Below, piece after piece: positions 1 through 33,409 of a DNA stretch of 33,409 nucleotides; within the stretch, counting starts at the first letter, position 1; the number at the start of each line of letters is the position of its first letter. Under the pieces are notes generated by a model. It worked only from the letters and a program-made list of their open reading frames with translations. It did not search any database and was not told the DNA's origin. Position numbers and translations under genes: made by a program. This stretch comes from a virus, in IMG/VR virus record IMGVR_UViG_3300020578_000256, positions 1 through 33,409 of that record; one strand, 5' to 3'.

Positions 1-1
1 T

Positions 2-100
2 GCCAATGGCACACAAAAAGAACACAGAGAGATTGCTATCAAATGCGCTGAGGTCATCGCAAAATCTTTTCCAATGGCCAATCAATTTATATCACAATAA
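2..100 (+). CDS. 3' end of an unidentified gene (cut by window edge)
   Basis: An open frame runs from base 2 to a TAA at 98-100 and encodes 32 C-terminal residues ending in NQFISQ. It closes 15 bases before the nrdA start, as expected of an upstream operon neighbour. The visible part is mildly amphipathic (REIAIKCAEVIAKSFP) and has no motif I recognise. It does not resemble the missing NrdA N-terminus. The product is unknown because most of the gene lies outside the window. Confidence 0.5.
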   Translation, partial: ANGTQKEHREIAIKCAEVIAKSFPMANQFISQ

Positions 101-115
101 TAAAACGGAGCACAC

Positions 116-1912
116 ATGAGTAATATTGTTCATGGTATTAGGGTAGATTTTTCTCGGGATAATTTGTTTGATGAATTAGGCACTAAACGTCTTAAAGAAA
201 GTTATATGCGAGAAGAAGAAAATTCTCCGCAAGAAAGGTTTGCATATGTTTCAAAAGCTTTTGGTTCTAATCAAAAACATGCTCAAAGATTGTATGAATA
301 TAGTTCTCGCCATTGGTTATCCTATAGCACTCCTGTGCTTTCTTTTGGTCGTTCTAAACGTGGTCTTCCTATATCTTGTTTTCTTCCCTATTTGGATGAT
401 TCTGCTGAAGGTTTGGTCGATTGTCTTTCAGAAGTCAATTGGCTCTCAATGTTAGGAGGCGGCGTTGGAATTGGAGTTGGTATTAGAAGTTCTGATGATA
501 AGTCTGTGGGTGTTATGCCCCATTTACGTACTTATGATGCGTCTTCCTTGGCATATCGCCAGGGTCGTACTCGGCGTGGCTCTTATGCCGCCTACCTTGA
601 TATTTCTCATCCAGACATACACATCTTTTTAGAGATGAGAAAACCCACCGGTGATCCCAATATGCGCGCTTTAAACTTACATCACGGCATTAACGTCACC
701 GATGACTTTATGCATATCATTGAAAAGTGTATGTTAAATCCTGATGCTGATGATACATGGGAACTTAAAGACCCGCACAACGGCGAAGTGCGTGAAAAAG
801 TTTCTGCAAAAGAATTGTGGCAGCGTATACTTGAAATTCGTATGCAAACTGGCGAACCATACATTCACTTTATTGACACTAGCAATCAAAAAATGCCAGA
901 GTTTCAAAAGAAACTTGGTCTAAAAATTCGCCAATCAAATCTCTGCTCAGAGATTATTCTACCAACCGACAAAGACCGTACAGCCGTATGTTGCTTGTCA
1001 TCTGTAAACCTGGAGTATTTTGATGAATGGAAAAATGATAAACTATTTTTGCGAGACGTGGCAGAAATGCTTGATAACGTACTTCAGCATTTCATTGACA
1101 ATGCTCCTGATAGTATTGCTCGGGCAAAATATTCTGCTAGCCGTGAGCGCTCTATTGGCGTGGGTGCTCTTGGTTTCCATGCTTACTTGCAAAGTATTAA
1201 TGTCCCTTTTGAGACCGCTATGGCCGTCGGAAAAAACAGACAAATGTTCAAACACATAAAGGATAAACTAGATGAAGCTAATCAACAATTGGGATTGGAG
1301 CGTGGCGAAGCACCGGATGCTGTGGACACTGGGCGTAGGTTTAGTCATGTTATGGCTATTGCTCCCAATGCTTCTTCTTCCATTCTCATGGGCAACACTA
1401 GTCCTTCTGTTGAACCTTTTCGTGCCAATGCTTATCGCCAGGATACTTTATCGGGTGCTTTTTTAAACAAGAATAAGTATTTGGATAAAATTATTAAGGA
1501 CAAATGCAATGAAGACTCTAAATTGGACTATAACGAAATCTGGTCAAGTATTATCGCCAACGATGGAAGTGTTCAACACCTTGAATTTTTGGACGATTGG
1601 ACAAAAGACGTTTTTAAAACTTCCATGGAAATTGACCAGCGTTGGATTATACAGCACGCCGCTGATCGCCAAGAATATATCGATCAAGCACAATCGATAA
1701 ATTTATTTTTTAGACCAGATACCAATGTCAAATATCTTCATGCGGCTCATTTTATGGCTTGGAAAATGGGTCTTAAAACACTTTACTATTGTCGCTCTGA
1801 AAAAATTGGTAAGGCAGATAAAGTAGCAAAGAAGATAGAACGACAGGTAATTGAAGAAATTGATTTAAAACAACTGGCATCTGAAGAAGTATGCCTCGCT
1901 TGCGAAGGATAA
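116..1912 (+). CDS. nrdA: Class I ribonucleoside-diphosphate reductase, large (alpha) subunit, ATP-cone-less
   Basis: This is the catalytic subunit that reduces ribonucleotides to deoxyribonucleotides for phage DNA synthesis, working with NrdB. At 598 aa it is much shorter than E. coli or T4 NrdA (about 750-760 aa). The active-site residues are visible: N275, C277 and E279 in SNLCSEI (thiyl radical site), the disulphide pair C88 (PISCF) and C292 (AVCCLS), the radical-transfer tyrosines Y557/Y558 (TLYYC), and a C-terminal redox pair C593/C596 (EVCLACEG). By comparison with E. coli numbering, about 137 residues are missing before C88, so there is no room for the ATP-cone activity site. The ATG at 116 has a GGAG at 107-110. 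nrdB starts 3 bases after the stop. The enzyme looks complete for catalysis but should lack dATP activity-site inhibition (inferred). Confidence 0.95.
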   Translation: MSNIVHGIRVDFSRDNLFDELGTKRLKESYMREEENSPQERFAYVSKAFGSNQKHAQRLYEYSSRHWLSYSTPVLSFGRSKRGLPISCFLPYLDDSAEGLVDCLSEVNWLSMLGGGVGIGVGIRSSDDKSVGVMPHLRTYDASSLAYRQGRTRRGSYAAYLDISHPDIHIFLEMRKPTGDPNMRALNLHHGINVTDDFMHIIEKCMLNPDADDTWELKDPHNGEVREKVSAKELWQRILEIRMQTGEPYIHFIDTSNQKMPEFQKKLGLKIRQSNLCSEIILPTDKDRTAVCCLSSVNLEYFDEWKNDKLFLRDVAEMLDNVLQHFIDNAPDSIARAKYSASRERSIGVGALGFHAYLQSINVPFETAMAVGKNRQMFKHIKDKLDEANQQLGLERGEAPDAVDTGRRFSHVMAIAPNASSSILMGNTSPSVEPFRANAYRQDTLSGAFLNKNKYLDKIIKDKCNEDSKLDYNEIWSSIIANDGSVQHLEFLDDWTKDVFKTSMEIDQRWIIQHAADRQEYIDQAQSINLFFRPDTNVKYLHAAHFMAWKMGLKTLYYCRSEKIGKADKVAKKIERQVIEEIDLKQLASEEVCLACEG

Positions 1913-1915
1913 AAA

Positions 1916-2908
1916 GTGGTAAAAAAACAATTAAAACACCTCTCTGAAGAACGAAATAATTTTAAACCGTTCAATTATCCATGGGCTTATGACTCATGGC
2001 TCAAACATGAACAGTCACATTGGCTTCATACTGAAGTGCCAATGGCTGAAGATGTAAAAGATTGGAAGAATCGCCTAAGTCCCGAAGAAAAACGATTTCT
2101 TACACACATTTTTCGTTTCTTTACACAAGGCGACATTGACGTTGCAGGTGGCTATGTTAAGAACTATCTGCCATATTTTCCACAGCCTGAAGTGCGTATG
2201 ATGCTCTGTGGTTTTGCGGCTCGTGAAGCACTACACATTGCTGCGTATTCACACCTGATTGAAACACTTGGCATGCCCGAAGCCACATATTCTGAGTTCT
2301 TAGAATATGCTGAGATGCGTGAGAAACACGATTACTTGCTTGAATTAAGTTCAAAAAATAGCACTAGAGAGTCTACTGCTACACACATTGCAGCATTTTC
2401 TGCCTTCACTGAGGGTATGCAATTGTTTTCTTCGTTCATTATGTTGTTGAATTTCCCACGACACGGTGTAATGAAAGGTATGGGTCAAATTGTCACATGG
2501 TCAATTGTTGATGAAACACAACACGCTGAAGGGATGATTAAGTTATTCCGCACATATATAGAAGAGAACAAGGAAATTTGGAACGATGATCTAAAGTCCA
2601 AAATTTACACCATCGCAACAAAGATGGTTGAACTGGAAGATAAGTTTATCGACTTAGCCTTTGGTGTTTCAAATATGCCAGACTTGACGGCTGCTGATGT
2701 AAAACAATACATTCGTTATATTGCAGACCGCCGCTTGATTTCTCTTGGTATGAAAGGCATCTTCAAGGTCAAAAAGAATCCATTGCCTTGGGTTGAAGAA
2801 ATGATTAACGCACCTACTCATACAAACTTCTTTGAAAATCGTGCTACAGATTATGCAAAAGGTGCTCTTGCAGGTACTTGGGAAGATGTATGGGCGAAAG
2901 CAGCATAA
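1916..2908 (+). CDS. nrdB: Class I ribonucleoside-diphosphate reductase, small (beta) subunit
   Basis: This is the radical-generating subunit of class I ribonucleotide reductase (330 aa, ferritin-like helical fold). The diiron ligands can be placed by analogy with E. coli: an Asp at D73 or D75, E104 and H107 in EALHIAAY, E166 (TEGMQ), and E200/H203 (DETQH). The stable-radical tyrosine is present at Y111, four residues after H107 as in E. coli H118/Y122. This argues for a tyrosyl-radical enzyme rather than a Mn/Fe type lacking this Tyr. The start is a GTG at 1916, three bases after the nrdA stop, and no ATG gives a full-length N-terminus, so translation is probably coupled to nrdA. The next gene starts on the base after its stop. 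Confidence 0.95.
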   Translation: MVKKQLKHLSEERNNFKPFNYPWAYDSWLKHEQSHWLHTEVPMAEDVKDWKNRLSPEEKRFLTHIFRFFTQGDIDVAGGYVKNYLPYFPQPEVRMMLCGFAAREALHIAAYSHLIETLGMPEATYSEFLEYAEMREKHDYLLELSSKNSTRESTATHIAAFSAFTEGMQLFSSFIMLLNFPRHGVMKGMGQIVTWSIVDETQHAEGMIKLFRTYIEENKEIWNDDLKSKIYTIATKMVELEDKFIDLAFGVSNMPDLTAADVKQYIRYIADRRLISLGMKGIFKVKKNPLPWVEEMINAPTHTNFFENRATDYAKGALAGTWEDVWAKAA

Positions 2909-3613
2909 ATGTTAGAGCTATTGTACCTTCTAATAACTACACACATAACAATAGTATGTGTGACACTTTATCTACATCGTGGCATGGCACATCGTGGTAT
3001 TATTTTTCATCCTCTGTTAAGCCACTTTATTAGATTATGGTTATGGCTGAGCACTGGTATGGTTACAAAAGAATGGGTGGCTATACACCGAAAACATCAT
3101 AGATATTGTGAAAAGATAGGCGACCCACATAGTCCACATCAATTTGGATTACTAAAAGTTTTATTTTCTGGAGTATTTTTATATGTCAATTCAGCAAAAG
3201 ATAAACTCATGGTTGATACATATGGCGTTGGTACTCCTAATGATTGGATTGAGCGTAAGTTATACACACCTTACAATGGACTTGGCATTGCTTTATTACT
3301 TGTGTTAAATATTTTATTGTTTTCTTGGTGGGGTTTACTCATATGGCTAATTCAAATGGCATGGATACCATTTTGGGCAGCCGGTGTAATTAATGGTCTA
3401 GGCCATTGGTTTGGTTATCGCAATAATGAAACAAATGATAAGTCGAGAAATATAATACCATTTGGTTTTCTTATTGGAGGTGAAGAACTACATAATAATC
3501 ACCATGATAATCCTGCCTCACCGAAATTAAGTCAAAAATGGTGGGAATTTGATATTGGTTGGTTATGGTTAAAACTATTTCAAAAGATTGGCTTAGCTAA
3601 AATAGTAGAATAA
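2909..3613 (+). CDS. Membrane fatty-acid (acyl-lipid/acyl-CoA delta-9 type) desaturase
   Basis: This is a 234-aa integral membrane protein with the three histidine boxes of the stearoyl-CoA/DesC desaturase family: H23xxxxH28 (HRGMAH), H60xxH63H64 (HRKHH) and H195xxH198H199 (HNNHH). An extra NGLGH (H166) is also present; it is typical of the family as an added metal ligand. Hydrophobic segments lie at about 1-20, 38-52 and 122-165. It is shorter than most bacterial homologues but keeps all ligands, so it is probably active and introduces a cis double bond into host fatty acids. Its ATG follows the nrdB TAA with no gap, so it is co-transcribed with the RNR genes. It is best read as an auxiliary metabolic gene; the substrate and regiochemistry are inferred from family only. 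Confidence 0.9.
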   Translation: MLELLYLLITTHITIVCVTLYLHRGMAHRGIIFHPLLSHFIRLWLWLSTGMVTKEWVAIHRKHHRYCEKIGDPHSPHQFGLLKVLFSGVFLYVNSAKDKLMVDTYGVGTPNDWIERKLYTPYNGLGIALLLVLNILLFSWWGLLIWLIQMAWIPFWAAGVINGLGHWFGYRNNETNDKSRNIIPFGFLIGGEELHNNHHDNPASPKLSQKWWEFDIGWLWLKLFQKIGLAKIVE

Positions 3614-3617
3614 TAAA

Positions 3618-3625
3618 CTAAATAC
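3618..3625 (+). promoter_or_regulatory. T4-late-type promoter motif CTAAATAC before the fibre region
   Basis: CTAAATAC lies 13 bases before the ATG of the first fibre gene, in a short AT-rich gap after the desaturase. It matches the (C/A)TAAATA(C/G) pattern found before six other late genes here. T4 late promoters are TATAAATA read by gp55/gp33. The spacing is shorter than at the other sites, and no Shine-Dalgarno is obvious between motif and start. Confidence 0.5.
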
Positions 3626-3700
3626 AGTTAAATCAAAAATGGCAATTCAAATAAACGGAACCACTGTTGTTGATGACAGTAGAGTCCTTCAAAATTTAGG
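3623..3700 (+). repeat. 78-bp direct repeat, copy 1 (leader plus start of fibre gene)
   Basis: These bases are identical to 5806-5883. The repeat begins 16 bases before the ATG and runs through the first 20 or so codons of the shared N-terminal module. Identity that includes non-coding leader sequence points to recent duplication or gene conversion rather than protein-level conservation. Confidence 0.9.
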
Positions 3701-4412
3701 CTCTGCACTTACCGTATCTAATGGCGGTACAGGCGCTTCTTCCCTCACCGCCAACTATGCTTTATTGGGCAACGGTACTTCGGCTGTTCAGGCAGTGGCC
3801 CCAGGTAGCAGCGGTAATGTGCTGACAAGCAACGGCACAACTTGGACAAGCGCCGCACCTGCTGGTGGCGGGTTTAGTAATTTACAAGTTTTTACGTCTT
3901 CTGGCACTTGGTCTGTACCTGCGGGAGTCACAAATTGCAAGGTAACCGTAACCGGCGCCGGTGGTGGGTGCGGCGACAATGGCAGCCAATTTATGGGAGG
4001 AGGCGGCGCTGGCGGCACCGCGATCAAATACGTGTCTCTGTCCGGCGGCTCGGCAACGATCACAGTCGGATCGGGTGGAACCAGCAGTACCGCTGGCGGA
4101 GCTAGTTCTTTTGTATATGGCGCTACAAACCTTACCGGCAATGGAGGGAATTCTAGTGGCCAGTATACCCCCAGTTTAGCGTATGGGGGGTCTGCGTCCG
4201 GCGGAAGTATAAATCTTGAGGGAGGAGACGGGTCAGGGGAAGGGGGAGGTAGCGCCCGTGTGAGCGTTGGAGGGTCTTCCTTTTGGGGCGGTGGTGGTGG
4301 TGGAAGCGTTGACTATGGTCAACGCGGTGGGCGTGCGTATGGCTCTGGTGGAAGCGGGGCCAGGGCTGCAGCAAGCGTCGGTGCGAACGGTGTTGTTGTT
4401 ATTGAATACTAA
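3639..4412 (+). CDS. Putative tail fibre, shared N-terminal module plus Gly-rich C-terminus (fibre A)
   Basis: This 257-aa virion protein is built of two parts. Residues 1 to about 75 form a module shared with the genes at 4670, 5822 and, more distantly, 6914 (MAIQINGTTVVDDSR, SNGGTG, LTSNGTTW). The rest (about 80-257) is a Gly/Ser-rich domain with repeated GGGGAGG-type tracts and a C-terminal VVVIEY strand, like Gly-rich phage tail-tip and receptor-binding domains. The likely role is host recognition: the common N-terminus docks to the baseplate or fibre trunk and the Gly-rich part reaches the receptor. It is followed 9 bases later by a small assembly-type gene. The region is visibly GC-richer than the neck and head genes. 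Function is inferred from architecture and position. Confidence 0.75.
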   Translation: MAIQINGTTVVDDSRVLQNLGSALTVSNGGTGASSLTANYALLGNGTSAVQAVAPGSSGNVLTSNGTTWTSAAPAGGGFSNLQVFTSSGTWSVPAGVTNCKVTVTGAGGGCGDNGSQFMGGGGAGGTAIKYVSLSGGSATITVGSGGTSSTAGGASSFVYGATNLTGNGGNSSGQYTPSLAYGGSASGGSINLEGGDGSGEGGGSARVSVGGSSFWGGGGGGSVDYGQRGGRAYGSGGSGARAAASVGANGVVVIEY

Positions 4413-4421
4413 GAGGTCATC

Positions 4422-4667
4422 ATGCCAAATTACGCAATCGTCAAAAACGGCAAAGTAATAAATACTGTTGTTTCTGAGCCTGATTACGCCGCAACCCAAG
4501 GTTGGATTTCTTTGTCGGGCAGTGCAGGCATTGGCTGGGACTACGCCAACGGTGAATTTATTGATAACCGTCCGGTTCCCGAAATTGTGGCTCCTGTCAC
4601 CCCCACCAAAGAAGAATTGCTTGCTCAGCTTCAGGCGTTGCAAGCCCAAATCCAAGCGTTGAAATAA
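4422..4667 (+). CDS. Small fibre-associated protein (tail fibre assembly-like, coiled-coil end)
   Basis: This 81-aa protein has an N-terminal module (MPNYAIVKNGKVINTV, then EPDYAATQGWISL) also found in the 118-aa product of 5441. It ends in a Leu/Gln-rich heptad-like tail (EELLAQLQALQAQIQALK) instead of the tail-assembly-chaperone domain of that paralogue. It lies between two fibre genes with 9 and 2 base gaps. Such small genes directly after a fibre commonly encode assembly chaperones or caps. The role here is inferred; the coiled-coil tail could instead make it an oligomeric accessory protein. Confidence 0.65.
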   Translation: MPNYAIVKNGKVINTVVSEPDYAATQGWISLSGSAGIGWDYANGEFIDNRPVPEIVAPVTPTKEELLAQLQALQAQIQALK

Positions 4668-4669
4668 GT

Positions 4670-5431
4670 ATGGCAATTCAAATAAACGAAACTACTGTCA
4701 TTGATGACAGTAGAGTCCTTCAAAATTTAGGATCAGCCCTTAGTGTATCTAATGGCGGTACAGGCGCAGCCTCCCTGACGGCCAACTATGTTTTATTGGG
4801 CAACGGTACCTCCGCGCTTCAAGCGGTGGCTCCGGGTAGCAGCGGTAATGTGCTGACCAGTAACGGCACTACTTGGACGAGTGCCGCCGCCGCTGCGGGT
4901 GGATTCAGCAACATGGCCGTCTTTACCTCATCAGGAACTTGGACTGTGCCATCGGGCATTACAAAGTGCATGGTGATTTGCACCGGAGCCGGAGGCGGCA
5001 CTAACTACCCAGGGCGCGAAAGCGGCGGCGGTGCAGGCGCTACTGTTATTCGCACTTATACGCTTTCGGGAGGTTCAGCAACTGTTACTGTGGCTGCGGG
5101 CGGAACAGGTGATGGTGGCAGTTCTTTATTTGCGTACAGCGCAACGACTATTACCGCAGGTGGCGGGCAAGGCCGCGCCGGCGGAACTCGGACTGGCGGC
5201 ATCGGAGGTACACCGGGTAATGGTGAGATAAACATATATGGCGGCGGCGGCATGGCTGCTGACGGGAGCGTTGGTGGTAATGGTGGGGCCTCTTATTGGG
5301 GAGGTGGCGGCATGACTTCGGAAGCCCAAGGCTCAAATGGACAAGCATTCGGTGGCGGCGCGGGTGGTCCTGGGCTGTATGGAAACGCATCGTATAACGG
5401 CGCAAACGGTATTGTTGTTATTTATTACTGA
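4670..5431 (+). CDS. Putative tail fibre, shared N-terminal module plus Gly-rich C-terminus (fibre B)
   Basis: This 253-aa paralogue of the 3639 product has the same first 75 residues or so (MAIQINETTVIDDSR, SNGGTG, LGNGTSALQ, LTSNGTTW), then a Gly-rich domain with tracts such as GGGGMAADG and a C-terminal IVVIYY. The Gly-rich halves differ clearly, while the link peptide (GGFSN, VFTSSGTW) is retained, as in fibres diversified at the tip. From the second half of the module its DNA is nearly identical to fibre C (for example 23 bases from AGTAGAGTCC onward). The start is the ATG 2 bases after the preceding stop. It is a likely receptor-binding fibre or tip protein. Confidence 0.75.
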   Translation: MAIQINETTVIDDSRVLQNLGSALSVSNGGTGAASLTANYVLLGNGTSALQAVAPGSSGNVLTSNGTTWTSAAAAAGGFSNMAVFTSSGTWTVPSGITKCMVICTGAGGGTNYPGRESGGGAGATVIRTYTLSGGSATVTVAAGGTGDGGSSLFAYSATTITAGGGQGRAGGTRTGGIGGTPGNGEINIYGGGGMAADGSVGGNGGASYWGGGGMTSEAQGSNGQAFGGGAGGPGLYGNASYNGANGIVVIYY

Positions 5432-5440
5432 GGAAGTGCC

Positions 5441-5797
5441 ATGCCAAAATTTGCCATAGTCGAAAACGGTGTAGTTTTAAATACAGTTCTTGCGGAGCCG
5501 GATTACGCGACAACTCAAGGTTGGATTGCGCTGCCTGATGATATGACGATTGGGTGTTTGTTTGATGGCAACACTTGGTTTAATCCTGAAAACACGCCCG
5601 AAAAAATTAAAGACAAGCAAGCAAGCGCGGCGCGTCAAAAAAGAGATTTTTTGTTAAATCAAACCGATTGGACGCAATCAGCCGATGTCCCGCAGCCAAT
5701 CAAAGACAAGTGGGCACTTTATCGTCAGGCACTGCGAGATGTGCCGCAGCAAGCCGGGTTTCCCGAAAACATAATTTGGCCGACAAAACCAGTATAA
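5441..5797 (+). CDS. Tail fibre assembly chaperone-like protein (two-module)
   Basis: This 118-aa protein has two parts. The N-terminal half (MPKFAIVENGVVLNTV, EPDYATTQGWIAL) matches the 4422 product. The C-terminal half (RDFLLNQTDWTQSAD, then YRQALRDVPQQAGFP) is the phage tail assembly chaperone (APC-like) domain that is widespread after fibre genes. The second motif recurs almost unchanged in the 6580 product. It follows fibre B by 9 bases, with a GAGGAAG at 5431-5437 as ribosome binding site. The probable role is folding or attachment of the adjacent fibre. The chaperone domain is recognised with good confidence; the partner is inferred. Confidence 0.8.
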   Translation: MPKFAIVENGVVLNTVLAEPDYATTQGWIALPDDMTIGCLFDGNTWFNPENTPEKIKDKQASAARQKRDFLLNQTDWTQSADVPQPIKDKWALYRQALRDVPQQAGFPENIIWPTKPV

Positions 5798-5805
5798 ACC
5801 GGCAT

Positions 5806-5883
5806 TACAGTTAAATCAAAAATGGCAATTCAAATAAACGGAACCACTGTTGTTGATGACAGTAGAGTCCTTCAAAATTTAGG
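5806..5883 (+). repeat. 78-bp direct repeat, copy 2
   Basis: These bases are identical to 3623-3700 and include 16 bases of leader before the ATG at 5822. The CTAAATAC promoter-like core of copy 1 is only partly retained here (the copy starts at its last three bases), so the duplicated unit seems to begin inside the late promoter motif. Confidence 0.9.
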
Positions 5884-6571
5884 ATCAGCCCTTAGTGTAT
5901 CTAATGGCGGTACAGGCGCAACATCTCTCACAGCCAACAATGTCCTGCTGGGTAATGGCACTTCTGCGGTGCAGGTAGTGGCTCCGGGTACCAACGGCAA
6001 CGTGCTGACTTCAAACGGCACGACGTGGGTAAGCTCTACGCCCGGTGGCGGTGATTACGTAAAAATTAGTACTACCACAATTTCAAGTGGCGTTCTATAC
6101 GTAGACGTAACTAATGTGTTTAGCTCGACATATAGAAATTACGTCATATTTTTTAACAATCTCTCTCAACTAACATATTCGCGTAAGTATGCGATACAGG
6201 CCATAGTTAGCAGCGGGTCTGTTCAAACCGGATACTTTGCGGGGCGGTCTGTTTTATTTGACAATCGAGGTACATCGTCTGTAACAAACTTAAACGGCTC
6301 TGATTTGCAAATTGTCGATGGCCAAGACCCAGATAACAGCATTCAAGTCTCAGCAGTTTGGACGCTTATTTTCCCGTTTTCTTCTAGCGCAGGCCAGTCA
6401 AGCTCTGGAACTTTATTTTCTGGTTACAGAGGAGTTTCTTATGCAAACAGTTGCCAGTATGCTTATTTTAGAAATTACGGGTACAACACAGAGATGACAG
6501 GGTTTCGTTTGATTACTGAATCCCCCTCCACACTTAACTCTGGCACAATAGTTATTTATGGCATGAAGTGA
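5822..6571 (+). CDS. Putative tail fibre, shared N-terminal module with unique non-Gly-rich C-terminus (fibre C)
   Basis: This 249-aa protein starts with the same module as fibres A and B (residues 1 to about 75) but its C-terminal part is different. From about residue 80 on it is a Ser/Tyr/Asn-rich, predicted beta domain (YVKISTTTISSG, LNGSDLQIVDG, SGTIVIYGMK) with no Gly tracts. This domain resembles small beta-sandwich tail-tip domains in general texture only; I do not recognise a specific family. It is followed by the 6580 assembly-chaperone gene, so the fibre-plus-chaperone cassette is kept. It is a likely receptor-binding protein with a different specificity domain. Confidence 0.7.
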   Translation: MAIQINGTTVVDDSRVLQNLGSALSVSNGGTGATSLTANNVLLGNGTSAVQVVAPGTNGNVLTSNGTTWVSSTPGGGDYVKISTTTISSGVLYVDVTNVFSSTYRNYVIFFNNLSQLTYSRKYAIQAIVSSGSVQTGYFAGRSVLFDNRGTSSVTNLNGSDLQIVDGQDPDNSIQVSAVWTLIFPFSSSAGQSSSGTLFSGYRGVSYANSCQYAYFRNYGYNTEMTGFRLITESPSTLNSGTIVIYGMK

Positions 6572-6579
6572 GGACGCCC

Positions 6580-6864
6580 ATGAAAATACAGATCAATGAC
6601 GAGGTTCGTGACGCGACGCCAGAAGAAGTCGCCGCCTATGAACAAACCGCAGCGGAGGAAGCCGCCAAGAGTTTGGTCGTGGCCAATCGCCACATTCGAG
6701 ATGGTAGAAATTCAATGTTGGCAGATTCCGATTGGGTTGACCTGCCAACTTGTAAATTGGCGGACGCCAAGAAGCAGGAATGGACTACCTATCGCCAAGC
6801 CTTACGCGATGTCCCGCAGCAGGCCGGGTTTCCCTGGAACACACAGTGGCCCGTGAAGCCATGA
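6580..6864 (+). CDS. Tail fibre assembly chaperone-like protein
   Basis: This 94-aa protein has an acidic N-terminal part (KIQINDEVRDATPEEVAAYE) unlike the two previous small genes. Its C-terminal tail assembly chaperone domain (RNSMLADSDWVDLP, then YRQALRDVPQQAGFP) is close to that of the 5441 product. I chose the ATG at 6580 because GAGG at 6570-6573 sits 6 bases upstream. A GTG at 6568 in the same frame would add four residues and overlap the fibre C stop, but it has no good ribosome site. It is probably a folding or attachment factor for fibre C or the 913-aa fibre downstream. Confidence 0.8.
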   Translation: MKIQINDEVRDATPEEVAAYEQTAAEEAAKSLVVANRHIRDGRNSMLADSDWVDLPTCKLADAKKQEWTTYRQALRDVPQQAGFPWNTQWPVKP

Positions 6865-6913
6865 TTAAAAAAATATTAATAAGTATTAATGCCAAGTTTT
6901 AGGAGAAACAAAA

Positions 6914-9655
6914 ATGGCAATTAAAGTAAACGGAACTATCGTCATCAATGATAGTAGAGTCCTTCAAAATTTAGGTTCTCCAATTACCGTATCTAATGGC
7001 GGTACAGGCTTGAGCTCCTTTACTTCCGGCGGCATTCTATATGCATCTTCCTCAAGTGCGCTGACCACGGGGAGTGCGGTAACTTATGACGGCACTACGT
7101 TTGGAACAACGGGTGCAACAAATTTAGGAACTGCAGCAGTAGCCAATAAAATTGGTCTTGGCACGACAAATCCAGACGCAAGTTTCAAGGTCACGATTAG
7201 TGGCAACAGCGGCTCGACATCGCCGGGTATCTTTTTTGATGACCAAGCAGCAAGCCCAAAAAACTATGTGCTTTACACTAATGGCAATAAGAATTTTGTT
7301 TTAAGAAATCAAACTGATACGTCAGACATTTGGACGGCAACCCCTACCGGCAACCTCGGCCTCGGGGTGACGCCGAGTCCTTCGGGGTTTGGTGCTGGAG
7401 TTGGCGTTGCATTCGATATTTCCACTGTTGGAACGCTTATTAGCGCGGCTTCTGTAGTTGGTGTTGGTACAGATATAGGAAGAAATTATTACTACAATGG
7501 TACTAATAATATTTACAAAGTAAACGGAGGCGCTAGTAAGTATTCACAAAGCGCGGGAATCCACTCTTGGCACACCGCCCCCGCAGGCACCGCAGGCAAC
7601 GCGATTTCGTTCACACAGGCGATGACGCTGGATGCGAGTGGGCGGCTGGGGGTGGGATTAACAAATCCGGATTCAATGGTCGAAGTAAATTCGTCTACAA
7701 ATGCGCATGCAAGATTTAAGGTCAATTACAACGGCAGTGCGCTTGCATATTTTGGTTCTTATTCTGGAATTGTCGGAAGCGGGAATGCGACAGACACTAT
7801 GTTGTCCTCGCAAGCTGTTCTTGCGTTTGGCGCTGGCGGCACAACCGAACGCGCACGCATCACGGCGACGGGAGAATTTCTGGTTGGTGGCACTTCAACT
7901 GTCGGAGGTTCTAAGTTTTTAGTGGCTGGTGTTAGCAGTGCAGCCCCTGCGGTATGTCAGGGTGCATCTGGGGGTGGTGCGTATCTTGACTTTTTTAATA
8001 ATGGTGCGACTTCAAACAAGTTTCGCATTGGGCAAGGGTTTTCTTCTGCAAGTGACAATATTGCACTTTTATACAATGACGCAAACGCCGCTTTGGTTTT
8101 TGGCACTAACAACGCCGAACGCGCACGCATCACGGCGGCAGGAGATGTCGGCATCGGGACGAGCAGTCCGGGTCAGAAGTTAGAAGTTGCGGGAAATATC
8201 TTCGTTAACACTAGCGGCAATCCGTATGCAGAAATTAAAACTTCTGGTGCGGGAAATAACCCGTACTTAAAACTGACTGCCGATACAAACAACTGGATTG
8301 TCCAAGGCACATTCTCAAACGCTAACGATGAGTTGATGTTTCAGTACAACTCGTCAACTTTGATGGCGTTGACAAAAGATGGGAATTTGGGGGTGGGGAC
8401 GAGCAGTCCGCAGGCTATTAGCGCGACCTATCGCACGATAGAGGGGTCTGGGGCAGATGGGGCATATCTACTGCTGAAGCGCACGTCGGCCACCGCAGTT
8501 ACGGCAGAATTGGCGGCAGATGGTGGTGCTGCTTATTTATCATCAAAGACAAACCACCCAATTATTATCCGCACCAACGACACCGAACGCGCCCGCATCA
8601 CCAGCGGGGGGGATGTCGGCATTGGAACGAGTTCGCCTGCTTATAAGTTGGATGTTAGCGGCAGCGCTTTCGCAAGCAATTGGTATGCGCCCGATACTGC
8701 TTTTACGGTCGGCACGGTCGGCGGCGGCGTTGGCATCATCGGCTACGGCTCAACGGGGTCGGCCGGCACAACCAATACGCTGCTGTTCCAAGCCAATGGC
8801 GAGAAGATGCGCCTCGACTCCTCCGGCAACCTCGGCATCGGGACGAATTCGCCTGCACAGAAACTTCATGTCGCAGGAAATTTCCGCACCACAAATTGCC
8901 TTATTGAAAACACCAGCACCAATGTAAATTTTGGAACGACTACGGCTGGTTACTTGGCGTTTCTTGCTGGCTCCGGCGTCGAACGCGCTCGTATCGCCGA
9001 CAGCGGGAATGTTGGCATTGGAACTACGAATCCTGGAACAAAATTTCATGTGGTTGGCACTGACTCATTAACTAATGGTTGGACAAGAGTTGCTATATTG
9101 CAAGGTTCTTATCCAGTACTAATTTTTCACAGTACCGCTGCACAAAATAAATTTGGTGGCATAGGTTATGATTCTGGCACAAGCGACGGGTGGAGGTTTT
9201 GGGGCAATGCATCAACATCTGATGTGTCTGCAACTACGCCACTATTTAATATTTTGAATAATGGTAACGTTGGCATTGGAACGGCGACTCCGGGAGCGAG
9301 GTTAGACGTAGCAGGTGATATTCGTGCAACAAGCAATATCACAGCATATTATTCAGATGATAGATTAAAAACAAGGCTAGGTAATATTGAAAACGCACTT
9401 GACAAGGTTTGCTCATTGACCGGTTTCTATTATGAAGCAAATGAATTAGCACAAAGTTTGGGCTATAAACCAAAACGTGAAGTTGGTCTTTCAGCACAAG
9501 ACATGGAAAAAGTATTACCTGAAATTGTAACCGCTGCACCAATAGATGAAAAATATAAAACCATGTATTACGAAAGAGTATCAGCATTGTTAGTTGAAGC
9601 AATCAAAGAAATTGCCAGCGAGATAAAAGATATTAAAAAACGTTTAAGAGATTAA
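6914..9655 (+). CDS. Large tail fibre with C-terminal S74 intramolecular chaperone (fibre D)
   Basis: This 913-aa fibre starts with a divergent copy of the shared module (MAIKVNGTIVINDSR, SNGGTG). The long body carries about eight degenerate units of the type ERARIT, G(D/N)VGIGT, (S/N)P, KL(D/H)V, typical of trimeric phage fibres. The C-terminus (about 810-913) is an S74 endosialidase-type intramolecular chaperone. The proposed self-cleavage Ser is S814 in YSDDRLK, with K819 at +5 as the Ser-Lys dyad, followed by GLSAQDMEKVLPEIV and a coiled-coil end. In the family, the domain trimerises the fibre and then cleaves itself off before S814. A strong AGGAG precedes the ATG. It ends 3 bases before the next gene. 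It is probably the main long fibre of this cassette set. Confidence 0.88.
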   Translation: MAIKVNGTIVINDSRVLQNLGSPITVSNGGTGLSSFTSGGILYASSSSALTTGSAVTYDGTTFGTTGATNLGTAAVANKIGLGTTNPDASFKVTISGNSGSTSPGIFFDDQAASPKNYVLYTNGNKNFVLRNQTDTSDIWTATPTGNLGLGVTPSPSGFGAGVGVAFDISTVGTLISAASVVGVGTDIGRNYYYNGTNNIYKVNGGASKYSQSAGIHSWHTAPAGTAGNAISFTQAMTLDASGRLGVGLTNPDSMVEVNSSTNAHARFKVNYNGSALAYFGSYSGIVGSGNATDTMLSSQAVLAFGAGGTTERARITATGEFLVGGTSTVGGSKFLVAGVSSAAPAVCQGASGGGAYLDFFNNGATSNKFRIGQGFSSASDNIALLYNDANAALVFGTNNAERARITAAGDVGIGTSSPGQKLEVAGNIFVNTSGNPYAEIKTSGAGNNPYLKLTADTNNWIVQGTFSNANDELMFQYNSSTLMALTKDGNLGVGTSSPQAISATYRTIEGSGADGAYLLLKRTSATAVTAELAADGGAAYLSSKTNHPIIIRTNDTERARITSGGDVGIGTSSPAYKLDVSGSAFASNWYAPDTAFTVGTVGGGVGIIGYGSTGSAGTTNTLLFQANGEKMRLDSSGNLGIGTNSPAQKLHVAGNFRTTNCLIENTSTNVNFGTTTAGYLAFLAGSGVERARIADSGNVGIGTTNPGTKFHVVGTDSLTNGWTRVAILQGSYPVLIFHSTAAQNKFGGIGYDSGTSDGWRFWGNASTSDVSATTPLFNILNNGNVGIGTATPGARLDVAGDIRATSNITAYYSDDRLKTRLGNIENALDKVCSLTGFYYEANELAQSLGYKPKREVGLSAQDMEKVLPEIVTAAPIDEKYKTMYYERVSALLVEAIKEIASEIKDIKKRLRD

Positions 9656-9658
9656 TAC

Positions 9659-10687
9659 ATGGCACTAAACGCATCCGGACCCATTAGTTTAGCAGGTGCA
9701 ACTGCAGGTGAATCTATTGCAGTAGAACTTGGTCTAAGTTCTACAGGACAAATATCTCTAAATGACGCCGCAGTAAGAACTTTGGCAGGAGTAGCATCTG
9801 GAGCAATAACGATGCCTACTAATTTTTATGGTAAATCTAATGCTCCGCTTGTTTATTTGGATGGTTCGTTAATTAACACAAACACTTATGTATTTTACAC
9901 CGGCGGTCACAGAACCATAACAATTGGCGGTAGTGCTAAGGCGGTCACATTTACACTTTGGGGCGGCGCAGGCGGAAATGGAGCATATAGCGGAGGCTTC
10001 CAAAGTGGCAGCGGCGGATTTGCACAAGGCACCGTGACACTACAGCCCGGAACAAATTATTACCTGCATGTTGGTGGTGGCGGTAGCGGGCCCGATGCTC
10101 CTAATTACGCCCCTGGCGGTCTCGGTGGTTGGCCCAATGGCGGTTTTGGAACAAGGGGAGACGCCAGTGGTGCCGGCGGTGGTGGCATGAGCATGTTATC
10201 TACTTCGACTTTTTACGCAGGTATGTCGTCAACTTTAATTTTATTAATTGCGGGTGGCGGTGGAGGTACTTGCGGATACTTTGGCAGCGCCGGCGCCGGC
10301 GGAGGCGGTTCTGGCCAAGACGCCAGCAGCGGTGGCTCCACTGGCGGGACTCAATTCGGTGGTGGAAACTCATACACCTACAACGCCCCCGGGTCTTATT
10401 TGCAAGGTGGTAACGGCTCAGGACAAAGGGCCGACGGCAATGATGATGGCGGCGGCGGTGGTGGCGGCTACTATGGCGGCGGTGGCGGCACAAGTGATGC
10501 AAGGCCCGCCGGTGGCGGCAGTGGTTACATAAACGCAGGACTCGTAAGTAGCGGTATCTTGATCACGGGCAGCTACGCTACCGCTCACAACCCCGGTACG
10601 TTGCTGGCTGGTTTCGCTTCTGGCAAAGTAGATATTGGTGGCACTGTTCAAAGCGGCAATCATGGTCTTGCTTTGATTACTTTTTGA
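9659..10687 (+). CDS. Gly-rich tail fibre/receptor-binding protein
   Basis: This 342-aa protein has a different N-terminal module from fibres A-D (MALNASGPISLAG, VELGLSSTGQISLND, VRTLAGV, TNFYGKS), of a kind common in phage tail-tip proteins. It is followed by a Gly-rich domain of about 200 residues (GGGGG tracts, YYGGGGG) ending in GLALITF. The Gly-rich half is of the same type as in fibres A and B but is not obviously alignable. It begins 3 bases after the S74 fibre and is probably a separate receptor-binding tip. A tandem 11-base duplication (GATTACTTTTT, 10675-10685 and 10686-10696) spans its stop codon. Confidence 0.7.
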   Translation: MALNASGPISLAGATAGESIAVELGLSSTGQISLNDAAVRTLAGVASGAITMPTNFYGKSNAPLVYLDGSLINTNTYVFYTGGHRTITIGGSAKAVTFTLWGGAGGNGAYSGGFQSGSGGFAQGTVTLQPGTNYYLHVGGGGSGPDAPNYAPGGLGGWPNGGFGTRGDASGAGGGGMSMLSTSTFYAGMSSTLILLIAGGGGGTCGYFGSAGAGGGGSGQDASSGGSTGGTQFGGGNSYTYNAPGSYLQGGNGSGQRADGNDDGGGGGGGYYGGGGGTSDARPAGGGSGYINAGLVSSGILITGSYATAHNPGTLLAGFASGKVDIGGTVQSGNHGLALITF

Positions 10688-10709
10688 TTACTTTTTCTTG
10701 ACAAAAATT

Positions 10710-10793
10710 ATGAAAATTCAAATGTTCATCAATGCCGTTGTTACTTCGTGCATCTTTGGAACTGCCGTAACAGGTGTATTCTCACTGGTGTAG
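10710..10793 (+). CDS. Possible 27-aa hydrophobic peptide (doubtful)
   Basis: An ATG-started frame encodes a 27-residue hydrophobic peptide (MKIQMFINAVVTSCIFGTAV and 7 more) that could span a membrane once. There is no clear Shine-Dalgarno; the bases before the ATG are ACAAAAATT. It lies in the 180-base gap between the Gly-rich fibre and the 10868 gene, where nothing else is visible. Length and context allow a small membrane peptide, but chance is equally likely. Confidence 0.2.
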   Translation: MKIQMFINAVVTSCIFGTAVTGVFSLV

Positions 10794-10867
10794 TTTTTGC
10801 TGGCAAAAATTCAATCTTTTCACGCACAAGTGATTGCACGTGAAACTAAATAAGAAAGGAAACTAAA

Positions 10868-11203
10868 ATGACGACTCAAATTATATGGACTATCTCCGCT
10901 TTAAACTGCGTCCCGGAGACACCGCAAGGTGCTGATTATGTGACTGTGGTGCATTGGGAATGTACAGGTGTTAATGGCGAATACACGGCTCAAGTTTACA
11001 ACACTTGCAGCTTCCCGATCACTCAGGGCGATTTCACGCCATATTCAAATTTGACTCAAGATCAAGTGCTGGGTTGGTGTTGGGCCAATGGAGTCGATAA
11101 GGCTGCAACCGAAGCCGCCGTGCAGCATCAGATCGACAATCAAATAAACCCGCCGATACTTTCTCCAAAACTACCATGGATTACTTCTCCTACAGCCAAA
11201 TAA
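10868..11203 (+). CDS. Conserved small phage protein of unknown function, tail region
   Basis: This 111-aa protein has a Trp/Cys-containing fold (IIWTISALNCVPE, VHWECTG) and an acidic, Ala-rich helix (LTQDQVLGWCWANGVDKAA, then EAAVQHQIDNQINPP) ending in a Pro-rich tail. I recall proteins of this texture after tail-fibre clusters of aquatic phages, but I cannot name a function. AAAGGA at 10855-10860 is a good ribosome site. It has four cysteines and no signal peptide. It is followed by the 65-aa gene after 10 bases, so the two probably form a pair. Confidence 0.65.
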   Translation: MTTQIIWTISALNCVPETPQGADYVTVVHWECTGVNGEYTAQVYNTCSFPITQGDFTPYSNLTQDQVLGWCWANGVDKAATEAAVQHQIDNQINPPILSPKLPWITSPTAK

Positions 11204-11213
11204 AGGAAAAAAA

Positions 11214-11411
11214 GTGAACGACACCAAAATTGAACTGACCCTGCCGCTCGTTAACGGCATCCTACAATATCTGGGCACTCGCCCGTATCAAGAAGTTTTT
11301 TCTTTGATTCAAGTTATTCAAGAGCAAGCAGCACCTCAGCTGCCAGCGCCTGAGAAGTCTGAGGCTGAGCTTCCACCGGCTATCATTAAGTCCTCTCCTC
11401 CTGCCGTCTAA
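11214..11411 (+). CDS. Small unknown phage protein, GTG start
   Basis: This 65-aa protein contains a short hydrophobic/aromatic helix region (LPLVNGILQYLGTRPYQEV, LIQVIQEQ) and a Pro/Glu-rich tail. Translation must start at GTG 11214, preceded by AAAGGA around 11203-11208; no in-frame ATG is available. It lies 10 bases after the 111-aa gene. No domain is recognised. Its position after fibres and before the late promoter at 11563 makes it the last gene of the fibre transcription block. Confidence 0.55.
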   Translation: MNDTKIELTLPLVNGILQYLGTRPYQEVFSLIQVIQEQAAPQLPAPEKSEAELPPAIIKSSPPAV

Positions 11412-11562
11412 GATGGCACATGAGACTCTGATTCAAGAAAGCAATTAAGAATTCTTTTTACGAGAGTAATATTTGACTTGAATTAAAATTGGTACCAAAA
11501 AATTTATGAAAGCATCGATTTAAAGTTTTTTTTAAAATTAAAAATTATAACTTCTCTTTTGA

Positions 11563-11570
11563 CTAAATAC
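11563..11570 (+). promoter_or_regulatory. T4-late-type promoter motif CTAAATAC
   Basis: CTAAATAC lies 22 bases before the TTG start of the 11593 gene, inside the otherwise empty AT-rich gap 11412-11592. An AGGAG at 11579-11583 follows at the right place for ribosome binding. The motif agrees with six other sites in the window and with T4 late promoters. It probably drives the GYSG-fibre and glycosyltransferase genes. Confidence 0.6.
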
Positions 11571-11592
11571 CGTCTAAAGAGGAGACTGTATT

Positions 11593-11928
11593 TTGGCAGA
11601 CTTTATTGAATTAGATATAGAATCTGGTGCTAACTTTGCAATGCAAATTGAAGTTACAAATAGTGATGAAACACCGCGAAGCTTGTCTAATCATACTATA
11701 ACTTCTCAACTTAGAAAATCTTATTATTCATCCACAGCAACTGATTTTATCATTTCAATAACTGACTCTGCAAATGGTATTGTTGCTATGACTCTTACTG
11801 CTAACACAACTGCTAATCTTCGTGCTGGCCGTTATGTGTTTGATGTTGAAATGAATGATACGTCAAACAATTCTATTCAAAGAATATTTGAAGGAATTGC
11901 AACAGTCCTGCCTAACGTCACCAGATAA
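11593..11928 (+). CDS. Small Ig-like/baseplate-upper-protein-like virion protein, TTG start
   Basis: This 111-aa, beta-rich protein has the texture of the small Ig-like or BppU-N-terminal-like virion domains found in tail loci (ANFAMQIEVTNSDETPRSL, ITSQLRKSY, LRAGRYVFDVEMND, EGIATVLP). The start is TTG at 11593, set by AGGAG at 11579-11583; no ATG occurs before residue 17. Its stop is 14 bases before the giant GYSG fibre, which suggests it is a fibre adaptor or baseplate component. The family assignment is by resemblance only. Confidence 0.6.
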   Translation: MADFIELDIESGANFAMQIEVTNSDETPRSLSNHTITSQLRKSYYSSTATDFIISITDSANGIVAMTLTANTTANLRAGRYVFDVEMNDTSNNSIQRIFEGIATVLPNVTR

Positions 11929-11942
11929 AAGGATAAAACAAA

Positions 11943-14900
11943 ATGGCAAGAATATCAGTAAGAGCTGGCGTGCAAGGCGCTTCAGGTTATTCTGGTTATA
12001 GTGGAGATAATCCTGGCTCTAGTGGTTACTCCGGTAGATCCGGTTTTTCGGGTTCTGGTATCTCAGGTTACTCAGGTACCTCAGGTTACTCAGGCGTTTC
12101 CGGATATTCTGGTACTTCTGGATATTCAGGCATTTCTGGATATTCTGGCAATAGCACTTCAGGATTTTCTGGTTACTCTGGTTACTCAGGTTACTCAGGA
12201 TTCTCTGGTATATCCGGTTATTCAGGATTCTCAGGTATATCCGGCTACTCTGGTGATTCTGGTTACTCAGGTATCTCAGGTTACTCTGGAATTAATGGCA
12301 CTGTAGCATTTAGCGGCACCTCAGGTTACTCAGGCATTTCTGGATATTCTGGTACTTCTGGATATTCAGGCATTTCTGGATATTCTGGCAATAGTACTTC
12401 AGGCTTCTCAGGTTTCTCAGGTATCTCAGGTTACTCCGGTTTCTCAGGCATTTCTGGTTACTCTGGTATCTCTGGTTACTCTGGTATCTCAGGTTATTCT
12501 GGTTACTCAGGTATCTCAGGTTACTCTGGTACTTCTGGTTATTCAGGTATTTCAGGTTATTCTGGTGATAGCACTTCAGGATTTTCTGGCATTTCCGGTT
12601 TTTCTGGCATTTCCGGTTACTCCGGTTTTTCTGGCATCTCAGGGTTTAGTGGTTTTTCTGGCCAATCTGGTTTTTCTGGTGCTTCTGGTGCTTCTGGTTA
12701 CTCAGGCATTTCTGGATATTCTGGCGATAGTACTTCAGGATTTTCCGGTTACTCCGGTTTTTCTGGCATTTCTGGTTACTCTGGCTATTCAGGTAATTCT
12801 GGTTATTCCGGTTTTTCGGGCCAATCCGGATTTTCTGGGTTTTCTGGTATCTCAGGTTATTCTGGCATATCTGGTTACTCTGGTGCTTCTGGTTACTCAG
12901 GCATTTCTGGATATTCTGGCGATAGTACTTCAGGATTTTCTGGTTATTCAGGCGTTTCTGGTTTTAGTGGTTTCTCTGGCTATTCGGGACAATCTGGTTT
13001 CTCTGGTTATTCAGGCGCTTCGGGATATTCTGGCCGTGATGGTCAGTTTGGCGGTGCATCATTCTACTACAAGTTTGACACTAAAACAGACACAGCAGAT
13101 CCAGGCGCAGGACGTTTAAATGTTAATAATGCTACACTATCGTCAGCAACTACACTAACTATTCACGATCAAGACCGACTCCTCTCAAACATTTATTCGT
13201 TTCTTACAACAATTGACGATTCTTCAAGCCCAATCAAAGGCTACACTAAGATTACTGAAGAGGCGAATACTCTTAACTTTGTAATTTATGCTATTACTGG
13301 CACACATGTTGATGATACTTTACACTTCGATGTGCCTATTTCATATGTGTCTGGTGTTTCTACACCATTTTCAAATAGCACAAATGTTGTCATTACATTT
13401 ACCGTAACAGGCGATAAGGGCGACCAAGGTATTTCTGGTTTCTCAGGTATCTCCGGTTACTCTGGTTTTTCAGGTATTTCTGGTTACTCAGGTATATCTG
13501 GTTTCTCTGGCATATCGGGTTATTCAGGTTTCTCTGGCATATCTGGATATTCTGGTTACTCAGGTGTCTCCGGTTACTCAGGTATATCCGGTTACTCAGG
13601 ATTCTCTGGTATATCCGGTTACTCAGGATTCTCTGGTATATCCGGTTATTCAGGATTCTCAGGTATATCCGGCTACTCTGGTGATTCTGGTTACTCAGGT
13701 ATCTCAGGTTACTCTGGTATATCCGGTTATTCAGGATTTTCTGGTATATCCGGCTACTCTGGTATTTCTGGTTACTCTGGCTATTCAGGTATTTCTGGTT
13801 ACTCTGGTTTCTCAGGCCAATCGGGTTTTTCGGGCACTTCTGGTTATTCAGGTATATCAGGATTTTCAGGTATATCTGGATATTCAGGTGATAGCACTTC
13901 AGGTTACTCTGGATATTCTGGTATCTCAGGTTACTCTGGATATTCTGGTATCTCAGGTTACTCAGGATTCTCTGGTATATCCGGTTATTCAGGTACATCT
14001 GGTTATTCAGGTATTTCTGGTTACACAGGCTCTCGCTCATATTCTGTAACAAACAGTGGATCTAGTGCATATGTAATTGATGGGTCAAATAATCCAACTT
14101 TATATTTGCTTCGTGGTTTTTCTTATATTTTTAATGTAAACGCATCAGGTCATCCATTTTGGATTAAAACTGCTGCGGTTACAGGCACAGGCAGCGCATA
14201 TAGTAGTGGCGTAACTAATAACGGAGCAGCAGTTGGCGTAATTATTTTTGCTGTGCCGTATGATGCACCGAGCACATTATATTATATTTGTCAATATCAC
14301 GGTGGTATGGTTGGTACCATTTCAATTAGTGATCTTGGTCCAAGTGGTTACTCAGGTATATCAGGTTACTCAGGTATATCAGGTTACTCAGGTATATCCG
14401 GTTACTCAGGTATCTCAGGTTATTCCGGCATATCTGGTTACTCTGGTATATCCGGTTATTCAGGATTCTCTGGTATATCCGGTTACTCAGGATTCTCTGG
14501 TATATCCGGTTATTCTGGTATTTCTGGTGCTTCCGGTCCATCAACTACAATTAATGCTACAAATGACACATCTACAGCTTCAGATTTTTATCCAGTATTT
14601 GTTGCTGCAACTGGTTCAAATCAAACCGCAACTGCATCATCATCTAAACTTTATTTCAGACCTTCAACTGGTAAACTAAGCGCCACTGATTTTAATGCGC
14701 TCTCAGATGTAACTTATAAAGAAGATATTCAACCAATTCAAAATGCATTGAATAAAATATTGGATCTTCGTGGTGTTTCATATATAATGAAAGATTCAAA
14801 AGAAAAATCAATGGGTGTTATTGCTCAAGAAATTGAAAAAATTATGCCTGAAGTTGTTTCGCAAAATAGTGATGGTCTAAAAACAGTTGCGTATAACAGA

Positions 14901-14975
14901 ATTATTGCTGTTTTAATTGAGGCTGTTAAAGAACAACAAGAAATAATTAATGACATTTATAAGAAACTAAGATGA
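11943..14975 (+). CDS. Giant GYSG-repeat (collagen-like) tail fibre with cupredoxin-like domain and S74 chaperone
   Basis: This 1010-aa protein is mostly G-X-S triplets (GYSGISGYSGFSG) in three blocks (about residues 12-364, 493-696, 800-865). Two globular domains interrupt them. Residues about 365-492 form a beta domain (FYYKFDTKTDTADPGAG, RLLSNIY) seen in other phage collagen-like fibres. Residues about 699-798 form a cupredoxin-like domain with H737 (SGHPFW), C783, H786 and M789 (CQYHGGMVG), the type-1 copper ligand set. The C-terminus is an S74 chaperone with S921/K926 (SDVTYK). It is probably a long trimeric fibre for host contact that sheds its chaperone. Its last four bases overlap the next gene (ATGA). 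Copper binding is inferred. Confidence 0.85.
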   Translation: MARISVRAGVQGASGYSGYSGDNPGSSGYSGRSGFSGSGISGYSGTSGYSGVSGYSGTSGYSGISGYSGNSTSGFSGYSGYSGYSGFSGISGYSGFSGISGYSGDSGYSGISGYSGINGTVAFSGTSGYSGISGYSGTSGYSGISGYSGNSTSGFSGFSGISGYSGFSGISGYSGISGYSGISGYSGYSGISGYSGTSGYSGISGYSGDSTSGFSGISGFSGISGYSGFSGISGFSGFSGQSGFSGASGASGYSGISGYSGDSTSGFSGYSGFSGISGYSGYSGNSGYSGFSGQSGFSGFSGISGYSGISGYSGASGYSGISGYSGDSTSGFSGYSGVSGFSGFSGYSGQSGFSGYSGASGYSGRDGQFGGASFYYKFDTKTDTADPGAGRLNVNNATLSSATTLTIHDQDRLLSNIYSFLTTIDDSSSPIKGYTKITEEANTLNFVIYAITGTHVDDTLHFDVPISYVSGVSTPFSNSTNVVITFTVTGDKGDQGISGFSGISGYSGFSGISGYSGISGFSGISGYSGFSGISGYSGYSGVSGYSGISGYSGFSGISGYSGFSGISGYSGFSGISGYSGDSGYSGISGYSGISGYSGFSGISGYSGISGYSGYSGISGYSGFSGQSGFSGTSGYSGISGFSGISGYSGDSTSGYSGYSGISGYSGYSGISGYSGFSGISGYSGTSGYSGISGYTGSRSYSVTNSGSSAYVIDGSNNPTLYLLRGFSYIFNVNASGHPFWIKTAAVTGTGSAYSSGVTNNGAAVGVIIFAVPYDAPSTLYYICQYHGGMVGTISISDLGPSGYSGISGYSGISGYSGISGYSGISGYSGISGYSGISGYSGFSGISGYSGFSGISGYSGISGASGPSTTINATNDTSTASDFYPVFVAATGSNQTATASSSKLYFRPSTGKLSATDFNALSDVTYKEDIQPIQNALNKILDLRGVSYIMKDSKEKSMGVIAQEIEKIMPEVVSQNSDGLKTVAYNRIIAVLIEAVKEQQEIINDIYKKLR
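11977..13035 (+). repeat. GYSG-type coding repeat block 1
   Basis: Imperfect 9-base (triplet-peptide) repeats encode G-Y/F/I-S. Third codon positions vary heavily (GGT/GGC/GGA, TCA/TCT/TCC, TAC/TAT), while first and second positions are almost constant. Occasional non-canonical units (GDSTSG, GQSG, GASG) break the pattern at intervals. Confidence 0.9.
12189..12289 (+). repeat. 101-bp perfect repeat within GYSG fibre, copy 1
   Basis: This stretch is identical to 13617-13717 over 101 bases, synonymous positions included, although surrounding repeats differ at many third positions. That points to recent recombination between blocks of the same gene. Confidence 0.85.
13420..14030 (+). repeat. 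GYSG-type coding repeat block 2
   Basis: This is the second run of 9-base G-X-S coding repeats in the 1010-aa fibre, between the central beta domain and the cupredoxin-like domain. It begins with a GDKGDQG collagen-like lead-in and ends with GYTGSRSYS. Confidence 0.9.
13617..13717 (+). repeat. 101-bp perfect repeat within GYSG fibre, copy 2
   Basis: This is the second copy of the 12189-12289 repeat. The two copies lie 1428 bases apart in the same reading frame, so recombination between them would delete or duplicate 476 codons in frame. Confidence 0.85.
14339..14535 (+). repeat. GYSG-type coding repeat block 3
   Basis: This short run of highly regular GISGYS units lies between the cupredoxin-like domain and the S74 chaperone. 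Several neighbouring units are identical at the DNA level (GGTATATCAGGTTACTCA repeated), so this block looks the youngest. Confidence 0.9.
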
Positions 14976-16231
14976 GTGTAACATTAAGTAGCCTATTAGG
15001 CTCTGGTATATCTGGTTATTCTGGTTATTCTGGTCAAGGACCATCTGGTTATTCTGGATACTCTGGTATTTCGGGATTTTCAGGAAGATCAGGATATTCA
15101 GGATTTTCTGGTATCTCTGGTTACTCAGGTATATCAGGTTACTCAGGCATTTCCGGATATTCTGGTATCTCAGGTTATTCAGGTATCTCCGGTTATTCAG
15201 GTATATCTGGTTTCTCTGGTATATCTGGTTTCTCTGGTATATCCGGTTACTCAGGATTCTCAGGTATATCCGGTTATTCTGGATATTCTGGTATCTCAGG
15301 TTATTCAGGTATCTCAGGTTACTCTGGTGTCTCTGGTTATTCCGGCATATCTGGATATTCAGGTGATAGCACTTCAGGTTACTCTGGATATTCTGGTATC
15401 TCAGGTTACTCAGGATTCTCTGGTATATCCGGTTACTCAGGATTCTCTGGTATATCCGGTTATTCTGGTTACTCTGGTATCTCTGGTTATTCCGGCATAT
15501 CTGGTTACTCTGGTATCTCTGGTTATTCCGGCATATCTGGTTACTCTGGTGATTCTGGATATTCAGGTATATCTGGTTTCTCTGGCATATCTGGTTATTC
15601 TGGATATTCTGGTGATTCTGGATATTCTGGTTATTCTGGTATATCCGGTTATTCTGGATATTCTGGTATATCCGGTTACTCAGGTATCTCAGGCACTTCA
15701 GGTTATTCTGGTGATAATCCAGGTTCTAGTGGTTATTCTGGTTTCTCTGGCTTTGGTTTATCTGGTTATTCTGGTATATCTGGTTATTCTGGTGCTTCTG
15801 GCCCATCAACTATAATTAATGCTACAAATGATACATCTACAGCTTCAGATTTTTATCCAGTATTTGTTGCAGCCACCGGCTCAAATCAAACTGCAACTGC
15901 ATCATCATCTAAACTTTATTTTAGACCATCAACTGGCGAATTAAGCGCTACTGATTTTAATACTTTATCGGATTTATTATATAAAGAAGATATTCAACCA
16001 ATTTATAACGCATTAAACAAAATACTTGACATTCGTGGTGTTTCATATATAATGAAAGACTCTAAGAAAAAACATCTTGGTGTTATCGCTCAAGAAGTTG
16101 AATCAATTATACCTGAAGTTGTATCTGAAAATTCTAATGGAGCTAAATCAGTTTCTTATAACAATATTATAGCTGTTTTAATCGAGGCTGTTAAAGAACT
16201 AAAAGAGGAAATTGATAAATTAAAGAAATAA
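14972..16231 (+). CDS. Second GYSG-repeat (collagen-like) tail fibre with S74 chaperone
   Basis: This 419-aa paralogue of the preceding fibre has G-X-S repeats over residues about 11-277. A conserved linker follows (INATNDTSTASDFYPVFVAA, LYFRPSTGELSATDF), then an S74 chaperone from about 333, with S333/K338 (SDLLYK) and a C-terminal coiled coil (VKELKEEIDKLKK). The linker plus S74 region is nearly identical in protein to that of the 1010-aa fibre. The repeat block lacks both inserted globular domains. The ATG overlaps the upstream stop (ATGA), so the two fibres are translationally coupled. It probably forms a shorter fibre or a cap on the long one. Confidence 0.85.
   Translation: MSVTLSSLLGSGISGYSGYSGQGPSGYSGYSGISGFSGRSGYSGFSGISGYSGISGYSGISGYSGISGYSGISGYSGISGFSGISGFSGISGYSGFSGISGYSGYSGISGYSGISGYSGVSGYSGISGYSGDSTSGYSGYSGISGYSGFSGISGYSGFSGISGYSGYSGISGYSGISGYSGISGYSGISGYSGDSGYSGISGFSGISGYSGYSGDSGYSGYSGISGYSGYSGISGYSGISGTSGYSGDNPGSSGYSGFSGFGLSGYSGISGYSGASGPSTIINATNDTSTASDFYPVFVAATGSNQTATASSSKLYFRPSTGELSATDFNTLSDLLYKEDIQPIYNALNKILDIRGVSYIMKDSKKKHLGVIAQEVESIIPEVVSENSNGAKSVSYNNIIAVLIEAVKELKEEIDKLKK
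15001..15804 (+). repeat. GYSG-type coding repeat block 4
   Basis: This is the repeat block of the 419-aa fibre. It shares long DNA stretches with block 2 of the upstream gene, for example the GGTGATAGCACTTCAGGTTA unit at 15361 and 13888. That fits exchange between the two paralogous genes. Confidence 0.9.
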
Positions 16232-16246
16232 AATTTTGGAATTATT

Positions 16247-18178
16247 ATGAAATACAGTGTGGTGATACCGACATATAATCATTGTGATGATTTTCTTAAA
16301 CCATGTATTGAATCTATCGTTCAGTATACCGATTTAGAAGATGTAGAAATAATTATATCTGCTAATGGGTGTACTGATAATACAAAAGATTACCTAAACG
16401 ATCTTAAATCTTTCATACCAAATCTAAAAGTGATTTGGTCTGATGAACCACTTGGTTATCCAAAAGCTACAAATCTTGGTATTTTAGCTTCTTCTGGTGA
16501 AAAAATAATTCTTCTCAATAACGATACTAAATTTTTAAATCAAGAAAAAAATACTTGGTTAAATTTATTAGCATCTGGCTTTGATAATTCAAAATGTGGT
16601 ATAACTTGTGTGGTAAAAGAATACTCACGAGTAATGCAAAAAGATTTTGCGGTATTTTTTTGTGTAATGATTGATCGTAAAGTTTTTGACACAATTGGTT
16701 TACTTAATGAAGAATATGGCACAGGCTCTGGTGAAGATATGGAGTTTTGTATTTTAACTGAGGCTGCGGGTTTTGAAGTTGTCGAAGTTTCAAGTAAAAT
16801 AAAACTTAATAAAAAATACTTTACTGGTTCATTTCCAATCTATCATCTTGGCGAAGGCACAGTTCACGATAATAAATTAGTGCCTAATTGGAAAGAAATA
16901 TTTTTAAAGAATGCAATTAGAGTTGCAACTAAGTATAATCAAGATTGGAAAAAAGAAAAAAATATGAATCACCTTAAAATAGGCATTATAACACCATTAT
17001 ACAATGATATTGAACATATTTTTCATGCCATTAATTCTGTTAAAACACAAAATATGGGAAATGTTGTTCATTATATATACGATGATTGTTCAACTGATGG
17101 TGTAGAAAAAGGATTACAAGAACTTTTATTTGCAAACACATCTTTAGTTTACATTAAAGGCGAACAAAATAAAGGACAAGCTTACGCAAGAAATCGAGCA
17201 ATTGAATCTGCGCTTGCTGTTGGTTGCGATTACATTGCATTTTTAGATTCAGATGATGTTTGGTTTCCAAATCATTTACAAAGAGCCTTAGAAACTTTAC
17301 AAACACAAAACTGTAATGTTGTTTATTCAACACCGCAATTTTGTGATGAAAACGGCAATGTTCTTTTTCCTTATAATATTGTTGTGCCACATACATTTAT
17401 TGGTAAACAATTAAGACACAACAATTTTATTTGGATATCAAGTGTAGTTGCTAATGCACGGTGTTTTTTAGATACAAAATTTGATGATACAATAAACAGT
17501 GTTGAAGATTGGGATATGTGGTTAAGATTATATGAAAAAGGCCATGTGTTCTTTAAGGATTCAGAAATTACTATTCGTTATTTGGTTAGAAACAATACTG
17601 AAGCATCTAAAGGTGCCTCAAAAATGAATTTATTTTGGCAAAAACATCAACAATTACCATCTTTAAAATTACATTTGGCCTGCGGCCATGATTATGATGA
17701 AAATTATATTAACATTGATTTATATGCACCTGAAGATGCTAAATGCGATGTTCGTCTTGATGTACAAAAACTACCATATGATGACAATACTGTTGATGAA
17801 ATTAAAGCGTTTCATATCATTGAACATTTTCATTTTTTTGAAATACAAGAGGTTCTCAAAGAGTGGTATCGTGTGTTAAAACCTGGCGGCAAATTATATC
17901 TTGAAACGCCAGACTTTTTAGAAACTTGCCGATCATTTGTTGAAGGTAATCCAGCAACCGGCATGGATATTGAACAGTGGCGTATTCTTTTATACGGACA
18001 TTTTTTTGCTCATGCGTGGATACCAGGCCAAACACATAAATTTTTATTTACTGAAACACAATTAAGAGCAAATCTTGGTTGGGCTGGTTTTCAAACAGTT
18101 AACCGTGTTCGACCTGCATCTAAATATGTTATGAATGAAACACATCATTTGTTTTTGACAGTGGAAGCTTTTAAATGA
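16247..18178 (+). CDS. Trimodular GT2-GT2-methyltransferase protein
   Basis: This 643-aa protein fuses three enzymatic domains. Domain 1 (about 1-215) is a GT-A family 2 glycosyltransferase (VVIPTYNHCDDF, ILLNNDTKF at 88-96, GEDMEF with E163/D164). Domain 2 (about 241-455) is a second GT2 (GIITPLYNDIEH, DDCSTDG, metal-binding FLDSDD with D334-D337, EDWDMWLRL). Domain 3 (about 470-643) is a class I SAM-dependent methyltransferase (LHLACG at 475-480, VRLDVQKLPYDDNTVDEI, HIIEHF, LKPGGKLYLETPD). It starts 15 bases after the GYSG fibre and its stop overlaps the next GT gene (ATGA). It would build and methyl-cap a short glycan on a virion protein or host surface polymer; the acceptor is unknown. 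Domain 1 has an NND in place of the usual DXD. Confidence 0.85.
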   Translation: MKYSVVIPTYNHCDDFLKPCIESIVQYTDLEDVEIIISANGCTDNTKDYLNDLKSFIPNLKVIWSDEPLGYPKATNLGILASSGEKIILLNNDTKFLNQEKNTWLNLLASGFDNSKCGITCVVKEYSRVMQKDFAVFFCVMIDRKVFDTIGLLNEEYGTGSGEDMEFCILTEAAGFEVVEVSSKIKLNKKYFTGSFPIYHLGEGTVHDNKLVPNWKEIFLKNAIRVATKYNQDWKKEKNMNHLKIGIITPLYNDIEHIFHAINSVKTQNMGNVVHYIYDDCSTDGVEKGLQELLFANTSLVYIKGEQNKGQAYARNRAIESALAVGCDYIAFLDSDDVWFPNHLQRALETLQTQNCNVVYSTPQFCDENGNVLFPYNIVVPHTFIGKQLRHNNFIWISSVVANARCFLDTKFDDTINSVEDWDMWLRLYEKGHVFFKDSEITIRYLVRNNTEASKGASKMNLFWQKHQQLPSLKLHLACGHDYDENYINIDLYAPEDAKCDVRLDVQKLPYDDNTVDEIKAFHIIEHFHFFEIQEVLKEWYRVLKPGGKLYLETPDFLETCRSFVEGNPATGMDIEQWRILLYGHFFAHAWIPGQTHKFLFTETQLRANLGWAGFQTVNRVRPASKYVMNETHHLFLTVEAFK

Positions 18179-19140
18179 CCAACATATTATGTTCTATTTC
18201 GACCAGAGGCCGATATGACACAACTTTGCCAATGGCAATTCAATCAGTTATAACACAAACTTTAAAACCAAATAAGTTGGTTATTTTTGATGATAATGAA
18301 CAACCAAAAGATATAAGAGAAATACAACACTATGAATATCTTTTTCGTATGTTGGATGAAAAAAATATCGAATGGCAAGTTATTTTTGGTCAGAAAAAAG
18401 GCCAACATTTTAATCATCAAATGGCCAATACCATGGATTATGAATGGGTTTGGCGTTTAGATGATGATACTATAGCTGATTCAAATGTTTTAGAAAATTT
18501 ATATAAACATACCGCATCAGATGTTGGTGCTGTTGGTGGTTCTGTACTAACACCGCCATTTATTAAAGGATTAAATTCAACTGGTAAGATTGACGATATT
18601 GATGAACAAAATATTCAATGGGATTATATTAAAGATATAAAAGAAGTAGATCATTTACATTGTTCATTTTTATATCGTGCTGGAATACATGACTACAATT
18701 TAGGTTTATCTCAGGTTGCTCACCGAGAAGAAACACTTTTTACTTTTGGTTTAAAACAAAAAGGATATAAACTTCTTGTTATACCAAATACAGTAACTTG
18801 GCATTTAAGAAATCGAAATGGTGGCATTAGAACATTTCAAAAGGATATGTTTGACCATGATGAATATATTTTTAGAAATCATTTAGAGTATAAAGATAAA
18901 ACAATCGTTGTTTTAAACTCTGGCATGGGCGATCATTTGGTGTTTACTAGTGTTTTACCATTAATAAAAAATGCTGCAGTATTTTCGTGTTATCCTGAAA
19001 TAGTTCCAGGCAGAAGCATCGATGATGCTATGAGACTTTTTGGTGATTTAGATTGTTACAGTATTTACAAAAAAATGGATCAATGGAATTGGAAAAATTC
19101 TTTAGAGAAAGCTTTCAGAAAGATGTATGGTGTAAAATGA
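18175..19140 (+). CDS. GT2 glycosyltransferase fused to N-terminal half of a GT9-like glycosyltransferase
   Basis: This 321-aa protein has an N-terminal GT2 domain (about 1-230): ILCSISTRGRYDTTL, KLVIFDDNEQP, metal-binding WRLDDDT with D96-D98, VGAVGGSV. The C-terminal 80 residues begin TIVVLNSGMGDHLVFTSVLP (G250-D253), which resembles the Rossmann N-terminus of GT9/heptosyltransferase-type GT-B enzymes. That half stops abruptly at KMYGVK. The stop overlaps the ATG of the next gene, whose product looks like the matching GT9 C-terminal half, so the GT-B enzyme appears to be made as two chains or is newly broken. It is coupled to the upstream gene by an ATGA overlap. Confidence 0.8.
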   Translation: MTNILCSISTRGRYDTTLPMAIQSVITQTLKPNKLVIFDDNEQPKDIREIQHYEYLFRMLDEKNIEWQVIFGQKKGQHFNHQMANTMDYEWVWRLDDDTIADSNVLENLYKHTASDVGAVGGSVLTPPFIKGLNSTGKIDDIDEQNIQWDYIKDIKEVDHLHCSFLYRAGIHDYNLGLSQVAHREETLFTFGLKQKGYKLLVIPNTVTWHLRNRNGGIRTFQKDMFDHDEYIFRNHLEYKDKTIVVLNSGMGDHLVFTSVLPLIKNAAVFSCYPEIVPGRSIDDAMRLFGDLDCYSIYKKMDQWNWKNSLEKAFRKMYGVK

Positions 19141-19565
19141 TTATTATTTCTCCATACTCAAAAGAACTTAGAGATGGTAAAAAAAATCCAAAAAATTATC
19201 CATATTGGAAAGAATTAATATCTCTTATTCAAGAACCAATCATACAAGTTGGCATCGATGGTGAAGAGCAATTAGTTGAAAATTTTCGTAAAAATTTATC
19301 AATTACTGAGTTGCGAAACCTCATAAACGAATGTCGAATATGGATTTCAGTTGATAGTTTTTTTCAACATTTAGCTTGGAATTCTAACAAACCAGGTATT
19401 GTGCTTTTTGGACAGTCTGATCCTTTAATATTTGGTCATTCGGAAAATATTAATTTATTAAAAGATCGTTCGTATTTGCGTGAAAAACAATTTTGGTTAT
19501 GGGAACAATGTGATTATAGAGAGGAGGCTTTTGTAAAACCGGCAGAAGTTCTAAAGTATTTGTGA
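19137..19565 (+). CDS. C-terminal half of a GT9-like (heptosyltransferase-type) glycosyltransferase
   Basis: This 142-aa protein carries the donor-binding half of a GT-B/GT9-type enzyme: MIIISPYSK, an IIQVGIDGE strand-turn, then SVDSFFQHLAW (D73, H78), NKPGIVLFGQSDPLIFGH. The VDSxxxHLA and KPxxxLFGxxDP pattern is the heptosyltransferase hallmark. It has no N-terminal domain of its own; that seems to lie at the end of the 18175 gene, with which it overlaps by ATGA. I chose ATG 19137 over an in-frame upstream start at 19053, because the overlap is the local rule and the extra 28 residues look like out-of-frame translation of the upstream gene. Confidence 0.75.
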   Translation: MIIISPYSKELRDGKKNPKNYPYWKELISLIQEPIIQVGIDGEEQLVENFRKNLSITELRNLINECRIWISVDSFFQHLAWNSNKPGIVLFGQSDPLIFGHSENINLLKDRSYLREKQFWLWEQCDYREEAFVKPAEVLKYL

Positions 19566-19566
19566 G

Positions 19567-19574
19567 ATAAATAC
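19567..19574 (+). promoter_or_regulatory. T4-late-type promoter motif ATAAATAC before gene 13
   Basis: ATAAATAC lies 20 bases before the gp13 ATG, directly after the glycosyltransferase stop codon. A GAAGGA (19584-19589) ribosome site follows. Spacing and sequence match the other late motifs. It probably starts the neck-tail-terminase operon. Confidence 0.7.
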
Positions 19575-19594
19575 ACGATAAACGAAGGATTTTT

Positions 19595-20548
19595 ATGGCT
19601 GCTCCAACAACAAGATTACAGTTTAAAGATTATTGTCTTAGAAGATTAGGTTGGCCAGTTATTGATATTAATGTAGATGACGATCAAGTTGATGATCGTA
19701 TTGATGATGCCTTGAGTTTTTTCTATGATTACCACTATGATGGTACAGAAAAACTCTTTATGAAGCATAAAATTACTCAAACTGACATTGACCGCCGTTG
19801 GATTTATGCTCCCGATGCGGTTCTTTTTGTTATTGGTGTTTTACCGTTTGACGATTCAAATTCATCAGTTAACATGTTTGATCTTAGATATCAACTAAGA
19901 CTGCATGATTTATATGACTTTACTTCAGTTTCTTATGTGTCTTATGAAATTACAATGCAACACATACAAACTTTAAATCTTCTTTTTTCTGGAAAACCAC
20001 AATTTCGTTTTAATCGAGTGCAAAACAAAGTGTTTTTAGATATTGATTGGGAAAGAGATGTAGAAGTTGGTGACTATGTAATTATTGAGTGTTATCGTAA
20101 AATGAATCCAGAACTTGTTAATTTAACTGGCACAGTAAACCTTGTTTCTGGTAATACAACAGTCATAGGCACAGGAACAAAATTTGACCAAGAAATTGTT
20201 GAAAATGATTTTGTAAATTTTGGTGATGAATCACTTCAAGTTAGAACAATTAATTCACCAACAAATATTACACTTACGACAGCGCCAGCGGCATCAAATG
20301 CAACAGCAACAATGACAGTAACTGGTTTAACTGATGTTTTTGATAATCGTTTTTTAAAAGCATATGCCACTGCAAAAATTAAAATGCAATGGGGCTCCAA
20401 TCTTAAAAAGTTTGCTGGTATTCAAATGCCAGGTGGTGTAACTCTTAATGGTCAACAAATTTATGATGAGGCTATAGAAGAAATTAAAAACTTAGAAGAA
20501 CAAATGTATAATTCAACTAGTATGCCTAGTGAAATCTTGTCGGGATAA
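19595..20548 (+). CDS. gp13: Neck protein gp13-like (head-tail connector)
   Basis: This 317-aa product matches the T4-like gp13 neck protein in position (first of 13-14-15-16-17) and in its N-terminus: YCLRRLGWPVIDINVDDDQV, RIDDALSFFYDYHYDG and LFMKHKI are typical of cyanophage/T4-like gp13. Gp13 with gp14 forms the ring that closes the filled head and joins it to the tail. Residues about 176-250 form a Thr-rich beta insertion (VSGNTTVIGTGTKF, NITLTTAPAASN) of the type found as decorations in phage structural proteins. The C-terminus returns to the helical gp13 pattern (MQWGSNLKKFAGIQMPGG). Confidence 0.85.
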   Translation: MAAPTTRLQFKDYCLRRLGWPVIDINVDDDQVDDRIDDALSFFYDYHYDGTEKLFMKHKITQTDIDRRWIYAPDAVLFVIGVLPFDDSNSSVNMFDLRYQLRLHDLYDFTSVSYVSYEITMQHIQTLNLLFSGKPQFRFNRVQNKVFLDIDWERDVEVGDYVIIECYRKMNPELVNLTGTVNLVSGNTTVIGTGTKFDQEIVENDFVNFGDESLQVRTINSPTNITLTTAPAASNATATMTVTGLTDVFDNRFLKAYATAKIKMQWGSNLKKFAGIQMPGGVTLNGQQIYDEAIEEIKNLEEQMYNSTSMPSEILSG

Positions 20549-20551
20549 TTT

Positions 20552-21460
20552 GTGGCCACTAATCTTTATTTCAATAATTTTCCTCAAAATCAAATAACAC
20601 AAGAACAACTTCTTGTTGAAGATTTGGTTATTGAAGCTTTACAAATTTATGGCATGGATGTTTATTATTTGCCAAGAACTGTTCGAGCAAATAATGAAAT
20701 TGATTATATTTATGGAGAAGATACTCTTAAAGAATATGTAACTGCACATCCAATCGAAATGTATCTTGAAAATGTGACAGGTATGGATGGTGAGGGTGAT
20801 TTTATTTCTAAATTTGGTTTAGAAATTCGTGATGAAATATCGGTGTTGGTTTCTCGCAGAAGATTTCAATATGCAACTTCTCCGTCAGATTTAGAAAGAC
20901 CAAGAGAAGGTGATTTAATTTATATTCCTCTTTTAAAGAATTTTTTTGAAATTATCTTTGTAGAACATGAAAATGATCAAGCAATGTTTTATACACTTGG
21001 TCGCGGCCGAGGTGGAAATGTTTATGTTTATGCTCTTAAACTAAAACAATTTGTATTTTCAAATGAAATTGTTGAAACTGGTGTTTTTGAAATTGATGAG
21101 CAAATTCGTGACAATTACAGTCGTACAAAAATTACATTAACAACTGGCTCTGGTCATTATGCTAATGGTGAAATAGTTTATCAAGGTACAAGTCTTGCTG
21201 CGGCAAATGCACAAGCTATTGTGCAAAGCTCCGATGTTATTAGCGCAAGTAAATATGTTAACATTATTCATGTTCAAGGAACATTTACTTCAGCAAATGT
21301 AATTGGTGAAAGTTCTGGTGCTGTTTGGACAGCAAATGTTGTATCAGATACAGCGACAATGAATGATGCGTTTGAAGATATTGTAGACAATAACCGTATA
21401 CAAACAGAAAGTGATAGCATTCTTGATTGGACAGAAACCAATCCATTTGGTGAAACATAA
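20552..21460 (+). CDS. gp14: Neck protein gp14-like
   Basis: This 302-aa partner of gp13 in the neck ring is recognised by order and by the family N-terminus (NFPQNQITQEQLLVEDLVIE, YYLPRT) and C-terminus (ESDSILDWTETNPFGE). The start is GTG 20552, three bases after the gp13 stop; no upstream ATG fits. A beta-rich insertion (about 200-270: GHYANGEIVYQGTSL, ANVIGESSGAVW) makes it longer than T4 gp14 (about 256 aa). The stop TAA shares its last A with the gp15 ATG. Confidence 0.85.
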   Translation: MATNLYFNNFPQNQITQEQLLVEDLVIEALQIYGMDVYYLPRTVRANNEIDYIYGEDTLKEYVTAHPIEMYLENVTGMDGEGDFISKFGLEIRDEISVLVSRRRFQYATSPSDLERPREGDLIYIPLLKNFFEIIFVEHENDQAMFYTLGRGRGGNVYVYALKLKQFVFSNEIVETGVFEIDEQIRDNYSRTKITLTTGSGHYANGEIVYQGTSLAAANAQAIVQSSDVISASKYVNIIHVQGTFTSANVIGESSGAVWTANVVSDTATMNDAFEDIVDNNRIQTESDSILDWTETNPFGET

Positions 21461-22452
21461 TGTTAGGTAATGAGTTTTTTAGCCATCGTACAATACGAAA
21501 AGTTGTAGTAGCTTTTGGTACTTTATTTAATGATCTTGTTGTTACAAGAACAACTCAAAGTGGCGTAAAAAAAGAATATTTTAAAGTACCATTATCCTAT
21601 GGTGCAAAAGAAAAATACATCACTCGTATTACTTCTGATCCATCTTTAACAAAATCAATCGCTACACTTGTACCAAGAATTTCATTTAATTTAGATGGTT
21701 TATCTTATGATCCGACTCGTAAACAAATAACAACCATACAAAATTTTTCGGCAAATACTTCAACTGGACTTAAAACTCAATACGCTCCAATTCCATATAA
21801 CTATGAATTTTCTTTATCAATCTATGTAAGAAATACTGAAGATGGCACACAAATACTTGAACAAATATTACCATTTTTTACACCAGATTTTACTGTAACT
21901 GTTGATTTTATTCCTAATATGAATAAAAAGTATGATTTACCAATTATACTTAATTCAGTATCATCTTCTATTGATTATGAAGGAGACATGTTAAGCACAA
22001 GATTAATTCTTTGGGATTTATCATTTACTGTTAAAGGATTTATTTGGCCACCAATTAAATCTGGTGATGTTATTCGTCAAGCAAATACAAATATTTTTAT
22101 TGAACCACAAAATTTAGATGGACAAGTTGTTTACGTTGATTTTGCAAATGGGACTTCACAGTTTCAAAGGTCTGAAACTATTCGTGTAGATGATCGTCAA
22201 TTAACAGGCAAAGTTCTTTATTTTAGTAATAGTAATACAGGCACTTTAATTGTTGGTAACTTAAACAAATATCTTGAAGTTGGAGACAAAGTTGTTGGTG
22301 ATTTAAGTAATGCCTCATTTACAATTTCAACTTTAGATTCTACACCATTAAAACAAGTGCAAATTATAACAACACCATTGCCAAACACTGCTGATCCAGA
22401 TGATGCTTTTGGATTTAATGAAACTATTACATATTGGCCTAATGTAACATGA
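21460..22452 (+). CDS. gp15: Tail sheath stabiliser/tail completion protein gp15-like
   Basis: This 330-aa gp15 family protein caps the tail terminus and joins it to the neck. Typical features are MLGNEFFSHRTIRKVVVAFG, LFNDLVV, KVPLSYGAKEKYI, and IPYNYEFSLSIYVRNTEDG with EQILPFFTPDFT. It is longer than T4 gp15 (about 272 aa) because of a C-terminal beta region (about 215-310). It overlaps gp14 by one base and the small terminase gene by four (ATGA), so the run is translationally coupled. Confidence 0.9.
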   Translation: MLGNEFFSHRTIRKVVVAFGTLFNDLVVTRTTQSGVKKEYFKVPLSYGAKEKYITRITSDPSLTKSIATLVPRISFNLDGLSYDPTRKQITTIQNFSANTSTGLKTQYAPIPYNYEFSLSIYVRNTEDGTQILEQILPFFTPDFTVTVDFIPNMNKKYDLPIILNSVSSSIDYEGDMLSTRLILWDLSFTVKGFIWPPIKSGDVIRQANTNIFIEPQNLDGQVVYVDFANGTSQFQRSETIRVDDRQLTGKVLYFSNSNTGTLIVGNLNKYLEVGDKVVGDLSNASFTISTLDSTPLKQVQIITTPLPNTADPDDAFGFNETITYWPNVT

Positions 22453-22847
22453 AAAAAATAAACGAAAAATTATCTGAAATATTTAATGTTGAGCCAATTG
22501 AAGTTAAAACTATTAAACAAGAAATTGTGCCTACTGAAGAAACCAATGTAATAGAATCTGATGCTGAGTTTGCTCGTAAAAATATTCGTGAGTTAATTCA
22601 AAAAGGCGGTTTTGCCATTGAAGATTTATTACAAGTTGCAAAACACTCTGAGTCTCCAAGAGCATATGAAGTTGCCGCCAACATGATAAAAAATTTATCG
22701 GATCTAAATAAAGATTTACTAGAAGTACAAAAAAGAAAAAAAGATTTAGTTGTAGATAAAACATCTTCAAATGGAGTTAATGTTGATAAAGCTGTTTTTG
22801 TTGGCTCTACCGCAGAATTAATGAAACTCATTAAGGCAAATAAGTAG
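22449..22847 (+). CDS. gp16: Terminase small subunit gp16-like
   Basis: This 132-aa small terminase recognises and loads DNA for packaging with gp17. The conserved core is DAEFARKNIRELIQKGG, IEDLLQVAKHSESPRAYEV, MIKNLSDLNKDLLEVQKRKK, which aligns with the T4 gp16 helical core. It is shorter than T4 gp16 (164 aa) with a less extended C-terminus. It overlaps gp15 by ATGA. Unusually, gp17 does not follow directly: a Dps-like gene is placed between. Confidence 0.88.
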   Translation: MKKINEKLSEIFNVEPIEVKTIKQEIVPTEETNVIESDAEFARKNIRELIQKGGFAIEDLLQVAKHSESPRAYEVAANMIKNLSDLNKDLLEVQKRKKDLVVDKTSSNGVNVDKAVFVGSTAELMKLIKANK

Positions 22848-22854
22848 GATTAAA

Positions 22855-23289
22855 ATGGAAAAATTAATTGAACAAATGAAAGTTATTTTAGGCACAACTT
22901 TTGGTTTATATTTTAAAGCTCACACATATCATTGGAACGTTGAGGGTCCAGATTTTGCTCAATACCACGATTTTCTTGGTAATTTCTATCAATCTGTTTT
23001 CAATAATGTAGACACAATCGCTGAACACATTCGTGCTCTTGATGTTTATGCACCAACATCTTTACCAAGAATGTTAGAACTATCTGACATTCCAAACTCA
23101 GAATTAATACCTAGTGCTCTCAATATGATGGCTAATTTAAGAGATGATAATGAACGTTATATGATTCATCTTCGCGCTGGTATCGCAGTAGCTGAGCTAG
23201 CAAATGAACCTGCCGTTAGTAACTTTCTACAAGATATTTTAGATAAACATCAAAAGCAAGGTTGGATGCTTCGCAGCTTCACTAAGTAA
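22855..23289 (+). CDS. Dps-like miniferritin
   Basis: This 144-aa ferritin-like protein has the Dps signature HTYHWNVEGPDF, then H38 and a D53xxxE57 motif (VDTIAEHIRALD), ending in QGWMLRSF. Dps proteins oxidise and store iron with peroxide and protect DNA, as 12-mers. Of the usual intersubunit ferroxidase ligands, H26, H38, D53 and E57 are visible. The Asp normally four residues after the second His is Gly (G42), with N43 next to it, so the centre is altered. There is no long Lys-rich N-terminal tail of the E. coli DNA-binding type. The gene sits between gp16 (7-base gap) and gp17 (one-base overlap), hence is expressed late. It may protect phage DNA during packaging or be a co-opted structural part; both are inference. 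Confidence 0.85.
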   Translation: MEKLIEQMKVILGTTFGLYFKAHTYHWNVEGPDFAQYHDFLGNFYQSVFNNVDTIAEHIRALDVYAPTSLPRMLELSDIPNSELIPSALNMMANLRDDNERYMIHLRAGIAVAELANEPAVSNFLQDILDKHQKQGWMLRSFTK

Positions 23290-24938
23290 TGATTGAAAAT
23301 TATCTTGGTAACGCTAGTCTAAAAAAGATTGGCGTTACAATACCATTTACCGAAGAAAACATTCTTGAGTACAAAAAATGTACTGAAGATCCAATTTATT
23401 TTGTTGATAATTATTGTTACATTGTTACGCTTGATCATGGTATTCAAAAGTTTAAGTTATACGATTGTCAAAAAGAAAAGATTGATCTAATTCACAAAGA
23501 ACGCCGTGTTATCATTATGGAGTCACGGCAGGCAGGTAAAACCACCACAGCAGCTGCATACATTCTTTGGTATACATTATTTCAAGGCGATAAAAATGTT
23601 GCTATTCTTGCCAACAAAGATAAAACTGCTCGTGAAATCTTATCACGCTATCAGTTAATGTATGAAAATCTTCCACTTTGGATGCAACAAGGTGTCAAAA
23701 CTTGGAACAAAGGCGATGTAGAGTTAGAAAATGGTTCTAAAGTTTTTACTGCTGCAACAACTCCTGCTGGTATTCGTTCTAAATCTGTAAACTTATTGTA
23801 CATTGACGAAGCAGCAATTATTCCAAACAACGTTGCTGATGCATTTTTTACTTCGGTATATCCTGTTGTTTCTGCTGGTCAAACAACTAAAATTCTCATT
23901 ACTTCTACACCACTTGGTTATAATCATTTTTGGAAGTTTTGGAATGATGCGGAGAATGGTCGAAACGGATTTACATCGTTGTTTATTCCATATTGGAAGA
24001 TTCCTGGTCGAGATGAAAAATGGGCAGATGAACAACGTAAAGTTCTTGGCGATGTCAAATATAATCAAGAAGTTCTTTGTAAATTTCTTGGCTCTTCACT
24101 TACACTTATTCGTGCTGATGTTATTGAACAAATGTCTTATAACGAACCAATCTATCAAAAAGATGGTTTAGACATTTTTGAAATGCCTGAAAAAGGTCAT
24201 TCATATATTGTTGTTGCAGATACAGCTAAAGGTGTTGGTGGCGACTATTCTGCATTTGTAATTGTTGATATTACTGAAGTGCCTTATAAAGTGGTTGCTA
24301 AATATAGAGATAATCAAATAGCACCGATGTTATATCCATCTGTTATTTACAGAGCAGCATTAGATTACAATAATGCTTATGTGCTTGTTGAGGTAAATTC
24401 TTCAGAGCAAGTTGCTCATATTTTATATCAAGAATATGAATATGAAAACATTTTATTTGTTCAAAGAGATTCAAAAGGTCAAAAAGTTTCAGGTGGTTTT
24501 GCCGGTGCAGGCAAAACACAACTTGGTGTTTCAACTGATAAAAGAGTTAAACGAATAGGTTGTTTTAACTTTAAGTCTTTGTTAGAGGAGAAAAAATTAT
24601 TAGTGTTTGATGCAGATATTATATCAGAAATTTCCACATTTATTGAGTCTAGAGGGTCTTACGCAGCTGATGAAGGATACCATGATGACTTGGTAATGCC
24701 GTTAGTTCTTTTTGGATGGTTAACAACAAATCCATATTTTAGAGAAATTACGGATGTAAACCTTCGTAAAGCGGTTTATGAACAAAGAATCAAACAAATT
24801 GAAGAAGATATGTTACCAGTCGGTTTTATTAATGATGGGCAACAAGAAGAAGTTATAATTGATGGAAAAGATGTATGGGGAAATTATGATACACAAGAAA
24901 AAACACCACCAGCGGGTTATTTACCTTCTAGGTTGTGA
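23289..24938 (+). CDS. gp17: Terminase large subunit gp17-like (packaging ATPase/nuclease)
   Basis: This 549-aa packaging motor has an N-terminal ATPase with Walker A SRQAGKTT (K84/T85) and Walker B LLYIDE (D173/E174), followed by the coupling motif ITSTPLG. The C-terminal RNase-H-like nuclease has D311 (VVADTAKG, GGDYSAFVI) and the HDDLVMP acidic pair (D466/D467). It cuts concatemeric DNA and drives it into the prohead through the portal. The length is a little under T4 gp17 (610 aa). The ATG overlaps the Dps stop by one base, so this gene is translationally tied to Dps. Confidence 0.95.
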   Translation: MIENYLGNASLKKIGVTIPFTEENILEYKKCTEDPIYFVDNYCYIVTLDHGIQKFKLYDCQKEKIDLIHKERRVIIMESRQAGKTTTAAAYILWYTLFQGDKNVAILANKDKTAREILSRYQLMYENLPLWMQQGVKTWNKGDVELENGSKVFTAATTPAGIRSKSVNLLYIDEAAIIPNNVADAFFTSVYPVVSAGQTTKILITSTPLGYNHFWKFWNDAENGRNGFTSLFIPYWKIPGRDEKWADEQRKVLGDVKYNQEVLCKFLGSSLTLIRADVIEQMSYNEPIYQKDGLDIFEMPEKGHSYIVVADTAKGVGGDYSAFVIVDITEVPYKVVAKYRDNQIAPMLYPSVIYRAALDYNNAYVLVEVNSSEQVAHILYQEYEYENILFVQRDSKGQKVSGGFAGAGKTQLGVSTDKRVKRIGCFNFKSLLEEKKLLVFDADIISEISTFIESRGSYAADEGYHDDLVMPLVLFGWLTTNPYFREITDVNLRKAVYEQRIKQIEEDMLPVGFINDGQQEEVIIDGKDVWGNYDTQEKTPPAGYLPSRL

Positions 24939-24943
24939 AAATA

Positions 24944-24951
24944 CTAAATAG
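24944..24951 (+). promoter_or_regulatory. T4-late-type promoter motif CTAAATAG before gene 18
   Basis: CTAAATAG lies 44 bases before the tail-sheath ATG and 6 bases after the terminase stop. A strong AGAGGAGA ribosome site (24983-24990) precedes the ATG. The distance is the longest of the seven, leaving a short leader; the sheath is needed in many copies. Confidence 0.65.
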
Positions 24952-24995
24952 AGAATCAAGTAATTGATTCATACTTATAACAAGAGGAGAAATCC

Positions 24996-26666
24996 ATGGC
25001 GTTTCAGCTTTCACCTGGCGTAAACGTATCAGAAGTTGATCTGACTAGCGTTGTGCCTTCAGTCGCCACATCTATTGGCGCATTTGCCGGAATTTTTGCC
25101 TGGGGTCCAGTCAATGAGGTCGTAACGATTTCAGATGAAGTTCAATTGGCGGATAGATTTGGAAAACCAGATAATAATAACTATGAACATTGGTTCTCAT
25201 CCGCAAACTTTTTAGCTTACTCAAACAATCTTCGGGTTGTTCGCGCAGCTAACTCGGCATCAACATTAAATGCCACTTCAGCTGGTGCTGGTGTTTTAAT
25301 TGAAAATGAAGACGATTACTTAGATAATCACACTGGTGGTGCAAACACATTTGGTCGTTTTGCTGCTAGATGCCCTGGCGATTTAGGTAATTCACTTCGT
25401 GTTGAAGTTGCTGATTCTAACACATACACTGGTTGGGCATTTTCGGGTTCGTTCACATCAGCACCAAATACTTCGACATATATTTTAAATTCTAGAGGTG
25501 CTTACGCTAATGATGAATTGCATATCATCATTGTTGACGAAGATGGTAAATTTACTGGTACAGCAAATACAGTTCTTGAAAAGTTTGCATTTGTCTCTAA
25601 GGCACCTGATGCTAAAAGTTTTGATGGTTCAACATTGTTCTATAAAGAAGTAATTGAACAAAGATCGAAATTTATTTGGTGGTTATCACATCCAGATTCA
25701 ACAAATTGGGGTACGGTCAATTCATCGTACACATTACTAGCAACAAGAATTAGTTCCTCTCTTGCTAATGGCGCCAACGGCTCTATAACTGCAGGCAATC
25801 TTCAATCTGCTCTAAACAAAGTTGCTAATCCAGATTCTGAGGATGTATCGCTTATTATCACTGGCCCAGCAGTTGAAGCAACAGTTGAAAATGCTATTAC
25901 TCTTGCAGAAACACGCAAAGATTGTGTGGTGTTTATATCGCCAGAAAAAGCAGATTGTGTTGATAATTCAGGCCAAGAAACAACTGATATTCTTGCCTTC
26001 CGTAATACATTGCCATCATCTTCATATGCTGTGATGGATTCTGGCTGGAAATATCAATATGACAAATACAACGATGTATATCGTTGGGTGCCACTAAATG
26101 GCGACATTGCAGGTCTTTGCGCTCGTACGGATCTTGAACGTGATCCTTGGTTCTCACCAGCAGGTACAAGTCGTGGTGTAATTCGTAATGTTATTAAACT
26201 TGCTTGGAATCCAACTAAAGCAAACCGTGATTCTTTGTATAATTCTGGCGTAAATCCTGTCGTGACATTTCAAGGCGAAGGCACAGTGTTATTTGGCGAT
26301 AAAACATTATTAGATCGCCCATCAGCATTTGATCGTATTAATGTCCGTCGTTTGTTTACCGTTCTTGAAAAATCAATTTCTCGTGCTGCTCGTTCTTCTT
26401 TATTTGAGTTTAATGACGAATTTACAAGAGCACAATTTGTTAATTTAGTTGAGCCATTTCTCCGTGATGTGCAAGGTCGCCGTGGCATTACTGACTTCCG
26501 TGTTGTTTGTGACGAAACAAATAACACTCAACAAGTAATTGATGCTAATGAATTTGTTGGCGACATTTTTATCAAACCATCTCGTTCAGTTAACTTTATT
26601 CAATTGAATTTTGTTGCTGTAAGAAGTGGTGTGACATTTGAAGAAATTGTTGGTCGTGCAGTCTAA
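24996..26666 (+). CDS. gp18: Tail sheath protein gp18-like
   Basis: This 556-aa contractile sheath subunit has an N-terminus diagnostic of T4-type sheaths (LSPGVNVSEVDLTSVVPSVA, then GPVNEVVTI, FGKPDNNNYEHWFSSANFL). The C-terminal arm is equally typical (FDRINVRRLF, GDIFIKPSRSVNFI). It is about 100 residues shorter than T4 gp18 (659 aa), mainly in the protruding middle region. It has its own late-promoter motif and strong ribosome site, and precedes the tube gene as in T4. Confidence 0.95.
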   Translation: MAFQLSPGVNVSEVDLTSVVPSVATSIGAFAGIFAWGPVNEVVTISDEVQLADRFGKPDNNNYEHWFSSANFLAYSNNLRVVRAANSASTLNATSAGAGVLIENEDDYLDNHTGGANTFGRFAARCPGDLGNSLRVEVADSNTYTGWAFSGSFTSAPNTSTYILNSRGAYANDELHIIIVDEDGKFTGTANTVLEKFAFVSKAPDAKSFDGSTLFYKEVIEQRSKFIWWLSHPDSTNWGTVNSSYTLLATRISSSLANGANGSITAGNLQSALNKVANPDSEDVSLIITGPAVEATVENAITLAETRKDCVVFISPEKADCVDNSGQETTDILAFRNTLPSSSYAVMDSGWKYQYDKYNDVYRWVPLNGDIAGLCARTDLERDPWFSPAGTSRGVIRNVIKLAWNPTKANRDSLYNSGVNPVVTFQGEGTVLFGDKTLLDRPSAFDRINVRRLFTVLEKSISRAARSSLFEFNDEFTRAQFVNLVEPFLRDVQGRRGITDFRVVCDETNNTQQVIDANEFVGDIFIKPSRSVNFIQLNFVAVRSGVTFEEIVGRAV

Positions 26667-26670
26667 ATAG
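26663..26670 (+). promoter_or_regulatory. T4-late-type promoter motif CTAAATAG before gene 19
   Basis: CTAAATAG overlaps the sheath stop codon (TAA 26664-26666) and lies 21 bases before the tail-tube ATG. ACAGGAGA (26676-26683) is the ribosome site. It gives the tube gene its own late start. Confidence 0.65.
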
Positions 26671-26691
26671 AGATAACAGGAGAAAAACAAC

Positions 26692-27237
26692 ATGGCATTT
26701 AACGTAACTCAGTTTAGATCACAAATGGTTGGAGACGGTGCTCGTCCCAATTTATTTGAAGTATCTATACCATTTCCTGGTTACTCATTACCAGGAGATG
26801 CACAATCAAAAACAACATTTATGTGTAAAACAGCACAACTTCCGGGCTCTACTGTTGGTGTTGTGCCTGTTCAGTATTTTGGCCGTGAGTTGAAATTTGC
26901 AGGCAATAGAACTTTTGCTGATTGGACAATTACAGTGATCAACGATGAAGACTTTGCAGTAAGAAATGCTTTTGAGCGTTGGATGAATGGTATTAATACA
27001 CATCGTACCAATCTTCGCAATGCAGCTGCTTTGACACCAACAGGTTACACACAAGATGCAGAAGTTTTTCAATATGGTAAAGATGGCAGAAGACTTAAAA
27101 TATGTAAGTTTATTGGCCTTTTTCCAACTGACATTACACCAATTGATGTTGATTGGGGTTCAAATGACACTATTGAGGAGTTTTCAGTAACACTCACCTA
27201 TCAATGGTGGGAAGCAATAGCCGATCAAGTGTTTTAA
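26692..27237 (+). CDS. gp19: Tail tube protein gp19-like
   Basis: This 181-aa subunit of the inner tail tube (T4 gp19 is 163 aa) has features typical of the family: FNVTQFRSQM, ARPNLFEVSIPFPG, MCKTAQLPGSTVGVVPVQYF, KFAGNRTFADWTITVINDED, FERWMNGI and the C-terminal YQWWEA. It follows the sheath gene and is followed at once by a strong terminator, so it ends the tail transcription unit. Confidence 0.93.
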   Translation: MAFNVTQFRSQMVGDGARPNLFEVSIPFPGYSLPGDAQSKTTFMCKTAQLPGSTVGVVPVQYFGRELKFAGNRTFADWTITVINDEDFAVRNAFERWMNGINTHRTNLRNAAALTPTGYTQDAEVFQYGKDGRRLKICKFIGLFPTDITPIDVDWGSNDTIEEFSVTLTYQWWEAIADQVF

Positions 27238-27269
27238 GAGGAAAGGCTTCGGCCTTTTCTCTTTTCTTT
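27238..27269 (+). terminator. Rho-independent terminator after gene 19
   Basis: GAGGAAAGGC - TTCG - GCCTTTTCTC forms a 10-bp stem (one G-U pair) closed by the stable C(UUCG)G tetraloop and followed by TTTTCTTT. It starts on the base after the gp19 stop. This is the only clear intrinsic terminator in the window. Confidence 0.9.
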
Positions 27270-27283
27270 AGAATGGAAAATAA

Positions 27284-28915
27284 ATGGCAATAAACCTTTT
27301 TGGTTTTACAATTGGTAAAAAAGATGTTGCTCAGGTCGAAAAACCTGAGCAACGCTCATTTGCACTACCAACACCCGCATTAGATGATGGTGCTGTTACC
27401 ATCACACAAAATGCCTATTACGGCACTTATGTTGACTTAGAAGGTTCTGTTCGCAATGAATTAGAACTTATTACTCGTTATAGAGAAATGTCAAATCATC
27501 CAGAACTAGAACAAGCAATTGATGATATTGTTAATGAGTCAATTACACATGATGGTAGCGGCGATGTTATTTCTATTAATTTAGATAAACTAAAACAACC
27601 GGAAACAATTAAAAAGAAAATTATTGAAGAGTTTAACAACGTTCAAAGAATGTTGAACTTTTCAAATCTTGCTGATGATTTGTTCAAGCGTTGGTATATT
27701 GATGGTAGAATTTACTTTCACATTATAGTAAACGATAGTAATCCAAAAGAAGGCATACAAGAACTTCGCTATATTGATCCACGCAAAATTCGTAAGGTGC
27801 GTGAAGTAGCAAAAGATAAAGACATTAAAACTGGTGCTATGGTGATTAAATCAATCGCCGAGTATTATGTATATAATGATCGTGGAACCACAACACAAAC
27901 ATATACCGCAGGCGTAAATGCAGGTCTTCGTATTGCGCCAGATTCTGTAATTAATGTGAACTCTGGTTTGATGGATGCCAAAAATACATTTGTTATTTCG
28001 TATCTACACAAAGCAATCAAACCATTAAATCAATTGCGTATGATTGAAGACGCAGTTGTTATTTACCGTTTATCAAGAGCACCAGAACGCCGTGTATTTT
28101 ACATTGATGTTGGTAATTTGCCAAAAGGTAAAGCCGAACAATATCTTCGTGATATTATGGTCAGATACCGTAACAAAATGGTTTATGATGCAAATACTGG
28201 CGAAATGCGTGATGATCGCAAGCATATGTCGATGCTTGAAGACTTTTGGTTACCACGGCGTGAAGGCGGCAAAGGCACAGAAATTACCACATTACCAGCT
28301 GGTCAAAATCTTGGTCAAATTGAAGATGTTGATTACTTTCGCAAAAAACTTCTACAGTCATTAAATGTTCCATATTCTCGTATGGATTCTCAAGGTGGCG
28401 GTGGTCTAGCATCTCTTGGCCGCTCTGCTGAAATTACTCGTGATGAATTAAAGTTTGCTAAGTTTGTTATTCGCCTTCGTAATAAGTTCTCTCAAATTTT
28501 TGATCAAGCACTTAAAGTGCAACTTACGCTTAAAGGTATTTGTACACAAGAAGAATGGGATGATTTTAAAGAAGACATTTATTACGATTACAAGAAAGAT
28601 AACAATTTTACAGAACTTCGTGAGGCAGAATTAATTCGTGAAAGAGTTACTACGCTTCAACTTTTAGATCCATATATTGGCAAATATTTTTCACAAACAT
28701 GGGCAAAGAAAAATATTCTTCGTATGACTGATGAAGAAATTGAACAAATGAGTGAAGAAATGGAAGAAGATGGCACTCTTAATACAACTGCAAATGATCA
28801 ACAAAATACAAGTGTTGAAAATGTAGACAATACAATAGATAGAGTGCCAACGGAATCAACAACACCTCAATTAGACTCCGAAGTAGAAAAATATTCAGTC
28901 GGTATAAATAGATAA
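27284..28915 (+). CDS. gp20: Portal protein gp20-like
   Basis: This 543-aa portal vertex subunit (T4 gp20 is 524 aa) forms the dodecamer through which DNA is packaged. The family pattern is clear: YVDLEGSVRNELELITRYRE, EQAIDDIVNE, FKRWYIDGRIYFHI, LRYIDPRKIRKVRE, IYRLSRAPERRVFYIDVGNL, YRNKMVYDANTGE, EDFWLPRREGGKGTEI and LPAGQNLG. The C-terminus is acidic and Asn/Thr-rich. It begins 14 bases beyond the terminator hairpin region with no clear late motif upstream; AATAAATG overlaps its start. Confidence 0.95.
   Translation: MAINLFGFTIGKKDVAQVEKPEQRSFALPTPALDDGAVTITQNAYYGTYVDLEGSVRNELELITRYREMSNHPELEQAIDDIVNESITHDGSGDVISINLDKLKQPETIKKKIIEEFNNVQRMLNFSNLADDLFKRWYIDGRIYFHIIVNDSNPKEGIQELRYIDPRKIRKVREVAKDKDIKTGAMVIKSIAEYYVYNDRGTTTQTYTAGVNAGLRIAPDSVINVNSGLMDAKNTFVISYLHKAIKPLNQLRMIEDAVVIYRLSRAPERRVFYIDVGNLPKGKAEQYLRDIMVRYRNKMVYDANTGEMRDDRKHMSMLEDFWLPRREGGKGTEITTLPAGQNLGQIEDVDYFRKKLLQSLNVPYSRMDSQGGGGLASLGRSAEITRDELKFAKFVIRLRNKFSQIFDQALKVQLTLKGICTQEEWDDFKEDIYYDYKKDNNFTELREAELIRERVTTLQLLDPYIGKYFSQTWAKKNILRMTDEEIEQMSEEMEEDGTLNTTANDQQNTSVENVDNTIDRVPTESTTPQLDSEVEKYSVGINR
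28904..28911 (+). promoter_or_regulatory. T4-late promoter TATAAATA(G) before prohead core genes
   Basis: TATAAATA at 28903-28910 is the exact T4 late consensus, here inside the last codons of the portal gene and 20 bases before the gp67-like ATG. The following G keeps the (C/A)TAAATA(C/G) register used for the other sites. Confidence 0.75.
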
Positions 28916-28931
28916 TTAATAAAGGCGTAAT

Positions 28932-29129
28932 ATGGACACAAGACAATTTATCGACCAACTTGTTGCGGGTGAAAGTGCTGCTGCAAAAGAAACTTTAGAA
29001 AATTTAATTTCAAATAAGGCTTTTGAAGCACTTGACGAGTACAAGAAACAAATGGCTTCTAATATTTTTGGTGAAAAACAAGAAAATTCTGAAGCTGAAG
29101 AAACAGTAGAAGTTCAAGAAACAGAATGA
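28932..29129 (+). CDS. gp67: Prohead core protein gp67-like
   Basis: This 65-aa acidic protein lies between portal and protease, as T4 gp67 does. The N-terminal helix (TRQFIDQLVAGESAAAKETL, then ALDEYKKQMASNIFGE) resembles the short capsid-core motif shared by T4 gp67 and gp68, and the Glu-rich tail fits gp67. Such proteins form the assembly core and are cleaved to internal peptides by gp21; the LDE triplet would suit the L-x-E specificity. It overlaps the next gene by ATGA. Confidence 0.7.
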   Translation: MDTRQFIDQLVAGESAAAKETLENLISNKAFEALDEYKKQMASNIFGEKQENSEAEETVEVQETE

Positions 29130-29917
29130 AAAGTTTAGTAGAATTTAGGCAAGAACCAATTTTAGAAGAAGATAAAACAGACTATTCTAAGTTTGATGCT
29201 CTTGTTCGTGCTGGTTTGGCCAATAAGGCACAGTTACAAAGAATACATAAAATTCTTGATAAAATGCAAGAAGATAAACCTGTATTTAATAATGCCGATA
29301 GAATGATTCTACAAAACTTATTTAATAAAATGGTAGACTTGCTTACAACAAATAAACAAATTTTTTCGCAAGCTCGTCGTTCGGTTAATGAAGGAGTTGT
29401 TGATTCTTCAGATTATAAAGTTTCACCAGAAACTGGTAAAAAATATAGAGCGCATCGTGTAGTTCTTTCAAGAGAAGAACCAAAAGAAAAAGATGAATTA
29501 AAAGAACAACTAACAAAGTTTGATCCACCATTTGTTCTTGTTTTAAAACGTAAAGCAATTCGTCTTTATCCTGATTCAACAAGAATTGCTTTATATTATA
29601 GTGATAAACTTAATAAGTATTTTTCAGTGCCTTATTCTACTGAAGACGACAAAATGGGCATAGTGCAAGCGGAAGAAGTTGAGTTAGAAGAAGCTGTTAT
29701 GGATCAACTTCACAAAATTGTTGATGGCAAACAAGCACAAAAAATTAAATTTGGTAATGGTCAAACAAAAAGTGTAGATCATTTTACAGCATCAGCAGTA
29801 ACACAACTGCACAAAGCTTTAAATGATGAAAATAAGAAAAAAATATCTGATATGATTCATAAGTCTCCAGAACACTTTAATAAAGTAGCAAGTTTCGCTT
29901 TTTCTAAAGTAAAATGA
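29126..29917 (+). CDS. Unidentified prohead-block protein
   Basis: This 263-aa hydrophilic protein is not part of the T4 gene order. The N-terminal half is helical (YSKFDALVRAGLANKAQLQR, KILDKMQEDKP, MILQNLFNKMVDLL). The middle looks beta (GKKYRAHRVVLSREE, FDPPFVLVLKRKAIRLYPDS). The C-terminal part (EAVMDQLHKIVDGKQAQKIK, VTQLHKALNDENKKKISDMI) has the texture of a small helical module I associate with aquatic T4-like phage virion proteins. It overlaps gp67-like and gp68-like genes at both ends by ATGA, so it is made together with core proteins and is probably a core or internal head protein. Function unknown. Confidence 0.75.
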   Translation: MKSLVEFRQEPILEEDKTDYSKFDALVRAGLANKAQLQRIHKILDKMQEDKPVFNNADRMILQNLFNKMVDLLTTNKQIFSQARRSVNEGVVDSSDYKVSPETGKKYRAHRVVLSREEPKEKDELKEQLTKFDPPFVLVLKRKAIRLYPDSTRIALYYSDKLNKYFSVPYSTEDDKMGIVQAEEVELEEAVMDQLHKIVDGKQAQKIKFGNGQTKSVDHFTASAVTQLHKALNDENKKKISDMIHKSPEHFNKVASFAFSKVK

Positions 29918-30351
29918 GTTTCATAAATCAAATCATAGAGGGTAATTTTATTGAGGCAAAACAAAACCTATTCAATCGCCTTAATGAAATTGCTGCTCTT
30001 CGTTTAGGAGAAGTTAAAAAAATAGTTTCATCAGAAACATTTGAAGTATATGATGAAGCGGTTAGGAGAAATCCTAATATTATTCGTATGGGCAGAATAC
30101 AAAAAATTCGGCGCAGAATACGCCGAAATAAAAAAGGTAAAATTGTAGTACAAAAAAATGTTAGACGTTCTGGTATTAAAGGTTATAGAGTCGCCGGCAG
30201 CACACTTAAAAGAATACCTGCAGCTGAAAGACTCCGTAAAGCAAGAAAATTAAAGCAATCATGGAAAACAACAAGACGCGCTAAATTACGTAGAACATTA
30301 ATCAAAAGAAAAATGTCTTTGCGTAGAAGATCAGCAATGGGATTAAGATAA
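29914..30351 (+). CDS. gp68: Prohead core protein gp68-like (strongly basic)
   Basis: This 145-aa protein begins with a core-type motif (INQIIEGNFIEAKQNLFNRL, then LRLGEVKKIV) like that of the gp67-like product. From about residue 60 to the end it is exceptionally rich in Arg/Lys (KIRRRIRRNKKGK, RRAKLRRTLIKRK). T4 gp68 is a small basic prohead core protein at this place, so the assignment rests on position, size and charge. The basic tail could neutralise acidic scaffold or bind DNA after cleavage. Confidence 0.65.
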   Translation: MSFINQIIEGNFIEAKQNLFNRLNEIAALRLGEVKKIVSSETFEVYDEAVRRNPNIIRMGRIQKIRRRIRRNKKGKIVVQKNVRRSGIKGYRVAGSTLKRIPAAERLRKARKLKQSWKTTRRAKLRRTLIKRKMSLRRRSAMGLR

Positions 30352-30352
30352 A

Positions 30353-30733
30353 ATGCCAACAACAATTACAAATTCTAAAAGATCCAAATCTGTAATTCGA
30401 ATTACAGGTAACACAGCTACTCGGATTAATCTAAATCAGTTGTCAACCAATACAACAACAGAGTTAGTTGCCGCAGCTGAAATTTCACACATAACAACAT
30501 CTACTGATGGTAAATGGATTGTTTATCGTGGCAATGATGCCACTGGTGAACCAGTTCTCGCTTTATTTGGTCAAAATGATGTTCCTTTTGCACATTATGA
30601 CGTATCAATTGCAGGCGCAAACACTGGTGCCAATTTATATTTTACAAATTCAGGCACAGACGGCACACTTGTTGTTACAGTAAGTAAAACAGCAACATAC
30701 ACGATTGATCCAGATACTGGAGCAGTAATATGA
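30353..30733 (+). CDS. Unidentified small beta-rich protein of the prohead block
   Basis: This 126-aa protein is Thr/Asn-rich with alternating beta pattern (SVIRITGNTATRINLNQL, STDGKWIVYRGND, YDVSIAGANTGANLYF, GTLVVTVSKTATYTIDPD). It has no cysteine and no signal peptide. It has no counterpart in T4 between genes 68 and 21. It starts one base after the gp68-like stop and overlaps the protease gene by ATGA, so it is made with head proteins. A head decoration or Ig-like outer capsid protein is possible but unproved. Confidence 0.65.
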   Translation: MPTTITNSKRSKSVIRITGNTATRINLNQLSTNTTTELVAAAEISHITTSTDGKWIVYRGNDATGEPVLALFGQNDVPFAHYDVSIAGANTGANLYFTNSGTDGTLVVTVSKTATYTIDPDTGAVI

Positions 30734-31380
30734 AATTAATTAGAGAATCAATAGAGAAGGTAAAATACCTTACTGAAATTTCAGAAAACGGTAAGAAAAA
30801 TCTTTATATTGAAGGTACATTTCTTGTTGGCGACACAGTAAATCGCAACAACAGAATGTATAAAATGGACACGCTTCGCCGAGAAGTTGATCGTTATAAT
30901 GAAGAATACATTAACACAAATCGTGCTCTTGGTGAATTAGGACATCCAGACACTCCAACACTTAATCTTGAAAGAGTGTCTCATAAGATTATATCTTTAA
31001 AAGAAGATGGTAATACTTTTTACGGTAAAGCACTAATTCTTGAAACACCTTATGGTTCAATTGCAAAAAATCTTATTGAAAATGACGTAAGTTTAGGTGT
31101 TTCTTCTAGAGCTTTAGGTTCTGTTATTCAAACAAAAGAAGGTTATAACTTAGTGCAAGATGATTTAAAATTAGCAACTGCTGCTGATATTGTTGCAGAT
31201 CCCTCTGCGCCTGGTGCCTTTGTACAAGGTATTATGGAAAATAAAGAATGGATGTTTGTTGATGGTAAATTTGTAGAGGCGGATTTTGATTATGCAAAAA
31301 ATCAAATTAAACAAGCAAATCCAAAAGAAATTGAAGAAGTTGCGCTTAAGTTATTTGAAAATTTCTTACGAAAACTTTAA
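30730..31380 (+). CDS. gp21: Prohead core protease gp21-like
   Basis: This 216-aa T4-type prohead serine protease processes the scaffold, core and capsid proteins before DNA packaging. The core is clear: NLYIEGTFLVGDTVNRNNRMY, catalytic His H72 in GELGHP, Ser in GVSSRALG (S125 or S126), and ADIVADPSAPGAF with a candidate acidic residue D157. The length matches T4 gp21 (about 212 aa). It overlaps the upstream 126-aa gene by ATGA. After it comes a late promoter for the scaffold and capsid genes. Confidence 0.92.
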   Translation: MKLIRESIEKVKYLTEISENGKKNLYIEGTFLVGDTVNRNNRMYKMDTLRREVDRYNEEYINTNRALGELGHPDTPTLNLERVSHKIISLKEDGNTFYGKALILETPYGSIAKNLIENDVSLGVSSRALGSVIQTKEGYNLVQDDLKLATAADIVADPSAPGAFVQGIMENKEWMFVDGKFVEADFDYAKNQIKQANPKEIEEVALKLFENFLRKL

Positions 31381-31385
31381 TTTTT

Positions 31386-31393
31386 ATAAATAG
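31386..31393 (+). promoter_or_regulatory. T4-late promoter TATAAATA(G) before genes 22 and 23
   Basis: TATAAATA at 31385-31392 is the exact T4 late consensus, 21 bases before the scaffold ATG. AAGGAG (31402-31407) is the ribosome site. No separate late motif is seen between genes 22 and 23, so this one probably also serves the major capsid gene. Confidence 0.8.
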
Positions 31394-31414
31394 AAAATCA
31401 CAAGGAGATTCCTA

Positions 31415-32476
31415 ATGGCATCAAATAAATTAATGGAAGCAGCAGCCGACATTCTTGCAGCCAGCAAGGCAAAAGCTTCTGCTGCGCCAGTACAAAAATT
31501 AGAAGGCGAAGTTGAAGACTTAGGCGGGCCGACACCTGAAAATGGTAAGCCAATGGACGATTCACATAAGATTCATGCCGGCGCCAAAGCACCAGACAAT
31601 TCTGCCAAAAATAAAGCTTCTATTTCTACAAAGCCATCAGCCGCTTCACCAGACACTCAACTTCATATGAGTAAAGAAGATGCTGAAGTTTCTGAAGAAG
31701 AACTTCTTGATGAAAAATCGCATATGGCACATATGGACAAAATGAAGAAAAAGATGAAAGAAGATGTTGACGCTATGTTTGGTGATGACTCTACTATTTC
31801 TGAAGATTTCAAGTCCAAAGCTGCTACAATTTTTGAAGCTCGTGTAATGGATCGCATTGCACAAATTCAAGAAGACTTAGAAGGTCAATATGCTTCAATG
31901 CTCGAAGAAGCTGTTGAAGATATTAAGAAAGACCTGACAGAAAAGGTAGATGATTACCTTTCTTATGTTGTTGAACAATGGATTGAACAGAATGAAATTG
32001 CTATCGAATCCGGTCTTCGCGCCGAATTGACAGAAGAATTCATTGCAGGTCTTCGTAATCTATTCGCAGAACATTATATTGATGTTCCAACCGAAAAAGT
32101 TGACCTCGTTGATGAACTTGCCACTAAGGTTGAAGAACTTGAAGGCAAACTCAATGAAGAAATTGAGCGTGGTGTCGAACTCAAAAAGTCTTTGACCGAA
32201 TCACGCAAATTAGAAGTTACCCATGCTGTTTGCGAGGGTCTCACCGCTACTCAAGTTGAAAAAATTAAGTCGCTCGCAGAGAGTGTAGATTTTTCCACAG
32301 AGGAAGAATACAAAGAAAAACTTGAAACAATTCGTGAGAACTACTTTCCATCTGGTGTTAAAAAAGCAGATGTAGCACAATTGCATGAACAAGTAGAAGA
32401 CGCCGATGAAAAGAAGGTCATCACAGACCCATTCGTTGCTGCGGTCTCACAAGCTATTTCCAAAACTAAATTATAA
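31415..32476 (+). CDS. gp22: Prohead scaffold (core) protein gp22-like
   Basis: This 353-aa, highly charged, helical scaffold lies directly before the capsid gene, as in T4 (gp22 is 269 aa). The N-terminal 100 residues are Ala/Lys/Pro-rich and low-complexity. From about 110 the protein is a long coiled-coil-like acidic region (KAATIFEARVMDRIAQIQED, EEAVEDIKKDLTEKVDDYL, VEQWIEQNEIAIESGLRAEL, TEEFIAGLRNLFAEHYIDVP). These repeats are characteristic of gp22. Gp21 would degrade it to small peptides after assembly. Confidence 0.9.
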   Translation: MASNKLMEAAADILAASKAKASAAPVQKLEGEVEDLGGPTPENGKPMDDSHKIHAGAKAPDNSAKNKASISTKPSAASPDTQLHMSKEDAEVSEEELLDEKSHMAHMDKMKKKMKEDVDAMFGDDSTISEDFKSKAATIFEARVMDRIAQIQEDLEGQYASMLEEAVEDIKKDLTEKVDDYLSYVVEQWIEQNEIAIESGLRAELTEEFIAGLRNLFAEHYIDVPTEKVDLVDELATKVEELEGKLNEEIERGVELKKSLTESRKLEVTHAVCEGLTATQVEKIKSLAESVDFSTEEEYKEKLETIRENYFPSGVKKADVAQLHEQVEDADEKKVITDPFVAAVSQAISKTKL

Positions 32477-32495
32477 TAATTAAGGAGATTTTCTA

Positions 32496-33409
32496 ATGTA
32501 TCTTTCCGAACAACTACAAACAAAATGGGCAGGTGTTCTAGATCATCCTGATCTTGCACCAATTAAAGACCCATATCGTAAGGCTGTTACTGCCGTTATT
32601 CTTGAGAATCAAGCTCAAGAAATGATGAAGGCTGGTTCTATTCTTAACGAAGCTGTTCCAACAATGTCAGCTTCTGCTGGTTTAGGTTCTGCTGGTGCTA
32701 CCGGTTTCTCTGGTGGTGCAGCTGCTGCTGGTCCTGTTGCAGGTTTTGATCCAATTCTTATTTCGTTGGTTCGCCGTTCATTGCCTAACCTCATCGCTTA
32801 TGATATTTGCGGTGTTCAGCCAATGACTGGTCCTACAGGCCTTATTTTTGCCATGCGCTCGCGCTTTAGCTCGCAAAGTGGCACAGAAGCTTTCTACGAT
32901 GAGGCCAACACAGGTTTCTCTGGTTTAGGTACTGCTCAAACAACTCTTGCTGTTGGTGCTGCTGCTGCTAACACATTTGTTGCTAACGGTGCTGGTGTTG
33001 CTGCTATGTCTACAGCTCGTGCTGAAGCACTTGGTGATGGCGCAGCTGCTAACACTTTCCAAGAGATGGCATTCTCTATTGAGAAGGTCACTGTTACTGC
33101 CAAGACTCGTGCTCTAAAGGCAGAATACTCTCTTGAACTTGCACAAGACTTGAAGGCAGTTCATGGTCTTGACGCTGAGACAGAGTTGGCAAACATTCTC
33201 TCGTCTGAAATTCTTGCTGAAATCAACCGTGAAGTCGTTCGCACAGTTTACGCTGTTGCTAAGACAGGCGCACAAGTTGGTACAACAACAGCCGGTACAT
33301 TCAACTTAGACACAGACTCTAACGGTCGTTGGATGGTTGAAAAAGTTAAGGGTCTTGCTTTCCAAATTGAGCGCGAAGCGAATACTATTGCCAAGCAAAC
33401 TCGTAGAGG
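32496..33409 (+). CDS. gp23: Major capsid protein gp23-like (3' end beyond window)
   Basis: The first 304 residues of the major capsid protein are present; the frame is open to the window end. The T4-type pattern is clear: LLNKW-like LQTKWAGVLDHP, VTAVILENQAQEM, LVRRSLPNLIAYDICGVQPM, GPTGLIFAMRSRF, FSIEKVTVTAKTRALKAEYS, LELAQDLKAVHGLDAETELA, ILSSEILAEINREVVR. A gp21 site is visible as L50-N51-E52, aligned with the T4 FLTE site, so the first 52 residues are probably removed. AGGAGA (32483-32488) is the ribosome site. Confidence 0.95.
   Translation, partial: MYLSEQLQTKWAGVLDHPDLAPIKDPYRKAVTAVILENQAQEMMKAGSILNEAVPTMSASAGLGSAGATGFSGGAAAAGPVAGFDPILISLVRRSLPNLIAYDICGVQPMTGPTGLIFAMRSRFSSQSGTEAFYDEANTGFSGLGTAQTTLAVGAAAANTFVANGAGVAAMSTARAEALGDGAAANTFQEMAFSIEKVTVTAKTRALKAEYSLELAQDLKAVHGLDAETELANILSSEILAEINREVVRTVYAVAKTGAQVGTTTAGTFNLDTDSNGRWMVEKVKGLAFQIEREANTIAKQTRR

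Follow-up and report, generated by a model that had tools for sequence, protein, structure and literature searches.

A glycosyltransferase and methyltransferase cassette that accompanies collagen-like Gly-X-Ser tail fibres in phages: a candidate system of virion glycosylation

What do the sugar-transferring enzymes of a phage act upon when their genes stand immediately behind those of its tail fibres? Phage glycosyltransferases (GTs) encoded within fibre regions are usually taken to modify either the host surface or DNA, and a virus that decorates itself with sugar is known so far from only few other phages. The question is raised here by a virus record of 33,409 bases (termed here the window, that is, the whole stretch of DNA analysed), which carries T4-like genes: nrdA and nrdB and genes for fibres, neck, terminase, sheath, tube, portal, scaffold and capsid. 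A first-pass annotation of this DNA had read a string of genes behind two of the fibres as a phage-encoded fibre glycosylation system. The analysis reported here supports that reading, in that enzymes and fibres co-occur whichever of the two is used for searching, and do so in unrelated phages as well; glycosylation itself remains an inference.

The two fibre genes lie on the plus strand and overlap, the start of fibre B (419 aa; 14972-16231) sharing an ATGA at 14972 with the stop of fibre A (1010 aa; 11943-14975). Both proteins, which are the proposed glycan acceptors, score above the cut-off for PF01391 and PF13884 and thus have the architecture of a collagen-like phage fibre with a phage-type C-terminal chaperone (for fibre A, Pfam Collagen at 1e-82 and Peptidase_S74 at 2e-15). 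Gly-X-Ser arrays are found in fibre A within residues 39-369, 490-698 and 799-867, with two non-repeat domains between them and the Peptidase_S74 chaperone at the C-terminus, and in fibre B within residues 23-279, again with a C-terminal Peptidase_S74 domain. Serine occupies the Y position in 197 of the 209 Gly-X-Y triplets of fibre A and in 86 of the 87 triplets of fibre B (together 283 of 296). It is written with all six serine codons, and the X position is mixed (Tyr, Ile, Phe, Asp, Thr and others); hence the arrays are not a recent clonal repeat.

Several features of the window lie outside the arrays. The non-repeat domain at residues 699-799 of fibre A (window 14037-14339) contains a pattern HPFWIKT ... 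YYICQYHGGMVG that recalls, as far as sequence can tell, a type-1 copper (cupredoxin) site; Pfam and PDB sequence searches with these residues gave no match. Directly behind nrdAB is a fatty acid desaturase gene (2909-3613; PF00487, 8e-15), and the genes at 3639-4412 and 4670-5431 both match the tail fibre assembly family phrog_863, an apparent duplication.

The enzymes are encoded by three genes, also on the plus strand. ORF643 (16247-18178), which starts fifteen bases past the end of fibre B, comprises two GT2 domains, GT2a (about residues 1-232) and GT2b (about 245-445), and a class I SAM methyltransferase (about 473-643); Pfam recognizes PF00535 in two stretches (1e-39; 136.5 bits against a cut-off of 23.3) and PF08241 (6e-10). 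ORF321 (18175-19140) comprises a third GT2 domain, GT2c (residues 1-240; PF00535 at 2.7e-5, 24.6 bits, cut-off 23.3), and the putative N-terminal half of a GT9 enzyme (residues 239-321, with a GMGD motif). The C-terminal half of the GT9 (142 aa; 19137-19565; motifs SVDSFFQH and SDPLIFGH) matches PF01075 at 3e-8 (33.7 bits, above the cut-off of 22). ORF321 and the GT9 C-half gene are termed here the core of the cassette. A gp13-like neck (head-tail adaptor) gene (19595-20548, plus strand; phrog_211, 8.5e-41) bounds the cassette, the gene order thus being fibre A, fibre B, ORF643, ORF321, GT9 C-half and neck gene. ATGA overlaps recur at 18175 and at 19137 (19137-19140) and, because the latter junction thereby takes the same form as those at 18175 and 14972, the GT9 C-half gene most likely starts at the ATG at 19137, not at the TTG at 19053 that opens its reading frame. 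Except for this refined start, the first-pass description--a cassette right behind two fibres with serine at every third residue, made of three overlapping genes with three GT2 domains, a SAM methyltransferase and a split GT9, and placed in the structural region before the neck genes--is borne out, the N-terminal half of the GT9 being supported by its motif, homologues and predicted fold and not by Pfam.

Catalytic motifs are present in all of the cassette's enzyme domains, and among these are a D-rich metal-binding motif and an acidic catalytic region in each GT2 domain (NND and GED in GT2a, DSDD and ED.DMW in GT2b, DDD and REET in GT2c); the DDD, REET and WH motifs of GT2c are invariant in an alignment of 38 homologues. 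Membrane helices are absent, in that no 19-residue window of any cassette protein comes up to a hydropathy of 1.6. A match to a GtrB-like PHROG is limited to residues of the GT domain, and the membrane helix by which GtrB-type O-antigen conversion would be recognized is missing. Among named phages, ORF643 has only partial matches of low identity and ORF321 is matched only in phage P19250A.

The GT9 N-half was not detected in ORF321 by Pfam. That the C-terminus of ORF321 nevertheless corresponds to this half is supported by the GMGD motif, by two homologues (L126 and L163) in which GT2, GT9N and GT9C all lie within a single open reading frame, and by the predicted fold of the fused L163 protein, whose model (mean pLDDT 84) places further alpha/beta lobes behind the GT2 domain. 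A frameshift or sequencing error as the origin of the split was considered and rejected: the first reading frame ends in ATGA in 105 of 123 split homologues, and the junction is found in P19250A as well. Because of the fused homologues, the additional lobes of the fused model and the recurrence of this junction, the two GT9 halves are most readily understood as coupled chains of a single enzyme, though this is an inference.

The best Foldseek match of the ORF643 model (AF2, pLDDT 81.6) is chondroitin polymerase K4CP (1.5e-25). Polypeptide GalNAc-transferases are among the best solved matches of GT2c (E about 1e-8), but chondroitin polymerase, TarP and RmlT score about equally, and these fold-level matches therefore leave the acceptor undecided. 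For the GT9 C-half, the closest relative with a solved structure is the heptosyltransferase I WaaC (profile E 0.007); up to E 1, no entry named TibC appeared among the PDB matches either of the joined GT9 halves or of the C-half profile.

The principal evidence is the distribution of the core, that is, of the GT2c-GT9N and GT9C gene pair. One search of viral contigs started from the enzymes, the queries being ORF321, ORF643 and an alignment of ORF321 homologues, and the fibre playing no part. The alignment search yielded at least 570 viral homologues; among 84,980 prokaryote genomes there were three matches, all on metagenome-assembled contigs and one lying 4.2 kb from a Gly-X-Ser fibre, so that the family, judged by sequence, is almost confined to phages. 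When only loci that are distinct by core sequence and have at least 4 kb upstream are counted, 32 of the 44 cores retrieved through the enzyme alone are accompanied by a Gly-X-Ser/Thr fibre within the locus, and 36 are if the rest of the contig is included. Cassette-free loci anchored on the same gp13-like neck gene served as control: the fibre is present in 0 of 20 (versus 32 of 44; Fisher p = 2e-8), and an array of five repeats occurs in 0 of the 13 control contigs taken whole (about 857 kb in all), whereas the fibre is present in all eight distinct neck-anchored loci in which the cassette is preceded by sufficient sequence. The control loci are less closely related (their neck proteins are about 69% identical), and for this reason common descent is not ruled out by the neck-anchored comparison on its own.

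The converse search of viral contigs used only a DNA pattern for GYS-GIS-GYS repeats. The core is found in 40 of the 60 loci so fetched that have at least 2 kb downstream, and in 2 of the 22 that have upstream sequence only; for whole contigs of at least 15 kb, the counts are 32 of 63 with the fibre versus 0 of 12 fibre-free controls. Where core and fibre occur together, the shortest distance between the two is 10.5 nt at the median; 55 of 88 pairs lie within 50 nt of each other and 86 of 88 are on the same strand. These counts overstate independence, since the loci share ancestry: grouping by shared non-cassette genes puts 74 of the 88 into one group, beside 13 small groups, a result that arises because common tail-fibre families connect otherwise different phages. 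The check proposed at first pass, namely whether GT genes and GYSG fibres go together, is strongly positive in both directions.

The carriers include phages unrelated to that of the window. P19250A (KX815270.1; L060), a siphovirus that is cultured on IMCC19250, infects a Methylophilaceae host and differs from the window in its structural genes, has in order a 1203-aa Gly-X-Ser fibre, a methyltransferase, GT2c-GT9N (60% identity) and GT9C, with the same 4-base overlap. (The product of its positions 21390-24995 is annotated as a tail length tape-measure protein; this looks wrong, inasmuch as the sequence is that of the 1203-aa repeat fibre.) Across loci the core stays the same while what precedes it takes several forms: a GT2-methyltransferase of about 430 aa, a GT2-GT2-methyltransferase, a methyltransferase alone, or longer arrays. 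Because the methyltransferase recurs across these forms, it can be counted among the regular members of the set. Three loci (L065, L087 and L048) encode very long Gly-X-Ser fibres, which reach 3275 aa and about 830 repeats.

The association has exceptions in both directions. About half of the fibre contigs lack the core, many of them being fragments, and other GT2 genes are not clearly more frequent on these (12 of 31) than on controls (3 of 12). Conversely, no Gly-X-Ser/Thr array was found on the shorter core contigs L053, L310, L294, L268, L263, L296 and L051, nor anywhere on the 200,570-base contig L265, in which the core lies, together with FkbM-type and other methyltransferases, between the gp23 capsid and nrdA genes. 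The first-pass annotation had held that a GT cluster in relatives without GYSG fibres would refute its reading; such clusters exist as a minority, mostly on short fragments and also on L265, so that the coupling stands as strong and not as absolute. In view of the fibre-less cores and core-less fibre contigs, the link is not obligate and, given exceptions such as L265, other virion proteins may be substrates of the cassette as well, or it may have another role.

If the fibre is the acceptor, which residue would carry the glycan? Serine had been proposed initially, with tyrosine as an option. In the collagen-like reading frames of core-bearing loci, Y is serine in 91% of triplets. Near the same core, four loci (L273, L311, L316 and L317) have Gly-Pro-Thr arrays of up to about 310 triplets, which we take to resemble the repeat of the Bacillus protein BclA; in L273 and L311 at the least, other parts of the contig hold Gly-X-Ser arrays as well. 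What the two kinds of fibre share is a hydroxyl residue at Y; tyrosine at X is not shared. Because the Gly-Pro-Thr relatives retain the same enzymes without a tyrosine-rich X position, serine or threonine is favoured and tyrosine is made unlikely: the comparison points, by inference from sequence, to O-linkage through Ser/Thr.

The reading that we consider likely, while no chemistry has been seen and the modification is inferred rather than shown, is that the cassette glycosylates and methylates fibre Ser/Thr. An O-glycan would be attached to the repeated serine at Y of fibres A and B; soluble phage enzymes from the same gene string would assemble it in the cytoplasm of the host at a late stage of infection. 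The conserved core, in which GT2c is joined by two chains forming one GT-B enzyme (the split GT9, presumably kept in step by the ATGA overlap), would make the shared part of the glycan; further sugars would be added by GT2a and GT2b of the upstream gene, which differs from phage to phage, and the ORF643 methyltransferase would O-methylate the product. The fibre as acceptor, the Ser/Thr linkage, the chain-starting enzyme, sugar methylation and late expression are all inferred. The T4-type late promoter TATAAATA has only two matches in the window, no more than chance and none near the cassette; late expression therefore rests on gene order alone. The likely benefit, likewise inferred, is solubility, protease resistance, stability of a proline-poor triple helix, or shielding.

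The main rival holds that the target is a glycan of the host surface (the core or O-chain of lipopolysaccharide), whose modification during infection would either block superinfection or keep progeny off debris; adjacency to the fibre would then reflect receptor binding and masking that co-evolve within a host-recognition region. GT9 is a family of lipopolysaccharide heptosyltransferases, WaaC being the nearest solved relative of the C-half, and cytoplasmic heptosyltransferases work without a membrane helix. Pelagimyophage GTs in the same genome region are, moreover, read by their authors as O-chain modifiers (PMC7029224). A receptor-masking enzyme would, however, be expected to vary with the host receptor, whereas a single conserved core (mostly 58% identity and up) accompanies a single fibre type in unrelated phages; the cassette includes no GtrB-type membrane GT; and the genes for fibres and enzymes overlap in a single string within the structural region. 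We regard this explanation as unlikely. Core and fibre could also be found together only because both sit in a recombining host-recognition region, which counts against the fibre reading.

Two further targets are conceivable. The acceptor might be another virion protein (capsid, neck or a different fibre), the Gly-X-Ser fibre being merely a frequent neighbour; L265, with its core near gp23 and no array in 200 kb, fits this, as does the precedent of glycans on mycobacteriophage capsid and tail-tube subunits (Freeman et al. 2023, as cited in PMC12619734). Since the fibre is directly adjacent in 55 of 88 cases and the hydroxyl residue at Y is preserved across fibre types, this is judged improbable. 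Least of all do we expect the enzymes to glycosylate or hypermodify phage DNA, which we hold to be very improbable: GTs that do so exist in phages (a reference cited in PMC12619734) and GT2b weakly matches a TET-associated GT (PF20691, 9e-4, below cut-off), but the genes lie in the structural rather than the replication region, and DNA modification is unsupported in P19250A, the Pfam matches of whose 32 scanned proteins include no base-modifying enzyme.

That many phages retain a GT2/split-GT9/methyltransferase set next to a single kind of fibre suggests that at least some phage GTs modify the virion itself. The idea is directly testable: the candidate acceptor is defined (every third residue), the enzymes are named and a relative, P19250A, is in culture. 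If true, it would add a case from phages to the glycosylated collagen-like proteins and might account for the stability of proline-poor Gly-X-Ser fibres. More tentatively, and with rather more doubt than confidence, a collagen-like fibre with Ser/Thr at Y and its own glycosylating and methylating enzymes may constitute a mobile two-part module that moves as a unit between unrelated phages, giving a mucin-like or proteoglycan-like fibre densely covered with sugar, which glycosylated Ser/Thr would stabilise as hydroxyproline stabilises animal collagen.

Parts of such a system have precedents. In mycobacteriophages, glycans on virion proteins are linked to phage-encoded GTs (Freeman et al. 2023, Cell Host Microbe, as represented in PMC12619734, PMC12691614 and PMC13313380), and the authors of PMC13313380 predict glycosylated virions from a GT together with a methyltransferase, the combination found here; there the glycans are placed on capsid and tail-tube subunits, at the C-termini, and not on repeat fibres. 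The present cassette meets the criterion for a phage-encoded virion glycosylation system that GT genes lie in the structural gene region and are linked to a virion protein. The heptosyltransferases TibC and AAH, which act on many serines of the adhesins TibA and AIDA-I (PMC4358343), are likewise encoded beside their substrate, but TibC is not among the GT9 sequence matches, and the cassette's GT9 is split and joined to a GT2. The BclA exosporium protein of Bacillus (PMC6222408) is collagen-like and carries an oligosaccharide with an O-methylated sugar, but is a bacterial spore protein. Chondroitin polymerase K4CP (PDB 2z86) shares with ORF643 the tandem GT-A domains in one chain, whereas ORF643 has a C-terminal methyltransferase, and there is no evidence that it is a polymerase. 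In the host-recognition clusters of pelagimyophages (PMC7029224), GTs likewise neighbour tail fibres and occupy the same part of a T4-like genome; there, however, GT8 dominates, host O-chain modification is inferred and no link to collagen-like fibres is drawn. A literature search of incomplete coverage found no paper linking phage collagen-like fibres with GTs. Phage virion glycosylation and TibC-type serine heptosylation being already known, what seems new is the recurrent pairing of this cassette with collagen-like fibres.
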